From contig JACQXA010000004.1 in the NCBI GenBank assembly GCA_016208975.1, positions 621,501 to 685,500 on the forward strand: a stretch of DNA of 64,000 nucleotides, in the 5' to 3' direction. The translations under genes and the position numbers were made by a program. Positions 1 to 64,000 of the stretch are shown piece after piece; the first letter of the stretch is position 1, and each line of letters begins with the position of its first letter. The notes beneath the pieces were generated by a model, which saw only the letters and a list, made by a program, of their open reading frames with translations, made no database searches and was not told the DNA's origin. The stretch comes from Nitrospinota bacterium (GTDB taxonomy: Bacteria > Nitrospinota_A > UBA7883 > JACRLM01).

Positions 1-1
1 C

Positions 2-124
2 CGTATAGTAAAACGGCTGAACGCCAACCGGGTTTTGTTGATGGAACGTGGCGGCGGTATCCGAGTGGCGGCCCATTTCTTCAACACCGAAGAGGACGTG
101 GAAAAGCTGGTGGAACTGTTGTAA
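2..124 (+). CDS. C-terminal end of a class V aminotransferase-like protein (partial)
   Basis: The frame is open from the window edge and ends at TAA 122-124, giving the last 40 residues of a protein. The tail has the pattern GGIRVAAHFFNTEEDVEKL followed by VELL. This closely resembles the extreme C-terminus of class V PLP-dependent aminotransferases of the cysteine desulfurase/isopenicillin-N-epimerase type, where a strand carrying the R-V-S-P-H-x-Y-N-T motif is followed by a last helix. The PLP-binding part lies outside the window, so substrate and exact subfamily cannot be told. The next gene starts 30 bases downstream on the same strand. Confidence 0.6.
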   Translation, partial: RIVKRLNANRVLLMERGGGIRVAAHFFNTEEDVEKLVELL

Positions 125-153
125 CCTGCCATCCTGAAACTTTTTTACGGAAT

Positions 154-1521
154 ATGAAATCCTGTTTGCGCCCACTATCTGTACTCGCCCCAGCCTGCGC
201 TTTGTTGTTACAGCTATCCTGTGGGGGCGGCCAGCCAAAGGCTTTGGAGCCACCCGCGCCCGTGAGTTTCGCCATGGCCTTCGGCGGCGGGGAGGATGAC
301 ATGGCCTACGCCGTCCGGCAAACCTCGGACGGGGGTTATATAGCGGGCGGCGGCCAATGGTCTTTCGGCGCGGGGGAAAAGGACTGGATGATCCTGAAGC
401 TCAACGCCGATGGCTCATTACAGTGGCGAAAAATAATCGGCGGGCCGGACATTGACAATATCCAGTCCATCCTGCAAACCGAAGACGGCGGCTACATGGT
501 GGCCGGGTACACCCTCTCTTTCGGGCAGGGGGAGTATGACATGCTGGTGGCTAAACTTTCCGCCGATGGAGCCGTGAAGTGGTCAAAAACCTACGGCGGG
601 CCGAAAATTGAATACGCCAAGTCCATAAAATCCACACCTGATGGCGGATATGTCGTGGCAGGCACCACCGGCTCTTTCGGCTCCGGGGCGCACGACGTAT
701 GGATACTCAAGATTGCCGAAGACGGTTCCATTGACTGGCAAAAAACCTACGGCGGGGCGAACGTGGAGAATACCTATTCCATATCGGTAACGCAGGACGG
801 GGGTTATTTTATCGCCGGTCAAACCAACACCCTGGACAACGCCGGGGTGAACATATGGGTCATGCGGCTGGATAGTGGAGGCAATGTTATTTGGGATGGC
901 GTTTATGGCGGGTCAAAAAGCGATGGAACCCATTCCGCCGCGACAACCAGCGACGGCGGTTTCATTGTGGCGGGGGACACAAACTCGTACGGCGCGGGCG
1001 GGCACGATTTTTGGGTAATAAAACTTTCGGGCGCCGGAACGGTGGAATGGGCCAAGGCTTATGGCGGCTCCGGGGATGAGTACCCTTACGCCGTAATCCA
1101 GGCGGAAGATGGCGGGTTTGTGATATCCGGCGAGACCACTTCGTTTGGCGCCGGAGCCAAAGACGCATGGGTGATAAAACTTGGGGCCGATGGCGCCATC
1201 CTGTGGCAATGGGCTTTCGGCGGCGCCGGTGACGATCTGGCGCACGGATATTCCATTGAACAGACTTCTGATAACGGTTATGTGTTGGCCGCCCAAACCG
1301 CATCTTTTGGCGCCGGAGCGTCCGACATATGGATTTTAAAATTGTTTGAGGATGGCTCCATCCCCTCCATGGGAGCTCAAACCAGCGCATCAGCTGTGGA
1401 TACCGACATCGCAGGCTCACCAGGCGGTATCACCGTGGTGGATACATTCGCGGAGCCTTACGATGTGTCACTGACAGGTACCGAAGGGGAGGTTGTCTCC
1501 ACACGACAGGCCCCAGAGTAA
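154..1521 (+). CDS. Seven-repeat beta-propeller lipoprotein or secreted protein
   Basis: 455 residues. The N-terminus has a basic start, a hydrophobic segment and a cysteine near residue 23 (LQLSC-GGG). This looks like a lipoprotein signal, although the lipobox is imperfect (Q at -3). From about residue 43 to 406 there are seven consecutive repeats of about 52 residues. Each follows the pattern F/Y-G-G, T-x-DGGY-x-x-AG-x-T, SFG-x-G-x-x-D-x-W-x-x-KL, DG-x-x-x-W. Seven units of this length fit a seven-bladed beta-propeller. The C-terminal 50 residues are low complexity and probably unstructured. No catalytic residues are recognisable, so a binding or surface scaffold role is an inference. A second lipoprotein and a pilin-like gene follow on the same strand. 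Confidence 0.75.
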   Translation: MKSCLRPLSVLAPACALLLQLSCGGGQPKALEPPAPVSFAMAFGGGEDDMAYAVRQTSDGGYIAGGGQWSFGAGEKDWMILKLNADGSLQWRKIIGGPDIDNIQSILQTEDGGYMVAGYTLSFGQGEYDMLVAKLSADGAVKWSKTYGGPKIEYAKSIKSTPDGGYVVAGTTGSFGSGAHDVWILKIAEDGSIDWQKTYGGANVENTYSISVTQDGGYFIAGQTNTLDNAGVNIWVMRLDSGGNVIWDGVYGGSKSDGTHSAATTSDGGFIVAGDTNSYGAGGHDFWVIKLSGAGTVEWAKAYGGSGDEYPYAVIQAEDGGFVISGETTSFGAGAKDAWVIKLGADGAILWQWAFGGAGDDLAHGYSIEQTSDNGYVLAAQTASFGAGASDIWILKLFEDGSIPSMGAQTSASAVDTDIAGSPGGITVVDTFAEPYDVSLTGTEGEVVSTRQAPE

Positions 1522-1615
1522 AGAAGCTTCAAAAATTCTGGTCAACCAAGCCGCATGGATGTATCATTTCGTAATGTATTTAAAGCGTAATGATAGATTT
1601 TTGAGGCCACACGGC

Positions 1616-2209
1616 ATGCTCCCGGGCGTTAGGGCCAGCCGTTTATTTGGCGTCATGGGCCTTTCATTACTCTTAACCGCCTCAATTTTCCTGTCCGGTT
1701 GCAAGCTTCAGTACGCCAGCGAAGATTTCAACATGGCCGTTACGCCCGAAGGGGCCGGTAAACTTACGGTGTACTACCAGTATATCGGCACTGAAGAAAC
1801 CTTGAACTATCTGAAGGGCAAGGATCTGGACACCTTAAAGGACCTGGCTAACAACCCGGAGCATATCAAAGACGCCTCGGAGAAAAACGTTAAACTCATC
1901 AGCCGCAGGCTGGATTTTGTGGATTTCTCCGTTCACGCCAATGTGGAGGCGGAGGCCGGGGATTACAAGAAGCTTTTTGATGTCTTCACCAATTACAAGC
2001 TTGAGGTCGCCGACAAGATCTACATAACCCCATTAAACGGCACCGTCAGCAAAGCCACCTTGAGCGATGGTGGCAAAATCATTATCCGGAACAACAAGTA
2101 CACCTTCGCATGGCCGCTGGAGACTGCGGACATATCTTTTAAAGCCTCATACCGGGTAACCGGTACCCGCTTCATTTTAGACTTTGGCGGCGCGCCAAAG
2201 AAGAACTGA
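1616..2209 (+). CDS. Lipoprotein of unknown function
   Basis: 197 residues from the ATG at 1616, preceded by TTGAGG nine bases upstream. A longer frame opens at 1493 but would overlap the previous gene and add a non-signal leader. The N-terminus is basic, then has a hydrophobic stretch ending in the lipobox L-S-G-C, so the mature protein is predicted to be lipid-anchored. The rest (Y-x-Y-x-G-T-E-E-T-L, alternating polar/hydrophobic strands) looks mainly beta-stranded with one charged helical stretch. No family is recognised. Its position between the propeller lipoprotein and a pilin-like gene suggests an envelope role but proves nothing. Confidence 0.6.
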   Translation: MLPGVRASRLFGVMGLSLLLTASIFLSGCKLQYASEDFNMAVTPEGAGKLTVYYQYIGTEETLNYLKGKDLDTLKDLANNPEHIKDASEKNVKLISRRLDFVDFSVHANVEAEAGDYKKLFDVFTNYKLEVADKIYITPLNGTVSKATLSDGGKIIIRNNKYTFAWPLETADISFKASYRVTGTRFILDFGGAPKKN

Positions 2210-2239
2210 CAGCTGTAACAGTCAATCGAGGAGACACAC

Positions 2240-2623
2240 ATGCGATGTCCGGCTACGCTAAAAGGCCCACGAGGGTTTACCATAATCGAAGTGCTTATGG
2301 TGGTTGCCGTTATCGGGATTCTGGCCGCCATCGCCATTCCCCAGTTCAACTCGTACAAGGAAAAATCGTACTGCGCCGCGATAAAGTCCGACCTGGCCAA
2401 CATAGCCCGCTACCAGGAAGACTATTTCGAACAGAACAAGACCTACGTGGCCGTCACCTTGAACGCCGACAGAAGCAGTAACCTTTCGAATTTCCATTGG
2501 TCACCCGGGGTGACCCTCGTTTCCTCCGCAGGAGACTTGTCTTCATGGTCCGCCGTGGCTGGCCACCCCAACTGTTCATCCGGTCCCTTCACCTGGGACA
2601 GCGCCGCCGGAGGAATGAGGTAA
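2240..2623 (+). CDS. Type IV pilin-like protein (prepilin N-terminus)
   Basis: 127 residues. A short positively charged leader ends in G, followed by F-T-I-I-E-V-L-M-V-V-A-V-I-G-I-L-A-A-I-A-I-P. This is the class III signal recognised by prepilin peptidase, with Phe at +1, Glu at +5 and the hydrophobic helix that packs the filament core. The remaining 80 residues form a small globular head with two cysteines. A GAGGAG ribosome site lies eight bases before the ATG. It could be a major pilin or a minor pseudopilin of a type II secretion-like system; no pilus assembly genes are present nearby to decide. Confidence 0.85.
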   Translation: MRCPATLKGPRGFTIIEVLMVVAVIGILAAIAIPQFNSYKEKSYCAAIKSDLANIARYQEDYFEQNKTYVAVTLNADRSSNLSNFHWSPGVTLVSSAGDLSSWSAVAGHPNCSSGPFTWDSAAGGMR

Positions 2624-2813
2624 ACACGCGGCCATTCGAACCTGGCCGGGCATGTCCAAACGTTCAGCGCAGTTTTCCCTTGAAATGCCGGTTTCATCAT
2701 AGAAGACGCCCTCCCGCCCGGCCTTGACCCGGCTTTCACCAAGTGACTACACTAAAGAGTGTATAAGGATGCGGGAATATTCATCCTTTAAAAACCATAA
2801 GGCGGAGCGCCCA

Positions 2814-5102
2814 ATGAAAGACGAAATTTCCCTTTCCCCGGAGCTTGTTGAGGGGGTTTACACCCGGCTGGAACAGACGCTGGCTGTGGTTCGGGCAAGG
2901 CTCTCAAGGCCTATGACGCTGGCTGAAAAAGTCCTGCTGGGAAGGCTGGATAAGCCGGAGACCCAGAGTTTGGCTCCGGGCAAAAGTTATCTGAAACTCA
3001 GGCCCGACAGGGTGATAATGCAGGACGCCACCGCGCAGATGGCCCTGCTTCAATTTATGAGCGCGGGCATACCCAAAACCGCCGCGCCGGCCACGGTGCA
3101 TTGCGACCATCTTATCCGCGCCTACAAGGGGTGGGATAGCGACCTTGCGGCGGCCAACACCGAGAACGCCGAAGTGTACGAGTTTCTGCGTACCACCTGC
3201 GCCAGGTATGGCATAGGGTTCTGGAAGCCAGGCTCGGGCATCATCCACCAGGTGGCGCTGGAGCGTTACGCGTTCCCGGGCCAGATGATAATCGGGACAG
3301 ACTCCCACACCCCAAACGCCGGGGGGCTGGGGGCCCTGGCCATAGGCGTTGGCGGGGCCGACGCGGTGGATGTGATGGTTGGGATGCCCTGGGAGGTGCT
3401 GTACCCGAAACTTATAGGCGTGAAACTCACCGGCAAGCTCCACGGCTGGACATCGCCCAAGGATGTCATTTTGAAGCTTGCCGGGATACTAACCACCCAG
3501 GGCGGCACCAACAGCATCATTGAATATTTCGGACCCGGTTGCGTTTCCATATCCTGTACGGGCAAAGCCACTATCACCAACATGGGGGCGGAGATAGGCG
3601 CCACCACTTCCATCTTCCCGTATGACAAGCGGATGAAAACCTATCTTCAAGCCACCGGCAGGGGATTTTGCGCCGAGGCGGCGGACCAGATAAGGAACCT
3701 GCTAAAGGCCGACCCGGATGTGGAGGCCAACCCCGAGAGGTTCTTCGACCGGGTGATTGAAATTGACCTCACGGAACTGGAGCCCCACGTGGTGGGCCCG
3801 CACACGCCGGACCTGGCGCGGCCCGTGTCGCGCATGGCCGAAGACGTGGTGGCGGGCGGCTACCCGGAAAATATCTCGGTGGCGCTCATTGGCTCCTGCA
3901 CCAACTCCTCTTACGAAGACCTTACCCGCGCGGCGGACATCGCCGGTCAAGCGGCGGCCAAAGGGGTGAAGGTGGCCTCGCCATTGCTGGTGACGCCGGG
4001 GTCGAGCCTGATAAAATCCACGGTGGACAGGGATGGGCAGACGGCCGCCATAGCCAGCATTGGCGCGGTGACGCTGGCCAACGCCTGCGGCCCGTGCATC
4101 GGCCAGTGGAAACGGGAGGATGTGGGCAAGGAAGAGCCCAACTCCATAATCACCTCGTTCAACCGCAACTTCCCGAAGCGAAACGACGGTAGCGCCGCCA
4201 CCAACGCGTTCATAGCCAGCCCGGAGGTGGTGGTGGCCTATGCGCTGGCCGGAACGCTGAAGTTTAATCCGGTGGACGACAATATAAACTCCCCCTCTGG
4301 CCCGTTTAAGCTGGAACCGCCCAAGGAGGCGCCGGAAATTCCGCCGGGAGGGTTTGTGATGGACAATGAAGGTTACGAGCCTCCGGCCGAAAAGCCCGAG
4401 GGGGTGACCGTGGCTGTGAAACCGGGAAGCGGCCGGTTGCAGTTGCTTAGCCCTTTCGAGCCGTGGGACGGTAACGATTTTGTAAAACTGCCGGTGCTTA
4501 TGAAAGCCAAAGGCAAATGCACCACGGACCATATCTCCCCGGCGGGGCCATGGCTTAAATACCGGGGGCATCTGGACAATATTTCGGACAACCTTTTCAG
4601 CGGCGCGGTGAACGCTTTCACCGGCGAGGCGGGCAAGGGAATGAATCTCGGCACCGGAGCCAATGGGGAGCCTTATCCGGTCATCGCCAGAAGCTACAAG
4701 GCGGCGGGATTAAAATGGGTGGCCGTGGGTGACGAGAATTACGGCGAGGGCTCTTCGCGGGAGCACGCGGCCATGTCGCCCCGTTGGCTCAACTGCGCGG
4801 CGGTTATCGCCAGGTCTTTCGCGCGGATCCATGAAAGCAACCTGAAGAAGCAGGGCGTGTTGCCCCTCACTTTCGCGGATCCCGGGGATTATGAGAAAGT
4901 ACGGGAGACCGACCGCATATCCATAGAGGGACTCAGGGGGATAACCCCGGGCCGCCCGCTGGTGGCGCGGTTGCATCATGAAGACGGGTCGGTGGAGACA
5001 CTGGAGGCGCGCCATACTTTAAACGAGGAGCAGATCGGGTGGTTTTCGGCTGGTTCCGCGTTGAACCTGATAAGCGCCCGGTTGAAGAAACGCGGTGGTT
5101 AA
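2814..5102 (+). CDS. acn: Aconitate hydratase, mitochondrial-type
   Basis: 762 residues from the ATG at 2814, chosen because GGAG lies six bases upstream; an in-frame extension to 2724 has no such signal. Aconitase interconverts citrate and isocitrate through cis-aconitate in the TCA cycle. The N-terminal text ([20 protein letters not shown], then A-T-V-H-C-D-H-L-I) matches the mitochondrial-type branch, not the AcnA/IRP or AcnB branches. The three [4Fe-4S] ligands are visible as Cys362 (G-S-C-T-N-S) and Cys425/Cys428 (N-A-C-G-P-C-I-G). The C-terminal swivel domain carries [10 protein letters not shown]. Its stop overlaps the next start by 8 bases, so the two are probably translationally coupled. 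Confidence 0.95.
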
Positions 5103-5919
5103 CCTTTACTGGATAACGGGCCACAGGGTGGAGACACAACCGAATCATCCAGACCCTGCCTTGCGCTCCCGGTTTTACCCGCTGGAGCCGGGCAAAATGC
5201 TGGAAGTGGCGGCGGAGGCTTGCCGGATGGGGCCCGGTTGGGCGGTGGTGTCCCAAAACGGTCTGGAGCTTGTGGCCACGCGCACCACGGGGCTTTTCAA
5301 ATTCGTGGACGACATCGTTATAAAAGTGTCGGCCCACAAGGCCGGAGCCGTGGTGGATTTAACCAGCGGCTCCCGGGTGGGTATCAGCGACCTGGGACAG
5401 AACCGGCGGAACGTTTCCGAGTTTTTCTCGTATGTTGGGCTGGCGCTGGCGGGTGAGAAACCGCAGGACGGTTATTCCACGGCGCGGTTCTACCATTTCG
5501 CCGAGGCCCCGCTTGCCTCCATCGCCAGGCTTTTTTTCGACCCGCCGTTCCTTGAAGTAATATCACCGAAAGAATTCAGGCTTACCATAGATAAAGCGCC
5601 AGAGGCGCCCGGCGCCGGAACGCGCATGACCTTCAAGGTTGTGGGGGGTGTGAGATGGGAACTGGAATTTACCGAATGGAACCCGCCTTATTCGTTCAGC
5701 GACAAAATGATAAGCGGCCCTTTCGAGGAGTTTATCCACCGCCACACCTTCGAGGAAAAAGCGGGCGGATGCGTGATAGCGGACATTGTGCGGTTCAAGC
5801 ACAAAGGGGGCTTTATAGGGGAGAAACTGGGTTCCATCCTGACCGGCGTCATGATGGACGCGGCGCTGGCGGAGCGGTCTGAAAATCTGGACCGGTACCT
5901 TAAGGAACATGCCCTGTGA
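5095..5919 (+). CDS. DUF1499 domain fused to an SRPBCC ligand-binding domain
   Basis: 274 residues from a GTG overlapping the aconitase stop. Residues about 20-120 match the DUF1499 pattern: [15 protein letters not shown], then a basic-acidic stretch ending [11 protein letters not shown]. Residues about 125-274 resemble the SRPBCC/START-like ligand-binding fold of the type found at the C-terminus of TIGR01777-like epimerases: strand pattern Y-H-F-x-E-A-P-L, D-P-P-F-L-E-x-I-S-P, E-W-N-P-P-Y-x-F-x-D, G-P-F-x-x-F-x-H-x-H. The hydrophobic cavity of that fold suggests binding of a lipid-like or aromatic ligand, but no ligand can be named. It overlaps the following symporter by four bases. Confidence 0.7.
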
Positions 5920-7418
5920 GCTGGCTGGACCTGGCGGTTCTGGCTGTTTATTTCGCGGGCATCACGCTATTCGGCGCGTTTTTCTATGGCCGTTCCAAGA
6001 CCGCCGAGGGGTTCACCGCCGCCGGTGGAAGACTTTCCGGGCTGGTGGTGGGCGTCTCCATATTCGGCACATACCTGTCGTCTATTACATTTCTTGCGCT
6101 ACCGGGGAAGGCATACACAAAAGATTGGGGCGCGCTGGCGTTTTCGCTGTCGCTACCTGTGGCCGCATATATCGCCGTCAAATGGTTCGTGCCGCTATAC
6201 CGCAAGCTGGACGACGTATCAGCATACGCGTATCTGGAGCGGCGGTTCGGCCTGTGGGCCAGGCTGTACGCCGCCACCTGTTACCTGCTAACCCAGCAGG
6301 CGAGGATGGGAACCATCCTTTTTCTCGTCGCGCTGGCGCTGGAAAGCCTTACCGGATGGGACATCATCCCGGTGATAATCCTCACCGGCGTATCGGTGAT
6401 GGCGTATGCGGCGCTGGGCGGCATAGAAGCGGTGATATGGACAGACGTGGCCCAAAGCGTGATACTCACCCTTGGCGCCCTGGTGAGCGCCGGGGCGCTA
6501 CTGTTAAAAATGCCGGAAGGGCCGGGCCAGCTTTTTTCCATCACGGCTGATAGCGGCAAATTCTCGATGGGATCATTTGAGCCTTCGTTTTACTCCGCCA
6601 CGTTCTGGACGGTGCTGATCTACGGGCTTTTCATAAACCTGCAAAACTTCGGCATAGACCAGTCTTACATCCAGCGCTATAAGACGGCCAGTTCACTGGA
6701 CGCGGCGCGCCGCTCCGTATGGATTGGGGCGCTAACATACATCCCCGTGAGCGCCCTGTTCCTGTTCATTGGCGCCGGGCTGTTCGCGTTTTATTCGGCA
6801 TCGCCGGAGCTTCTGCCGCCGGAGTTGGCCGCCCAGGGCATGGGGGACAAGGTTTATCCCCACTTCATCGTTACCCAACTTCCTCCGGGCATGGTTGGCC
6901 TTGTGATAGCGGCGCTGATGGCGGCGGCCATGAGCACCATAGCCACCTCGCTGAATTCATCGGCCACGGTTTTGCTTACAGACATGCGGGAACGGCTTTC
7001 GGCGAAACCCATGACCGACCGGGAAAAGGTGGCGTTCCTGCGGGTGTCCACGTTATTGCTGGGCCTTCTGGGCACGGGAATCGCGTTGCTGATGATCTCC
7101 ATAAAAACCGCGCTGGACGCGTGGTGGAACCTTGCCGGGATTTTTTCGGGCGGCATGCTGGGGCTGTTCCTGCTGGGCGCATTGTCCCGCAGGACAGGCT
7201 CCGTCCAGGCGCTTGCGGGCGTGGCCGTGGGTGTGGTTGTGATTGCCTGGGCCACCTTCGCACGGGAACCCGGCGCGTGGTTCTCCAATCCGCTGGATTC
7301 GCTGATGACCGTGGTTATAGGAACATTGGCGATTTTCATAACAGGGGGTATTCTGTCTCGCGGGCAAAAACGGATGGAAAAACTGGAGACTGTGTTCGAC
7401 CTGAATGTTGACCGGTAA
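5916..7418 (+). CDS. Sodium:solute symporter (SSS family)
   Basis: 500 residues, GTG start in a GTGA overlap with the previous stop. About 13 hydrophobic segments are spread along the whole length, as in the SSS/SLC5 family. Family features include the early F-G-x-F-F-Y-G-R-S-K-T-A-E-G-F-x-x-A-G-G-R-L, the G-T-Y-L-S-S-I-T-F-L segment in TM2 and the F-I-N-L-Q-N-F-G-I-D-Q-S-Y-I-Q-R-Y sequence after TM6, which is typical of the Na+/iodide-multivitamin and sugar branches. The substrate cannot be assigned. Its operon with aconitase might suggest a carboxylate, but that is only inference. Its stop codon abuts the stop of the convergent methyltransferase without any gap. Confidence 0.85.
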   Translation: MSWLDLAVLAVYFAGITLFGAFFYGRSKTAEGFTAAGGRLSGLVVGVSIFGTYLSSITFLALPGKAYTKDWGALAFSLSLPVAAYIAVKWFVPLYRKLDDVSAYAYLERRFGLWARLYAATCYLLTQQARMGTILFLVALALESLTGWDIIPVIILTGVSVMAYAALGGIEAVIWTDVAQSVILTLGALVSAGALLLKMPEGPGQLFSITADSGKFSMGSFEPSFYSATFWTVLIYGLFINLQNFGIDQSYIQRYKTASSLDAARRSVWIGALTYIPVSALFLFIGAGLFAFYSASPELLPPELAAQGMGDKVYPHFIVTQLPPGMVGLVIAALMAAAMSTIATSLNSSATVLLTDMRERLSAKPMTDREKVAFLRVSTLLLGLLGTGIALLMISIKTALDAWWNLAGIFSGGMLGLFLLGALSRRTGSVQALAGVAVGVVVIAWATFAREPGAWFSNPLDSLMTVVIGTLAIFITGGILSRGQKRMEKLETVFDLNVDR

Positions 7419-8159
7419 TCAAACCCTGCCCATCTTTAACGTAACCGGCCAGCGGACAATTCTTGTTTCCTCCGCGCCCCAGGCTTTTTTCAACGCGGCG
7501 TTTATCAACGCCACAGGGTCGGCGCCTTTGGCTTCCTTGTACCGTTGCGTGGCGGACCAGGTGTGGAGCATGTCCATAAGTTTATGCTGGCTCCACCGCT
7601 TCTCCATCAGCAGGGCGCAGGTTTCAACGCGGTCGAAATCGAACGGGAGCGTGGCGTAGTTTTCCTCGATAAGTCGCCGTTCCGGCGGCCAATAGGGGCC
7701 AACGATGTTCTTGTAAAAACCGTCCACCACCGCGTCCACCTCCGGCGATATGGTCATAATGTTGTATATCCACGCCGCCAGCAGGCCGCCGGGTTTTAGT
7801 ATGCGGCGAACCTCGGCGTAAAACTCCGGCAGATGGAACCAGTGCAGAGCCTGCGCCACGGTAATAACGTCCGCCAGATGATTCTTGACAGGGAGCGCTT
7901 CCACCCGCGCCACGCCATAATGAACGTTTTCGCACGGGATGGCGTTTTGGATTTGTTTGGCCGACGGGTCGAACGCTATCACCGTGTTGAATAGTTCCGA
8001 CAACCCCATGGCCGCCTGGCCCGAGCCACACCCCACATCCACCGCCATGCTTTGGCCAGGGGCCTTTGAGGCGATGATTTCAAACAGCGATCCTGGATAA
8101 TCGGGGCGGATCCTTGCGTATTCACCGGACTGGCTGGAGAAGTAGTCTTTGAAACCCAT
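7419..8159 (-). CDS. SAM-dependent class I methyltransferase
   Basis: 246 residues. The glycine-rich SAM-binding motif I is V-D-V-G-C-G-S-G-Q (about residues 40-48), followed by the acidic end of strand 2 (F-D-P-S) and motif III/IV around A-Q-A-L-H-W-F, then L-K-P-G-G-L-L-A-A-W. This layout is that of Methyltransf_11 proteins and resembles small-molecule methyltransferases such as trans-aconitate methyltransferase-like enzymes. The substrate is not evident. It is the last gene of a probable minus-strand unit behind mutS (33-base gap) and meets the symporter stop-to-stop. Confidence 0.8.
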   Translation of the reverse strand: MGFKDYFSSQSGEYARIRPDYPGSLFEIIASKAPGQSMAVDVGCGSGQAAMGLSELFNTVIAFDPSAKQIQNAIPCENVHYGVARVEALPVKNHLADVITVAQALHWFHLPEFYAEVRRILKPGGLLAAWIYNIMTISPEVDAVVDGFYKNIVGPYWPPERRLIEENYATLPFDFDRVETCALLMEKRWSQHKLMDMLHTWSATQRYKEAKGADPVALINAALKKAWGAEETRIVRWPVTLKMGRV

Positions 8160-8191
8160 GGGCTATTCCGGAGGTGTGGGGGCAGGCAAAT

Positions 8192-10810
8192 TCACTTGCC
8201 GCCCGTTTTCCTCTTCAGCTCCGCAATCTTGTTGAGCGCTTCGATGGGGGTGAGCTGGTTAACGTCAAGTTTCTTCAACTCCTCCTCCACCTCGCTAACC
8301 GATGGGGCGAAAAGGCTTAGCTGGTACAACGGCTGGCCCCCGGCCCCGGCGGCCTTTAGTTTTGGATGGCCCGTGGTGTCCAGCTCGTTGGCTTCCAGTT
8401 GCGTGAGAATCTCACCCGCCCGCGTGATCACCTCCCGGGGCAGGCCAGCCAGCCGCGCCACCTGTATTCCATAACTTTTGTCCGCTCCGCCGGCGATTAT
8501 CTTGTGGAGGAATATTATCTCGTCGTTCCACTCCCGCACGGACACGCTCAAATTCCTCACCCCGGCCAGCGAATCCGAAAGCTCCGTAAGCTCGTGGTAA
8601 TGGGTGGCGAACAGCGTGCGGGCTCCAATCCTGTGGATATGCTCCACCACCGCCCAGGCTATGGAAATTCCGTCGAAAGTGGATGTGCCACGCCCTATTT
8701 CATCGAGCACTATCAGGCTTTTGGCCGTGGCGTTGTTAAGTATCAGCGCTGTTTCGTTCATCTCCACCATGAAGGTGGAGCGCCCTTTTTGCAGATGGTC
8801 CTGCGCGCCCACCCTTGTGAAAATCCTGTCGCACACGCCGATGCTGGCCGAATCCGCCGGGACGTACGACCCCATCTGAGCCATGAGCGTGATTATCGCC
8901 ACCTGCCGGATAAATGTGGATTTGCCCGCCATGTTGGGCCCGGTGATGATGGATATCATGTTCCCCTCCCGGTCCAGCGACGCGTCGTTCACCACGAACC
9001 GCTCGGCCAGCAAGACCCTTTCAAGGACCGGATGCCTGCCACCCGTTATTTCCATGATGTCCCCTCCGTCCACCACCGGCTGGCAATAACCGTTGCTTCT
9101 GGCCACATAGGCCAGCGCCGTGAATACGTCCAGCTCAGCTGATATGGAGGCCATGGTCTGCGCGCGGCCCACGCCCTGGGCGGCCCGGACTTTAACTTCG
9201 TCGTAAAGCGCAAGCTCCAGGGTCAGCGCCCGGTCCTCGGCGTTCAATATGGATTCTTCCAGTTCCTTCAGTTTCGGCGAAACGAACCGCTCCGCGTTCA
9301 CCAGCGACTGTTTCCGCATCCACTCCGCCGGGACCGACTCCGCCTGTTTGCGCGACACTTCGAAGAAATAGCCGAACACCTTGTTGTACTTTACCTTCAG
9401 GTTGGATATGCCGGACTTGCGCCTTTCCTCCTCCTCCAGATGGATGATGTGCCTGCGCGAGTCTGTCTGTACGCTCTTCAAGCGGTCCAGCTCCTCGTTG
9501 TATCCCTGACGGATGGAGCCGCCGTCCCTGGCGTGGGATGGGGCTTCGGGCGATATGGCGTTCTCCAGAAGCTCCCTCAAATCCGCCACGTCGTCCCATA
9601 ACGATTTCCAGGCCATGGATATGGAGGTATCGACGGATTCTATCGAGGCCCTGAGGGCGGGCAGGCGCTCCAACCCGTTTTTTAGCGCCAGCAGGTCGCG
9701 GGGGGAACAATTAACTTGCGATACACGGCCCGCTATCCGCTCAATATCGCCCATGCCGTCCAGCAGACCCCTGACGCTCTCCATGGCGGCCCTGCTTTCG
9801 TAAAAAGCGCGGACGGTATCCAGCCTCTCCTGGATTTTCTCCACGGACAGAAGCGGTTGCAGGATAAACTCTTTCATCAACCTGGCGCCCATGGGCGTGT
9901 GCGTCTCGTCCAACAGGCCCAGCAGGGAGCCTTTCTTGTCGCCGTCGATGAGGTTTTTTACAAGCTCCAGGTTCCTTCGCGTGGCGGAGTCCAGCGCCAT
10001 ATAGTCGCCGCCCCGCAGAATGACCACGCGGGTGAGATGCTGGACGGCGCCTTTCTGGGTGTCTCTGAGGTAATGAACCGCCGCTCCGGCGGCTGATGTG
10101 GCAAGGGCAAGCTCCTCCAGCCCGAAGCCCTCCAGGTTTGCCACGTTAAACTGCTCCAGCAATGTCCTGCGGGCGGTTTCGCGGTCGAAAACCCAATCCT
10201 CCACCTTGTCCAGAGTCACGTTCAATCCCGCAAGCGACTTATAAACTCCGGGGTGATACTCCTCCAGCGACGCGGGGATGATTATCTGTCTCGGATCCAG
10301 CCTGTCCAGCTCGTTTACCATATCCTCCAGCGCCGTGTCGCCCGCAAACTCCCGGGCGCGCAGGAGTCCGGTGGAAAGGTCCGCCGCCGAAAGCCCTATC
10401 CCCATCCTTCCGGCCATCACCGCGGCTAGATAATTGTTGGACTTCTCGTCCAGCAACGTAGGCTCCATCACCGCCCCGGGCGTTATCACGCGGGTCACGT
10501 CCCTTTTTACTATCCCCCTGGCCAGGCGCGGGTCTTCCATCTGCTCGCAGATGGCCACCTTGTGACCCTGCCGGATCATCCGCGCAAGATAGTTTTGAAC
10601 GGCGTGATGGGGAACGCCGCACATGGGGGTCTGGTTCTCCGATCCCTTGTCGCGGCTGGTGAGGGCGATGTTAAGCGCCTTGGAGGCCACTATGGCGTCC
10701 TCCCCGAACATCTCATAGAAATCACCCATGCGGAAGAAGAGGATGGCGTCCGGGTGGGTCCGCTTCATCTCCATATATTGCCGCATCATCGGCGTGATGT
10801 TTTGGGACAT
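8192..10810 (-). CDS. mutS: DNA mismatch repair protein MutS
   Basis: 872 residues, full length for MutS1. The mismatch-binding Phe-x-Glu lies in F-Y-E-M-F near residue 31. The ATPase has Walker A G-P-N-M-A-G-K-S-T (about residue 622), the S-T-F-M-V-E-M motif, Walker B D-E-I-G-R-G-T-S-T and the F-A-T-H-Y-H-E-L signature. The C-terminus carries an M-domain-like helix-turn-helix (L-N-K-I-A-E-L-K). It recognises base mismatches and small loops and recruits MutL; mutL is not in this window. The HIT gene lies 23 bases upstream on the same strand, so they probably share a transcript. Confidence 0.98.
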   Translation of the reverse strand: MSQNITPMMRQYMEMKRTHPDAILFFRMGDFYEMFGEDAIVASKALNIALTSRDKGSENQTPMCGVPHHAVQNYLARMIRQGHKVAICEQMEDPRLARGIVKRDVTRVITPGAVMEPTLLDEKSNNYLAAVMAGRMGIGLSAADLSTGLLRAREFAGDTALEDMVNELDRLDPRQIIIPASLEEYHPGVYKSLAGLNVTLDKVEDWVFDRETARRTLLEQFNVANLEGFGLEELALATSAAGAAVHYLRDTQKGAVQHLTRVVILRGGDYMALDSATRRNLELVKNLIDGDKKGSLLGLLDETHTPMGARLMKEFILQPLLSVEKIQERLDTVRAFYESRAAMESVRGLLDGMGDIERIAGRVSQVNCSPRDLLALKNGLERLPALRASIESVDTSISMAWKSLWDDVADLRELLENAISPEAPSHARDGGSIRQGYNEELDRLKSVQTDSRRHIIHLEEEERRKSGISNLKVKYNKVFGYFFEVSRKQAESVPAEWMRKQSLVNAERFVSPKLKELEESILNAEDRALTLELALYDEVKVRAAQGVGRAQTMASISAELDVFTALAYVARSNGYCQPVVDGGDIMEITGGRHPVLERVLLAERFVVNDASLDREGNMISIITGPNMAGKSTFIRQVAIITLMAQMGSYVPADSASIGVCDRIFTRVGAQDHLQKGRSTFMVEMNETALILNNATAKSLIVLDEIGRGTSTFDGISIAWAVVEHIHRIGARTLFATHYHELTELSDSLAGVRNLSVSVREWNDEIIFLHKIIAGGADKSYGIQVARLAGLPREVITRAGEILTQLEANELDTTGHPKLKAAGAGGQPLYQLSLFAPSVSEVEEELKKLDVNQLTPIEALNKIAELKRKTGGK

Positions 10811-10833
10811 GGTGAGGCTCGTCAGGAGGTCAT

Positions 10834-11316
10834 CTAAAAAACCGAGCGTATGGTTTCATACGCTTCGTCCAGGCTTTGGGGCATCACTTTAACGCCAGCC
10901 ACGGCCGGCATGAAATTGATGTCCCCGTTCCAGCGGGGCACAATATGGAAATGCAAATGCTCATGGATACCCGCCCCGGCAACCTGCCCCTGGTTTAAGC
11001 CGATGTTGAACCCGCCAGGCCGCATGGATTTTTTAACCGCCTGCACTGCGCGTTTTGTTATCTGCGCCATTTCGGCCAGCTCTTCGGTTGTCAGGTCGTC
11101 ATATTCAGACGTGTGGCGGTATGGCGCTACCAGCATGTGCCCGTTGGTGTAAGGGTACAGGTTAAGCAGGAGGTAACAGGTCACCCCCCTGTGAATGATG
11201 TGGTGTTTTTCATCATCATTGTCACCGGGCATACTGCACAACACGCACTCTTTGGGTTTTTCGGACAGCACATAACCCAGCCGCCAGGGAGCCCAGAGGT
11301 TTTTATTATTGTCCAT
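10834..11316 (-). CDS. HIT-family nucleotide hydrolase/phosphorylase
   Basis: 160 residues from ATG 11316; a GTG codon immediately before it is an alternative start. The histidine triad is plain: H-E-H-L-H-F-H-I-V-P-R-W near residues 118-129. The N-terminus carries C-V-L-C, which with later histidines forms the zinc site found in the bacterial AP4A phosphorylase-like and Fhit-like branch. Such proteins cleave dinucleoside polyphosphates or nucleotide adducts; the exact substrate is unknown here. It is the first gene of the HIT-mutS-methyltransferase unit. A strong hairpin lies about 35-65 bases upstream of its start. Confidence 0.9.
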   Translation of the reverse strand: MDNNKNLWAPWRLGYVLSEKPKECVLCSMPGDNDDEKHHIIHRGVTCYLLLNLYPYTNGHMLVAPYRHTSEYDDLTTEELAEMAQITKRAVQAVKKSMRPGGFNIGLNQGQVAGAGIHEHLHFHIVPRWNGDINFMPAVAGVKVMPQSLDEAYETIRSVF

Positions 11317-11349
11317 CACTTAGAGAGTTATTTGATGCTACCCATACAG

Positions 11350-11380
11350 AGGCCCGGCGTTTATTTTACCGGGCCTTTTT
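11350..11380 (+). terminator. Hairpin with T-run, upstream of the HIT gene
   Basis: An eight-base-pair stem AGGCCCGG / CCGGGCCT encloses an 11-base loop and is followed by TTTT on the plus strand, the form of a Rho-independent terminator for plus-strand transcription. No plus-strand gene lies immediately upstream, because the HIT gene on the other strand starts at 11316. Read on the minus strand it would be a hairpin in the 5' leader of the HIT-mutS transcript with no T-run after it. It may be a relic terminator or an attenuating leader structure. Confidence 0.5.
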
Positions 11381-11428
11381 CCAATTATACATGGCGCTTG
11401 CCGGTCATGCCCGCCAAACAAAAAAAGG

Positions 11429-11578
11429 GGTGGTGTCTCAGTTTGAATCTCAAATAACAGACAGATCCTTCACTTCGCTTGCGCTTCGCTCAGGATGACA
11501 ATGTTATCAACGGCTTTTATATTGTCATCCTGAGCGTAAGTGAAGAATCTCCCCTGTACTTTCAAACTGGGAACTACC
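11429..11578 (+). mobile_element. MITE-like inverted-repeat element, copy 1
   Basis: A 150-base non-coding element with no ORF. The left end is GGTGGTGTCTCAGTTTGAA and the right end is a decayed inverted copy (TTTCAAACTGGGAACTACC). Inside is a long imperfect palindrome: TTCACTTCGC...CGCTCAGGATGACAAT is answered by ATTGTCATCCTGAGCG...AAGTGAA around an 18-base loop. It is flanked on both sides by the identical octamer AAAAAAGG (11421-11428 and 11579-11586), an apparent 8-bp target-site duplication. A second copy about 92% identical lies at 27561-27711. The lack of any coding capacity fits a non-autonomous element moved by a transposase elsewhere. Confidence 0.8.
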
Positions 11579-11609
11579 AAAAAAGGCGGCCGTCAAATGA
11601 CAGCCGCCC
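11579..11609 (-). terminator. Rho-independent terminator of the carbonic anhydrase gene
   Basis: On the minus strand GGCGGCTGTCA pairs with TGACGGCCGCC (one mismatch) around a tiny loop and is followed by TTTTTT. It begins 15 bases after the carbonic anhydrase stop. The CC plus T-tract of this terminator is exactly the octamer duplicated by the adjacent MITE-like element. Confidence 0.8.
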
Positions 11610-11623
11610 CAAGTAACATCAGT

Positions 11624-12391
11624 CTAGCGGTGGTGCTCGTGGCCCTCAACGGCTGTGGATGTCAGCTTGCCCTGGTCGGGATGCTCGCCGAGCCAGTCCA
11701 CTGTCCCTTTCTCAAGATCGTACACCGCGCCCACCACTTTCAACTTGCCGCTCCTCACCAGTTCCCTGGTCTCCCCGCTCCTTTTGAACAGGTCCTCAAT
11801 AGACTGGAAGACGTTCATCTTGATGGCCTCATGGATGAGAACGTCGCCCACAATTTTTTTGGCCCTGGCCCTGGCGACGGCGGGGACAATGTTGTCCACC
11901 AGTTCAGGAATGGAGCCATGGACCTTTTCCTCTTTAACCACGGCGGTAACCGCGCCGCATTTGGTGTGGCCCAGCACCACCAGCAGGGGCGCGTTAAGAT
12001 GCCCCGCTCCATACTCTATTGAGCCTATCTCGTCGGTGTCGGACACGTTACCTGCCACACGCACCACAAAAAGGTCGCCTATGCCCTGGTCGAATATCAA
12101 CTCCACGGCCTCCCGGGAATCCGAGCAGGCAAGTACTACAGCAAATGGATGCTGGCCACCCTCCACCGTCTCTTTTCTCCTTTTGGAGTCGGCCCGGGGA
12201 TGTTCGCTTTTCCCCGCCACAAACCTGGCGTTGCCGTCTTTAAGCGTCTTGAGCGCCGAATCCGGCGACATGGTGGACGCCGCCTCTCCCGATGCCATGG
12301 CCTGGCCCGTCAAACTAACAGACGCGGTGAAAATAAACGCAATAGCCATACGCAGGGTAAACGAAACTTTCCCCTTTCCGTTTTTCCTCAT
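11624..12391 (-). CDS. Secreted beta-class carbonic anhydrase
   Basis: 255 residues from ATG 12391, which has GGGGGA nine bases upstream; a TTG three codons earlier is less likely. The first 33 residues form a Sec signal peptide (basic start, hydrophobic core, A-M-A cleavage). The zinc ligands and dyad of beta-carbonic anhydrases are present: A-C-S-D-S-R (Cys89, Asp91, Arg93) and G-H-T-K-C-G (His142, Cys145). The enzyme hydrates CO2 to bicarbonate, here probably in the periplasm. The last residues are histidine-rich (E-G-H-E-H-H-R), perhaps for metal acquisition. It has its own terminator and stands alone. Confidence 0.92.
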   Translation of the reverse strand: MRKNGKGKVSFTLRMAIAFIFTASVSLTGQAMASGEAASTMSPDSALKTLKDGNARFVAGKSEHPRADSKRRKETVEGGQHPFAVVLACSDSREAVELIFDQGIGDLFVVRVAGNVSDTDEIGSIEYGAGHLNAPLLVVLGHTKCGAVTAVVKEEKVHGSIPELVDNIVPAVARARAKKIVGDVLIHEAIKMNVFQSIEDLFKRSGETRELVRSGKLKVVGAVYDLEKGTVDWLGEHPDQGKLTSTAVEGHEHHR

Positions 12392-12502
12392 AACACCCAA
12401 TCCCCCAACAATGTTTATTTATGAAAGCGCCTGCCCGATGGTTTTATGATATACCCGGAATGGCGGGAAAATGACAAGTAATAAGAGTGAGGGGGGTATG
12501 GG

Positions 12503-12961
12503 TCAATAACCCAAACTCTTTAAAACTTCCCTCTCTTTTTTATGCATGGCGCGCGCGTCTTTTGGCCCCCGCTCATGGTCGAATCCCAACAGGTGTAAAA
12601 AACCGTGGACCAGCAGGATGTCCATCTCCTTCTCCAGCGAGTGGCCTTTTTCAACCGCCTGCCGTCCGGCGGTATCCACGGAAATCACCACATCCCCCAG
12701 CATGCCGGGTTTTGAGTAATCTATCTCCCCCTCCGCTTGAGGAAATGAAAGCACGTCGGTGGGCTTGTCCTTGCAACGGTATTGGCGGTTGAGCTGATGC
12801 ATTTCCCTGTCGCCGGTGACGAGCAGGCTTATCTCCCCCTCGCCGAGCCCCAGGATGTCCGCAATACGCTTCGCCTTCTGGCGAAGCTTACTGGTTGCGG
12901 GCCCCTTGCCTGTCCTGCGCCTTAATACCTGAACCTGAACCATGCCGTCTTTCTTTATCAC
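12503..12961 (-). CDS. ybeY: Endoribonuclease YbeY
   Basis: 152 residues. The metal-binding motif H-G-F-L-H-L-L-G-F-D-H-E (His119, His123, His129) is diagnostic of YbeY, a zinc enzyme required for 16S rRNA 3'-end maturation and ribosome quality control. The central motif C-K-D-K-P-T-D-V-L-S-F-P is also conserved. Its start lies inside the end of the upstream pgpH gene (74-base overlap from ATG 12961; an internal ATG at 12943 would overlap 56 bases). It is the last gene of the phoH-pgpH-ybeY unit, a widespread order. Confidence 0.96.
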   Translation of the reverse strand: MIKKDGMVQVQVLRRRTGKGPATSKLRQKAKRIADILGLGEGEISLLVTGDREMHQLNRQYRCKDKPTDVLSFPQAEGEIDYSKPGMLGDVVISVDTAGRQAVEKGHSLEKEMDILLVHGFLHLLGFDHERGPKDARAMHKKEREVLKSLGY

Positions 12962-15383
12962 CGCCCTGGTCCGGATACTGGATGCGGTGATGATGGATAG
13001 CCGTTAGAACGTGGGTGAAACTATGGGCGATATGGGCCAGGTCTTTGAGCGTCAAATGGCTGTTGTCCAGCTGGCCTTGCACGAACTTGTCGTTTATCAC
13101 GTCGGTGACGATGGTTTTCAATTTGCCCGGCGTGGGCTCAGAGCAGGCGCGTGCCGACGCCTCTATGCTGTCGGCCAGGGCCACGCAGGCCGATTCCTTG
13201 GATGATGGTATGGGCCCGGGATACTGGAAGTCCACCTCCATCACCTGGGCGCGGGCGGCCTCCTCGGCCTCTTTGGCCTTGGCGTAGAAATACCGGGCCA
13301 GCTGGGTGCCGTGATGCTCCGGGATCATCGCCGTGATCTGCGGCAGGAGCTTGCTTTGCCTCGCCATCTCCACCCCCTCCTTGATGTGGTTTATCAGGAT
13401 TCGCGCGCTCATGTGGGGGGTAAGCTTGTCGTGCGGATTCGCCATGGAAGCCTGGTTCTCCACGAAATACTCGGGCATCTTCATCTTGCCGATGTCGTGG
13501 AAAAGCGCGCCGGCCCTGGCCAGCAGGGCGTTGGCCCCAATGGACTTGCATGCCTCTTCGGCCAGGTTGCCAACCATCATGGAATGGTGATAAGTGCCCG
13601 GAGCCTCTAATATCATCCGCCGAAGAAGCGGATGGTTTAAATTTGACAGCTCCAGCAGTTTGATGTCGGACACCACAGGGAAAAGGCTTTCCAGCACCGG
13701 TAGGGCGCCAGAAACCAGCAACGCCGCCACACAGCCGCCCGCCAGGGCGGATATGACGTTAAAAAACTGGTCTTCGGAAAAGAAATTGGGCCCGGTCATG
13801 CCGAAGGCCAGCGTGATGATGAGGTTCACCATCGAAACGCTGAGGCCCACTTTTATCACCGACGACCGGCGGTTGTACGCTCGCACATGGTGGGCGCATA
13901 CCAGCCCCGCGGTAATGGTAAGAAGCGGTAGGGCGGGCAGGTCCCCGGCCATCAGCACCGTGAGCGCCGCCGCCACCACGGAGAAAAGCACCGTAAGCTC
14001 CGCCGTGAAGAATATGGAAACTATCATCGGGCCGAAAGCCATCGGGGCCGCCAGCATGTAAGTTGGCAGGTCTATCCTCGGCGTTTGCGTCAGGAATACC
14101 GTGAACACCTGCATGGAAGCCCACACCAGCCCCATGTGGGTTACTATGAGCGCCGCCAGCATGCCCTGGAGCTTAGGGTACTCCACGATCTCGTCATGGA
14201 ACTTGCGGAGAAAGAACGCCGCCATGCTCATAAGAAGAAGGTTTATGAGGAACAGCCCCATAAACACCGTGAACCGGCCGCGGCTCTCCAGGCTCCCGGC
14301 TATCTGTGAAAGCCTCTCGGCCTGGGCCTGGGTGACAAGCTCCCCCTCCCGCACTATCATCTCGCCCCGCTGGACGCGGAAGAACACCGGTTTGGCGTCG
14401 CTTGAGGCCAGCTCCCTTCTCAGCTCGGTCTCCTTGCGGTTGAACGTTACGTTGGCCTGCAGGAGTTTTTGGGAAAGGGACGCCACCAGTTTCCTCAGGG
14501 CCGGACGGCGCTCCGGCATCCTTGAGGCCGCCTCGTCGCGGATCTTCTTGCGGGCTTCGGGCATGTCGTAAAGTTCGGCCAGATCCTTCGACGCCCGCTC
14601 TGCGCCGCTGGCGATGTTTCTTAAAATCATCCCCCGGTTGGCGGAAGCGGCGGTCTCGCCTTTGCGTTCGGCCACACCCTTGGCGTACACCGGGGCCAGC
14701 GAGGCGCCCACCATGTCCCAGATCCTGGGCCAGTAATGATACTGGCGGAGCACCTCCCGCTCCCTGGCGTCCAGCGTTATGTTGAGCCGGGTTTCAAACT
14801 CTTGCGCAAGCCGCTGGAACCCTTCGCTCCGCTCAACTTTGGTAAGCGCCCTGCGGGACTCGGCCAGCCTCTTTTCCGGAACCACCCCATCCTTGGGGAT
14901 GGCGGCGGAGGGTATCCTGTGGCCGGATTCGTCTTTATATTCCAGCGCGGCGATAACATCCAGGTACGCAGGCCTCGACTGGGTGAGATATTCGTTAACC
15001 AGCGGCTCCTGGGCGTCCTTAATCCTGGCCAGAAGGTTTGTTTCCGCCTTGGAGTCAAAATCGTATATGTCCGGCGCCGACTCGGCGGCGAGCCGCCGGT
15101 TCTTTGCGGTGGACTCCCTGTCCTCCACCAGCATCTCTTCCGGCGCCTTTATGTTGTACTCGGCCACGGAGCCAACCGGCGGAACGGTGACGGACGCCTT
15201 GCGCGACGGGGTCATTATCATCGCCAGAGCCAAGGCCGCGGCCACCACCAGCGCGCCAACGTATAGCAGTTCCCTGTCGAGCCTATCGAACAAGTTCGCC
15301 GGTTGTTGCTGACGGCCCGGGGGCTTAATGCCGCTTTCTTTCTTTTTAAAAGCGTCCAGGTTGATTATCTTGGCCGCTTTCAT
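12888..15383 (-). CDS. pgpH: 7TMR-HDED/HD-domain membrane phosphodiesterase, PgpH-type
   Basis: 831 residues from ATG 15383, with GGAG ten bases upstream. An N-terminal TM segment (about residues 40-60) is followed by a roughly 300-residue extracytoplasmic domain (7TMR-HDED). A seven-TM block then occupies about residues 370-560, and a cytosolic HD domain has H-H-S-M-M-V-G-N-L-A-E-E-A and A-L-F-H-D-I-G-K. In Listeria PgpH this architecture hydrolyses cyclic di-AMP. It lies between phoH and ybeY, overlapping the latter. The last 20 residues are basic and low complexity. Confidence 0.92.
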   Translation of the reverse strand: MKAAKIINLDAFKKKESGIKPPGRQQQPANLFDRLDRELLYVGALVVAAALALAMIMTPSRKASVTVPPVGSVAEYNIKAPEEMLVEDRESTAKNRRLAAESAPDIYDFDSKAETNLLARIKDAQEPLVNEYLTQSRPAYLDVIAALEYKDESGHRIPSAAIPKDGVVPEKRLAESRRALTKVERSEGFQRLAQEFETRLNITLDAREREVLRQYHYWPRIWDMVGASLAPVYAKGVAERKGETAASANRGMILRNIASGAERASKDLAELYDMPEARKKIRDEAASRMPERRPALRKLVASLSQKLLQANVTFNRKETELRRELASSDAKPVFFRVQRGEMIVREGELVTQAQAERLSQIAGSLESRGRFTVFMGLFLINLLLMSMAAFFLRKFHDEIVEYPKLQGMLAALIVTHMGLVWASMQVFTVFLTQTPRIDLPTYMLAAPMAFGPMIVSIFFTAELTVLFSVVAAALTVLMAGDLPALPLLTITAGLVCAHHVRAYNRRSSVIKVGLSVSMVNLIITLAFGMTGPNFFSEDQFFNVISALAGGCVAALLVSGALPVLESLFPVVSDIKLLELSNLNHPLLRRMILEAPGTYHHSMMVGNLAEEACKSIGANALLARAGALFHDIGKMKMPEYFVENQASMANPHDKLTPHMSARILINHIKEGVEMARQSKLLPQITAMIPEHHGTQLARYFYAKAKEAEEAARAQVMEVDFQYPGPIPSSKESACVALADSIEASARACSEPTPGKLKTIVTDVINDKFVQGQLDNSHLTLKDLAHIAHSFTHVLTAIHHHRIQYPDQGGDKERRHGSGSGIKAQDRQGARNQ

Positions 15384-15420
15384 CCGCAAACCCGCTCCGC
15401 CATGTTTCCCCTTTTAGCCA

Positions 15421-16386
15421 TTACAGCGACTGCCCCCTTACACGAGGGTCGTTTTCCTCATAGGCTTTAAGTATCCGTTTAACCAGTTCGTGGCGCACCA
15501 CGTCTTTCTCAGTGAAATGGATGAACCGGATGCCCGGCACGTCTTTTAAAACCATTTTGGCGTGAATAAGGCCCGACTCCACCGAGGGTGGCAAGTCCAC
15601 CTGGGTGATGTCCCCGGTAATCACCGCCTTGGAGTTTAGCCCAAGCCGGGTAAGGAACATTTTCATCTGGTCCGGCGTGGAGTTTTGCGCCTCGTCCAAA
15701 ATTATGAACGCGTCGTTCAAGGTTCTGCCCCTCATGTAGGCCAGGGGAGCTATCTCAATCATCCCCTGCTCTATCATCCTGCCCACCCGCTCCGGCTCTA
15801 TCATGTCGTACAGGGCGTCGTGCAACGGCCTCAGGTAGGGGTTTATCTTCTCGTAAAGGTCGCCTGGCAGGAAGCCCAGCCGCTCGCCAGCCTCCACCGC
15901 CGGCCGGGTGAGGACTATCCGGCTCACCCTTTTCCTTAAAAGTTCAGACACCGCCGCGGCCATGGCAAGATACGTCTTGCCGGTGCCAGCGGGGCCTATG
16001 CTTATCACTATGTCGAACCTGCCCATGGCGAACAGGTATTCCTTCTGGATCACGGAACGGGGGGTTATTTCTTTCCTTCCGGTCTGAAGCCGGGTTTTTT
16101 CGGAGAAAACGTCTTTTATCCGGATGGAGGGGTCGTCATGAAAGGCGGGGATTATGAATTTTAGCGCCCCTTCGCTTATCTCCTGGCCGGTGTCGTAAAT
16201 TTCCATCAGCTGGGTGATCAGGCTCTCCACCAGACCGGCGGCGGCCTTCTCCCCCTTTATACGCACCTTGTCGCCCCTGGCGGAAACCTGCACGTTGAAC
16301 CGTTTCTCTATCCTGCGCAGGTTTACGTCGTTTGCCCCTGCCAGCTCATGGAACCGGGGCGAACAGTCCAGCGTCAGTTCATCCAT
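15421..16386 (-). CDS. phoH: PhoH-like ATPase
   Basis: 321 residues, typical for PhoH/YbeZ. A short N-terminal KH-like region (R-R-I-E-K-R-F-N-V-Q-V-S-A-R-G) is followed by a P-loop ATPase with Walker A G-P-A-G-T-G-K-T and Walker B F-I-I-L-D-E-A-Q-N, then S-K-A-V-I-T-G-D-I-T-Q-V-D-L. PhoH proteins interact physically and functionally with YbeY and are thought to act as RNA-handling ATPases. It leads the phoH-pgpH-ybeY unit and is divergent from rarA. Confidence 0.95.
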   Translation of the reverse strand: MDELTLDCSPRFHELAGANDVNLRRIEKRFNVQVSARGDKVRIKGEKAAAGLVESLITQLMEIYDTGQEISEGALKFIIPAFHDDPSIRIKDVFSEKTRLQTGRKEITPRSVIQKEYLFAMGRFDIVISIGPAGTGKTYLAMAAAVSELLRKRVSRIVLTRPAVEAGERLGFLPGDLYEKINPYLRPLHDALYDMIEPERVGRMIEQGMIEIAPLAYMRGRTLNDAFIILDEAQNSTPDQMKMFLTRLGLNSKAVITGDITQVDLPPSVESGLIHAKMVLKDVPGIRFIHFTEKDVVRHELVKRILKAYEENDPRVRGQSL

Positions 16387-16590
16387 CAGGCAATATGGCG
16401 GCCAGACCGCGGCAACTTGTGGGGTTCCACGGAATAATGGCGCACTTCGCCCCTCGCGCTTTTATGGGAACCGTTACGCAAAAACCACCAACCGTACTGA
16501 TGTGGAAAATTTCCAGCATATTTATTGAATTGTCGGGCACAAACGGCCCTTCTGTCAAGGGCGCCCATCGGCTTGTTATATACTTGCCCC

Positions 16591-17931
16591 ATGGACCTTT
16601 TTGAAAACAGCTCCGCCGGGAAGCAGGGCGGCCCGCCAAAACCGCTGGCGGAACGGATGCGGCCCAAGGCTCTTGAGGAGTTTGTGGGTCAGGAAGCCCT
16701 GCTGGGCCCGGGCAAACCGCTACGCGCCCTCATAGAGGGCGGAGCCCTGCCATCCATCATTTTCTGGGGTCCGCCAGGCTCCGGGAAGACCACCTTGGCC
16801 AGAATAATAGCCCAGGCTATTGAGCGGCATTTCATTGAAATTTCAGCCGTGGCCGCCGGAGTGGCGGAGCTTAGGGACGCTGTTAACTCGGCGCGGCGGG
16901 AATGGGACCGCCGCAAACGGCGCACAATCCTGTTCATAGATGAAGTCCACAGGTTCAACAAAACCCAGCAGGACGCCATCCTTCCCCATGTGGAGGCGGG
17001 CGAAATAACCATAATCGGCTCTACCACCGAAAATCCCGCTTTCGAGGTTATCCCGGCCCTCCGGTCGCGGCTGAGGATATTCCGGCTGGAACGTCTGACC
17101 TTTGATGAAGTTGCGGGAATCGTGCGCCGGGCGCTGGATGAGCAGGAATTGGACATAAAGGGCCGTGGAACCATTTTGGCCGATGGAGCGGCAGAAAGGA
17201 TTGCCGAGCTTTCCGGGGGAGATGCCCGTGCGGCGCTAAACCTGCTTGAATCAGCTGTTTACGCCTCCACCACCGTGGATGTGGCCTTGATAGACGAGCT
17301 TTCCAAAGACACTTCCATCATGTACGACAAGCAGGGGCAGGAGCATTTCGACCACGCATCGGCCTTTCAGAAATCCTTGCGCGGCTCCGACCCGGATGCG
17401 GCCATATACTGGCTGGCAAAAATGATCGCCGGGGGGGAGGATCCTCGTTTCATCGCCCGCAGGTTGATGGTGACGGCATCGGAGGATGTGGGGCTGGCCG
17501 ACCCCACGGCCCTTATCCTGGCCGTGGCCGCCGCCGAGGCCGTTGAGAGGCTGGGCATGCCCGAGGGGAGGATCCCCCTTGCCCACGCGGTTTTGCATGT
17601 GGCCACGGCGCCAAAAAGCAATTCCGCTATCACAGCCATAGACTCGGCCCTGGCAGACATCCGCAAGGAAGGCAAAAGCCTGCCCACCCCCGATCATCTC
17701 AAAGACACCCATTACAGCGCCGCGAAAGGTTATGGGTTTGGCAAAGGTTACCAGTATCCCCACAATTTCCCCGGCCATTACGTGAAACAGGACTATATGC
17801 CCGGGGAGTTGAAAGGCCGGGTTTATTACGAGCCAACCGGCGAAGGGCGGGAGGCGGCCATAGCCGAAAGGATGCGCCGGTTAAAACATGGCGGGCAAGA
17901 GTGGAATGACAAATCCGGCGGGCCAAAGTAG
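16591..17931 (+). CDS. rarA: Replication-associated recombination protein RarA (MgsA)
   Basis: 446 residues from ATG 16591. An in-frame extension upstream runs through the intergenic region and lacks homologous character. Walker A is G-P-P-G-S-G-K-T-T (residues 60-68) and Walker B I-L-F-I-D-E-V-H-R-F. Sensor 1 is G-S-T-T-E-N-P. The C-terminal tetramerisation region includes G-S-D-P-D-A-A-I-Y-W-L-A-K-M and H-Y-S-A-A-K-G-Y-G-F-G-K-G-Y. RarA acts at stalled replication forks. No Shine-Dalgarno precedes the ATG, and a TATATA box lies only eight bases before it, so the message may be leaderless. Confidence 0.95.
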   Translation: MDLFENSSAGKQGGPPKPLAERMRPKALEEFVGQEALLGPGKPLRALIEGGALPSIIFWGPPGSGKTTLARIIAQAIERHFIEISAVAAGVAELRDAVNSARREWDRRKRRTILFIDEVHRFNKTQQDAILPHVEAGEITIIGSTTENPAFEVIPALRSRLRIFRLERLTFDEVAGIVRRALDEQELDIKGRGTILADGAAERIAELSGGDARAALNLLESAVYASTTVDVALIDELSKDTSIMYDKQGQEHFDHASAFQKSLRGSDPDAAIYWLAKMIAGGEDPRFIARRLMVTASEDVGLADPTALILAVAAAEAVERLGMPEGRIPLAHAVLHVATAPKSNSAITAIDSALADIRKEGKSLPTPDHLKDTHYSAAKGYGFGKGYQYPHNFPGHYVKQDYMPGELKGRVYYEPTGEGREAAIAERMRRLKHGGQEWNDKSGGPK

Positions 17932-18075
17932 AATATGTCAGGTATGTTATTACCTATTTTGTGACAATTTTTAAACGGCGCTGGCTGTAAAGATGGGACG
18001 CAAAGTGGTTGGCGGCATAATGGAGATGGCGGGCATGGGGCCAGGCGTTGGCAAAGCTTGGAGGCGTAATAGCTG

Positions 18076-18993
18076 ATGGCTACCCTTGCCCGCACGAAAA
18101 TGCTGATCATCGAAGGCTCGTCCCCACTTAGGGCGCGGTTAAAAAGCCTTTTTTCGGAGCGGGGTTTTAAGGTCACGGCGCTGGCCTCCCCGGAGAAGGG
18201 CATCCATGAGCTAACCGTCCATCATTTCGACATAGCTCTAACCCGGTGCGTGGCCACCGGCACCAAGGGGCTGAAAATATTGCTGGATGGCAAACTTCTA
18301 CGGCCCGACTCCATTTTCATCCTCATGGCCAGCCATGTGACCAGCGAGGGGGCCATAATGGCCCTGCGCGCCGGCGCGGCGGACCTATTAAGAGAGCCTT
18401 TCACCGACACCAATGTTTTAGAGGCCGTAGAAACGGCGCTCATTCCTAAACGGGACGCCATCAACGCCCGCCGGATGTTCTGTTGCCTGAAACGGGAGGA
18501 GCGTGAGTTCATGTTCCCCTCCGACGAGGCGGCCATAGGCCCGGCGGTGGACCTTCTGGTGGAGAACCTCTATCGCGCCGGGGTATGCACCCAGATGGAG
18601 ACAAGGCTTGTGGCCATGGCTCTCACCGAGGCTATAGCCAACGCCGTGTACCACGGGAACCTGACCATAAGCCCACACCTGAAAATCCACCTTTCCAATG
18701 AAGAGTTCTCGAAGGAAATAAGCCGCAGGATGGCCTGCGAAAAAACCAAGAGCAGGAAAATCCACATTAAATACGCCATCACCCCAAACGAGGCGCGTTA
18801 TGTGATAAGCGACGACGGCAAGGGGTTCGATTACAAGGGGGCTTTGGCGGTGGCGGCGCCTTCAGACAGGGACAGGAGCGGCGGCCGGGGCCTTTTCCTG
18901 CTCAAGAAGATTATGGACGAGGTGACCTACAACGAAAAAGGCAACGAAGTAACACTTATAAAACGCGCCCGGCGAAAACAGGCCGGGGCCTAA
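18076..18993 (+). CDS. Pseudo-receiver domain fused to an RsbW-like ATPase domain
   Basis: 305 residues, with GGAGG eleven bases before the ATG. Residues 7-125 have the length and hydrophobic pattern of a response-regulator receiver, but the phosphorylation residues are missing. The acidic pair is Glu13-Gly14, the acceptor aspartate position is Arg57 (D-I-A-L-T-R-C), and the conserved lysine is Glu107 (R-E-P-F). Residues 145-300 form a GHKL ATPase of the anti-sigma/RsbW type: N-box E-A-I-A-N-A-V-Y-H-G-N, G1 box S-D-D-G-K-G-F-D and G2 box G-G-R-G-L-F-L-L. Such domains act as serine kinases on anti-sigma antagonists. No partner gene is adjacent; it converges on glnD with a ten-base gap. Confidence 0.8.
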   Translation: MATLARTKMLIIEGSSPLRARLKSLFSERGFKVTALASPEKGIHELTVHHFDIALTRCVATGTKGLKILLDGKLLRPDSIFILMASHVTSEGAIMALRAGAADLLREPFTDTNVLEAVETALIPKRDAINARRMFCCLKREEREFMFPSDEAAIGPAVDLLVENLYRAGVCTQMETRLVAMALTEAIANAVYHGNLTISPHLKIHLSNEEFSKEISRRMACEKTKSRKIHIKYAITPNEARYVISDDGKGFDYKGALAVAAPSDRDRSGGRGLFLLKKIMDEVTYNEKGNEVTLIKRARRKQAGA

Positions 18994-19003
18994 GCGCCAC
19001 CCT

Positions 19004-21598
19004 CTACCCCTCCCCCATGGGGCTTGTTATGGCGTGGATGAGCGCGCCGGACAGGGCCGTCTTGGCCGATTCCTCTTCAATCTTCCCCCCCTCCGCCGAT
19101 GTGACATAAAACACGTTGATCGCCGTGGGGCCTTCGGTGCTTATCTTGGCCGAGGTGATGTCGTAATTGAGCCGGGCGAAGGTGCGCGTTATGTCGTACA
19201 GCAGGCCTATGCGGTCTGGCGCCCATATCTCCACCACGGAGTTCGTCTCCGACAGGTGGTTTAGCACTATTATCTGCGGCTCCTGCAGGGCGGGGCCCGC
19301 CACCGGCTCCTGCTTCAAATACTTCGTGCGCCGGGCCACCATCTCGGTGAGGTCTTTTTTCCCCTCCAGAAGGTCGGCAAGCTCCACCTCGAACCGGGCC
19401 AGCGAATTGGGTTCGGCAATGAGGCTAAGGTTGCCGGACACCGTAAGGGTGTCCAGAGCGGTGTGACCTGCAAGGGTGTGTATCTGCGCCTCCACTATGC
19501 TTATGTTCTTGGCGGCGAAGGCCCCGGATATGACCGAGAAAAACCCTATGCGCTCTTGGGCGGCCAGGGTCACTTTGCCGGTCTGGTCTCCCGGATTCGG
19601 AGCGAACCTTAACGCCACCCTGGCGCTCCTGAGCCGTTCCACCTGGCGGATGTCCAGGGCCACGGTTTCAGGCTCGGTTTGCCTTATGTACCTCTCTGGC
19701 GCCCGGGCCAGGAAAGCGGCCGCATCGGGCTCGAAGGTTTTGGAGCCCATGGCCAGGGCGGACTGGATGGTGAGCGCTTTCAACTGCTCAGCGCTGGACA
19801 GGAACATGGTTTCGCCTTCGATGAAATACTGGAGGGCGCTTTCGTACAGCTCGCAGAGAAGCCTGTCTTTCCAGTCGTTCCACACGTCGGGGCCCACGGC
19901 GGCTATGTCCGCGTAAGTCAGAAGGTAGAGTTTCCGCAGGTTCACCCTGTCCTTCACGGTTTCCACAAAATGGCGGAGCGTGCCCGGCACCGAAAAGTCG
20001 CGCCGCTGGGCGGTGGTGCTCATGAGCAGATGGTTCTGCACAAGAAAACCCACGGCCTCCACCTCGGCCTGTAAACCCAACCGCTCCAGAATGGGCCGGG
20101 AGCGGGTGTCTTCCTCCACGGCGTGGCGGTCTTCCGCCCTTTTGCCCAAATCGTGAAGCAGAAGAGCCAGTTTTATTATTTCGGGATCCTTCTTGGCCCT
20201 GTAAATATCTTTCATCTGGGGGCATACCGGGGCCGAGTGCGGGATATCCTCCAGCTTGCGCAGGGCGGTAAGCGTATGCTCATCGGTGGAATACCGGTGG
20301 AACATGTCGAACTGGGAAAGGCCGGTAATATCGGAAAACTCCGGTATTAGCCGCTGTAAAATCCCCGCGTCGTGGAACAGCGAAACCGCCCGGAAGCTGT
20401 GGCGCAATTTTAAAATCCCCATCAGCAGGACGCCGCCGTTCTCCCCCGCAAACCACGAGTCAGGCCCGCCGGAGGCGATCTTTTTAAGACCCCGGAACAG
20501 ATGGGGTGAGGGCTCCAGCCCCTCCTCCGCCAACCGGGCGCCTATTTTCAACAATATGTCCGGCTCCGGGCCATACTGCGCCGGAGGGAACCCGTTGGCG
20601 TAAAGCTTCCCCTCGCTGGCGAACAACCCGTCGGCGTCTATTTTTATCCTTGGCGCCCAGAACCTTCTGCGCTTATAGTCCGTGGCCATCTGGATCATTT
20701 CCGTCGCGAACCTGTCCACGGTAAGCGCGGAGTTATAATACTTGCGCATGAGCATGGCCGCGGCCTCGTTGTCGGAGCCTTGGGTGAAACCTTCGGCCCG
20801 GGCCACGTCCGGTTGGATGGCGTGAACCAGCCTGTCCGCGGCCTTCCCGGCGCGGAAATGGACGCCGTTTCTTATCCTCAACAGGGTGGAATGGGCGTTC
20901 TCCACCGGCTCCACCTCATCTAGCGCCATAAGGCCCCGGGCGGCCATTTCCTGCAGGCTTGGCACGTCCAGCTTGGATTTGATGACCCAAAGGGCCGTGT
21001 GGAAATCCCGCAAGCCACCCCGGCTTTCCTTCAAGTCCGGCTCGGTGAGCCGCACGGCGGAGCCGAAAGCCAGGTGACGTTTTTCCATTTCGGCCATTTT
21101 GGCGCGGATGAAGTTGTCGGGCTTGTAATGGATCACTTTCCTGGCGTACTGTTTCCGGAACTCGTCGTAAAGCTCCGCGTTGCCGGCCAGGAAACGGCAC
21201 TCTATCATGGCGGTGCGGGCGGTAATGTCCCCCAGCCCCATGGTGACGGTGTCGGACACCGACCGGGCGCTGTGCCCCACTTTCATCCCCAAATCCCATA
21301 ACCTGGCCAGCATCTCCGGCGGGGGCATGGATTTCTTGTGATTGTCCCGGAGCAGGAAAAGCAGGTCCACGTCTGAATATGGATTGAGCAGGCCGCGCCC
21401 ATAGCCACCCAGGGCCACCACCGCGCCCTCAAACTTGCCGGACACGGCGCGGAACAGGCCGGTGATCACATGGTCCACCACATCACAAAGGGCCCGGCAC
21501 ACTTCTATGCCGCCAGCGCCCCGGTCGTGCATGGCCCTTATGGCGGCCCGTCGCTGGTCCATGTACTGCTTAACGGCGGCGGTATCGCTGAATTCCAT
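19004..21598 (-). CDS. glnD: Bifunctional uridylyltransferase/uridylyl-removing enzyme GlnD
   Basis: 864 residues from ATG 21598, preceded by GGCGGA. An upstream TTG at 21631, eleven bases after a GGGAGG, is a reasonable alternative. The order of domains is complete: nucleotidyltransferase (G-G-Y-G-R-G-L-L-N-P-Y-S-D-V-D-L-L), GlnD linker, HD domain (L-A-L-L-L-H-D-L-G-K) and two C-terminal ACT domains (Q-E-R-I-G-F-F-S-V-I and P-D-R-I-G-L-L-Y-D-I-T). It uridylylates PII when glutamine is low and removes UMP when glutamine is high. No glnB/glnK is present in the window, but an amt gene is found at 58.8 kb. It is the third gene of the ubiE-htrA-glnD run. Confidence 0.96.
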   Translation of the reverse strand: MEFSDTAAVKQYMDQRRAAIRAMHDRGAGGIEVCRALCDVVDHVITGLFRAVSGKFEGAVVALGGYGRGLLNPYSDVDLLFLLRDNHKKSMPPPEMLARLWDLGMKVGHSARSVSDTVTMGLGDITARTAMIECRFLAGNAELYDEFRKQYARKVIHYKPDNFIRAKMAEMEKRHLAFGSAVRLTEPDLKESRGGLRDFHTALWVIKSKLDVPSLQEMAARGLMALDEVEPVENAHSTLLRIRNGVHFRAGKAADRLVHAIQPDVARAEGFTQGSDNEAAAMLMRKYYNSALTVDRFATEMIQMATDYKRRRFWAPRIKIDADGLFASEGKLYANGFPPAQYGPEPDILLKIGARLAEEGLEPSPHLFRGLKKIASGGPDSWFAGENGGVLLMGILKLRHSFRAVSLFHDAGILQRLIPEFSDITGLSQFDMFHRYSTDEHTLTALRKLEDIPHSAPVCPQMKDIYRAKKDPEIIKLALLLHDLGKRAEDRHAVEEDTRSRPILERLGLQAEVEAVGFLVQNHLLMSTTAQRRDFSVPGTLRHFVETVKDRVNLRKLYLLTYADIAAVGPDVWNDWKDRLLCELYESALQYFIEGETMFLSSAEQLKALTIQSALAMGSKTFEPDAAAFLARAPERYIRQTEPETVALDIRQVERLRSARVALRFAPNPGDQTGKVTLAAQERIGFFSVISGAFAAKNISIVEAQIHTLAGHTALDTLTVSGNLSLIAEPNSLARFEVELADLLEGKKDLTEMVARRTKYLKQEPVAGPALQEPQIIVLNHLSETNSVVEIWAPDRIGLLYDITRTFARLNYDITSAKISTEGPTAINVFYVTSAEGGKIEEESAKTALSGALIHAITSPMGEG

Positions 21599-21635
21599 GG
21601 TTTCCGCCGGGCCTGTTTCACTTAACGCCAAGGGG

Positions 21636-22763
21636 TCACATTCCTCCCACAACCACTGAAAAGGTTACAGGAACTCCGTCCCTGATTATCCCTATTTCCA
21701 CGTCGCTTCCCGGCGAGGTGGAAAGCACGAAACTTCTCAACCTCCCCGGCCCGTCCACCCGCCGCCCGTCGAAGGATACCACAATATCCCCGGCCTTCAA
21801 CCCGGCCCTTTCCGCTGGAGAGCGGCGCTCTATCCCGGTCACCAGCGCCCCGGTTTCCCGGTTAAACCGTAACGACCTGGCCAAGTCCTCCGTGAGCGGC
21901 TGTAGCTTCACCCCGATCCTGCCCCGGCTAATGGAGCCTTTGGATAAAAGCTCCCTGGCCACGGCCACCGCCACAGGGGCCGGTATGGCGAAACCAATGC
22001 CGGAGCCAGGCCCGTAGATGGCAGTGTTTATGCCTACCACGCGTCCGGACATGTCGCAAAGGGGGCCGCCGCTGTCGCCGGGATTAATACTCGCGTCGGT
22101 CTGTATAAAATCCTCTATCCCCGCAAGGCCCAGTCCGGAACGGCCCAAGGCGCTTACCACGCCAAGGGATACGCTCCCCTCAAACTCGAATGGGTTGCCC
22201 ACCAACGCCACAAACTGGCCCGGCAAAACCGCCGCCGGACCGGCGAAAACCGCGGGCGGGGCCTTGGTTGCCCCCTTGGCCCGTAGCACCGCGATGTCGC
22301 TTAAGGGGTCTTTACCCAGCAGGGTGGCGTCCTCCTCGATGGGTGAGCCGTAAATTTTCACCGTTATTTTTTTCGCGTTGGCCACCAGGTGATGATTGGT
22401 GATGATCCTTCCCTCCCGGTCCATAACCACCCCGGAGCCCACCGACTCCACCTGGTATTTGGTCTCCGCGAAGAGGGTTTGGAGCCTTTCGGCGAAGCTT
22501 CCGGGCGATTCATCCCCGGAGCCGGGCTCCTGCTCGACATAAGCGGTGACCCTGGCCACCGAGGGGCGCACTTTTTGCGCCATCAATACCCAATCGCTTT
22601 TAGCGCTCGAGTGTTGCCCGTCAACCCGGGCCGGGGCCACGGGGATGATCGAAGGCTGGGGTTTGAAAACGTTGAGGGCTATTGCAAGGCCCAGCGAAGC
22701 GCCCGCCAGAAGAGAGACGAACCTTCCAAAAGTCACACCCGGACTCCAGAGTGTATTCCGCAT
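21636..22763 (-). CDS. HtrA/DegP-type periplasmic serine protease with one PDZ domain
   Basis: 375 residues. An N-terminal hydrophobic segment (residues 12-32) lacks a clear cleavage site and may anchor the protein in the inner membrane, as in DegS. The catalytic triad is visible as His125 (I-T-N-H-H-L-V), Asp156 (P-L-S-D-I-A-V-L) and Ser231 (N-P-G-D-S-G-G-P-L). A single PDZ domain covers about residues 285-375. One TM segment plus one PDZ is the DegS layout, but DegQ-like quality-control function is also possible. Its start overlaps the end of ubiE by 31 bases. Confidence 0.9.
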   Translation of the reverse strand: MRNTLWSPGVTFGRFVSLLAGASLGLAIALNVFKPQPSIIPVAPARVDGQHSSAKSDWVLMAQKVRPSVARVTAYVEQEPGSGDESPGSFAERLQTLFAETKYQVESVGSGVVMDREGRIITNHHLVANAKKITVKIYGSPIEEDATLLGKDPLSDIAVLRAKGATKAPPAVFAGPAAVLPGQFVALVGNPFEFEGSVSLGVVSALGRSGLGLAGIEDFIQTDASINPGDSGGPLCDMSGRVVGINTAIYGPGSGIGFAIPAPVAVAVARELLSKGSISRGRIGVKLQPLTEDLARSLRFNRETGALVTGIERRSPAERAGLKAGDIVVSFDGRRVDGPGRLRSFVLSTSPGSDVEIGIIRDGVPVTFSVVVGGM

Positions 22764-23443
22764 ATACCCAACGTAAGCGGCGTGAACCGCACATCAGTGA
22801 ATCCGGCTTTTTCTATCCGGCTGGAAAATTCCGCGGGGGCCGGAAACTTGTAAACCGAGTCCGGAAGATATTCGTAGGCCGATTTCATGCCTGAGAAAAT
22901 GCCGCCTACCAGGGGAAGGATCCTCGTGAAGTAAAGCCGGTAGACTTCCGCGAATAAAGGATTGGACGGCGTGGTGAACTCCAGGATAACCAGCCTGCCG
23001 CCGGGCTTTACCACCCGCGCCATTTCATTCAGGCCCCGGTCCAGGTCGGCGAAATTCCGCGCGCCGAAAGCGCAGGTGGCCCCGTCGAACTGGGCGTCGG
23101 AATATGGAAGGTTGAGGGCGTCGGCGAACTCCACGGTTATTTTCCCGTCCAGCCCGTTCTTTTTCACTTTTTCGCGGCCGATGGTAATCATGTTGTCCGA
23201 AAAATCGCCACCGGTCACTTTCCCGGCGCCGGCCATCGCTATTTCGATGGACAGGTCCCCGGTGCCGCAGGCAACGTCCAGAAAACTGCGCCCGTCCAGG
23301 GAGCCAAGCTGGGCCACCGCCTGTTTGCGCCAGACGATGTCCACCCCCATGGAGAGCAGATGATTCAAAAAGTCGTACCGGTGGGCGATGGATGAGAACA
23401 TCCTTCTAACCGCCTCGGATTTTTCCGTAACGCTGTTTTCCAT
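22733..23443 (-). CDS. ubiE: Demethylmenaquinone/ubiquinone C-methyltransferase UbiE/MenG
   Basis: 236 residues. Motif I is D-V-A-C-G-T-G-D. The family signatures Y-D-F-L-N-H-L-L-S-x-G-x-D-x-x-W-R-K near the N-terminus and F-G-A-R-N-F-A-D and G-G-R-L-V-I-L-E-F-T further on identify UbiE/MenG, which C-methylates the quinone ring. Near the end, Y-x-Y-L-P-D-S-V is conserved. Whether menaquinone or ubiquinone is made cannot be told from this gene. It leads a minus-strand run with the HtrA protease and glnD. Confidence 0.93.
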   Translation of the reverse strand: MENSVTEKSEAVRRMFSSIAHRYDFLNHLLSMGVDIVWRKQAVAQLGSLDGRSFLDVACGTGDLSIEIAMAGAGKVTGGDFSDNMITIGREKVKKNGLDGKITVEFADALNLPYSDAQFDGATCAFGARNFADLDRGLNEMARVVKPGGRLVILEFTTPSNPLFAEVYRLYFTRILPLVGGIFSGMKSAYEYLPDSVYKFPAPAEFSSRIEKAGFTDVRFTPLTLGICGIHSGVRV

Positions 23444-23573
23444 CGTTTAATTATCTCACAAGGCGCAGGGTGGCATAAATCTGGTTTGGCGCTGGCTGGT
23501 AAATTATAATGGATGGGGATAATTCGAAAAAAGTCGCCCAATTTTTTTAACAACTCAATTCGTATCAAGGTTT

Positions 23574-23957
23574 ATGAGCGGTAAACAGACCTGTGAAGGA
23601 TGCCCGGTTTTATGTTGCAGTTGGGTGGGAAGCCGCATCCCCGCGCCCAAAACCAAACGGGAGGAAGAAGCCATGGTCTGGCAACTGGGTTTCCACAACG
23701 TGAAGTTTGTCTGGGATGGGGAAATCTGGCACCGCTTTTTTATCACCCGGTGCAAACACTTAAACGACAATAACCTCTGCTCCATTTATCCAAAACGGAG
23801 CCATTTTTGCCGGGATCATAACCCGCCCCATTGCGAATATTACACCAAGTGGGAAAGCAAGATTTTCGACTCGCAGGAGGAGTTGAAGCTTTATTTCCAG
23901 AAGAACGGGGCAGGCAAGAAGGAACCTCCCCCGCCTGAGGGTAAGGAAGCGGGTTAA
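23574..23957 (+). CDS. YkgJ-family cysteine-cluster protein
   Basis: 127 residues with a cysteine pattern typical of the CxxCxxCC zinc/iron-chelating family. C-E-G-C-x-x-x-C-C is at the N-terminus, then single cysteines in T-R-C-K-H-L, N-L-C-S-I-Y and F-C-R-D-H-N-P-P-H-C-E-Y. The family is thought to bind metal; function is not established. The C-terminus is proline- and lysine-rich. A clear paralogue follows 122 bases downstream, with the same W-Q-L-x-F-H-N and H-N-P-P-x-C-E-Y landmarks. Confidence 0.8.
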   Translation: MSGKQTCEGCPVLCCSWVGSRIPAPKTKREEEAMVWQLGFHNVKFVWDGEIWHRFFITRCKHLNDNNLCSIYPKRSHFCRDHNPPHCEYYTKWESKIFDSQEELKLYFQKNGAGKKEPPPPEGKEAG

Positions 23958-24079
23958 GTCCTGACAGCGCCCTTAAACCCGGGAATTTGGTTTGCGAGCC
24001 TTCCTGGAATATAATTGCTCCCTGTCTGGCGGAATCCGGCCTGCCGATGGTCCGCCGTTAATTCAATTTAAAGGATGCT

Positions 24080-24469
24080 ATGAGCGAGAAAGCGACTTGC
24101 GAAGGGTGCACGGCTATGTGTTGCAAGGGGCTGGAGAGCCATATCCCGCCGCCCAGGACAAAACACGACAAGGAATCGCTGGTGTGGCAACTCCATTTCC
24201 ACAACACCCGGTTTTTTATTCGAAGCAAACGGTGGTACAGGCTTTCCATGGGGGATTGCAGGTACCTGGACGAAAACAACCGGTGCACAATATACGCCAG
24301 AAGGCCCGATATCTGCCGGGAGCATAACCCGCCAAGCTGTGAGTACCATGGCGAGATATTTGACATAATGTTCGAAACGCCGGAAAAACTTAACCGTTAT
24401 TTCCAGCGGCAGGAGCGGAAAAAGGCACAGGCCAAACCCGGTAAAAACCCGGCCAAGGGTAACGCTTAA
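24080..24469 (+). CDS. YkgJ-family cysteine-cluster protein, tandem paralogue
   Basis: 129 residues, preceded by AAAGGA. It shares the layout of the preceding gene: C-E-G-C-T-A-M-C-C, V-W-Q-L-H-F-H-N, G-D-C-R-Y-L-D-E-N-N-R-C-T-I-Y, I-C-R-E-H-N-P-P-S-C-E-Y. The cysteine spacing is conserved between the two, so the pair most likely arose by tandem duplication. The tail is lysine-rich. Metal chelation is a family-based inference. Confidence 0.8.
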   Translation: MSEKATCEGCTAMCCKGLESHIPPPRTKHDKESLVWQLHFHNTRFFIRSKRWYRLSMGDCRYLDENNRCTIYARRPDICREHNPPSCEYHGEIFDIMFETPEKLNRYFQRQERKKAQAKPGKNPAKGNA

Positions 24470-24526
24470 ACGGCCGGGCTTGAACTGTCCAAAGGCCATC
24501 ATTCATTGAAAGGGAGTTATTAAATA

Positions 24527-25168
24527 ATGGTTCGAAACTATGCCTCGGCCATGCTGGCCGCCATCATATCGGTCACAATGTTGATGGGCCCGGCGCTGGC
24601 TAAAGACAGCCCCACAACCGAAACCAAAAAAACAGAAGCCAAGAGTCAGAAAAAATCAGGAAAGGACGTGAAAATGCAGGAAGTGGGCGTTATTGAAACC
24701 AAACACGGGAAGATTGTCATAAAATTCCTGGACGATGTGGCCCCGAAACATGTGGAGAATTTCAAAAAGCTGGCCAAGGCCCACTTTTATGATGGAACCA
24801 CGTTCCACCGGGTCATCCCAGGCTTCATGATCCAGGGCGGTTGCCCCAACACCAAGGACGCCAAGGCCCGTCACACCCATGGCATGGGCGGCCCGGGTTA
24901 CACCATCAACGCCGAGTTCAACGCCACTGCCCACAAGCGCGGCATCGTATCCATGGCCAGGGCGCAGGATCCAGACAGCGCTGGCTCACAATTTTTCGTA
25001 TGCGTGGCCGACGCCAGGTTTTTGGACCGGCAATATTCCGCCTTCGGCGAAGTTATCGAGGGAATGGACGTGGCCGACAAGATAGTCGGTGAACCGCGTG
25101 ACATGCGGGACAACCCCACGGCGCGCATCGAGATGAAAGTGACGGTCGAGGAGCGGCCGGCCAACTGA
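24527..25168 (+). CDS. Periplasmic cyclophilin-type peptidyl-prolyl isomerase
   Basis: 213 residues. A Sec signal peptide ends around A-L-A-K (residue 25), then there is a short Lys/Thr-rich linker and a complete cyclophilin domain. Active-site residues are visible in F-H-R-V-I-P-G-F-M-I-Q-G-G and in A-G-S-Q-F-F-V. It catalyses cis-trans isomerisation of prolyl bonds in exported proteins. A GGGAG ribosome site lies upstream and a strong terminator follows 22 bases after the stop. Confidence 0.92.
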   Translation: MVRNYASAMLAAIISVTMLMGPALAKDSPTTETKKTEAKSQKKSGKDVKMQEVGVIETKHGKIVIKFLDDVAPKHVENFKKLAKAHFYDGTTFHRVIPGFMIQGGCPNTKDAKARHTHGMGGPGYTINAEFNATAHKRGIVSMARAQDPDSAGSQFFVCVADARFLDRQYSAFGEVIEGMDVADKIVGEPRDMRDNPTARIEMKVTVEERPAN

Positions 25169-25190
25169 CCGCTGTGCCAGTTTTGAACGG

Positions 25191-25218
25191 GGGGCGCGTG
25201 ATGAACGCGCCCCTTTTT
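25191..25218 (+). terminator. Terminator after the cyclophilin gene
   Basis: Nine-base-pair stem GGGGCGCGT / ACGCGCCCC with a five-base loop, followed by TTTTT. It overlaps the last codons of the convergent small gene and may serve both directions. Confidence 0.85.
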
Positions 25219-25648
25219 ATTTGCCGATCAGCCTGGCCAGGAAACCTTTAGACTCGGCGCAGGATGGTTTCTTAAGGTCCTCTATCTCGCCGGGGCCCGG
25301 GGCCACCACCGAAAATACCCACCATGGTGATGGGGAGCTTGTGGAGCATCCGGAGCCGCAATCCGCCGGGTTATATAGCTTTATCATTTTAGGGGAGCCT
25401 AAGGTGTGGACATAAGTGAACGGGAACCTGACGCTTAATGCCTTCCGGCCGCAAACGTCCTGCTTAAGCATGTTCATAGTGTCCCCCACCTGGTTTCCCA
25501 TCATCCGGGCGACATGGTTTTCCTTCCAGTCCACGGCGTAAAAACAGCCCTCCAGCGAGCAGGCCAGAGTGTCGTAATCCTCTTCCAGCAATATTCCGCT
25601 CAGCGTGCCTGTAAACAGCCCGCCAAAAGTATATTCATGGCCGCTCAC
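25217..25648 (-). CDS. Conserved-looking hypothetical protein downstream of YgiQ
   Basis: 143 residues from a GTG whose last two bases form part of the ygiQ stop (GTGA overlap), so translation is probably coupled. No signal peptide or TM segment. It has seven cysteines, including C-G-S-G-C-S and single cysteines in the first half; a role in metal or disulfide chemistry is possible but not shown. I do not recognise a family. The coupling to ygiQ and the absence of frame problems argue that it is a real gene. Confidence 0.6.
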   Translation of the reverse strand: MSGHEYTFGGLFTGTLSGILLEEDYDTLACSLEGCFYAVDWKENHVARMMGNQVGDTMNMLKQDVCGRKALSVRFPFTYVHTLGSPKMIKLYNPADCGSGCSTSSPSPWWVFSVVAPGPGEIEDLKKPSCAESKGFLARLIGK

Positions 25649-27507
25649 TTCTTTTTCCCTTTCGGAAATTTTCTGGCCGTTCTTTCCGCCGTGGCGGGCC
25701 TTTTGGGGCTGTTTTTCCGTTCGTACCCCACCAGTTTATTCCCTCCGTATCCTATCAAATCCTCCCGTCCGGCCATCTTGAGGGCGGCGCGCACGTCATC
25801 GGCGTTCTCCGGTTTGAAGTATTGCAGTAGCGCCCGCTGGAACCTCCGCTCCCTGTCCCCCCGGGCGGCATAAACCTTTTTCCCCGTGAGAGGGTCCACC
25901 CCTGAATAATAAATGTCCCCCGCCAGTGTCAAAGGCGCCGGAATAAAATCCTGCACCTGCCGGGGCCGGATACTTTTTTCTTTCAGGTATATGGCCAAAC
26001 CTACCTGCTCTTCTATCCCGCAACCCGGATGGGCCGATATGAAATAGGGGACTATGTACTGCTCCAGCCCGGCTTTTTTTGAGGCGTCCAGGAACAGTTT
26101 GGAGAATCTTTCGAACTCCTCTATCCCAGGCTTTCGCATCACCGCCAGGGTCTCGGGGTTTGAATGTTCCGGCGCCACTTTCAGCTGGCCGGAAACATGG
26201 TGGGCCGCCAGTTCCTTTATGTATTCCGGGCTCAGGTTCGCCAGGTCGTACCTTACGCCCGACGCCACGAATACTTTTTTAACACCCTTGACGCTACGGG
26301 CCTTCTTTAGCATCTCAAGCTGGGGCTTGTGGCTTGTCACCAGATTCTTGCAAACATTCGGATGGACGCACGACTCCCGCCGGCAAACCGCTTCGGCCTT
26401 CTGGTCGCCGCATTTCATGCCGTACATGTTGGCGGTTGGTCCGCCTATGTCGGATATATACCCGGCGAAATCCTTCATCTTTTTGACGGAGTCCACCTCG
26501 CGCAGGATGGATTCCTCCGACCGGCTCTGGATGGTCTTCCCCTGGTGAACGGTCAAGGCGCAGAAAGCGCATCCGCCAAAACAGCCCCGGATGGCGGTAA
26601 TGGAGTGCCTTATCATCTCGTAGGCCGGTATTTTCTCCTTGTGCGACGGATGGGGAACGCGGGTGAAAGGCAAATCGTACACCGCGTCCAGCTCTTTCGT
26701 GGAAAAAGGCCCGGCGGGCGGGTTCACCTTAAGAAACCTTTCGCCATGTTTCTGGACGAGGGTTTTGGCGCTCCATGGGTTTTGGTTCATATGTATAACC
26801 CTCGACGCCCTGGAATATTCAAGCTTGTCGGCATGGGCGGACTCAAACGAAGGTAGCTCTATCACGTCCCGGCCAGAAATGCCTTCGGCCCCGGCCCCGG
26901 CCATCACCGCCGTGCCCCGGATGCTTGTCATCTCTTTTAGGGTCTTGCCGGACATCAGTCCTTCAACTATCTCTCCTAACGGCCGCTCGGCCATGCCGTA
27001 CACGAGCATGTCCGCCTTGGAGTCCGGCAGGATGGACCTTCGCACCTTGTCGCTCCAGTAGTCGTAATGGGCGAAGCGGCGCAGGGAGGCTTCCAGCCCG
27101 CCGATGATTATTTTGGCGCCGGGGAAAAGCTCCCGCACCCTGTTGCAATAGGCGATAGTGGCCCGGGGCGGGCGTTTGCCGGATAAGCCGCCTTCGGCGT
27201 AAGCGTCGTCGGACCGGGGTTTTTTCTGCGCCGTGTGACGCATGATCATCGAATCCAGGTTGCCTGAAGTGACACCGAAAAACATGGACGGCGCGCCCAG
27301 CTTTAAAAAATCGGCGGGATTGCCCAGGTCCGGCGCGGCTATTACGCCTACGCGAAGCCCTAGCGATTCCAGGAATCTGGCCACCACCGCCACGCCGAAC
27401 GAGGGGTGGTCCACATAAGCGTCGCCGGTGACCAGGATTACATCCAGCGCCTCCCACCCACGGCGTTTGGCTTCTTCCAGTGTGGTGGGGATGAGATTTA
27501 CATGCAT
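25645..27507 (-). CDS. ygiQ: YgiQ-type radical SAM protein (UPF0313)
   Basis: 620 residues from ATG 27507; the frame extends 26 codons further but that part is encoded by the adjacent MITE-like element and is not native. The N-terminal half resembles the YgiQ N-domain (D-V-I-L-V-T-G-D-A-Y-V-D-H-P-S-F-G). The radical-SAM cluster motif C-F-G-G-C-A-F-C is near residue 310. Downstream comes S-G-Q-L-K-V-A-P-E-H, typical of the family, and a basic disordered tail. The reaction catalysed by YgiQ is unknown. The coupled small gene follows. Confidence 0.93.
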   Translation of the reverse strand: MHVNLIPTTLEEAKRRGWEALDVILVTGDAYVDHPSFGVAVVARFLESLGLRVGVIAAPDLGNPADFLKLGAPSMFFGVTSGNLDSMIMRHTAQKKPRSDDAYAEGGLSGKRPPRATIAYCNRVRELFPGAKIIIGGLEASLRRFAHYDYWSDKVRRSILPDSKADMLVYGMAERPLGEIVEGLMSGKTLKEMTSIRGTAVMAGAGAEGISGRDVIELPSFESAHADKLEYSRASRVIHMNQNPWSAKTLVQKHGERFLKVNPPAGPFSTKELDAVYDLPFTRVPHPSHKEKIPAYEMIRHSITAIRGCFGGCAFCALTVHQGKTIQSRSEESILREVDSVKKMKDFAGYISDIGGPTANMYGMKCGDQKAEAVCRRESCVHPNVCKNLVTSHKPQLEMLKKARSVKGVKKVFVASGVRYDLANLSPEYIKELAAHHVSGQLKVAPEHSNPETLAVMRKPGIEEFERFSKLFLDASKKAGLEQYIVPYFISAHPGCGIEEQVGLAIYLKEKSIRPRQVQDFIPAPLTLAGDIYYSGVDPLTGKKVYAARGDRERRFQRALLQYFKPENADDVRAALKMAGREDLIGYGGNKLVGYERKNSPKRPATAERTARKFPKGKKK

Positions 27508-27560
27508 ACTAATCAATATTGTACGCCAATAACCGCTTTTTACAAGCGGAGCGTTCTGTA

Positions 27561-27711
27561 GGTGGTGTCTCAGTTTGAATCTCAAATAGTAGACAGATCC
27601 TTCACTTCGCTGGCGCTTCGTTCAGGATGGCAATGTTATCAACGGCTTTTATATTGTCATCCTGGGCGTAAGTGAAGAATCTCCCCTGTACTTTCAAACT
27701 GAGACACTGCC
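27561..27711 (+). mobile_element. MITE-like inverted-repeat element, copy 2
   Basis: A 151-base non-coding element about 92% identical to the one at 11429. Both ends are well kept: GGTGGTGTCTCAGTTTGAA on the left and TTCAAACTGAGACACTGCC on the right, inverted copies with two mismatches in 19. The flanks are GTTCTGTA (27553-27560) and GTTATGTA (27712-27719), an 8-bp duplication with one later mismatch. It sits between the ygiQ start, 53 bases away, and the MarR promoter. The long internal palindrome could fold as RNA and affect either divergent gene. Confidence 0.85.
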
Positions 27712-27726
27712 GTTATGTAATGAAGC

Positions 27727-27756
27727 TTGACGCTCCTCTGGAAATAAAGCTACCAT
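27727..27756 (+). promoter_or_regulatory. Sigma-70-type promoter of the MarR gene
   Basis: TTGACG (27727-27732), an 18-base spacer and TACCAT (27751-27756) give a plausible -35/-10 pair. The transcript would start near 27763, about 22 bases before the TTG start codon. It lies eight bases past the target duplication of the MITE-like element. Confidence 0.45.
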
Positions 27757-27784
27757 TTTAAAGGTTTTTGCCTTTGGTGGAAAA

Positions 27785-28234
27785 TTGCAACCTACAAGAG
27801 AATCGGAAAAGGTCGGCAAACTTGTCGACCTGATCGTGGAACGCTATCACGAGATTGAGTCCACCCTGCCGCTATTGAGCAGGGAGTTGACCCATTCCGA
27901 GCGCAAAGCGCTCAAAGTGGTGGCGGCAAAAAAACGGGTTACCATAGGCGGTATCGGCTCGGCGCTGGGCGCGCCGCCATCCACAACCACATGGCTTGTT
28001 GGGGGACTGGTTGACCGGATGATATTCAAACGGGAGCAGGACGGCAAAGACCGGCGCAAGGTTTGGATAGAGCTGGCCGAGAAAGGCGAGAGCCTGGCCA
28101 GGCTGATGGAGCGCATCCCGGACAGGATAGCCGCCGACATACTGTACAAGCTGGAGCCGGGGCAGAGGGAGGCTTTCACTGCGCTCGTGGATACGGCTCT
28201 TTCAAGAATTACGGGGCAGGGGGATGTAAAATGA
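27785..28234 (+). CDS. MarR-family transcriptional regulator
   Basis: 149 residues from a TTG preceded by GGTGGA. The winged-helix core is readable as L-T-H-S-E-R-K-A-L-K-V-V, then V-T-I-G-G-I-G-S-A-L-G-A-P-P-S-T-T-T-W-L-V-G-G-L (helix-turn-helix) and R-E-Q-D-G-K-D-R-R-K-V-W-I-E-L (wing). MarR proteins are dimers that respond to small phenolic or oxidative signals. It is followed by cheX and then by glycosyltransferase and bsh-like genes on the same strand; control of that set is possible but unproven. Confidence 0.8.
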   Translation: MQPTRESEKVGKLVDLIVERYHEIESTLPLLSRELTHSERKALKVVAAKKRVTIGGIGSALGAPPSTTTWLVGGLVDRMIFKREQDGKDRRKVWIELAEKGESLARLMERIPDRIAADILYKLEPGQREAFTALVDTALSRITGQGDVK

Positions 28235-28274
28235 ACAACAGGGCAGTTTCCAATTAGAGAGGACCAGGGGGCTG

Positions 28275-28736
28275 ATGAAATCCGAGTACATTAATCCGTT
28301 TTTACAGGCTACGCTTAACGTGCTTTCCACCATGGCCAACATACAGGCCGACCCGGGGAAGCCGTACCTTAAGACCGACAAGAAATCCGTGGGCGACATA
28401 TCGGGGGTCATAGGCCTTACCGGAGCGTCCCGCGGGGCCATAGTTATATCTTTCACCACCGACGCGGTGTGCAAGGTGGTGGGTAGCATGCTTGGAGAGA
28501 CCTATACAGACCTTTCGCCCGACGTGCGCGACGCCGTCGGTGAGCTTACCAACATGATATCCGGCGACGCGCGCAGGCGGCTTGCTGAACTTGGCATAGT
28601 TTTCGAGGCGGGCATACCCACCATAGTGGCCGGGAAAGGGCACGAGATAGAAAGCATCACCAAGGGGCCTGTGGTGGCCATACCCTTCACGGTGGACGGC
28701 CACATGTTCGTTGTGGAAGCCTCTTTCGAAGGTTAG
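28275..28736 (+). CDS. cheX: CheX-type chemotaxis/receiver phosphatase
   Basis: 153 residues. The catalytic pair of CheC/CheX/FliY phosphatases is visible in E-L-T-N (Glu90, Asn93), in the context D-A-V-G-E-L-T-N-M-I-S-G-D-A. The length and single E-x-x-N motif fit CheX, which dephosphorylates CheY. No chemotaxis genes surround it, so it may instead act on another receiver, such as that of the protein at 32404. The gap from the MarR gene is 40 bases. Confidence 0.88.
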   Translation: MKSEYINPFLQATLNVLSTMANIQADPGKPYLKTDKKSVGDISGVIGLTGASRGAIVISFTTDAVCKVVGSMLGETYTDLSPDVRDAVGELTNMISGDARRRLAELGIVFEAGIPTIVAGKGHEIESITKGPVVAIPFTVDGHMFVVEASFEG

Positions 28737-28783
28737 GCGCAAAGGCTCCACAACGCCATGCCCTCTGTTGTATCATCGTTCTG

Positions 28784-29521
28784 ATGACGCGAAATCTTGT
28801 GGCTGTGCCGGTCTATAACGAGATAGACACGGTTAGAAGCGTGATGGAGAGGATAAGGGCCTTTCACGCGGGGGACGTGCTGGCGGTGGATGATGGCTCC
28901 ACTGACGGCTCGGCGGAAGCCCTCAAAAACCTCGGCTGGCTCAAAATACTCTCCCACACCCGCAACCTGGGGTATGGGCAAAGCCTTATCGACGGCTTAA
29001 AGTACGCCATGGACGAAGGGTACGACTTGGTGGTAACCATGGATTGCGACGAACAGCACGAACCGGCCCTGATACCCCAGATGTTCTCATCCATCGGCGG
29101 CTATGACGTGTTGTCCGGCTCGCGTTACCTGACCGAGAGGCTGGAGAACGACCCCGCCCCCGGCGACAGGCTTTCCATAAACCGCAGGATCACCGACATC
29201 ATAAACCGAGTCACCGGGTTCAACCTGACGGACTCTTTTTGCGGATTCAAATGTTACCGGGTTTCAGCCCTTCGCGCCCTTGCGCTTGACGAACCCGGAT
29301 ACGCCCAGCCCCTGCAATTCTGGATACAGGCTTTCAAGTTTGGCCTGTCGGTAAAAGAGGCTCCAATCCCGAGAATATATAAAAATTTAAACCGCTCCTT
29401 CGGAGCCGTTTTGGACGACCCTGAAAAACGGTTCGAATATTACAGGCAGGTAATCGAAAAGGAGATTCAGCGATGGTCCATATCCTCGCCGTTGGGGCGC
29501 ACCCGGACGACATCGAGCTAG
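28784..29521 (+). CDS. GT2-family glycosyltransferase
   Basis: 245 residues. The GT-A fold is seen in V-A-V-P-V-Y-N-E at the start, A-V-D-D-G-S-T-D-G-S, and the metal-binding D-C-D-E-Q-H. It resembles dolichyl-phosphate-mannose-synthase-like GT2 enzymes but without C-terminal TM segments; donor and acceptor are unknown. The end overlaps the next gene by 49 bases. It is not a GT4 enzyme and so is not BshA by sequence, though its place next to a BshB1-like gene is suggestive. Confidence 0.82.
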   Translation: MTRNLVAVPVYNEIDTVRSVMERIRAFHAGDVLAVDDGSTDGSAEALKNLGWLKILSHTRNLGYGQSLIDGLKYAMDEGYDLVVTMDCDEQHEPALIPQMFSSIGGYDVLSGSRYLTERLENDPAPGDRLSINRRITDIINRVTGFNLTDSFCGFKCYRVSALRALALDEPGYAQPLQFWIQAFKFGLSVKEAPIPRIYKNLNRSFGAVLDDPEKRFEYYRQVIEKEIQRWSISSPLGRTRTTSS

Positions 29522-30159
29522 GTTTCGGCGGCTCCATAGCCCGGTTTGTGGAAGAGGGGTTTTCTGTGGCCCTGCTGGACCTTACAAATGGCGAACCCAC
29601 CCCGAAAGGGGACCCAGTGACCCGTGCGAAGGAATGCGCCCAAGCCACAGAGATCCTGGGGGTGAAAACCCGCATAACCCTGGACCTGCCCAACCGGACG
29701 CTCACCGACACGGTGGAGGCCCGTGTGAAAGTGGCGGAGGTTTACAGGGAACTGCGGCCGGAAATGATTTTCCTCCACGGCGAGACCGACGCCCACCCGG
29801 ACCACATGGCCGCGTGGCAAATAGCCCACAAGGCCCGGTTCCACGCCAAGCTCACAAAGACCGATATGAAAGGTGAGCCGTGGTACCCCAAAAAAGAGTT
29901 TCTGTTCCTGGCGTCGCATCTGAACCTCCAGGTTGATCCGGCGTTCATTCTGGACGTTTCTTCCACGTTCGAAAAAAAGCTGGAAGCCGCCCGCGCCTAC
30001 AAATCCCAGTTCGCCGCCAACGGCAGGGAAGAGTTCCTGATAGAGAAACTCACCGCCCACGCCTCCCATTATGGAAGCCTCATCGGCGTTAAATACGGCG
30101 AGCCTGTCATGCTCAAAGAGCCGCTGGGCCTTGCCTCCGTGCGGGACATAATTCTTTGA
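29473..30159 (+). CDS. bshB1: PIG-L/BshB1-type N-acetylglucosaminyl deacetylase
   Basis: 228 residues. The zinc site of the LmbE/PIG-L family is G-A-H-P-D-D (His10, Asp12, Asp13) together with H-P-D-H (residues 108-111). The first 40 residues (L-A-V-G-A-H-P-D-D-I-E-L-G-F-G-G-S-I-A, then L-L-D-L-T-N-G-E) are of the BshB1 branch, which deacetylates GlcNAc-malate in bacillithiol synthesis. The overlap with the glycosyltransferase and the TTGA overlap with the next gene indicate one operon. Assignment to bacillithiol rather than another amino-sugar is inferred from the neighbour. Confidence 0.8.
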   Translation: MVHILAVGAHPDDIELGFGGSIARFVEEGFSVALLDLTNGEPTPKGDPVTRAKECAQATEILGVKTRITLDLPNRTLTDTVEARVKVAEVYRELRPEMIFLHGETDAHPDHMAAWQIAHKARFHAKLTKTDMKGEPWYPKKEFLFLASHLNLQVDPAFILDVSSTFEKKLEAARAYKSQFAANGREEFLIEKLTAHASHYGSLIGVKYGEPVMLKEPLGLASVRDIIL

Positions 30160-31676
30160 GCCATTTTTCATTCGCCGTCCCCACGGAAAACGGAGCCCTG
30201 TTCGCCCTGCCTCCGCAAAAAGAATACGGCAGACTGCTTCAGGAAAACGTGTCGGCGCCCATGGACGCTCCGGTGGAGGGCGAAAAACTATCAAAGCTGG
30301 CTGAAGAAGCCCGGCGGGAAACGCTAAAATTGGCCGTGGATTATACCCGCAGACTTGGCGTGGAGACGCCTGGACCGGGCGGAAGCGTAAAAATAATTGC
30401 GTCAGGACATCAGCCCGGCTTTTATCATCCCGGCGTGGCGGTGAAAGGTTTTGCGCTGTCAAGGATGGCAAGAGAGACCGGCTCCGCCGCCCTTTTCGTT
30501 TCGGTGGATTCCGACGAGTTCGATAACGGCGAGGCGCTTTTCCCCTTGGTGGACAACGGGCTGGTGGCAAAAAAAACCGTGGCGCTATACCCGGCCGGAG
30601 GAGCCAACCTTTTCGAAACCGTTCCCCATCAGCCATGGCTCCGGTTCATGGAAAAACTTTTAGAGTCCGGGAAATCACTAGACCACCCGCTTCTTGGAAG
30701 CCACAAGGAAGCTATGGGGAGTTTTTTGAGCCGCGTCAGCGGCGGGACTCCATGCGACGGGTTTGATTACACCTCCAGGGCCATATTGCTACGGCGCGCG
30801 TGGCAGAGGCCCGCCGGTTGCGATTGTCTGGAGATACCCGTTTCATTAATGGTACAAACCCGGGCTTTCCGGGTGTTCGCCAGCGACATGCTCCGCAGAG
30901 CCGCGGAGCTGGCCGCTATTTATAACGATGAATTGGCCCGGTACCGTAAAGAACGAAAACTCCGATACCCCGCAAATCCGTTTCCGGACTTGACGGCCCG
31001 GGGGGATAGTGTGGAAACCCCATTCTGGCTTGTGAACGGGAAAAAACGGGAAAGGCTTTTCGTTTCATCGCGCCCGGGGGGGATATTTATTTCCGGTGAA
31101 ACCCCGGGTGAAATCCCGTTGGAGCGCCTGTTTGAAGGAACACTGGCCATCAGGCCCAAAGCCATGATCCTTTCAATGTACATGCGCCTTTTCGTGTGCG
31201 GTTTTTTCATCCACGGCGTGGGGGGCGCAAAATACGATTTGATAACCGACGCCATAATCAGGAGGTTTTATCCCGGCGTAATACCACCGGCTTATGGCTG
31301 TCTTTCAGCCACCATGGCGTTGGATGCGCAAGTGGAAGACCCAGCCCCGCGAATCGCGCAGATAACCTTTACCATGAGGGACATGGAACAGCATCCCGAA
31401 AAATATGGGGCCGGGCAAGCGGCGAAAGCAATGGCGAAAGAGAAGGCCCGCCTTGTGGGGGCCATCCTGAAAACCGGCGCTGACAAAAAAACCTTGGGGC
31501 TGAAAATAAAAGAGCTGAATGCCAGCATGACGGCGGCTTTGGCGCAGGAGAGGGGAAGCCTGACCAATCAACTGGCCGCCCTGGCGTCGTTGGTGGATCA
31601 AATAGAGGCGGTGGCTGAACGCCGGTACCCTTATTTCCTTTTCCAGCCCCAGCGCGTAGCTACGCTTGTTAAATAA
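30156..31676 (+). CDS. BshC-like protein (putative cysteine-adding enzyme)
   Basis: 506 residues from a TTG in a TTGA overlap with bshB1. It has no signal peptide. Features reminiscent of BshC are the early G-H-Q-P-G-F-Y-H-P-G-V-A-V-K segment (BshC has G-Q-Q-x-G-L-x-x-G-P-L-Y-T-x-x-K), V-D-S-D-E-F (BshC: x-E-D-H-D-x) and a C-terminal coiled coil. A distinctive segment F-I-H-G-V-G-G-A-K-Y-D-L-I-T-D-A-I lies near residue 352. BshC links cysteine to GlcN-malate. Similarity is weak by eye; the position beside bshB1 is the stronger argument. Confidence 0.55.
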   Translation: MSHFSFAVPTENGALFALPPQKEYGRLLQENVSAPMDAPVEGEKLSKLAEEARRETLKLAVDYTRRLGVETPGPGGSVKIIASGHQPGFYHPGVAVKGFALSRMARETGSAALFVSVDSDEFDNGEALFPLVDNGLVAKKTVALYPAGGANLFETVPHQPWLRFMEKLLESGKSLDHPLLGSHKEAMGSFLSRVSGGTPCDGFDYTSRAILLRRAWQRPAGCDCLEIPVSLMVQTRAFRVFASDMLRRAAELAAIYNDELARYRKERKLRYPANPFPDLTARGDSVETPFWLVNGKKRERLFVSSRPGGIFISGETPGEIPLERLFEGTLAIRPKAMILSMYMRLFVCGFFIHGVGGAKYDLITDAIIRRFYPGVIPPAYGCLSATMALDAQVEDPAPRIAQITFTMRDMEQHPEKYGAGQAAKAMAKEKARLVGAILKTGADKKTLGLKIKELNASMTAALAQERGSLTNQLAALASLVDQIEAVAERRYPYFLFQPQRVATLVK

Positions 31677-32304
31677 GGGTGGCGGGGTTTATGTACTCCC
31701 CGCAGTCCGGGCAATAGATATTTCCGGGCCGCTTCTGGCTTTCCACGCAGTCCATATGGATCTCCCCTGTATCGGAGATGTGCATCCCGGAAAACATGAA
31801 CACCTCCCCGGCGATGGTGAAGGGGGATGATTTCTCGGAGGTTATCACGAACGGCGTTAATTCCTTGGTGAACTGTTCGAACGACTCGAAGGCGTAAACC
31901 TCCACACCGTCCTTTTCTTCCGGATGGCTGGAGCCCATCTCCGGTTGCAGTTCAATTATTTTCGCGATGTGCGTTTTTATGGGATCCTCCAACGGATCAA
32001 ACTCTATCCCTATCGTTTTCCCGCCGGAGCCCGGCAGAACGTGGGCTATTTGGCCTGAAACGGTAAAATTGTCCATCACATAACTGATTACCTGCATTTG
32101 GGCCGCCAGACCGTTCAGGTTTAGCCCCCGCTCCATGACTATGGCGAACCGCTCCGACGAATCTGCGCTCAATGAGATCCCAGCGCCGGACATGGAAAGG
32201 TTTCGCACCTCGCCAGAAAATGGAAACACCCTGCCGCCATCCAGGAAAACGAACCCCCTGGCCTGGATTATCATGTTGGCCCTGGCGTGGCGCCTGCGTT
32301 CCAT
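31669..32304 (-). CDS. PilZ-domain protein with C-terminal zinc ribbon
   Basis: 211 residues. The PilZ c-di-GMP-binding signature is split as usual: R-R-R-H-A-R near the N-terminus and N-L-S-M-S-G-A-G-I-S about 30 residues on, with I-G-I-E-F closing the barrel. The C-terminal part is unrelated to PilZ and ends with C-P-D-C-G-E-Y, half of a small zinc ribbon. The ends of this gene and the BshC-like gene overlap by eight bases on opposite strands. Output partner unknown. Confidence 0.8.
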   Translation of the reverse strand: MERRRHARANMIIQARGFVFLDGGRVFPFSGEVRNLSMSGAGISLSADSSERFAIVMERGLNLNGLAAQMQVISYVMDNFTVSGQIAHVLPGSGGKTIGIEFDPLEDPIKTHIAKIIELQPEMGSSHPEEKDGVEVYAFESFEQFTKELTPFVITSEKSSPFTIAGEVFMFSGMHISDTGEIHMDCVESQKRPGNIYCPDCGEYINPATLI

Positions 32305-32403
32305 CGGGTTAAAATTCCGCCTGTTTTGTCAAATACATCGCTAATAAGTTAACATGGTGTTAAAATACAGTAAAATTTGGCGTAAATGTCTTAAAACGGC
32401 GTG

Positions 32404-33063
32404 ATGAGCAAAATCCTCGTAGTCGATGACGACCCGAACATAGCGCTTCTTGTGCAGATGACCCTGTCCAAAAGGCCGGACTTCCATGTGAGGGTGGCCA
32501 ACAACGGCCGGGAGGCGCTGGAAATAGTAACCGACTACTCGCCGGACCTTATTCTGCTGGATATCATGATGCCCGACATAGACGGGTTCGAGGTTTGCCG
32601 GAGGATAAAGGAAAACGACGCCACCAAGTTCATCCCCATCATAATGATCTCCGCCAAGAGCGAGATCGGCGACAAGCTCCACGGGATGGACATAGGGGCC
32701 AACGATTACATCACCAAACCGTTCAATCCCGAAGAGCTACTGGCGCGGGTGGCGGCTCATTTGCGGATAAAATCGCTGGAAGACGAGCTTGCGGCCAAGA
32801 AGGAACTGGAGGCGGCGCTGAAAATGTCCATCACCCTCCAGCATGAAATAAACAACCCTCTCACCGGCATCATAGGAAACGTGGAGCTATTGCGCGACTG
32901 GCGCAAGCTGAAACCCAACGAGCTGGACGAGGCGCTGGACGATGTGCTGAGCCTTTCCATGCGGGTGAAAGAAATTGTCCACCAGCTCTCGCGGCTGTCG
33001 AAAGTGGTGCCCACCACCTACGTGCGCGGGAGCGAAATGATAGACATAGAGAAATCGGCATAG
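32404..33063 (+). CDS. Receiver domain plus histidine-phosphotransfer (DHp) helix, no ATPase
   Basis: 219 residues; the ATG at 32404 follows a GTG in frame. Residues 1-120 are an intact receiver: Asp8/Asp9, phosphoacceptor Asp53 (L-L-D-I-M-M-P), Ser83 and Lys105. Residues 125-205 are a coiled-coil linker and a DHp-like helical hairpin with L-Q-H-E-I-N-N-P-L-T-G-I-I-G-N (His147), as in histidine kinases, but the protein ends before any ATP-binding domain. It must therefore receive phosphate from another kinase or act as a phosphotransfer or dimerisation module. It is divergent from the PilZ gene. Confidence 0.8.
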   Translation: MSKILVVDDDPNIALLVQMTLSKRPDFHVRVANNGREALEIVTDYSPDLILLDIMMPDIDGFEVCRRIKENDATKFIPIIMISAKSEIGDKLHGMDIGANDYITKPFNPEELLARVAAHLRIKSLEDELAAKKELEAALKMSITLQHEINNPLTGIIGNVELLRDWRKLKPNELDEALDDVLSLSMRVKEIVHQLSRLSKVVPTTYVRGSEMIDIEKSA

Positions 33064-33094
33064 AAGGGCTGATAAACAAGCCGGAGACTTTATC

Positions 33095-34009
33095 GTGCCC
33101 TATCTTGATCCGCCGCACAGCCTTACCACAAGCCCCGCCTCAAAGTGGCGTGCGTCCGGCGCCATGACGCTTGTCGTTGTTGCCATATGCGTGCTAGTGG
33201 GAATCGGCCTGCTGGGCCGGATTTTGACCCGCCCTGCGTTGCATGTACGCGGCGACATGGATTATATCGCCCTTGCCATAGGGGGCATATGCCTGATCAC
33301 CGGCTTGTTACAAGGATCTGTCTGGCTCTATCACTGGGCCGTTGCCCGGTCCATCCGTCATGCTCCAGCCGCATGGATGAGGGATTATCATTGGCCCCGC
33401 GCCGGAATAAACGATGGGGCGGCCCTGGCATTGCTCAAGAATTGCGCTGGGATGCTGGTTAACGGTATCTGGCTTGCGCCGTTTCATTGGTTGGCTTACA
33501 ACACTCCCGAGGCGAGGCTCGCTTTTTTGCCCTTGGGGATTCTTGATATTATCTGGCTGGTACTGCTCTTTTTTGTCTTGCGCCAAGCCTCGCGGTTTTT
33601 CCGGTTTGGCGCAGGCAGGCTGATATATGGAGCGGTTCCTTACTTGTTGGGTGAACGTTTGGAAGCGGTCTTTGTCGGGAGCCAGGTTCTGGCGGGGACC
33701 AAGGCGGAGGCCGAATTGCGGCAGGTCAGGGAAAAATGGGAGACACGGCGATCCTTTAACAGGAACGAAACCATGCTCTATACCACCAAGCATTACTCGG
33801 ATACCCGGCCGCTCACCATTTCACCCTCCGGCCGGGCCACGTTGGCGTTTGATCTTCCGCCGGAAGGACCCTCCACATACCTTGGCGGAGCCCCCCAGGA
33901 TATCCTTTACTGGGAGGTCGTTGTCCGCGTGAACCGCCCCGGGCTGGATTATGAAGGGATATTCCTGGTTCCCGTATATGGCGCGGCGGATGGGCCGCTA
34001 GCGGCGTAA
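33095..34009 (+). CDS. Multi-pass membrane protein with C-terminal beta domain
   Basis: 304 residues from a GTG with GGAG upstream. About four TM segments lie near residues 23-45, 57-80, 120-135 and 147-165. A soluble C-terminal part begins at about 200. Its pattern (R-P-L-T-I-S-P-S-G-R-A-T-L-A-F-D-L-P-P and W-E-V-V-V-R-V) resembles the C-terminal beta domain seen in DUF3592-like bacterial membrane proteins, but I cannot confirm the family. Function unknown. Confidence 0.6.
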   Translation: MPYLDPPHSLTTSPASKWRASGAMTLVVVAICVLVGIGLLGRILTRPALHVRGDMDYIALAIGGICLITGLLQGSVWLYHWAVARSIRHAPAAWMRDYHWPRAGINDGAALALLKNCAGMLVNGIWLAPFHWLAYNTPEARLAFLPLGILDIIWLVLLFFVLRQASRFFRFGAGRLIYGAVPYLLGERLEAVFVGSQVLAGTKAEAELRQVREKWETRRSFNRNETMLYTTKHYSDTRPLTISPSGRATLAFDLPPEGPSTYLGGAPQDILYWEVVVRVNRPGLDYEGIFLVPVYGAADGPLAA

Positions 34010-34067
34010 GACAGCGCAGTTATAACTGTCCGTAAGCGATTGAAATAATCCCGGGCGAAAGCGCCTT

Positions 34068-35003
34068 TTATAAACCCGTTTCCGCGAGCTTTTCCGCCAG
34101 TTTCTTTTGTTCCTCGGTGGGATGGGCGGGGGCGTAAACTTTCAGCTTCACGTACAGGTCGCCATGCCCCCCTTTCATTTTGGACGCGCCCTGCCCTTTT
34201 ATCCGGATAAGCTTTTCAGGATCGGCCCCCGCGGTAATTTTTAAATGCCGCTCGCCGGACAATGTGGGCGCGGCCACCGTACCCCCTAACACCAGCGTGG
34301 AGTAGCGCACCGGGGCGTCCACATACAGGTCAGCGCCCTCCCGTTTGAAAACCGGGTCTTCGGCCACGTTAACCACAATGTAAACGTCTCCCGGCTGGCC
34401 GCCGCGCGTAGCCTTGCCCCCTTTGCCCCTGGCGCGGAGCTTGGCCCCGGTCTCTACCCCGGCGGGGATTTTTATCGCCACCGAAAGGACCCCTTCCGGC
34501 GTTTGGAGGGTAATTTTACGTTCACACCCGGAAATTGCCTCATGCAAGGTGATGGTTATGGACGTTTCGTAATCCTGCCCGCGCGAGGATCCGCCGCCAA
34601 ACTGGTCGAACCCGAATCCGCCCCCCCTGCCGCCGCCGGAAGTGTAAGTTTCGAACCGGGTCCCTCCGCCGCCGGGTCCTCCGAAAATAAAGCTGAACAT
34701 ATCACCGCCCATTCCCATTTCCCGCAGGATGTCCTGGATGGAGCCGCCGCTGAAAATGTCTTCCCGGCTGAAGGTCTGGCGGAACCTGTCATGCCCGAAC
34801 CGGTCATACTGGGCGCGTTTATCCTTGTCGGAAAGCACGGCATAGGCTTCGCTGATTTCCTTGAATTTAGCCTCGGCCTGATCCTTATTATCCAGGTTCT
34901 TGTCTGGATGCCATCGTTTTGCCAGCTTCCGGTAGGCTTTCTTGAGTTCCTCATCCGACACCCCCCTGGGAACGCCTAGTATCTCGTAATAGTCCTTTGC
35001 CAT
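34068..35003 (-). CDS. CbpA-type DnaJ co-chaperone
   Basis: 311 residues. The J domain has H-P-D at 32-34, followed by a G/F-rich stretch (G-G-P-G-G-G-G and [10 protein letters not shown]) and two C-terminal substrate-binding beta domains. The zinc-finger region of true DnaJ is absent, which places it with CbpA/DjlA-like curved DNA-binding J proteins. It stimulates DnaK ATPase and can deliver clients. It is the last gene of a long minus-strand series and is convergent with the membrane protein gene. Confidence 0.92.
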
Positions 35004-35103
35004 ACCTTCATTTCGTTAAAGGGTCACCTGGCGAAAACCGCCTTTCAAACGTTGTCATCAAACCCCTAAGGCCCAAGTCAAGGCATGCCCCGCCCCATCG
35101 GCA

Positions 35104-36147
35104 CTACGGAATATACACGGCCACCTTGGTGTCGCCAACCATAATGTTGTCGTTGTTCTTGAGCAGGGCTGGATCGTGGGGGTTCAAAGGTTTGCCATTT
35201 AATGACGAGCCGTTGGTGCTACCCATGTCCACGTAGAACCAGCTTTCGGTCACGTTGTCGTAAACTATTTTCGCGTGACGGCGGGACACCTGGGTGTCGT
35301 AAAGGCAAATGTCGTTTTCCGGGTTCCGCACGTTGCCAATGTTCAGGTCCCGGTTCTTTTTCAGCGGATACCTTTCCCACGAGTCCCCCTTTTGCACTCT
35401 TAAGGCCGGCTCAAGCAACCGTTGCGGATCGGAACCCACCATTTCCTCGGGGATGGACATGGTTTTGTCGCCGTCAAAATCTTTCGCCCCGTTTTGAGGG
35501 GGCGTGGAAGGCACGGGAGTAGGCGGCGTTTTTAACGCGGGCTCAGATGCCCTTTCAGGCGCCTTCTTAGCCTCGGGCTGGCCGAACTTCACTTCATCAT
35601 GGCCGAATTCCTTTTCCACAAGGGCCTCCGCGGACAGTTTCTGGGTTCTTACTATCTTTTCCTTGCCGGACTTTTCCCCGGCCACCCTCAGCTCGTCCCC
35701 TCCCTGCCTGTTGACTACCCTGCGCAGGAACGCCAGCCCGTCCTGTATCCAGCTTTCATTGGCCGACTCGGAGGAAAGCGCCCGGCACATCTCGTCCCGC
35801 TGGGCCACGTAACTGGCGTTGTCGTACTCGCCGGACTGGCTCCGCATCCGGTTAATCATTATTTCCTTTTTCAGCGACCGCACATTCTCGGAAACCTCCC
35901 GGAGGCTGGACTTAAGGTCTTCTATAAGCTCCTCAGCCTCCTTGGCCGACGGGCTTATGCTCCGCTCCATTTCGTCCACTGTCCTCGCCACTTCGTCCAT
36001 TTGCGCCCTGTACCGGGCTTCCAGTTCCGCATACAGGTTCTTTTTCCTCTCCACGGCCAGTGTAAGGGAATAAAGCTTCTTCTGTTTTTCTTTCAGGGAG
36101 CGATAGTCCTGGTTGTTGAACAGCTCGTCGAATTTTGAAATTCCCAT
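35104..36147 (-). CDS. Coiled-coil protein with C-terminal FHA domain
   Basis: 347 residues. Residues about 15-110 are heavily charged and form a predicted coiled coil. A Pro/Ala-rich linker (about 180-220) follows, and the last 110 residues are an FHA domain with S-R-R-H-A-K-I and M-G-S-T-N-G-S-S-L-N-G, the phosphothreonine-binding loops. A D-K-T-M-S-I-P-E-E motif just before the domain could be a phosphorylation site of the kind other FHA domains recognise. A second FHA gene lies 12 bases upstream, and a Ser/Thr kinase gene lies at 45.5 kb. Confidence 0.85.
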   Translation of the reverse strand: MGISKFDELFNNQDYRSLKEKQKKLYSLTLAVERKKNLYAELEARYRAQMDEVARTVDEMERSISPSAKEAEELIEDLKSSLREVSENVRSLKKEIMINRMRSQSGEYDNASYVAQRDEMCRALSSESANESWIQDGLAFLRRVVNRQGGDELRVAGEKSGKEKIVRTQKLSAEALVEKEFGHDEVKFGQPEAKKAPERASEPALKTPPTPVPSTPPQNGAKDFDGDKTMSIPEEMVGSDPQRLLEPALRVQKGDSWERYPLKKNRDLNIGNVRNPENDICLYDTQVSRRHAKIVYDNVTESWFYVDMGSTNGSSLNGKPLNPHDPALLKNNDNIMVGDTKVAVYIP

Positions 36148-36159
36148 TTTCGTTTCCGA

Positions 36160-36924
36160 TCAAAAATAGAAAATAACCGCCATAACGATGGCCAGCGCCG
36201 CCAAAACCGCCATAATCGCAAACTTCCCCTTTTTCCTGGCCACCTGTTGACGGATGGATGAGGAACTTATGCCCATATCCATCATTGTCATATCCGCATC
36301 CTTGAACGAGGCGGGGGCAGGTGGTTTAACCGTCTGGCTTTTCCTCCCGGCGGCGGCGGAAACCGGCGTGGCGTTCTGTTTGAGTTTGGATATAAGCGCC
36401 ACGCGCCAAAGCTCGTTGCGGTCCATAACCCTGTCCAGCGCCTCGTCCAGCGCCTGGTTCAAGGCGGCCCCTCCTAACCCGAGCCCGGCCACGCGGCCCA
36501 GCACGTCCTCCTCCCTCACTTTGCGCAGGTCGCCCCGCTCAAGGAAAAGTTTTAAGGCCGGAAGGTCTGTAACTTCCGGGAGAGTCAACGGGCTCGTGAT
36601 GGAGGATGTGTATTTCACGTCGAACCTCAGCACGCCCATCTTAACCACATCACCTTCACGCAATGTGACGGGGGTTGTGATGCGGGAGTCGTTCACATAC
36701 ACCCCATTGCTGGAGCGTTTGCCGTCCACCCCGTCCTCAATGAGCGTCCGCCCGTTATCCACCAGCACACGGGCGTGTTTTTTCGATATGGATGTGTCTG
36801 GAAGGCAGATTTCGCAAGCGGGGTCTCGCCCTATCAACAAACCGTTCTTGTTGAGGGGATACACCTTCTCCTCCCCCTTTTGGCCGCTCACGTAAAGGCA
36901 TAGCGACGCGTCATGTTCGCTCAT
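36160..36924 (-). CDS. FHA-domain protein with C-terminal tail anchor
   Basis: 254 residues from ATG 36924, preceded by AGGTGG; a TTG 24 bases earlier is less likely. The N-terminal FHA domain shows G-R-D-P-A-C-E-I-C-L, S-I-S-K-K-H-A-R-V and R-S-S-N-G-V-Y-V-N. A linker has D-A-D-M-T-M-M-D-M, which looks like a possible phospho-threonine motif. The last 22 residues are a single hydrophobic segment directly after a basic K-K-G-K, typical of a tail-anchored inner-membrane protein. It may tether a phosphopeptide-recognition module to the membrane. Confidence 0.85.
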   Translation of the reverse strand: MSEHDASLCLYVSGQKGEEKVYPLNKNGLLIGRDPACEICLPDTSISKKHARVLVDNGRTLIEDGVDGKRSSNGVYVNDSRITTPVTLREGDVVKMGVLRFDVKYTSSITSPLTLPEVTDLPALKLFLERGDLRKVREEDVLGRVAGLGLGGAALNQALDEALDRVMDRNELWRVALISKLKQNATPVSAAAGRKSQTVKPPAPASFKDADMTMMDMGISSSSIRQQVARKKGKFAIMAVLAALAIVMAVIFYF

Positions 36925-36988
36925 CCAACCACCTGCCAGTTTGACCAAAACATAGGGTGGATTTTAGCACACGCGGGGCATTGGCGGC

Positions 36989-37657
36989 TCACCGGAAGCG
37001 TTTAACCCCCAGCCTGGGGCATTCACCGGCAAGTGGGCATTTTGAGCACCAGGGGGATACTGGCGCACAAAGGTTCTGCCCAAAAGTCACCAGCAGGTCG
37101 TTGAACTCTATCCAGTAGCGTTTGGGAAGTTTCTCCCGCAAGGCGAACTCGGTTTCCTCCGGGGTTTTTGTTTTAACGTAGCCCCAAATGTTGCTGATGC
37201 GGTGCACATGGGTATCCACGCAAATTCCCGGTTTGCCATAACCCAATGTGACCACCAGGTTGGCGGTTTTGCGCCCCACCCCTTTCAGCTTTAACAGCTC
37301 GTCAATTTCGTCCGGTGTTTTCCCGCCGTATTGCTCCACGATAACCCTGCTGGCCTCAATCACCGCGACAGCTTTGTTCCGGTAAAACCCCACGGGATAT
37401 ATGAGTTTTTCAACCCGCGCAGGGGCGAGTTCCATAAGTTTTTCCGGCGTGTCCGCCACGGCGAAAAGCCGCGCCGACGCCTGGGCGGTCTGTGTGTCTT
37501 TTGTGCGGAGCGACAGGATACAGCTTATCAGCACATGGAACGCCGGGCGCGCGCTTCCCCGCGAATAGGTGGTGACCACCGGGGTTTTCCATTGTTTTAC
37601 GATGCGGCGAAGGGTTTTTACCGCCGCGCCGATGTCAATTTCCGCGCCGGGCGGCAT
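36989..37657 (-). CDS. nth: Endonuclease III (Nth), DNA glycosylase/AP lyase
   Basis: 222 residues. The helix-hairpin-helix L-K-G-V-G-R-K-T-A-N holds the catalytic Lys130, and Asp148 is in V-D-T-H-V-H-R. The C-terminal [4Fe-4S] loop is complete as Cys197, Cys204, Cys207 and Cys213. It excises oxidised pyrimidines and nicks the abasic site. It overlaps the end of the SprT-like gene by 23 bases. Confidence 0.95.
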   Translation of the reverse strand: MPPGAEIDIGAAVKTLRRIVKQWKTPVVTTYSRGSARPAFHVLISCILSLRTKDTQTAQASARLFAVADTPEKLMELAPARVEKLIYPVGFYRNKAVAVIEASRVIVEQYGGKTPDEIDELLKLKGVGRKTANLVVTLGYGKPGICVDTHVHRISNIWGYVKTKTPEETEFALREKLPKRYWIEFNDLLVTFGQNLCAPVSPWCSKCPLAGECPRLGVKRFR

Positions 37658-38372
37658 CTTGCCTTTTTATCAGTTTGCGCCGGACCTTGAAAATGAGAGA
37701 TATGTTTTTCTTCTCCCATTCCCTTGCCACGGGATGGTTTTCGTCCAGCCGCTCCATTCTTCGGAACTCCGCCCCATGGGGCCGCCGTCTGCCCTCTTCG
37801 TCCCGCGCCACACCAAGCTTTTTATGAAGCAGTTCGTGATAAATGACGTGCTCCACGAAAAACCTGGGCGCGTCCGTATTGTCCAGCGCGGGATGTATCC
37901 TTATGAGGTCCAAATCCTTGTCGTAAGACCCCAACATGATGGAACCACCACGCCTGCGGGTCTTCCGGGATGGTATGTCCCCCCAGGCGATTTTGCATGA
38001 AAGTTCGCCGTTAAAAAGTCTCCGGTTTACGCTCTCGGCCAGGTCTTTTAGATCGTAAACCTCACCGGCGGTCCTTAATCCCTTTAGCGCCTTTTTCCGC
38101 GCCTCCTGCGGAAGCGATTGGGTGTCTATGAATTTTCTAACGGTCAGCGGCAGTTTTTTCGTCTCACCACGCAAAAACTGGGCCAGGCTGTGGATGGTAG
38201 TCTGGTCGGCCATGGAAAAAAGGCGGGAAATCCGCGCGTGAACGCCGGATTTCCCCCGGACAATAGATAGGAATGTGCGCCGGTTGTCAGTGAGCGTCAC
38301 CTGTGCGGATGGGCCCAAGGCTTCTTTCAGCGTGTTGACCAGCGCGTGCTCGAAAAGATTGTTCACTTCCAA
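37635..38372 (-). CDS. SprT-like zinc metalloprotease
   Basis: 245 residues. A zincin motif H-E-L-L-H is at residues 179-183, in V-I-Y-H-E-L-L-H-K-K. R-R-P-H-G-A-E-F-R-R-M-E then supplies the third ligand and a helix typical of the SprT family. Upstream, I-M-L-G-S-Y-D-K-D-L-D-L-I-R-I-H-P-A-L is the usual SprT central strand. Eukaryotic SPRTN cleaves DNA-protein crosslinks; bacterial relatives are poorly known. Its overlap with nth and nearness to uvrA put it in DNA-repair company, which is suggestive only. Confidence 0.8.
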   Translation of the reverse strand: MEVNNLFEHALVNTLKEALGPSAQVTLTDNRRTFLSIVRGKSGVHARISRLFSMADQTTIHSLAQFLRGETKKLPLTVRKFIDTQSLPQEARKKALKGLRTAGEVYDLKDLAESVNRRLFNGELSCKIAWGDIPSRKTRRRGGSIMLGSYDKDLDLIRIHPALDNTDAPRFFVEHVIYHELLHKKLGVARDEEGRRRPHGAEFRRMERLDENHPVAREWEKKNISLIFKVRRKLIKRQDAARRGN

Positions 38373-38659
38373 AACAATGGAGATGTGGCGTTATTCACTT
38401 GATCCGCGCCGGTAAAACGCCAGCGCCAGCCGATGATACACCAACCGGGCTATGGGCGCCATATTATGACCCGTTAAAACCTTTATCCTGCCTCTTCCCC
38501 GTGGTTGCTCACCACGGTACTCTTTTTGCTTTTTGAAAAAGCGGGGCCGGGCGACCCGGTGAAGCAGGAAAATATCACCATGAGCGAAGCCGAAGGGCGC
38601 CAACAACATGTGCGTCATGGTTTGGCCGGGCCCACCATGGCATCGTTTTTGCCCATTAT
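38373..38659. other. 287-base gap between uvrA and the SprT-like gene
   Basis: No confident gene. A 75-codon frame on the minus strand (38391-38618) starts with M-T-H-M-L-L but is highly basic and has no family resemblance, so I leave it uncalled. A hairpin CCGTGGT-TGCTC-ACCACGG at 38499-38517 is followed on the plus strand by TACTCTTTTT and could be a weak terminator or part of a small repeat. Confidence 0.4.
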
Positions 38660-41491
38660 TTAGACCGTTTTTTTCCGGCGGCCCATCTCTTCCCGCAGGA
38701 ACCTGCCCGTATGGGAGCCGGGGGTTTTGGCCACCTGTTCAGGCGTTCCGCAGGCCACTATCTGGCCGCCGCCATCGCCCCCTTCGGGGCCCAGGTCTAT
38801 TATGTGATCAGCGGTCTTTATCACATCCAGGTTGTGTTCAATAACTATCAGGGTGTTGCCGGTTTCGGTGAGGCGGTTTAGAACTTCCAGCAGTTTCTTG
38901 ATGTCCTCGAAATGGAGCCCGGTGGTGGGTTCGTCCAGAATGTAAAGGGTGCTCTCGCCTGGGCGCTTGGACAGTTCCTTGGAAAGTTTCACCCGCTGGG
39001 CTTCGCCGCCGGACAATGTGGTGGCCGACTGGCCCAGCCTGATATACTCCAACCCCACGTCGTTGAGGGTCTCCAGAATGTTCTCTACGGACGGGTGGTT
39101 TTTGAAAAACTCGTAAGCCTCCTCGATGGTCATGTCCAGCACGTCGGCGATGGATTTGCTTTTGTACTCTATCTCCAGCGTTTCCCGGTTGAACCGCCGC
39201 CCGCCGCACACCTCGCAGGTGACGTAAACGTCCGGCAGGAAGTGCATCTCGATTTTTATTACGCCGTCCCCCTGGCACGCCTCGCACCGGCCGCCTTTCA
39301 CGTTGAACGAGAACCGCCCCGGCTCGTAACCACGTTTGCGCGCCTCGGGAAGCTTGCTGTAAAGGTCTCGAATGAAATTGAACACCCCGGTGTAAGTGGC
39401 CGGGTTGGACCGGGGCGTGCGCCCGATGGGGCTCTGGTCTATGTCTATCACCTTGTCGATAAACTCCAGCCCCCGGATGGCCTTGTGGACTCCGGGCCTC
39501 TCGTGGCTTCCCCAGAACTGGCGGGCCAGCGCCTTATAGAGGATATCGAAAAGAAGCGTACTCTTGCCCGAACCGGAAACGCCGGTGATGCAAGTGAACA
39601 CTCCCAGCGGGATGGTCACATCGAACCCTTGCAGGTTGTGTTCGGCGGCCCCTTCTATTACAAGCTGTTTGCCATTGCCTTTCCGGCGGACTTTTGGCGC
39701 CTCTATGCTTCTGGAGCCGGAAAGGTAAGCGCCAGTGAGGGACTTTGGATTATTGATTATCCCCTGCGGTGTCCCCTCGGCCACCACCTCGCCCCCGTGC
39801 ACTCCGGCGCCCGGCCCCAGGTCCACTATGTAATCGGCGGTCATGATAGTGTCGCGGTCGTGCTCCACCACCACCACGGTGTTGCCCAGGTCGCGGAGTC
39901 TTATGAGGGTGTCTATCAGCCTGCGGTTGTCCCGCTGATGGAGCCCGATGGATGGTTCATCCAGAATGTACAGCACCCCCACCAGCGAAGAGCCTATCTG
40001 TGTGGCCAGCCGGATGCGCTGGCCCTCGCCGCCGGAAAGGCTGGCGGCTGGCCTGTCCAGCGTGAGGTATTCCAGCCCCACGTCCTTTAAAAATCCCAGC
40101 CGCTCCCGCACTTCTTTTAATATCCGCTGGCCGATAAAAAGGCTCTGCTTGTCCAGGCTTAGCCCGTCGAAAAACGCCACCGCCTCCTTCACCGACATGC
40201 CCGACACGTCCATTATGGATTTTTCGCCCACGGTAATTGACAGAGCCTCCGGCCGCAACCTTTTCCCATTGCACCGGGCGCACTCCTCCAGCCGCATGTA
40301 CTGTTCAATCTCTTCCCGGATGGCCTCGGAGTCGGTCTCCTTGTAACGGCGCTCCAGGTTGCCCATCACCCCTTCAAAAGCGCCCATGTAATAGTGACGG
40401 CGGTTGTCTTTCTCGAAGAAGAACTTAATCTCCTCCTCCCCTGTGCCGCGCAAAATGGCCTGCCGGTTCTTTTTGGAAAGCTTGTTGAACGGGGTGGACA
40501 TGGAGAAATTGAAATGGGTGGCCACCGCCTCCAGCATCTGGGTGTAATAAAGGGCGGTCTTCCGGCTCCAGGGTTTTACGGCGCCTTGCCGCAGGGAAAG
40601 GCTTTCGTCGGGCGCCACCAGGTCTTCGCTTATGTAGCGTTTCTGGCCCAGGCCGGAACATTCCTGGCACGCGCCGTGGGGATTGTTGAACGAAAACATC
40701 CGGGGGTTTATTTCCGGATAGCTTATGTTGCAATGGACGCAGGCGAATTTTTCGCTGAACAGCAACTCCCGCTCGGAGTTGACGTCCACAAGCGTTATCC
40801 CTTCCCCCATTTTCAGGGCCACCTCCAGCGAGTCGGCCAGCCTGCGTTCCAGGCCGGTTTTTATCACCAGCCGGTCCACTATAAGCTCTATGGTGTGTTT
40901 CTTTTTCTTGTCGAGGGTTATGTCTTCCCCCAAGTCCACCATTTTCCCGTCCACCCGGGCGCGGATGAACCCCTTGGCGCGAAACGCTTCCAGCTCTTTT
41001 TTGTATTCCCCCTTGCGGTCTTTCACCACCGGCGAAAGAATCTGTACCTTGGAGCCTTCGGGAAGCTCCATTATCCGGTCCACCATCTGCTGGACTGTCT
41101 GGCTGGCTATCTCCCGGCCACAGTTGTGGCAGTGGGCTTTCCCCACCCGGGCGAAGAGAAGACGCAGGTAATCGTATATTTCCGTTACCGTGCCCACCGT
41201 GGAACGGGGATTTTTGCTGGTGGTTTTTTGCTCGATGGAGATGGCCGGGGAAAGACCCTCGATATAATCCACGTCCGGCTTTTGCATCTGTTCGAGGAAC
41301 TGCCGCGCGTAGGCGGACAGGGATTCCACATACCGCCGCTGGCCCTCGGCGTATATGGTGTCAAACGCCAGCGAGGACTTGCCGGAGCCGGAAAGTCCTG
41401 TAATCACAATAAGTTTGTCCCGGGGAAGGGCCAGGTCTATATTCTTCAGGTTATGTTCCCTGGCGCCTTTTATCAGAATCTGGTCTTTCAC
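38660..41491 (-). CDS. uvrA: Excinuclease ABC subunit A
   Basis: 943 residues, full length. Two ABC ATPase modules show Walker [10 protein letters not shown] and G-V-S-G-S-G-K-S-T, and signature motifs [11 protein letters not shown] and [11 protein letters not shown]. Zinc-finger cysteines are present in C-V-H-C/C-Q-E-C and C-E-A-C/C-E-V-C. The [17 protein letters not shown] sequence is a UvrA hallmark. It scans DNA for bulky lesions with UvrB. No uvrB or uvrC is in the window. Confidence 0.98.
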
Positions 41492-41625
41492 CTATCTGCT
41501 CCCGTTTATCGCGAAAACCTAAATTATACCACCTGGAACGGGTACAAAGACCTTCCAGTTGTGACTTCGGTTTGGATTCTGTTATCCTGTGGGAGTAGTT
41601 CAAAAGAGAAAATCCAGATAATAAA

Positions 41626-42432
41626 ATGTCCGGTCAAATGGAAACTCCGGGTGGTTCCTCATCCGGCGGCGCGCGTCACGACATTCACGAGGCTGTGGAA
41701 AAACTCCCCAGGATAGGTTGGGGGGAAAGCTTCCGGTTCCGGTGCCATAGCGGCCTTTCGTGCTGGACGTCGTGCTGTAAAAACCCGAACCTGTTCCTTA
41801 CCCCCTACGATGTGCTGAGGTTAAAAAACCGGCTGGGCGTAAAATCTTTCGAGTTCCTGGCTTCCCACACAGTAACCGGGCTGGACGAATATATCGGCCT
41901 GCCGGTGGTTCTAATGAAAATGGGAGCCGACGGCTCATGCCCATACGTATCGGCCGGGGGTTGTAGCGTTTATTCCGACCGCCCCACCGCTTGCAGGATT
42001 TACCCGCTGGGCCAAGGGGCCTCGTCCGGAGCCAACGGGAAACCGGGAGAGCGGATGTTCTTTAAAGTTGAGGAGGAGCATTGCCTCGGCTGGAAGGAAG
42101 ACAAACAGTGGCGGCTGGAGGAATGGGTTTTGGACCAGGGCGCCAACGAATATAACGCCCACAACGAGATTATGGCCAGGCTGGCGTTCCACCCCAGCTT
42201 GGGCGAACCCGGCGCGCTGGATGAACGCAAGGCCGGAATGATCCATCTGGCCTTTTATGATCTGGACCGGTTCAGGCAATTCGTTTTTGACACTTCGTTT
42301 CTGCAGAAGTTCGCAATCGAGCCTGAAACGGTGGAGAACATCCGGAACAATGACGGGGATTTGCTGAAATTCGCCGTGAGGTGGGTGGAATTCTCGGTGT
42401 TGGGGATTCCGGTGATAGAGCCGGTCTCCTGA
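41626..42432 (+). CDS. YkgJ-family cysteine-cluster protein, long form
   Basis: 268 residues. The cluster begins F-R-C-H-S-G-L-S-C-W-T-S-C-C-K-N-P-N-L, then G-S-C-P-Y-V, G-G-C-S-V-Y, P-T-A-C-R-I-Y-P-L and E-E-E-H-C-L-G-W, the usual eight-cysteine arrangement. The C-terminal half (W-V-L-D-Q-G-A-N-E-Y, F-Y-D-L-D-R-F-R-Q-F) resembles the larger YkgJ proteins found with flagellar or pilus genes. It probably binds zinc or iron. A TPR membrane protein follows 42 bases downstream. Confidence 0.85.
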   Translation: MSGQMETPGGSSSGGARHDIHEAVEKLPRIGWGESFRFRCHSGLSCWTSCCKNPNLFLTPYDVLRLKNRLGVKSFEFLASHTVTGLDEYIGLPVVLMKMGADGSCPYVSAGGCSVYSDRPTACRIYPLGQGASSGANGKPGERMFFKVEEEHCLGWKEDKQWRLEEWVLDQGANEYNAHNEIMARLAFHPSLGEPGALDERKAGMIHLAFYDLDRFRQFVFDTSFLQKFAIEPETVENIRNNDGDLLKFAVRWVEFSVLGIPVIEPVS

Positions 42433-42474
42433 AAACCCATAGTAGTATTCAGTCTCGGAAAGGTTGATTTATAG

Positions 42475-43089
42475 ATGCAAGGCGGAACCAGCGGATACGA
42501 CATAGTGAGCGCGGTGGCGGTTAAACATGTGCCGGTCACGGTAGGGATAATCGCCATGTTTCTTGTTATGCTGGCGCCCTACGCCTATGAGCTTTATAAA
42601 AGATATTACGGCGCGCCCAAAAGGAATACGGAGCCAAACATTGAGGACCGCCCGGCGTTCGCCCGAAAAGGCTGGGAGACCGAAGAGGAAGCCCGGATAA
42701 GGACGGCGGACGATGCCCGGCTGGGCGAACTGGAAGCCATATTGGCTTCCGCCAACTCCAACGGCGATGTTTTAAGAATCGCCGGGGAGATGGAAGCGCC
42801 GTTAGCCAAGGCGCGGGCGTACAGGCTGGCCGGGGAGCGGTTCGCCGCCGGTGGAGAGCGCCAAAAGGCCGAGGAATGTTTCACAAAATCCATCGCCCAC
42901 GCCAAAAGCCCTGTGGCCGATGGGGCCGAGAGCGCCTTGGGCCTTTCAAGATTATATGAATCGGAGGGAGACGGCGCCAGGGCACTCCAGTTCGCCAGGC
43001 AGGCCCTTTTGCTTTTCGATCAGGCCGGGCTGGCGGATGGCGCCGCGGCGGTAACGGCCCGGATAAAAGCGCTTAAATCTGGCAAATAA
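42475..43089 (+). CDS. Membrane-anchored TPR-like protein
   Basis: 204 residues. One TM segment lies near residues 18-38, followed by a basic K-R-Y-Y. The rest is all-helical and alanine-rich, with at least two TPR-type hairpins (R-A-Y-R-L-A-G-E-R-F-A-A-G-G, then G-L-S-R-L-Y-E-S-E-G-D and A-R-Q-A-L-L-L-F). TPR modules are protein-binding scaffolds; no partner is evident. A ribosome site GGAAAGG lies eleven bases before the ATG. Confidence 0.65.
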   Translation: MQGGTSGYDIVSAVAVKHVPVTVGIIAMFLVMLAPYAYELYKRYYGAPKRNTEPNIEDRPAFARKGWETEEEARIRTADDARLGELEAILASANSNGDVLRIAGEMEAPLAKARAYRLAGERFAAGGERQKAEECFTKSIAHAKSPVADGAESALGLSRLYESEGDGARALQFARQALLLFDQAGLADGAAAVTARIKALKSGK

Positions 43090-43095
43090 CCAGAA

Positions 43096-43114
43096 CCTCC
43101 CGCAAACCGGGAGG
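43096..43114. repeat. Short hairpin before the microprotein ORF
   Basis: CCTCCCG-CAAAC-CGGGAGG forms a perfect seven-base-pair hairpin immediately after the TPR gene. It is not followed by a T-run, so it is more likely an mRNA-stabilising or regulatory structure than a terminator. Confidence 0.5.
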
Positions 43115-43159
43115 AGGATTTCCACATTTCTCCATTAACCTGTTCAGGGGATTGTCAAT

Positions 43160-43243
43160 ATGGAAACTGTAAGCATCGTACTAGGGGTGGTGGGGTTCAT
43201 CGTGGCCGCGGCTTTCCTGCTTAAAAAGGCCATAGGCAAATAA
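43160..43243 (+). CDS. Possible 27-residue membrane microprotein
   Basis: ATG 43160 to TAA 43243 encodes a peptide that starts M-E-T-V-S-I-V-L-G and continues as a 19-residue hydrophobic stretch ending in L-L-K-K-A-I-G-K. AGGGGAT lies eight bases upstream, a good ribosome site. The pattern (acidic first residue, single TM helix, basic tail) is that of bacterial single-pass microproteins. There is no homology evidence, and such short frames arise by chance. Confidence 0.45.
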   Translation: METVSIVLGVVGFIVAAAFLLKKAIGK

Positions 43244-43260
43244 CCTGCCCCGGGCGCCGG

Positions 43261-44181
43261 TCAGCCAACGAATTTCATCAGCACGGCTTTCTGCACGTGT
43301 AGCCTGTTCTCGGCTTCATCCCAAACGGCGGAATTGGGGCCGTCCATCACCTCGGCGGACACCTCCTCGCCCCGATGGGCTGGCAGGCAGTGCATGAATA
43401 TCGCGCCTGGCCCGGCGGCGGCCATCAAGGCCGAATCCACCATGTAACCGTCAAAAGCCTTCCGGCGGATTTCCGCCTCATCGTCCTGCCCCATGCTTAT
43501 CCACGTGTCTGTATAAACCACGTCTGCGCCTTTAACGGCCTCCCTGGGGTCATGGGTAAGCCCTATCACCGCGCCGGAGCTGGCGGCCAGTTTCCTGGCC
43601 TCGGCCACCACGTCTTCGGCGGGTTCGTAACCTTTTGGCGTGGCGACGGAAAGCTTTATCCCCATGACGGCGGAACCCAACAGCCACGAATGGGAAACGT
43701 TGTTGCCGTCCCCCACATAAGCTACTTTTACCCCGTCCAGACTCCCTCGTCTTTCGATGATGGTGAACATGTCCGCCAATATCTGGCACGGGTGGTATTT
43801 GTCGGTCAAAGCGTTTATCACCGGCATGGTGGAGGCGCGGGCGATAACCTCGGCCTCCTCGTGGGCGAAGGTGCGGATGACAAGCGCGTCCAGATAGCGG
43901 GAAAACACCCGGGCCGTGTCCTCCGGCGTTTCACCCCGGCCCATCTGTATCCTGTCGCCGGACAGCACCACCGCCTGCCCCCCGAGCTGGTATATCCCCA
44001 CCTCGAAGGATATGCGCGTGCGGGTGGAGGACTTGTTGAACAGCATCCCCACGGATTTGCCAGCCAGCGCCGGATGGGCCACGCCCCGTTTGCGCTCGCT
44101 TTTAAGCCTGGCGGTAATATCAAAAATCTCCAGCATCTCCGCCCGGGTAAGGTCCGACAGCTTCAACAGATCCCGTTTCAT
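43261..44181 (-). CDS. argF: Ornithine carbamoyltransferase
   Basis: 306 residues. The carbamoyl-phosphate site S-S-T-R-T-R-I-S-F is at 51-59, H-P-C-Q near 130, and the ornithine site F-M-H-C-L-P-A-H-R-G-E-E near 265. It makes citrulline from ornithine and carbamoyl phosphate. The start overlaps the argD stop by four bases (ATGA), so the two are translationally coupled in arginine biosynthesis. Confidence 0.97.
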   Translation of the reverse strand: MKRDLLKLSDLTRAEMLEIFDITARLKSERKRGVAHPALAGKSVGMLFNKSSTRTRISFEVGIYQLGGQAVVLSGDRIQMGRGETPEDTARVFSRYLDALVIRTFAHEEAEVIARASTMPVINALTDKYHPCQILADMFTIIERRGSLDGVKVAYVGDGNNVSHSWLLGSAVMGIKLSVATPKGYEPAEDVVAEARKLAASSGAVIGLTHDPREAVKGADVVYTDTWISMGQDDEAEIRRKAFDGYMVDSALMAAAGPGAIFMHCLPAHRGEEVSAEVMDGPNSAVWDEAENRLHVQKAVLMKFVG

Positions 44182-45371
44182 GCGTTATTTCCCAAAACTT
44201 TCTCCAGTATGGAGAGCGCCCTGTCCACCTCGGCCTTTTTCACCGTAAGCGGCGGCAAGAGCCTTATAACGTTTCCGTTGGCGCAGTTTACAAGTAGCCC
44301 CTTTTCCGCGCAGGCTTTGACATGCCGCTCACAAGGGTGGTCCAGCACAATCCCTATCATAAGCCCCATGCCGCGGACTTCCTTGATGAAGGGGAACTTC
44401 TTCTTTATAGCGGCAAGGCGCTTTTTGGCGTACTCCCCCAGCGACCGGACATTCTCCAGAAACCCCGGCCTGGTCAGCTCCGCCAGCGCCGCCACAGCCC
44501 CGGCGCAGGCTAGGGGATTGCCGCCGAAGGTTGCCGCGTGGGTGCCGGGAACCAGGCTTTTAGCCACGTCTTCCCTGGCGAACATGGCGCCCATGGGGAA
44601 CCCGTTGGCTATGCCCTTGGCCAGGGTGATTATGTCCGGTTTCACGCCGTAGTTCTGCCACGCGAAGAGTTTGCCCGTCCTCCCGAAACCAGTCTGCACC
44701 TCGTCGAAAATGAGCAGGAGGTTTTTGGACTGGCAGAAAGCCGCTAGTTCTTTCATGAACTTTTTACCGTGGACGCGGACGCCTATTTCCCCCTGCACAG
44801 GCTCGATAATCACGGCGCAGGTCTTGTCCGTGGCGGCGTTTTTCACCCCCGCAAGGTCGCCAAAGGGAACGTGGCTTACGCCCGGCAACATCTGGCCGAA
44901 CCCGGCGTGATACTTGGGCTGACCCGTGAGCGAAAGCGCCCCCATGGTGCGCCCGTGGAACGAGCCTTCGAAGGAGATAACGTGGGTCCTGTCCGGGCCG
45001 TAATTGTCGGTGGAATGGCGCCGGGCCAGTTTCAACGCCGCCTCGTTGGCCTCCGTGCCGCTGTTGCACAGGAACACCCGGCCCTTGTACAGCCGTTTTA
45101 CCAGGTCCCGTGCGAATATGGCCTGGGGCTCCGTCCAGTATATGTTGGAGATGTGCCACAGGCGGTCTATCTGCTTTTTTACGGCCCTGCCCACCGCCGG
45201 ATGGCAATGGCCCAGGTTTACGGTGGCAAGCCCCGTCATGAAATCCAGGTATTTTTTCCCGTCGGCGTCCCACACATGGCAGTTCTTCCCCCGCACTATG
45301 GCCAGAGGCTGTCTGCCGTAATTGAGGGTCAAATTCGCCGAACCCATTTTTATTATCTCTTCGTTGCCCAT
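44178..45371 (-). CDS. argD: Acetylornithine aminotransferase
   Basis: 397 residues, class III PLP aminotransferase. Landmarks are F-L-C-N-S-G-T-E-A-N-E-A-A-L-K, S-F-H-G-R-T-M-G-A-L-S, L-I-F-D-E-V-Q-T-G-F-G-R-T-G and the PLP lysine in T-L-A-K-G-I-A-N-G-F-P-M-G-A. It converts N-acetylglutamate semialdehyde to N-acetylornithine. The related succinyl-ornithine activity cannot be excluded, but coupling to argF supports ArgD. Confidence 0.96.
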   Translation of the reverse strand: MGNEEIIKMGSANLTLNYGRQPLAIVRGKNCHVWDADGKKYLDFMTGLATVNLGHCHPAVGRAVKKQIDRLWHISNIYWTEPQAIFARDLVKRLYKGRVFLCNSGTEANEAALKLARRHSTDNYGPDRTHVISFEGSFHGRTMGALSLTGQPKYHAGFGQMLPGVSHVPFGDLAGVKNAATDKTCAVIIEPVQGEIGVRVHGKKFMKELAAFCQSKNLLLIFDEVQTGFGRTGKLFAWQNYGVKPDIITLAKGIANGFPMGAMFAREDVAKSLVPGTHAATFGGNPLACAGAVAALAELTRPGFLENVRSLGEYAKKRLAAIKKKFPFIKEVRGMGLMIGIVLDHPCERHVKACAEKGLLVNCANGNVIRLLPPLTVKKAEVDRALSILEKVLGNNA

Positions 45372-45521
45372 CTTACTCCCTGAACTAAAGGCTGTATTTT
45401 AACGAATGCCGGGTTCTATTTGAATAACAAACCTGCCCATCGTGGTTTATTGGAGTGTTTGGAGGTGGTAGAATTTGATTTTAAACGCGGGCTGGCAAAA
45501 TTAAAACTGCGGTAAAAAAAA

Positions 45522-47189
45522 ATGCTCGATCCCAATCAGGCCTCGAAATTGGCCGAGGACATAAACAAGACCATCTCGCTGGAGGGTGGGCCGGAAGTCA
45601 TTCCGGAGCCCGCAGGCTCCGCTGGTGACAGCGTCGTGATGACCACCCTTAAAGGGCGTTACACCATTTCCGCAAAGCTGGGCGAGGGGGGCATGGGCGC
45701 CGTTTACGCCGGGTTCGACAATCAGCTCCAGCAAAAAGTGGCCATCAAGCTTCTCAAAAAGGCCATGAGCAGGAACGAGAGGGCCATTGAACAGCTAAAG
45801 AGCGAGGCGCAGGTGGCCATGCGGCTTACGCATCCGCTCATAATGCGCCTTATAAACTTCGAGCGGGATGGCGAGATGGCCTTCCTGCTTATGGAAATGG
45901 TAAACGGGCGTACGCTGGAGAGCATTGTTAAAGCCCAGAAAGACGGGCGGCTGGCCTCCAAACCCGCGGCGCAAGTGGCCTACAAGGTTTGCGAGGCGCT
46001 GGAATACGCCCATCAGAACGGCGTCATCCACCGGGACATAAAACCGGCGAACATCATGATAGAAACCGGCAAGAACACGGTGAAACTCATGGATTTTGGT
46101 ATCGCCCGGGTCATCTGCGGCCCCTCGGGCCAGCGGCCCGTCATTGCCGGAACCCTTCCCTATATCGCCCCGGAGATTTTCGAGGGTAGCCCGCCGGAAC
46201 CCAGGGCGGACTTATACGCCCTGGGGTTGACGCTTTATGAAATCCTGGCGGGGGCTAACCCAATGCGTGGCAAATCCACCGAAGAGGTTATCCAGAACCA
46301 CGCCACGCTGACACCGCCCGCCATTGACGGGGTGGACCGGGGGTTGATGAACATCGTTCTCCAATGCGTGGAGAAAAAGCCTAACGCGCGGTTTCAGTCG
46401 GCTTCCGAGATGAAAGCGGCGCTGGCCAAATACCTGGATTTGGGCGAAGCCCGGGTGTCCCGCGAAAAGAAGGTGGTGGAGAGCGAGAAGAAACGCATTG
46501 AGGGGGAGTTCGCCCGGTTAAAAAGGGAGCAGGAAAAACTGCGCGCCATGGAGGAAAACCGGGATCAGGACACAATTTCATCCAGGCCGGTTTATGTGCA
46601 TACATCCACCAAGTCTCCGGCCTTCATAACGCCGCGGGAAATAAAGACCATAGCGGCCGTGGTGGGCGCCGGCGCATTGGGCGCCCTGCTGGATTCTTCC
46701 ATGAAAACCGGGGAGATGGGGCTTTTCGCCACCGCCTCGGCCTACGAAACATCTTCGGCCATCTTCGTGCCGATGCTTGTGGTGTCGCTCCCGGCATATT
46801 TTCTTCTGGGCGGCCGGGCGGCCGTAACGGGGATTGTGGCGGGGCTGGTGTTCGGCCTGGCATCTTTCAGGATGGGCACGTATTACATCGACACATCGCT
46901 GGAGAATGAAGGATGGGCCCCTTTCAAGCTGGTGGCCTACCTGACGCTGTCGGCCCCGGTGGCGCTGGGCATCGCTTTGTCCGTCATGACCCATTCCAGC
47001 TGGCGCGGCTCATTGGCCGCGGGGGGGCTGATAGCGCTGACCGCCGTTGGCGGGCTGGCGCTGGTGGAAGGCGGATTCGCCGAGGGGCTGTTCGGATTGA
47101 CCGAGGAGAACCTGGGAATGTTCGAGATTCCATTCCTTTCGGTGGCCGGATGGGGCGCCGCGGCTTTTTCGATTAATAAATGGCAATGA
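45522..47189 (+). CDS. Membrane Ser/Thr protein kinase
   Basis: 555 residues. The Hanks-type kinase domain spans about residues 46-310: G-E-G-G-M-G, Lys76, catalytic H-R-D-I-K-P-A-N (Asp172), D-F-G (Asp191) and I-A-P-E-I-F. A charged coiled coil (about 320-355) follows, then about six hydrophobic segments that make up the C-terminal third. This differs from the usual single-TM PASTA or WD40 layouts. With two FHA genes in the window it could form a phospho-signalling set, though they are 9 kb apart. Confidence 0.9.
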   Translation: MLDPNQASKLAEDINKTISLEGGPEVIPEPAGSAGDSVVMTTLKGRYTISAKLGEGGMGAVYAGFDNQLQQKVAIKLLKKAMSRNERAIEQLKSEAQVAMRLTHPLIMRLINFERDGEMAFLLMEMVNGRTLESIVKAQKDGRLASKPAAQVAYKVCEALEYAHQNGVIHRDIKPANIMIETGKNTVKLMDFGIARVICGPSGQRPVIAGTLPYIAPEIFEGSPPEPRADLYALGLTLYEILAGANPMRGKSTEEVIQNHATLTPPAIDGVDRGLMNIVLQCVEKKPNARFQSASEMKAALAKYLDLGEARVSREKKVVESEKKRIEGEFARLKREQEKLRAMEENRDQDTISSRPVYVHTSTKSPAFITPREIKTIAAVVGAGALGALLDSSMKTGEMGLFATASAYETSSAIFVPMLVVSLPAYFLLGGRAAVTGIVAGLVFGLASFRMGTYYIDTSLENEGWAPFKLVAYLTLSAPVALGIALSVMTHSSWRGSLAAGGLIALTAVGGLALVEGGFAEGLFGLTEENLGMFEIPFLSVAGWGAAAFSINKWQ

Positions 47190-47239
47190 TCTCCCAACAT
47201 TTCCCACTCTCACATTTCTGAAGTGATCCGGCATCCATA

Positions 47240-49087
47240 ATGAACCCTGCCGACAAACAATCATTGCGATCAACGCTCAATCCATGGCCCCGAGCCCAGG
47301 CTATGGCTTTTTTCCTGCTGGTGACGCTCACGGTAACTGGCGTAATTCTTTTTCTCTACTATTCGGTGGACATAAAAGAGGCCTACTCTTCTTTATCCAC
47401 GGATGACAGGTTCTCGATTAAATCCGTTCTCCGGGGCGTCCACAGGCATGGCGGGGACCTGCTGGTAATTCTGGTGGCGGCGCACATGGCCAGGGCCGTT
47501 ATTAGCGGCAGGGCCATGAGGGGTGGCGGAGCGCCCTGGGCATTTGGGATGGGGCTTATGGCGTTTACCCTGTGGCAGGGTGTTACGGGGTATGCGCTAC
47601 CCATGGATGATAGGAGCGTGGGGGTAATTTCCCATGCCCTGCCGTGTCTTGAGACGCTTATCGGCCATCAGGGACCGTCGGCTTTCATGGTGACGGAGGA
47701 GATAACGTCCCGTACCATGATTTTGCTGTTGGCGGCCCATCTGGCCCCTCCCATTATCGCGGTGGTTTTGCTGGCAGGTCATTTCAAAAGGCTAGCGACG
47801 CCCAGACTTTGGCCGGGCAGGGGCATGATGGCCGCATGTGTGGCTGGCCTTGCGCTGGCCGCGCTTATAGCGCCCGCCACAAGTTTTTCAAAAGGGGATT
47901 TCCAGCGTTTGCCCGGAGCCATGGAATTCGATTGGCTCCTGATGGCTCCGTTGGCGTGGATTCCACAAACCCCATCGGCGCTGTTCATGTGGTTGACGGC
48001 GCTGGGCGCGATAGCCATATGCTCAGCCCCGGCGGTTATGGTCTGGCGCGTCAAACGAAAACCCGTGCTGGTAATTGGAAACCGGTGTGTAGGTTGCGGC
48101 CTTTGCGCCAAAGATTGCCCGTATGAGGCCATACTCATGGAGCCGCGCCCGGCGGACGATAAATGGCCGTGGCTGGCCACCGTTACAGAATCAAAATGTG
48201 AAGCCTGCGGGGTATGCGTGGGTTCTTGCGGTTTCTGGGCGATGGACCTGCCTTCCAACCCCACCGAAACTATCCGTTCCGCCACCGAGGGTTTCAAGAA
48301 TACAGACGCCGGAGCCTTGGCTTATGTGTGCAATAAACTTTACGGCGGTCAGGAATGGTTAGAAGTGGATGGGCTAAAAGTGAAGCTGATCCCGGTGGCA
48401 TGCGCGGGGCAGGTATATCCGGGCCTTGTTGAGCTGGCGCTGAAAGAAAACGCCCGGTTCGCCATGGTGGCCCGGTGCGCCTCATTTACGTGCGACGGCA
48501 GGCTGGGGAGCGATTATGCCCACGACCGTTTGTTCCATGCGAGAAAACCGTTTTTGAAAAAACGTGTGGACAGGGGCCGGGTGGCGCTGATTGCATTGGA
48601 GCCGGGGGAGAAAGATAAACTGCCAGCCGCAATCGCGGACACCGCGCGGGAGATGATGACAGGAGTCAAACCCTATGGGGCCGGAGTGAAGCGCCAGATA
48701 GTGGTTACTTTAACGGCTATCATGCTTGCGGCGGCGCTGGTGGGACTGGACAGGTTGTGGGCCGCTCTTCCCATGGAGCTTGAGACCGGTTCCACAACCA
48801 GGCTTATTCTCCATTACGAGACAATGGACGGCGGCACTATACGGGTTTTCCAGGGCGCTAAACCCCTAGCCCTTCTGGAAATACCTCCAGCCGCAGGATT
48901 TGAGCCTTCCGGCATTTACAAGGTTTTCGATTTGCCGTCCGGAGACAAGTCCGCACGGGTAACAGTCACGTCCGGCGGAAAGACCAGCGAAGTTGTCACT
49001 AAAAGCGGGCTAGTCCGGGGTGAGTCGGCGATTATCAGGCGGAACCCAGTCACCGGCAAACTGGAAGCCGTACTCCCCTTACGTTAG
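47240..49087 (+). CDS. Cytochrome b / 2x[4Fe-4S] ferredoxin / FlpD fusion protein
   Basis: 615 residues. The N-terminal six-TM region carries two pairs of histidines spaced 14 residues apart (His68/His82 and His167/His181), as for the two b-hemes of cytochrome b/b6. Two ferredoxin clusters follow: C-V-G-C-G-L-C-A-K-D-C (283-293) and C-E-A-C-G-V-C-V-G-S-C (320-330). A segment like the FlpD/MvhD hydrogenase iron-sulfur subunit comes next (V-A-C-A-G-Q-V-Y-P-G-L, A-R-C-A-S-F-T-C-D-G-R). One more TM helix (about 485-505) and a roughly 100-residue, probably periplasmic, beta-rich tail complete it. It likely moves electrons between a soluble carrier and the quinone pool; the partner is unknown. Confidence 0.85.
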   Translation: MNPADKQSLRSTLNPWPRAQAMAFFLLVTLTVTGVILFLYYSVDIKEAYSSLSTDDRFSIKSVLRGVHRHGGDLLVILVAAHMARAVISGRAMRGGGAPWAFGMGLMAFTLWQGVTGYALPMDDRSVGVISHALPCLETLIGHQGPSAFMVTEEITSRTMILLLAAHLAPPIIAVVLLAGHFKRLATPRLWPGRGMMAACVAGLALAALIAPATSFSKGDFQRLPGAMEFDWLLMAPLAWIPQTPSALFMWLTALGAIAICSAPAVMVWRVKRKPVLVIGNRCVGCGLCAKDCPYEAILMEPRPADDKWPWLATVTESKCEACGVCVGSCGFWAMDLPSNPTETIRSATEGFKNTDAGALAYVCNKLYGGQEWLEVDGLKVKLIPVACAGQVYPGLVELALKENARFAMVARCASFTCDGRLGSDYAHDRLFHARKPFLKKRVDRGRVALIALEPGEKDKLPAAIADTAREMMTGVKPYGAGVKRQIVVTLTAIMLAAALVGLDRLWAALPMELETGSTTRLILHYETMDGGTIRVFQGAKPLALLEIPPAAGFEPSGIYKVFDLPSGDKSARVTVTSGGKTSEVVTKSGLVRGESAIIRRNPVTGKLEAVLPLR

Positions 49088-49158
49088 AATGAATTTATAT
49101 AGAGTTATTTAACGGAAGCTCTCAATACTGGCTGGGCCTGTTGTTTACAACCGCAATG

Positions 49159-50229
49159 GATTTCTTAATCGAAGTTTTGCTAGCCACCTGGGATATATTG
49201 CGGGAATCGGCCATGTATGTGCTGGCCGGGTTCTTCATAGCCGGAATATTAAAAGCCTTCATGCCTTTCGAGGCGGTTAAAGCGCGCATGGGCGGCCCCG
49301 GCCTTATGCCGGTGTTCCGGGCGGCGGTGTATGGAGTGCCTCTCCCTCTTTGTTCCTGCGGCGTACTCCCTGCGGCGTTCGCCTTGAAAAAAATGGGGGC
49401 CAGCAAAGGCGCCACCACCGCATTCCTCATATCCACCCCCGAGACTGGGGTGGACTCCATAGCCATCTCCCTGGCCCTGCTGGACCCGGTGATCGCCATT
49501 TTCCGGCCCATCGCGGCTTTCATAACGGCATTCTCCGCTGGCGCGCTGGAAAACTATTTCGGCGATGGAGAGCCGGAACATTCCCATGCCCATGAAAACG
49601 GGGCTTCCTGTTGCTCGTCCGCGTCTTGCGAATTGAGCGCAACCCGCGCCAAAGGGGCTGGCATCATCCATGGGTTGAGAGATGGCGTAAGGTTCGCCTT
49701 CGTGGAGCTGATGGACGACCTGGCGTTGTGGCTTACCGCCGGGCTTGTACTGGCTGGCATTGTGAACGTTATTACGCCGCCGGACTTTTTCGAGAGGGCC
49801 TTCGGCGGAGGCGTTACGCCCATGCTGGTAATGCTGGTGGCCGGGATACCCATGTATATATGCGCCTCGGCCTCCACCCCGCTGGCGGCGGCCATGATAT
49901 TAAAAGGCCTTTCACCGGGCGCGGCGCTGGTTTTCATGCTCTCCGGCCCGGCCACAAACATCGTCTCCATCGCCACGGTCCGGCGGGTATTAGGCCTGAA
50001 ATCCACCGTCATCTACCTTGCCGCCATAGCCGTATGCGCCGTGGCCATGGGGATAACGCTGGATATGATATATGCGGCTATCAACATAGACCCGCTGGCG
50101 GCCATGGGCCAGGCCGCGCACTGGACGCCCGCATGGCTGGAAACCATCGCCGCCATAACGTTCCTTGCGCTGACAATGCGGAGTGTGGCCGTAAAAGCCA
50201 TGGCCAGGTTAAAGAACAACTCTTTGTGA
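49159..50229 (+). CDS. SO_0444/DUF318-type permease, putative Cu/Zn exporter
   Basis: 356 residues from ATG 49159 (a TTG 18 bases earlier is possible; neither has a strong ribosome site). About eight to ten TM segments, with the family signature G-V-P-L-P-L-C-S-C-G-V-L-P in the first half and a related G-I-P-M-Y-I-C-A-S-A-S-T-P in the second. The central loop is rich in possible metal ligands: H-S-H-A-H-E-N-G-A-S-C-C-S-S-A-S-C. The family includes the SO_0444 Cu/Zn efflux and ArsP-like permeases. The substrate is not certain. Confidence 0.85.
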   Translation, partial: DFLIEVLLATWDILRESAMYVLAGFFIAGILKAFMPFEAVKARMGGPGLMPVFRAAVYGVPLPLCSCGVLPAAFALKKMGASKGATTAFLISTPETGVDSIAISLALLDPVIAIFRPIAAFITAFSAGALENYFGDGEPEHSHAHENGASCCSSASCELSATRAKGAGIIHGLRDGVRFAFVELMDDLALWLTAGLVLAGIVNVITPPDFFERAFGGGVTPMLVMLVAGIPMYICASASTPLAAAMILKGLSPGAALVFMLSGPATNIVSIATVRRVLGLKSTVIYLAAIAVCAVAMGITLDMIYAAINIDPLAAMGQAAHWTPAWLETIAAITFLALTMRSVAVKAMARLKNNSL

Positions 50230-50303
50230 CAACCAGGCGGGTGTAAACTTCCAACCGGGTTTTTTGGTTTGACTTGCCTTTTCCCGCCCGATAACCTTGA
50301 ACA

Positions 50304-50543
50304 ATGCAAATTGATACGGAAGTTATGGGAAATAATTTTTGGCGCACGGTGGACGCTTACGTGTTCCGCCTGTTCGGGGTGGTTGTGGGTTTCTTCGGCT
50401 GTTACTCGCTAGTCCAAAACAACGACGCCTCAGAACTTTTTGTAAACTCTTACGGCGTTTCTTTTTTAATCATATTCGCCCTGCTGGGGTTTTATTCCAC
50501 CTTCTCGATAGTTAAAGATATCATCCGGCCCGGCCGCCAATAA
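50304..50543 (+). CDS. Small two-TM membrane protein
   Basis: 79 residues. Two hydrophobic segments (about 20-38 and 49-68) are separated by a short polar loop, with a basic C-terminus. No recognised family. A GATACGGAAG stretch overlaps the first codons, so an internal ATG (50325) is an alternative start. It is followed at once by a strong hairpin. Confidence 0.5.
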   Translation: MQIDTEVMGNNFWRTVDAYVFRLFGVVVGFFGCYSLVQNNDASELFVNSYGVSFLIIFALLGFYSTFSIVKDIIRPGRQ

Positions 50544-50547
50544 AAAA

Positions 50548-50577
50548 CCCGTGGAAGAGAGGGGGTTCTTCCACGGG
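50548..50577 (+). terminator. Terminator after the small membrane protein
   Basis: CCCGTGGAAGA / TCTTCCACGGG is a perfect eleven-base-pair stem with an eight-base loop. It is preceded by six A and followed by TATTAAT, so it could act in both directions between the convergent genes. Confidence 0.75.
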
Positions 50578-50815
50578 TATTAATTACAAGGCCCCAAGAT
50601 GTTAGGGGGGCGGGTCTCAAGGCCCTGTTTCAAACTTTCACCATATCGTGCCGTTAAGCATCGATAGACAACCTAATTAGTAGCAGTATTGGCGCCAAAA
50701 CATATCCTCTTGATTTAACAGCCATTTCTAATTTGGAAAACTGGCCAAGAGCGACAATACTGTCGCATCTTGTGATTATTCTGTCGCGAAGATCGTAGTG
50801 GCGGATTTGGGTGTA
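50578..50815. other. Convergent intergenic region with palindromes
   Basis: No ORF. It is more AT-rich than its neighbours. It holds a perfect palindrome TTGGCGCCAA (50689-50698), an inverted repeat GCGACA-ATAC-TGTCGC (50751-50766) and a further half-site TGTCGC (50782-50787). It lies between two converging stops, so ordinary promoters are not expected. A small RNA gene or a regulator-binding site are both possible. Confidence 0.4.
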
Positions 50816-51508
50816 TCAGGCTGAAAAAACGGGATTCTGGTTTGGAGCGAAAACCATTTCCAGGAAAATGGAGGCCAGGACTATCGCCACCCCGGTGATG
50901 ATAACCTTAGCCGGGCCGTCCCATACCACGGGGCGGCTTTCCAGTTTCATGTAAAAAACCGTGGACAATCCCATGCCCGCCATAAGATGCCCGGCCCCTC
51001 TGGCGAGGGCCAACAGCCGCGCCGGGGATAAAAGAACGGACATATCTTTGCCCTCGTTAAGGAAGGAACCTGCCGTTTGGGCCGCATGTGAGACCACCAT
51101 AGCCGTCCGGAAAAGAAATAAAACGCCACCGGAAACCACTGAAAGCATGCAGGAATATATTAACGCGGCGATACTTCGCGCGGGATCAAACGCCTCGAAA
51201 CCGGAACGGATGAAATAAACCCAATCCTGCTCCATGGGCGGGCCGGATGGCGCTGTAGCGATGGCGCTTGCCCCCATCACCAGCGTGAAGTGGATGAAAA
51301 TCCAAAACACGCTGAGGCTGAAAAGTTTGCCGTATGCTTCCCGCCGCGTGTAATAGAAAAAAACCGGGAAAAAAAAGAAGGCGGATAGCGCGGGCGCAAA
51401 CGGTGGGGGCAGAATAAAACCGGCCATAAGAGCCACCGGCGTGGCCGCCATCACATAAAGGGGGGCCCTGCCGCTGTCGAACTCCCTTTTTAGCGCGCGT
51501 TTTATCAT
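50816..51508 (-). CDS. Membrane protein of unknown function
   Basis: 230 residues from ATG 51508, which has AAGGAG six bases upstream and overlaps the glycosyltransferase stop (ATGA). Five hydrophobic segments: about 17-55 (two), 65-85, 110-140 and 190-220. Resembles Yip1-like five-TM proteins in layout, but this is only a visual impression. No motif. Confidence 0.65.
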   Translation of the reverse strand: MIKRALKREFDSGRAPLYVMAATPVALMAGFILPPPFAPALSAFFFFPVFFYYTRREAYGKLFSLSVFWIFIHFTLVMGASAIATAPSGPPMEQDWVYFIRSGFEAFDPARSIAALIYSCMLSVVSGGVLFLFRTAMVVSHAAQTAGSFLNEGKDMSVLLSPARLLALARGAGHLMAGMGLSTVFYMKLESRPVVWDGPAKVIITGVAIVLASIFLEMVFAPNQNPVFSA

Positions 51509-52254
51509 CGCTGGCTCCTTTCCCATATCTTCGCGTATTTGCTGAATACGTGATAAGCCGAAAGGAGACTTATGATCAATCCGGGTATGCCGTCCAAAAA
51601 CCCCAGCTTGAGAAAATACATTTTCACGAACATGCCAGGCGGCCTGAGCAACATGGACCAGAATCCCGCCGTCAATCCTTTATCGATCCGCTCTTTTGCG
51701 GCGATATCCGTAAAGCTCTGGATGGTGGTCAGATGCTCGGAAATATTGTCGAAAGAGAGGTGATAGATGTGGCCTTTCAGGTTTGCCACCCGGCCTTCCA
51801 TGAACACCCTGTCGTGAGGGTTCTCCCCGCCCCAGCGGCCCGCGCCCCGTTTGAACAGGCGTACCTTCCGCGCGGGATACCAGCCGCAATGGCAGATCCA
51901 TCTGTTGATGTAATAAACCAGCCGGGGGATGGCGTATCCTTCGGCCCGGAGGGGGTCAAGGGTTTTTATTATCTCGTCCCGGAGTTGAGCCGAAACGCGC
52001 TCGTCGGCGTCCAGGCTCAATATCCAATCCCCGGTGGTCTGGTCTATGGCGAAGTTCTTTTGCTGGATGTGGCCGGGCCAGTCGTTATGAATAACCTTCG
52101 CGCCCATGCTCCGGGCGATTTCCACGGTCCGGTCGGTGGAGCCGGAATCCACCACCACTATCTCGTCGGCGAAATAAAGGCTTTGGAGGCAGTCGGCTAT
52201 CTTGTCCTCCTCGTTCTTGGTGATTACCGCCGCCGATAGTTTAGGCCGCCTCAT
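51505..52254 (-). CDS. GT2-family glycosyltransferase, LPS-core WaaE-like
   Basis: 249 residues. The GT-A core shows S-A-A-V-I-T-K-N-E-E, V-V-V-D-S-G-S-T-D-R-T and L-D-A-D-E-R-V. Then comes the W-x-x-x-x-x-R-L-F-K-R and H-D-R-V pattern, characteristic of lipopolysaccharide core beta-1,4-glucosyltransferases of the WaaE/KdtX type. A hydrophobic C-terminal patch may associate with the membrane. It overlaps the Trm112-like gene by 14 bases. Confidence 0.85.
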   Translation of the reverse strand: MRRPKLSAAVITKNEEDKIADCLQSLYFADEIVVVDSGSTDRTVEIARSMGAKVIHNDWPGHIQQKNFAIDQTTGDWILSLDADERVSAQLRDEIIKTLDPLRAEGYAIPRLVYYINRWICHCGWYPARKVRLFKRGAGRWGGENPHDRVFMEGRVANLKGHIYHLSFDNISEHLTTIQSFTDIAAKERIDKGLTAGFWSMLLRPPGMFVKMYFLKLGFLDGIPGLIISLLSAYHVFSKYAKIWERSQR

Positions 52255-52432
52255 CCGGCAACTTGTCCAGCTTCCTGGCCTCGTCGATGAGCATTATGGG
52301 TATGTCGTCTTTTATCTCGTACTTGAGCATGCATTGCCTGCATATAAGCCCATCCCCTTTTTTTGTGAGGACAAGGTCGCCTTTGCATTTGGGGCAGGCC
52401 AGTATCTCCAGAAGCTCCTTGCTGATAGCCAT
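52241..52432 (-). CDS. Trm112-like zinc-ribbon protein
   Basis: 63 residues, with GAGAGG before the ATG. L-L-E-I-L-A-C-P-K-C-K-G and L-I-C-R-Q-C form the four-cysteine ribbon of the Trm112/YcaR family, and Y-E-I-K-D-D-I-P-I-M-L is the usual end. In eukaryotes and archaea Trm112 activates methyltransferases; bacterial YcaR often sits next to LPS genes, as here. Confidence 0.88.
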   Translation of the reverse strand: MAISKELLEILACPKCKGDLVLTKKGDGLICRQCMLKYEIKDDIPIMLIDEARKLDKLPDEAA

Positions 52433-52827
52433 AACGGGACCTCTCCTTCATGGGCGGATATTTCATCTATAAATGCTGATTATATGCGGCGGGGGCGGGG
52501 TTAGCAATGGGGTGCGTAGGTCGCCCTTCAATTTATGAAATGTCTCCAGCGCGGGGTTATAGCCAGCCTGGTTGTTCTTCTACCCCAAAGACCATGCGAC
52601 AGCGAAGACGAAGTATTCAATATGACCTACCCCCCCCCAGACGAAGTCAAGATGATTATCGCCATTCGTTGCATTTTTTCAGTTCAAATCTCTTATGTCT
52701 CTGGGGTTGAAAACATCTCCGACAGCAATATGCGGCAAGGGCCGTCATGGCAACGGGGTTCCGGCAGGAAGGGTTCAAATAATATTCCACTGTTGGGGTA
52801 TAATGCCGAAAACATTGGCGCAATCCC
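52433..52827. other. 395-base gap without a convincing gene
   Basis: Short frames in several registers show no coding character. A GTAGGTC (52516-52522) and a GACCTAC (52624-52630), next to a run of C, form a weak inverted repeat about 115 bases across that may be a decayed element. The last 50 bases hold a promoter for the HEPN gene. Confidence 0.4.
52774..52804 (+). promoter_or_regulatory. Promoter for the HEPN/MNT pair
   Basis: A perfect TATAAT (52799-52804) is preceded by TTCAAA (52774-52779) at a longer than ideal 19-base spacing. Transcription would begin about 17 bases before the ATG at 52828, with no obvious ribosome site. Confidence 0.45.
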
Positions 52828-53205
52828 ATGGACATAGAAAAACACATCCAGTACTGGTCAAATAGCGCGGATGAGGATTTCCAGGTTGGGAAGGAAAATC
52901 TCGGGAATGGCAGAATCCGCCATGGGCTGTTTTTTATCCATCTTGCGGTGGAGAAAATTCTAAAAGCCCATTTTTGCCGCAACAATCGTGACATGGCGCC
53001 CAAAAGCCATAATTTGACGAGACTCGCCGAACTGGGGAAAATTGAAATCAACGACGAAACTTTGAACGTTCTGGCGGATATAAATGCGTTTAACCTTGAG
53101 GGGCGGTACCCGGATAGTTATGCGGCTCCGCCAACATTAGAGGACGCCATGATTATCCTCGATAAAGTGGAAAAGGTTTTTTTATGGTTGAAGAATCAAT
53201 TATAA
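52828..53205 (+). CDS. HEPN-domain protein
   Basis: 125 residues. The pattern G-L-F-F-I-H-L-A-V-E-K-I-L-K-A-H and N-L-E-G-R-Y-P-D-S-Y is that of PF05168 HEPN domains, four-helix proteins often paired with a minimal nucleotidyltransferase. In such pairs HEPN is commonly the RNase toxin and MNT the antitoxin, but the classical R-x4-6-H site is not clear here (an R-H-G-L-F-F-I-H segment is a candidate). It overlaps the MNT gene by 22 bases. Confidence 0.85.
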   Translation: MDIEKHIQYWSNSADEDFQVGKENLGNGRIRHGLFFIHLAVEKILKAHFCRNNRDMAPKSHNLTRLAELGKIEINDETLNVLADINAFNLEGRYPDSYAAPPTLEDAMIILDKVEKVFLWLKNQL

Positions 53206-53510
53206 AATCCGTCAAAGGGTATCTGCGGGACCTTACAATCCACGGCGTTGAAGTGGAATTCGGGGTGGTGTTCGGGTCATGGGCGGCCGGGACCGCTACC
53301 GGCATGAGCGATATAGACGTTATCGTGGTATCCCCCCGTTTCGACAAGGCCAGAGCCCGCCAAGACATCAACCTGCTGTGGCGGGTAGCGGCGCGAAGCG
53401 ACAATAGAATTGAACCCATACCTTGTGGGAAAAAGCAGTGGTTCGAAGACGACGCCAGTGTGATTATCGAGATCGCCAGACGTGGAGGGGAATTGGTGTA
53501 TATACATTAG
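53184..53510 (+). CDS. Minimal nucleotidyltransferase (MNT), partner of HEPN
   Basis: 108 residues. V-F-G-S-W-A-A-G-T-A-T-G-M-S-D-I-D-V-I-V is the GS-x10-DxD nucleotidyltransferase signature. The size fits stand-alone MNT antitoxins such as MntA, which AMPylate their HEPN toxins. Order HEPN then MNT with an overlap is usual for these modules. Confidence 0.87.
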   Translation: MVEESIIKSVKGYLRDLTIHGVEVEFGVVFGSWAAGTATGMSDIDVIVVSPRFDKARARQDINLLWRVAARSDNRIEPIPCGKKQWFEDDASVIIEIARRGGELVYIH

Positions 53511-53541
53511 GTGGCGCATTTAATATTCCCCGCTTTCACGG

Positions 53542-54714
53542 CTAATCCAGTTTAGCGCTCCTTGCCGCCTCGTACACTTCCGCAAAGGGCGCGCCGCTCC
53601 GCTCAGCTACTTCTTTCACCGATTCGTATTCCGGCGCAATTTTCCTGCCCCCATCGGGCAAATAGGCTATTTTCACTTTTACAGGGCCATAGGGTGTATC
53701 CGCCTCCACAATATTGCGTTCAAGGCTCACCCGCTCCACAGGCCGTTTCCTCAACCCCAGCGTAGTGGTGTGGACGAAAAACACCTTTTCCACATCACCC
53801 GCCAAAGCTGTGGGGCACAGTGCGGTAAACACCACTCCCGGCCTTCCTTTTTTCATGAACACGGGGGTATAAGTCACATCCAGCGCCCCGGCCTCGAACA
53901 GCTTTTCCATCACCACGGGGTATTGCTGGGGATTCATGTCGTCTATTGTGGTCTCGATCTCCACCAGGGTTTCGTGAATATAGCCGGAGCTCTCCGACTC
54001 GCCAAATAGCATTCGCAACACGTTGGGCCTGTCCGCAAAATCGTGTCCCCCGGCTCCGTTTGCCACTTTGCCCACCGTCATCAATGGCCGGTTCCCGAAA
54101 TTGGCCGAAAGCGCCTTGGCGATGGCCGCGCCTGTGGGGGTGGTAAGCTCTTTCTCCGGCCCCTCGGCGTAGGTGGGAACGCCGCGCAAAATAAGCGCCG
54201 TGGCGGGCGCGGGAACTGGCAACAGGCCGTGTTCCGTCATCACCATGCCGGAGCCGGTATTGATAGCCGAACATACAACGCCGGTGACACCCAGTTCATG
54301 GAACCCGACAGCCGCGCCCACGATATCCACAATGGAGTCCACCGCTCCGACCTCGTGGAAGTGCACTTTCTCCTTGTCCACCCCGTGAACTTCACCTTCC
54401 GCCACCGCAACGATGTCAAATATCCTTAGCGCCGTTTCTTTCACTTCCAACGCAAGTTGGGCAGACTCGATGAGTTTCACGATATCCTTGTAATGGCGAT
54501 GCCCCTTTTGTCTGGACATGTCCACGTCCACGCCGAACTTTATGGCGGACACGCCGCATCTTTTGACCCTGGCGGAGGATATTTCGTATCCTTCAACCGG
54601 CAGGGATGCGAGACGTTCTTTTAAAAGTTCCAGTGGCAATCCCGCGTCCAGCAGGGCGCCCACCACCATGTCGCCGCTGATTCCAGAAAAGCAGTCCAGA
54701 TAAACTTTGGTCAT
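53542..54714 (-). CDS. larC: Nickel-pincer cofactor biosynthesis protein LarC
   Basis: 390 residues. Starts Y-L-D-C-F-S-G-I-S-G-D-M, and has V-H-F-H-E-V-G-A-V-D-S-I-V-D-I-V and P-V-P-A-P-A-T, the LarC (formerly DUF111) landmarks. T-P-T-G-A-A-I lies in the nucleotide region. LarC inserts nickel into the pincer nucleotide using CTP. It overlaps larB by four bases. larA and larE are not in the window. Confidence 0.95.
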   Translation of the reverse strand: MTKVYLDCFSGISGDMVVGALLDAGLPLELLKERLASLPVEGYEISSARVKRCGVSAIKFGVDVDMSRQKGHRHYKDIVKLIESAQLALEVKETALRIFDIVAVAEGEVHGVDKEKVHFHEVGAVDSIVDIVGAAVGFHELGVTGVVCSAINTGSGMVMTEHGLLPVPAPATALILRGVPTYAEGPEKELTTPTGAAIAKALSANFGNRPLMTVGKVANGAGGHDFADRPNVLRMLFGESESSGYIHETLVEIETTIDDMNPQQYPVVMEKLFEAGALDVTYTPVFMKKGRPGVVFTALCPTALAGDVEKVFFVHTTTLGLRKRPVERVSLERNIVEADTPYGPVKVKIAYLPDGGRKIAPEYESVKEVAERSGAPFAEVYEAARSAKLD

Positions 54715-55481
54715 CGTCCCCCTGCGACATTTTCAGGCAAAGTGTTTATCCTGTGTGCCAGCGCCCCGGCGCCAAATCCGTTGTCTATATTCATCACTCC
54801 CACTCCGGCGGAACATGAATTGAGCATGGCAAGCAAAGCGGAAACGCCACCAAAAGAGGCCCCATACCCCACCGAAGTGGGCGCCGCCACCACGGGCCGG
54901 GAGGTAAGCCCCCCAACCACCGAGGCAAGCGCGCCGTCCATTCCCGCCGCCACCACTATCACCCGGGCTTTATGCAACTCGTCCATATGGTTGAACAACC
55001 GGTGTATTCCAGCCACCCCCACGTCGTAAATGGTTGTGACTTTCGAACCCATGATTCCAGCCGTCACCGCCGCCTCTTCCGCCACGGGGATGTCCGACGT
55101 GCCAGCGGAAAGAACCAGCACGTTACCGGTTTTTTCCCCACCTTTCGGCTCGATGGTGATACAGCGGGACCGCTCGTGATACACGGCGGCTTTGGCGAAT
55201 TTTTTCGTCTTGAGATATATCCCCCGCGAGGCCCGGGTGGCCAGGGTGGGATGCCCTTTGGCGGTGAGCCTTTTTATTATTTCCACCGCCTCTTTTTCAC
55301 TCTTCCCCTCGCAATACACAACTTCGGGGAAACCCTGGCGCGCCGCCCGGTGATGGTCTATTTGCGCGAACTTCAAACGTTCCACCGGGGAATGGCTTTT
55401 TAGGAGCCGCATCGCCTCTGCGGCGGTTATGCGCTTGCTTTGAAGCCTGTCCAATATTTCTTTAATGGTTTTCTCGTCCAT
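54711..55481 (-). CDS. larB: Pyridinium-3,5-biscarboxylic acid mononucleotide synthase LarB
   Basis: 256 residues, full length for LarB. The C-terminal half is a PurE-like domain: V-L-S-A-G-T-S-D-I-P-V-A-E-E-A, D-V-G-V-A-G-I-H-R, V-V-A-A-G-M-D-G-A-L-A-S-V-V-G-G and P-T-S-V-G-Y-G. It carboxylates nicotinic acid adenine dinucleotide in the first step of nickel-pincer cofactor synthesis. gpsA precedes it by three bases. Confidence 0.95.
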   Translation of the reverse strand: MDEKTIKEILDRLQSKRITAAEAMRLLKSHSPVERLKFAQIDHHRAARQGFPEVVYCEGKSEKEAVEIIKRLTAKGHPTLATRASRGIYLKTKKFAKAAVYHERSRCITIEPKGGEKTGNVLVLSAGTSDIPVAEEAAVTAGIMGSKVTTIYDVGVAGIHRLFNHMDELHKARVIVVAAGMDGALASVVGGLTSRPVVAAPTSVGYGASFGGVSALLAMLNSCSAGVGVMNIDNGFGAGALAHRINTLPENVAGGR

Positions 55482-55484
55482 CCG

Positions 55485-56543
55485 CTAAAACTCCGATTTC
55501 AACCCACGCGCCATAAGGTCCAGCACCGCCTGTCGCGGATCCTTCCCTTCGTACAGGGCGGAATATACCTCCCCGGCTATGGGCATCTCCACGTTGTGCC
55601 GCTGGGCAAGCCCTTTAACCGATATTGCGGTGGCCACCCCCTCCGCTACAGACCGGGTGGACTCCAGAATGTTCTTGAGCGTCTCCCCCTGTCCAAGCCT
55701 CAATCCAACCGTGCGGTTGCGGGAAAGGTCTCCAGTGCATGTAAGCACAAGGTCTCCCAACCCGGAGAGGCCCATGAATGTACGCGGGTCGCCCCCCATG
55801 GCCACACCTAACCGCGACATTTCCATAAGCCCCCGGGTGATAAGCGCCGCCCTGGTGTTATGGCCGAACCCCAGGCCATCGGCTATCCCGGCGGCGATGG
55901 CCATCACGTTTTTGACGGCTCCGCCCAGTTCCACGCCGATGATGTCGTTATGGACATATAGACGAAAAAAAGAGGAGGACAACGCCGATTGCGCCACTTT
56001 GGCCGATTCCAGGTCTGTGGAGGCGATAGTGGCCGCCGTGGGGCTTTTTCGGCAAAGCTCCTTTGCGAAAGTGGGACCTGAAAGAAAGCATGACCGGTCC
56101 GCCACCGGCCCCGGCAGGGTTTGCCTTATCATTTCCGATGGGAGCGACAGCGATTCGTTCTCCACCCCTTTGGCGGCCGAAACCACTATAGCGTCTTCCC
56201 GCGCATGTTTCCCAAAGGTTTTAAGCGCGGCGCGCATGAACTGGGAGGGCACGGCGAAGAACACCAGCCTGGCCCCATCCACAGCCTCGTCCATGTCCGC
56301 CGTTGCCAGGAGATTGTCCGGCAAAATAGCCCCGGGCAGATAAACGCTGTTTTCGCGGCTGGTGTTAATGCCGTTGGCGATTTCCGCCCGGCGGGCGTAC
56401 AACCGCACTATGTGGCCGTTCATGGCCAGCGCCCAGGCAATGGCCGTACCCCACGCCCCGGCGCCTATCACCGCCACCGCCTCGCCAGTAAACAAGCAAT
56501 TTTCCTGTTTCATGATCTCCCGGATATTCAGCCAATTACCCAT
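55485..56543 (-). CDS. gpsA: Glycerol-3-phosphate dehydrogenase [NAD(P)+]
   Basis: 352 residues from ATG 56543; an internal ATG at 56513 (342 residues, GGGAG just upstream) brings the start closer to the Rossmann motif and is a fair alternative. V-A-V-I-G-A-G-A-W-G-T-A-I-A binds NAD(P), L-S-G-P-T-F-A-K-E and G-A-V-K-N-V-M-A-I-A-A-G line the active site with the catalytic lysine. It makes sn-glycerol 3-phosphate for phospholipids. Grouped with larB-larC on one strand. Confidence 0.95.
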   Translation of the reverse strand: MGNWLNIREIMKQENCLFTGEAVAVIGAGAWGTAIAWALAMNGHIVRLYARRAEIANGINTSRENSVYLPGAILPDNLLATADMDEAVDGARLVFFAVPSQFMRAALKTFGKHAREDAIVVSAAKGVENESLSLPSEMIRQTLPGPVADRSCFLSGPTFAKELCRKSPTAATIASTDLESAKVAQSALSSSFFRLYVHNDIIGVELGGAVKNVMAIAAGIADGLGFGHNTRAALITRGLMEMSRLGVAMGGDPRTFMGLSGLGDLVLTCTGDLSRNRTVGLRLGQGETLKNILESTRSVAEGVATAISVKGLAQRHNVEMPIAGEVYSALYEGKDPRQAVLDLMARGLKSEF

Positions 56544-56625
56544 TATAAAACCTGCGCCGGGCCTGGCGTGATAAAATCACCGTTATATTGGTGACATAAG
56601 CCATCAAAGGCGAGGAGCGGATATT

Positions 56626-57096
56626 ATGGACGGGGCCCCGAACTTAAAGAAGCTTTTCGAATATAACGCCGCCGCTAACCGGCGGACGCTGGGCTCTCTC
56701 CCCATCAACGGCTCTGAACATGAGCGGGCATATAAAGTTATCGGCCATGCTGTCAACGTGGAGCGGCTATGGCTGAACCGGCTGGAGCATGGCGAAAAAG
56801 CCAAAGCTCCGGAGATGTTCCCCATACTCACAAAAAACGAGTTGGAGGAAACTATCGACGAAAACTCCATGGATTTCTCTAGAATCCTCGCTGGAATGGG
56901 GTCGGACGGCCTTTCCAGGATTGTGGACTATGTAACCACCGAAGGGGATCAAAAACAGTCCGCCGCCGGGGACATCCTTTTCCACGTGATAAACCATTCC
57001 ACATACCACCGGGGCCAGGTTGCCCTGCTATTAGGAAGCGGTGGAGGCCATGCCGCGGTGACCGATTATATAGCTTTCGCCCGTGGAGATTTTTAG
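56626..57096 (+). CDS. DinB-family metal-dependent protein
   Basis: 156 residues with AGGAG before the ATG. The three-histidine metal site is seen as His41 (G-H-A-V-N-V-E) and His124/His128 (N-H-S-T-Y-H-R-G-Q). DinB/YfiT four-helix proteins include thiol-dependent enzymes that use bacillithiol or mycothiol, which is of interest given the bsh-like genes at 29.5 kb. The specific substrate is unknown. Confidence 0.9.
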   Translation: MDGAPNLKKLFEYNAAANRRTLGSLPINGSEHERAYKVIGHAVNVERLWLNRLEHGEKAKAPEMFPILTKNELEETIDENSMDFSRILAGMGSDGLSRIVDYVTTEGDQKQSAAGDILFHVINHSTYHRGQVALLLGSGGGHAAVTDYIAFARGDF

Positions 57097-57141
57097 TGTG
57101 GCCCGTTAAGGGAAAAGCTTGCCTGCCTGTTTCCGGCGGGA

Positions 57142-57549
57142 TTATTTGTGGTTTAACAGCTCCACGAACCGCATCCGCAGGTCGTAAAGCGTGTGGGAAA
57201 GAAGCCTTTGCTCATCCGGCGCAAGGTTGCCCCGCGTTTTTTCTTCCATCATGGCCAATATGTCTATGCTCTGCTTGGCCAAATCCAGGTTGATGGATGT
57301 TTTCCCGGAATACGGGTCCTGAAACCCGCCCATGTGATACACCGCGCTAGATGACAACGACAGTATGAAGGTGGAGAAATCTATGGGTGGAGGGGCCGCG
57401 CCCTCGGCGTCCTCCTGCGGGGCTTGGGACTCCACCGGTTCTTTGGGGGCGGGCGACGGCTCGGGCTTTACGGTCTCATCTTCGGAGCCGCGCTTGCGCT
57501 TGTCCACAAAGGTGAAGTGCTTTTCCCCTTCGCCGGTTTTATCGCCCAT
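57142..57549 (-). CDS. DUF1844 protein
   Basis: 135 residues. The first 55 are charged and Pro-rich. The rest is the DUF1844 core (F-S-T-F-I-L-S-L-S-S-S-A-V-Y-H-M-G, then N-L-D-L-A-K-Q-S-I-D-I-L-A-M-M-E-E-K-T-R-G-N-L). Function unknown; often found in delta-like proteobacteria, Nitrospinota and planctomycetes. It follows rpoZ by 22 bases. Confidence 0.88.
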   Translation of the reverse strand: MGDKTGEGEKHFTFVDKRKRGSEDETVKPEPSPAPKEPVESQAPQEDAEGAAPPPIDFSTFILSLSSSAVYHMGGFQDPYSGKTSINLDLAKQSIDILAMMEEKTRGNLAPDEQRLLSHTLYDLRMRFVELLNHK

Positions 57550-57571
57550 GACCGCCCTTTCAGTACGGCTG

Positions 57572-57814
57572 TTAACCGAACAGTTCGTCGCCCGAGGTTT
57601 TCTCCGGCTTGCGGGGCTCTATAAGCCCTTCGGAAATCTCTTTCAATGCGATGTCTATCGGCTCCATGTCCAGCGGATCCACCAGGGAGGGCTCCCCCTT
57701 GGTCAACTGCCGCATCCTCATGGAAACCAGGTTGGCCAGCAGGTATTTATGCTCCACCTTATTCAGCGCCTTGGTGAAAAGGTCGGCGTTGAACATTTTC
57801 ATCCGTTCAATCAA
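57572..57814 (-). CDS. rpoZ: RNA polymerase omega subunit
   Basis: 80 residues from a TTG next to GAGGTGA; ATG codons at 57802 and 57796 are alternatives. F-T-K-A-L-N-K-V-E-H-K-Y-L-L-A-N-L-V-S-M-R-M-R-Q-L is the omega helix pair, followed by the conserved I-D-I-A-L-K-E-I. Omega helps assemble beta-prime and, in E. coli, forms part of a ppGpp site. It lies next to a DksA-like gene, another component of stringent control. Confidence 0.85.
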   Translation of the reverse strand: MIERMKMFNADLFTKALNKVEHKYLLANLVSMRMRQLTKGEPSLVDPLDMEPIDIALKEISEGLIEPRKPEKTSGDELFG

Positions 57815-57854
57815 GGGTCACCTCATCTTAATGAAAGGGTTCTAGCCAAAAGAA

Positions 57855-58211
57855 TTAACTGGCCACTTTCTTTTCCATCTTCTCCTGACACTGCACACAG
57901 TGTATCGAGAAGGGCTGAACCTCCAGCCGCTTTTTAGGGATTTCCGCCCCGCATTCCGCGCAAACGCCATATTCGCCGTTCTCTATGCGGTCCAATGCGT
58001 CGTCTATCTGCCGCAGTTCGTCCTGCCCGCGGGTCTTAAGATAAAAAGACATCTCCTGCTCATAGCTGGACTCGGCCATATCCGCGTCGTCCCCATGGCG
58101 GGTGTCGGTCTCTTTCTTTAAATCCTGTTCCAGGCTTTTGTCCGCTTCAAGAAGCATGGCTCGCTTGCGTTTCAGAAGCTTCTTAAAATCGCTGTATTCA
58201 TTGGTCTTCAT
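57855..58211 (-). CDS. DksA/TraR-type zinc-finger transcription factor
   Basis: 118 residues from ATG 58211 with AAGGA six bases upstream. A coiled coil with D-x-x-D-x-A at its tip (D-D-A-D-M-A) is followed by the C4 zinc finger C-A-E-C...C-V-Q-C (Cys84, Cys87, Cys105, Cys108). The tip motif is that of DksA, which enters the polymerase secondary channel and works with ppGpp. Confidence 0.92.
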   Translation of the reverse strand: MKTNEYSDFKKLLKRKRAMLLEADKSLEQDLKKETDTRHGDDADMAESSYEQEMSFYLKTRGQDELRQIDDALDRIENGEYGVCAECGAEIPKKRLEVQPFSIHCVQCQEKMEKKVAS

Positions 58212-58217
58212 GGCCAA

Positions 58218-58786
58218 TCCTTTTCAGGTATCCTAGGCTTTAACTAGTAAATCCGCGCAATAAAAATTCCATATCCTAGCACAAATAACCACTTTCATAC
58301 CAACTATTTTAACTAATTAATCCGTTTTTTCCATGGAAACCGCCATTTAAAAGGCGTTACATCATCAAAGGCTCTATTTGTAATTTCTTTATTAATAATG
58401 AGATGTACATATCTTAGAATGGGTTTAATATTTCTACCCAAGTCCAGGTTTCACATCCTGCTAATGTCTATTTGAGCGAATCCACAAATCTCCACCAATA
58501 CGCTTAAAAAATAGGCTCACGCCAAATCCCTTGCCATCAAACTAGGCGACCAGATTTTATCCATATTGGTAATCCATTGAATATCTTCACGATATTTATG
58601 GGTATGGCTTTTGCTCTGAGAGTCAATGAACCAAAGCGCTCCTGCCTGGCTGATACGGGCAGGCTTTGAAATTTTGTGGGATTAACCCCGTTGGTCTTAA
58701 AGCGGGCACTGGAATTGGTAGATGCGAAACAAGACAAATCCAGCGGGGGTTGAAAGGTTTTCTTCATGCTATTTGGAGGAGAGAAG
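58218..58786. other. 569-base AT-rich gap before amt
   Basis: Clearly lower GC than its surroundings, especially 58230-58600. No convincing gene. A plus-strand frame from about 58585 reads F-M-G-M-A-F-A-L-R-V-N-E-P-K-R-S-C-L-A-D-T-G-R-L, a stop, then N-F-V-G-L-T-P-L-V-L-K-R-A-L-E-L-V-D-A to 58753. It resembles a broken protein remnant of unknown family. No clear sigma-54 site (GG-N10-GC) was seen upstream of amt. Confidence 0.45.
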
Positions 58787-60223
<1,437 letters not shown>

Positions 60224-60256
60224 CTGGCGCGCTCACCGGCTTTCCATTTAATTTAC

Positions 60257-60297
60257 GCCGCGGCGGTCCGGACATACCCGGCCGCCGCGGCTTTTTT
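60257..60297 (+). terminator. Terminator of amt
   Basis: GCCGCGGCGG / CCGCCGCGGC, a ten-base-pair GC stem with a 15-base loop, followed by TTTTTT. Confidence 0.85.
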
Positions 60298-60367
60298 GCC
60301 CCGCCAGCGCCACACGTAGCCATGCTAGAATCCCCCATCGTTAAAATACTCTCCACTTTTTAGAACA

Positions 60368-60940
60368 ATGGAAGAATATATTTTCACTGCGCCCGGTTCG
60401 GGGCAAAGCATTATCGTAAAAACCCTGGAGGGGTTGTTTCGCCCTTTCACCGGCTCCGTGGCGGAGGCTTTCTACCAAAAAAGCGGGCTGGTGTTTGAGA
60501 CTATGCAGTCCCTGGCCACAACCGATTCCAGGGATTCCGCGGAACTGAACCCTGAAACCATGTTAAAAGAGCTGGAAATACTTATTGGGCTTTTGGAGGG
60601 GGACGAGTCCATGACTCCGCCCCATTACGGGTTCCTGCCACCTTCCGGTGACGGGGCGGGATGGCTGGATTACGCTCGCGTCACACTGAAGGGTAAACCA
60701 GCGGAACTTCGCGGCGGGTTTGATAAAGCCCTTCTCACCGTTACCGTATGGCCCAACGCGCACAGGAACTATGACCTGCGGGAACTTTTAAACATAGTCT
60801 TCGACGATGGCGTATACGCCGTTATGCGTAAACCTTCCTTAACCGTTTGGCGGGATGAATTAGGCGCGCTGACAGGATTTTTGGCCGGAGCGGTGGAGCG
60901 TAATGAGACGGTTACGTTCTCTATATCCAAAACGGGATAA
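60368..60940 (+). CDS. Hypothetical protein
   Basis: 190 residues, no signal peptide or TM segment, mixed alpha/beta by appearance. Not recognised. The N-terminal M-E-E-Y-I-F-T-A-P-G-S-G-Q-S-I-I-V-K-T-L-E-G-L-F and a central L-K-G-K-P-A-E-L-R-G-G-F-D-K-A-L are the most structured parts. No good ribosome site is seen. It ends nine bases from the convergent lptD stop. Confidence 0.5.
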   Translation: MEEYIFTAPGSGQSIIVKTLEGLFRPFTGSVAEAFYQKSGLVFETMQSLATTDSRDSAELNPETMLKELEILIGLLEGDESMTPPHYGFLPPSGDGAGWLDYARVTLKGKPAELRGGFDKALLTVTVWPNAHRNYDLRELLNIVFDDGVYAVMRKPSLTVWRDELGALTGFLAGAVERNETVTFSISKTG

Positions 60941-60948
60941 GGCCGGGG

Positions 60949-63177
60949 TCAGAGCTTTTTCCTGGCGTAGGCTGGTTGTTCGCCGCCCAGGATGTCCCCG
61001 ATACCCAGAAGAGTTATGGTAAACATTATCCTCCTTTCGTCCTCGGTGTAGGAAGAGCCGTCGGCGGCGGTCTTGGTAAGCTGGCGCTGGTCCAGGTTGA
61101 TGGCCAGCCCCCAGCAATCTTCCCGGAACCGGGCGCGCACAAGGCTGTTGGTGGTCTTGGCGTTGGCCTCGTCGTACACCCAGGAGAAATCCAGCGACAG
61201 ATTCCATGGAAGTTTTACCTCCAGATAAGCGGTGTCCCAGGTGGAGTCCTGCCCATCCTTGCCGCCCCATTTGTAAATCCTGTCAAGAGCGATATTGGCC
61301 ACGTCCCAAAGCTTCAATCCAGCTTCAAGCGTGGAAGTTTCCCAGAACTTGTCATAATGGTTGTAGGTTGTGCTGTAATTGAAAAGAAGCCAATCCGCCG
61401 GGCGTGAGCGGAACTCCAGCTGTAATGGGGCCAGCGGCCTTTTTTCGGTTTCCGGGCTTTCCGTCCTGTTGCTTTCGATAATGTCGAACGGCTGGGTGGC
61501 CACGAACCGGGCCAGGCTTACAGTTCTGCTGGATTCAGGCGATAAAACATCTTTTGCCAAAAGGTCGTTGGCTATTTGCAGGGCTACCGCGTTTGTGGGC
61601 GGGGCGCTGTCCACAGTGTCTATCACATACACATTCTGCCGGTTTTCGCCGTCCATCTCATAACCGGGGATATAGTTCCACACCAGCTTCGGTGTGATGA
61701 CGTGCTTTAATGCCGGGCGTTCGGGGGTTCCCGTTTCGAATATCCTGAAAAACTTCGGGCCGGTGACGGTGAAGGACGTCTGGTAATACTGGCGGGTGAA
61801 GCTTTCGTCCACCGGGTTTCCGGATGTGTCCTGCCCCCGGGAATACCATGTGGCCCGATACCATGCCGCCGCCTCCAGTGACAAAAACGGCGATATGGAA
61901 ATCGGCATGCTTATGGACGGGTAGAAATCGGCCCTCTCCACGTCAAAGGTGGTCCTGTATTCATCCAGCCCGTTCTCCGTGCGAAACCCGGTGTAGCTGG
62001 ATTCCAGCGACCAGTATAACGGCGTCCCCTTTATGCTTTCTTTCTGGTTTATCAACCGCAACTCCGGGGTTTTTCTCAAGGTCTGGGCGTTGGAAGGGTC
62101 TAACGCTATCTGCTCCCTGGCCATGAGCGTCACCGTGCGGGTGGGCCATGACCTGGAGAATGTCACGTAACTGTCGTTATAGTTTCTGGAGCGGTCGGTG
62201 AGACTTTCGGAATACTGCCTGCTTATGCTCTCCTCGCTCTCCTTGTTTATATGGAACACGTTCCTGATATTCCAGGGAAGGTTGTGGCGGTGGTCAAAAA
62301 GGACTCTCCACAGGTTCCTGTCGGTGGGCTGGTCCGGATCCGTCTCCTGAATGTATTCCCCGTTGAACTGCCCGGAAAAATCCCTGAAGATGTACCTGTA
62401 TTCCGCCCCGTACTTGTTCCCCGCCTCACCCAGGTAATGATGGGTCAAAGTGGCGTCCATGTTGTCGGCGATGGCCCAGAAGAATTTGTTCTCCACCTGG
62501 AAACCCAGATTGTCCGAATAAGCCGGAGCGGGCATTAAAAATCCCGTCGCGCGCTTGTTTTTCACCGGAACCGGCAAGTAGGGCAAATAAAATACAGGGA
62601 CACCGGCGGCATGGAACACCGGGTTGGTCAAATGGGCGTATCCGTCCACGGTGACATCCGCGTAGCTGGACTCTATCTCCCACTGTGGATCCTCACATTT
62701 GCAGGTTGTAAGCCCCGCTTCCCTGGCCACGTACCTGTCTTCCTCCACGCGCTGTATCTTCGCCCCGCGCAGGTTGTAGAGGTTGTCGAACTTTCCGCTG
62801 GCGCGATAGAGCGTGCCAAGCCCTGTTATGGTGTTAAAATCCGCCCGCTCCGCCTCCAGCCGGCTTTTCGGGTCCTGATACACCGCGGAGCCTTCCACCC
62901 TGCCGTCGCCGGTGTCCGGATTGTAAAAAATCACGTCACCGCTCAAGGTCTTGTCGCCATAAGACACCTGGGCGTTATCGTAGGCGGCCGTCTCGCCGGA
63001 TTGGCTGTCTTTGTAAATCTGACCCGCGGTTATGGAGACAGGCGGCGCCGAAGGCGCGGACGCGGCTGGCGCCCCGGCGGGCGGCGCCGGTTGGGCGTAT
63101 GCAATTCCGGCTACGGATATGGCCAGCATGGCCGCTATTTGGCCGAAGCGGATTAATTTGAGAATAGTACTGTTCAC
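60949..63177 (-). CDS. lptD: LPS-assembly protein LptD
   Basis: 742 residues from GTG 63177, chosen because it begins directly before a good signal peptide (cut near A-Y-A-Q); a TTG at 63228 with AAGGG upstream is an alternative. The N-terminal OstA-like beta-jellyroll (A-Q-V-S-Y-G-D-K-T-L-S-G-D-V-I-F-Y-N) is followed by the LptD barrel region with F-Y-L-P-Y-L-P-V-P-V and T-G-F-L-M-P. A C-K-C pair lies between jellyroll and barrel. It inserts lipopolysaccharide in the outer leaflet with LptE. Confidence 0.9.
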   Translation of the reverse strand: MNSTILKLIRFGQIAAMLAISVAGIAYAQPAPPAGAPAASAPSAPPVSITAGQIYKDSQSGETAAYDNAQVSYGDKTLSGDVIFYNPDTGDGRVEGSAVYQDPKSRLEAERADFNTITGLGTLYRASGKFDNLYNLRGAKIQRVEEDRYVAREAGLTTCKCEDPQWEIESSYADVTVDGYAHLTNPVFHAAGVPVFYLPYLPVPVKNKRATGFLMPAPAYSDNLGFQVENKFFWAIADNMDATLTHHYLGEAGNKYGAEYRYIFRDFSGQFNGEYIQETDPDQPTDRNLWRVLFDHRHNLPWNIRNVFHINKESEESISRQYSESLTDRSRNYNDSYVTFSRSWPTRTVTLMAREQIALDPSNAQTLRKTPELRLINQKESIKGTPLYWSLESSYTGFRTENGLDEYRTTFDVERADFYPSISMPISISPFLSLEAAAWYRATWYSRGQDTSGNPVDESFTRQYYQTSFTVTGPKFFRIFETGTPERPALKHVITPKLVWNYIPGYEMDGENRQNVYVIDTVDSAPPTNAVALQIANDLLAKDVLSPESSRTVSLARFVATQPFDIIESNRTESPETEKRPLAPLQLEFRSRPADWLLFNYSTTYNHYDKFWETSTLEAGLKLWDVANIALDRIYKWGGKDGQDSTWDTAYLEVKLPWNLSLDFSWVYDEANAKTTNSLVRARFREDCWGLAINLDQRQLTKTAADGSSYTEDERRIMFTITLLGIGDILGGEQPAYARKKL

Positions 63178-63392
63178 GCCCAAAGAATATAAAAAGCCGG
63201 GCGGCTTGGGGCGGCCCGAGAAAACCAATGAGAACCCTTACACGCTGGGGCCGATTCTATAGGCCCGGCGCCATTAAGTCAACGGCGCGGGAATCCTCAT
63301 CCCGCGCGGGATCCACCACCTGAAACTTTGCGGCCTTGCCCGCATGACGGCCCTGTGATAAGAATTTTGGTAAACAACCACGGTTTTTTCAA

Positions 63393-64000
63393 ATGGCCAC
63401 CTCCGGTAATAGCGGCGACAAAAAACCATTCGAAGTCCCGCCACCCAGTATAACCTTCGCGGGAATTATCGAATCCGCCCCGGATTTCGTTATCGCCTAC
63501 ATCCTGCTGGTGTTCTGGATTACCCCCATGGCGGTGTCGCCTCATCTGTCGCCTGTCCGGGTGGAGGCCATAATCACGCTGGAGTTTTTCGCCATCCTCT
63601 CCGGCTGGTTCATGAGTTTCGCATTCATGCTTTTCAATTCTCCGGTTCTTCGATATATCGTCACCGGAATGCTGGCTTACGTTTTTGTTATCGGATTCGG
63701 CTCGGATTTCGCGCGGTTGAGCGGCGAGGCGTGGCCCATCCTTTCATTGCTTGGGCTGATGATAAACAGGGCCACCGCCGCCCTGGCCACAAGGGAGGAG
63801 GCCCGGGGAGCGTTCCTGTTCGCCTGGTCGATCCTTCATTTTTTAATGATGATGGGCGCGTTCATGATACAGGCGCCGTTTCCAATCCCCGATTTGGGGC
63901 TGACACCGGAGGCGGTGAAGGAAATGGCGCTGGTAAATCCGCCGCTGACGGCCCATGCGGCCGAGAGCATGGCCCATCCGGATAAATACATGGCATGGAC
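63393..64000 (+). CDS. Membrane protein, cut by the window end
   Basis: Open from ATG 63393 to the last base, 202 complete codons. At least four TM segments are seen: about 30-50, 62-85, 88-108 and 145-165. A soluble stretch follows (I-P-D-L-G-L-T-P-E-A-V-K-E-M-A-L-V-N-P-P). The coding character is good (no stop, codon use like neighbours). Family not recognised. Divergent from lptD. Confidence 0.7.
   Translation, partial: MATSGNSGDKKPFEVPPPSITFAGIIESAPDFVIAYILLVFWITPMAVSPHLSPVRVEAIITLEFFAILSGWFMSFAFMLFNSPVLRYIVTGMLAYVFVIGFGSDFARLSGEAWPILSLLGLMINRATAALATREEARGAFLFAWSILHFLMMMGAFMIQAPFPIPDLGLTPEAVKEMALVNPPLTAHAAESMAHPDKYMAW

Follow-up and report, generated by a model that had tools for sequence, protein, structure and literature searches.

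A cytochrome b, ferredoxin and FlpD fusion protein beside a membrane Ser/Thr kinase in a Nitrospinota bacterium, a candidate transmembrane electron conduit

The 64,000-nucleotide stretch of Nitrospinota DNA analysed here (the window; all its features given below lie on the plus strand) carries a single ORF at 47240..49087 (ATG at 47240, stop at 49087) coding for a 615-residue protein. Pfam and AlphaFold resolve its product into a cytochrome b domain, two [4Fe-4S] sites, an FlpD domain, a seventh transmembrane segment (TM7) and a carboxyl-terminal tail. A Ser/Thr kinase with a carboxyl-terminal membrane domain is encoded immediately upstream (45522..47189), separated from the fusion by 50 nucleotides; the same pair is found in two other genomes (G001 and G003). 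The gene directly downstream (49141-50229) codes for a Cu/Zn efflux transporter of the SO_0444 family (391.8 bits, cut-off 300). These are the same-strand neighbours of the fusion: neither adjacent gene codes for a Rieske protein, and no hydrogenase or HdrA partner is present in the operon. The nearest named relative of the host, nNGHbin12, belongs to the Nitrospinota class UBA7883 (PMC10839748).

The amino-terminal cytochrome b domain (47294..47791, residues 19-184) comprises helices A to D with two b-heme sites, and residues 20-184 match the Pfam Cytochrome_B family with an E-value of 1.3e-13. The heme ligands H68 and H82 in helix B (47441..47485) and H167 and H181 in helix D (47738..47782), each pair with a spacing of 14, are invariant together with R65 in 68 aligned relatives, the window protein included. 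An AlphaFold model built from the alignment of the window protein with the family loci has a mean pLDDT of 82.7 and a pTM of 0.75. Its residues 6-270 superpose on cytochrome b of complex III (9ftz_H) with a Z-score of 20.5 and an rmsd of 3.8 over 256 residues, and by this superposition the predicted histidine pairs are placed as in complex III. The bc-type diheme cytochrome b with 14-residue histidine spacing proposed in the initial annotation is thus confirmed by Pfam, by the invariant ligands and by the structural match.

TM5 and TM6 (47819..48037, residues 194-266) are assigned to helices E and F of the cytochrome b carboxyl-terminal domain, joined by an ef loop with a variant of the PEWY motif, because their profile match exceeds that of column shuffles. 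Aligned to the carboxyl-terminal domain of full cytochrome b (31 sequences, mostly from Melainabacteria-type loci), the TM5-TM6 profile gave an hhalign score of 37.8 (E 1e-5), with DWFF set on DWYF. Among 100 column shuffles restricted to match columns the highest score was 19.8; a control not limited to match columns was uninformative, one shuffle scoring 140. The structural model agrees with this assignment. At the PEWY-like positions the Asp is found in 64 of 68 rows, the following Trp in 51 and the next Phe (position 233) in 59, giving a family consensus DWFF or DWFY. The window copy lacks the PEWY motif of the Qo site and reads FDWLL (D231-W-L-L234, 47930..47941), keeping the acid and the Trp and losing the Tyr/aromatic. 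Quinone reactivity, as supposed earlier, is plausible because the membrane part retains helices E-F and an ef loop resembling the PEWY loop of Qo-type sites, but the loss of the aromatic in the window copy tempers it. The protein shares with cytochrome b of bc1 and b6f complexes the two 14-spaced histidine pairs, helices A to F and the position of the ef-loop motif; it differs from them by the change of PEWY to DWLL, by the lack of a Rieske gene among its neighbours and by a cytoplasmic arm of Fe-S sites and FlpD that follows helix F.

The arm starts with two [4Fe-4S] sites (48077..48250) formed by cysteines 283/286/289/293 and 320/323/326/330. Pfam detects 4Fe-4S dicluster domains at residues 281-330, and each of the eight cysteines is kept in 67-68 of the 68 rows. 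The FlpD/MvhD domain follows (48308..48661), with cysteines 364, 388, 413 and 418 as a [2Fe-2S]-type ligand set conserved in 29-32 of the 32 rows bearing the domain; the Pfam FlpD match spans residues 380-471 (32.9 bits, cut-off 22.3). Modelled alone, the soluble arm reaches a pLDDT of 93.3 and superposes on MvhD (8rvu_F, Z 11.9; 5odc_D, Z 11.1) and on the carboxyl-terminal ferredoxin of HdrA (7bkb_A, Z 11.4). Its profile also hits MvhD chains with E-values of 1.7e-14 to 1.1e-13. Both the two ferredoxin clusters and the FlpD fold foreseen in the initial annotation are accordingly found. Neither outcome that the initial annotation had named as refuting, misplaced histidines or a missing FlpD fold, was thus observed.

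TM7 (48680..48763, residues 481-508; hydropathy peak near 486-504) is predicted to cross the membrane from the N to the P side. In many superpositions the cytochrome b alignment extends into this segment, near helix G, a model-based likeness that is suggestive only. The tail that follows (48764..49084, residues 509-615) has about 107 residues and is predicted to be periplasmic and, from the strands of the model, β-rich. The additional carboxyl-terminal membrane segment and tail noted earlier hold up in hydropathy and in the model.

Several known proteins resemble parts of this architecture. HdrA2, an HdrA-MvhD fusion, has a carboxyl-terminal arm with the same stretch of two [4Fe-4S] sites and FlpD, and the fusion matches this arm alone (residues 574-768, E 5.2e-18, 64.5 bits against a cut-off of 1100); unlike HdrA2, it has no FAD-binding thioredoxin-reductase-like domain among its Pfam matches and carries the cytochrome b in its place. 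QmoC offers a comparison by mode of action, a membrane b heme being joined to an Hdr-type cytoplasmic Fe-S domain, but it combines cytochrome b with an HdrC-like ferredoxin, whereas the fusion has FlpD and a bc-type fold; qmoC is absent among the 25 matches listed for the window protein, and a true QmoC is encoded elsewhere in the genome. The best NCBIfam match of the cytochrome part is ExtP (NF040969, E 3.6e-22), a b-type cytochrome of selenite/tellurite operons, from which the fusion differs by its score (79.2 bits, cut-off 290) and by the arm, which is lacking in the 205 positions of the ExtP model. The architecture itself has a prior mention in PMC8756737, where Table A3 lists a Chloroflexi ORF (RME88945.1) with cytochrome b6, DMSOR-beta-like and FlpD domains and a C1 cytochrome homolog, as an entry given there with no proposed function. 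Beyond this table entry, no functional description of a cytochrome b/FlpD fusion was found in the open literature, outside which most subscription journals lie. The protein is a recurring new combination of known parts, already present in that one published table.

A scan of named genomes with the single sequence gave no relatives; an alignment-based genome scan found cytochrome b/FlpD fusions in many phyla. The fusion regarded as unusual in the initial annotation is real as a single protein, but it is not unusual within its own family. The family is widespread, lies usually beside nitric oxide reductases or oxidases and apparently carries no name; this link to eNOR and oxidase operons, missing from the earlier reading, emerges from the neighbours of the relatives. 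A paralog in the same genome (G000:C1) is clustered with a cupredoxin subunit, a heme-copper subunit I, an SCO1-like protein and a 175-aa protein. In an alignment to the ba3 oxidase of T. thermophilus, the subunit I of this cluster has Gln at the position of the cross-linked Tyr, a residue described as the eNOR signature in PMC8756737. The neighbouring heme-copper subunits of the family have Gln in 26 aligned rows, which include repeat rows of the same genomes and so stand for fewer distinct genomes, and Tyr in two actinobacterial rows. No Gln-bearing subunit I of eNOR type lies beside the window copy; the paralog has one. Its subunit I and cupredoxin genes (L006:13034-15099) form an eNOR-like pair in Nitrospinota, a phylum in which norBC was reported absent from the genomes analysed and in which most UBA7883 genomes carry caa3-type oxidases (PMC10839748). 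A search of the genome for NosZ gave three matches below cut-off, one of which falls on the eNOR cupredoxin gene. Obscuribacterales-type genomes divide the architecture between two adjacent genes, one for the cytochrome b-ferredoxin part and the other for FlpD. The annotated locus of this type (L064:716-9505, a Melainabacteria-type operon) has COX1, FixO, cytochrome c, Rieske and cytochrome b genes followed by the cytochrome b-ferredoxin gene and a separate FlpD gene, and gene sizes look similar at the other Obscuribacterales-type loci.

The relatives also shed light on the tail. Most eNOR-linked relatives have a fusion that stops after FlpD, with a distinct protein of some 175 residues encoded next; a few have both as one protein. 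The window-type tail (three sequences) matches this family with an hhalign probability of 78-80%, and a plain HMM match is weak. The tail, to which the initial annotation could assign no role, is thus probably a relative of the small protein with a membrane anchor that has its own gene in most eNOR-linked members, as judged from profile similarity. Members such as L094:9485-10012 and its relatives are membrane-anchored, about 175 residues long, and many contain a C...HM...C segment that is a possible metal site; the one member scanned has no Pfam match. The segment is not universal in the separate proteins, some having HS, some HM without a match to the cysteine pattern and some neither, and it is absent from the window tail. 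In L101 (Chloroflexota) and in L106 and L109 (Actinomycetota) the tail continues into a terminal domain with a CxxCH motif, scored by Pfam as cytochrome c in L109, the sole member scanned. These domains suggest that electrons are exchanged at the periplasmic face of the membrane.

The genome was searched for partners of the cytoplasmic arm. The HdrA search hit 18 places, with strong matches at two adjacent ORFs of a Qmo cluster and further hits at the two fusions and at weaker sites. FlpD domains are found three times, once in the Qmo cluster and once in each fusion. The Qmo cluster (L009:27-9722, G000:C4) contains aprA, two HdrA-like genes, qmoC and the sulfate adenylyltransferase gene sat, which together point to APS-linked sulfur metabolism. 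At the one [NiFe] hydrogenase locus read, no FlpD partner of MvhAG type was found, its neighbours being unlike MvhAG; at a different locus, some 6 kb ahead of the window (G000:C4:614008-615510), lies a stronger match to a [NiFe] hydrogenase large subunit. These results bear on the electron bifurcation or reverse electron flow suggested initially, by which the two electrons of quinol oxidised at the Qo-like site would part, one going to an acceptor in the periplasm and the other by way of the b hemes into the cytoplasmic arm. The retained Qo elements, with an acidic residue at the position of the PEWY Glu, and the CxxCH-bearing periplasmic-side domains of some members are compatible with this scheme. 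Yet the kinase-fusion pair has neither Rieske protein nor flavin domain, no HdrA-like gene lies near the fusion, the sole strong HdrA matches outside the fusions being those of the Qmo cluster, and the aromatic of the PEWY-like motif is lost. Bifurcation thus gains no specific support here and we consider it quite improbable.

In the phylogenetic tree the window protein and its counterparts of G001 and G003 form one clade with support 100/95, apart from the eNOR-linked paralog, of which it is not a recent duplicate; its place among the other branches is unsure owing to long branches. The fusion could be imagined to assist in trans the eNOR whose operon lies at another place in this genome, considering the shared architecture and the location of the paralog in the eNOR operon. 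This is very unlikely, given that the eNOR operon has its own copy and that the window clade did not arise by recent duplication of it. The long branch and the degenerate PEWY-like motif could also suggest a decaying duplicate devoid of function. We give this hardly any credence: the ORF is intact and, at about 40% identity to the nearest relative, has lost none of the 16 ligands of hemes and clusters.

The window clade is found in 3 of 24 Nitrospinota genomes, always immediately after the gene of a membrane Ser/Thr kinase, a partner that had escaped the initial annotation. The pair is encoded on the same strand in these three genomes, which belong to two families; their kinases share 53-68% identity over the kinase domain and the other neighbours differ. 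Related kinases with no adjacent fusion occur in three more genomes (G005, G009 and G010). In G005 and G009 (L146:4423-6667 and L148:4206-6405) the gene following the kinase has a small product carrying an LMCLCGC motif, which in G009 has a weak match, below cut-off, to the heme lyase subunit NrfF; these small proteins are possibly cytochrome c maturation factors. The association with the kinase could mean that the fusion is a redox sensor, whose hemes and clusters would inform the kinase of the redox state of quinone or of the cytoplasm and would carry little electron flow in bulk. The conserved same-strand pair, the separate clade with long branches, the motif loss at the Qo-like site and the absence from the tail of the C-HM-C segment of many eNOR-linked tails all fit a sensor. 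However, the retention of all heme and cluster ligands goes beyond obvious sensor needs, gene order alone is no proof of interaction and relatives of the kinase occur without the fusion. We regard a pure sensor as doubtful.

We prefer the hypothesis, to which we grant an even chance, that the fusion is a transmembrane electron conduit working together with the adjacent membrane kinase in the window branch. Sequence and structure prediction give its frame: a truncated bc-type cytochrome b with helices A to F, both heme sites and a Qo-like ef loop, extended by an HdrA2-type arm with no flavin domain. In HdrA, electrons pass from MvhD through the ferredoxin to FAD. Because the same arm feeds FAD there, FlpD is read as the likely entry and heme b as the acceptor in place of FAD. 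A cytoplasmic partner would dock at FlpD, and electrons would run from the [2Fe-2S] site through the two [4Fe-4S] sites to the cytoplasmic-side heme b and then to the periplasmic-side heme b, from which a quinone, or an acceptor in the periplasm close to the tail, could take them. By analogy with HdrA this direction from FlpD to heme b is likely, and the reverse is possible. In the relatives the same conduit would operate next to operons for eNOR or oxidases. The window branch would have left such an operon to work with the kinase, and its electron flow or redox state is possibly coupled to kinase signalling. A conduit is supported by the retention of all cofactor ligands, the cytochrome b, HdrA-ferredoxin and MvhD folds, helices E-F with their PEWY-like motif, the heme-copper enzymes among the family neighbours, the CxxCH tails and the kinase-fusion pair of three genomes. 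It is weakened by the negative search for an FlpD partner, limited to one hydrogenase locus, and by the lost aromatic of the window motif; the kinase link is weakened by its restriction to three genomes and by the related kinases without fusion in three others.

The family could alternatively act as a respiratory module whose cytochrome b passes one quinol electron to a carrier in the periplasm (the tail, a cytochrome c or eNOR) and exchanges the other with the FlpD arm, under kinase control in the window branch. We hold this to be unlikely; were it true, quinone chemistry would be joined directly to cytoplasmic Fe-S metabolism. The neighbours of the family suggest that the heme-copper enzyme of these Nitrospinota may reduce NO and not oxygen, and make the fusion family a possible, testable partner for eNOR. 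If the preferred conduit is correct, widespread bacteria, relatives beside NO reductases among them, would possess in a single protein a path linking the Fe-S metabolism of the cytoplasm with the respiratory chain of the membrane.
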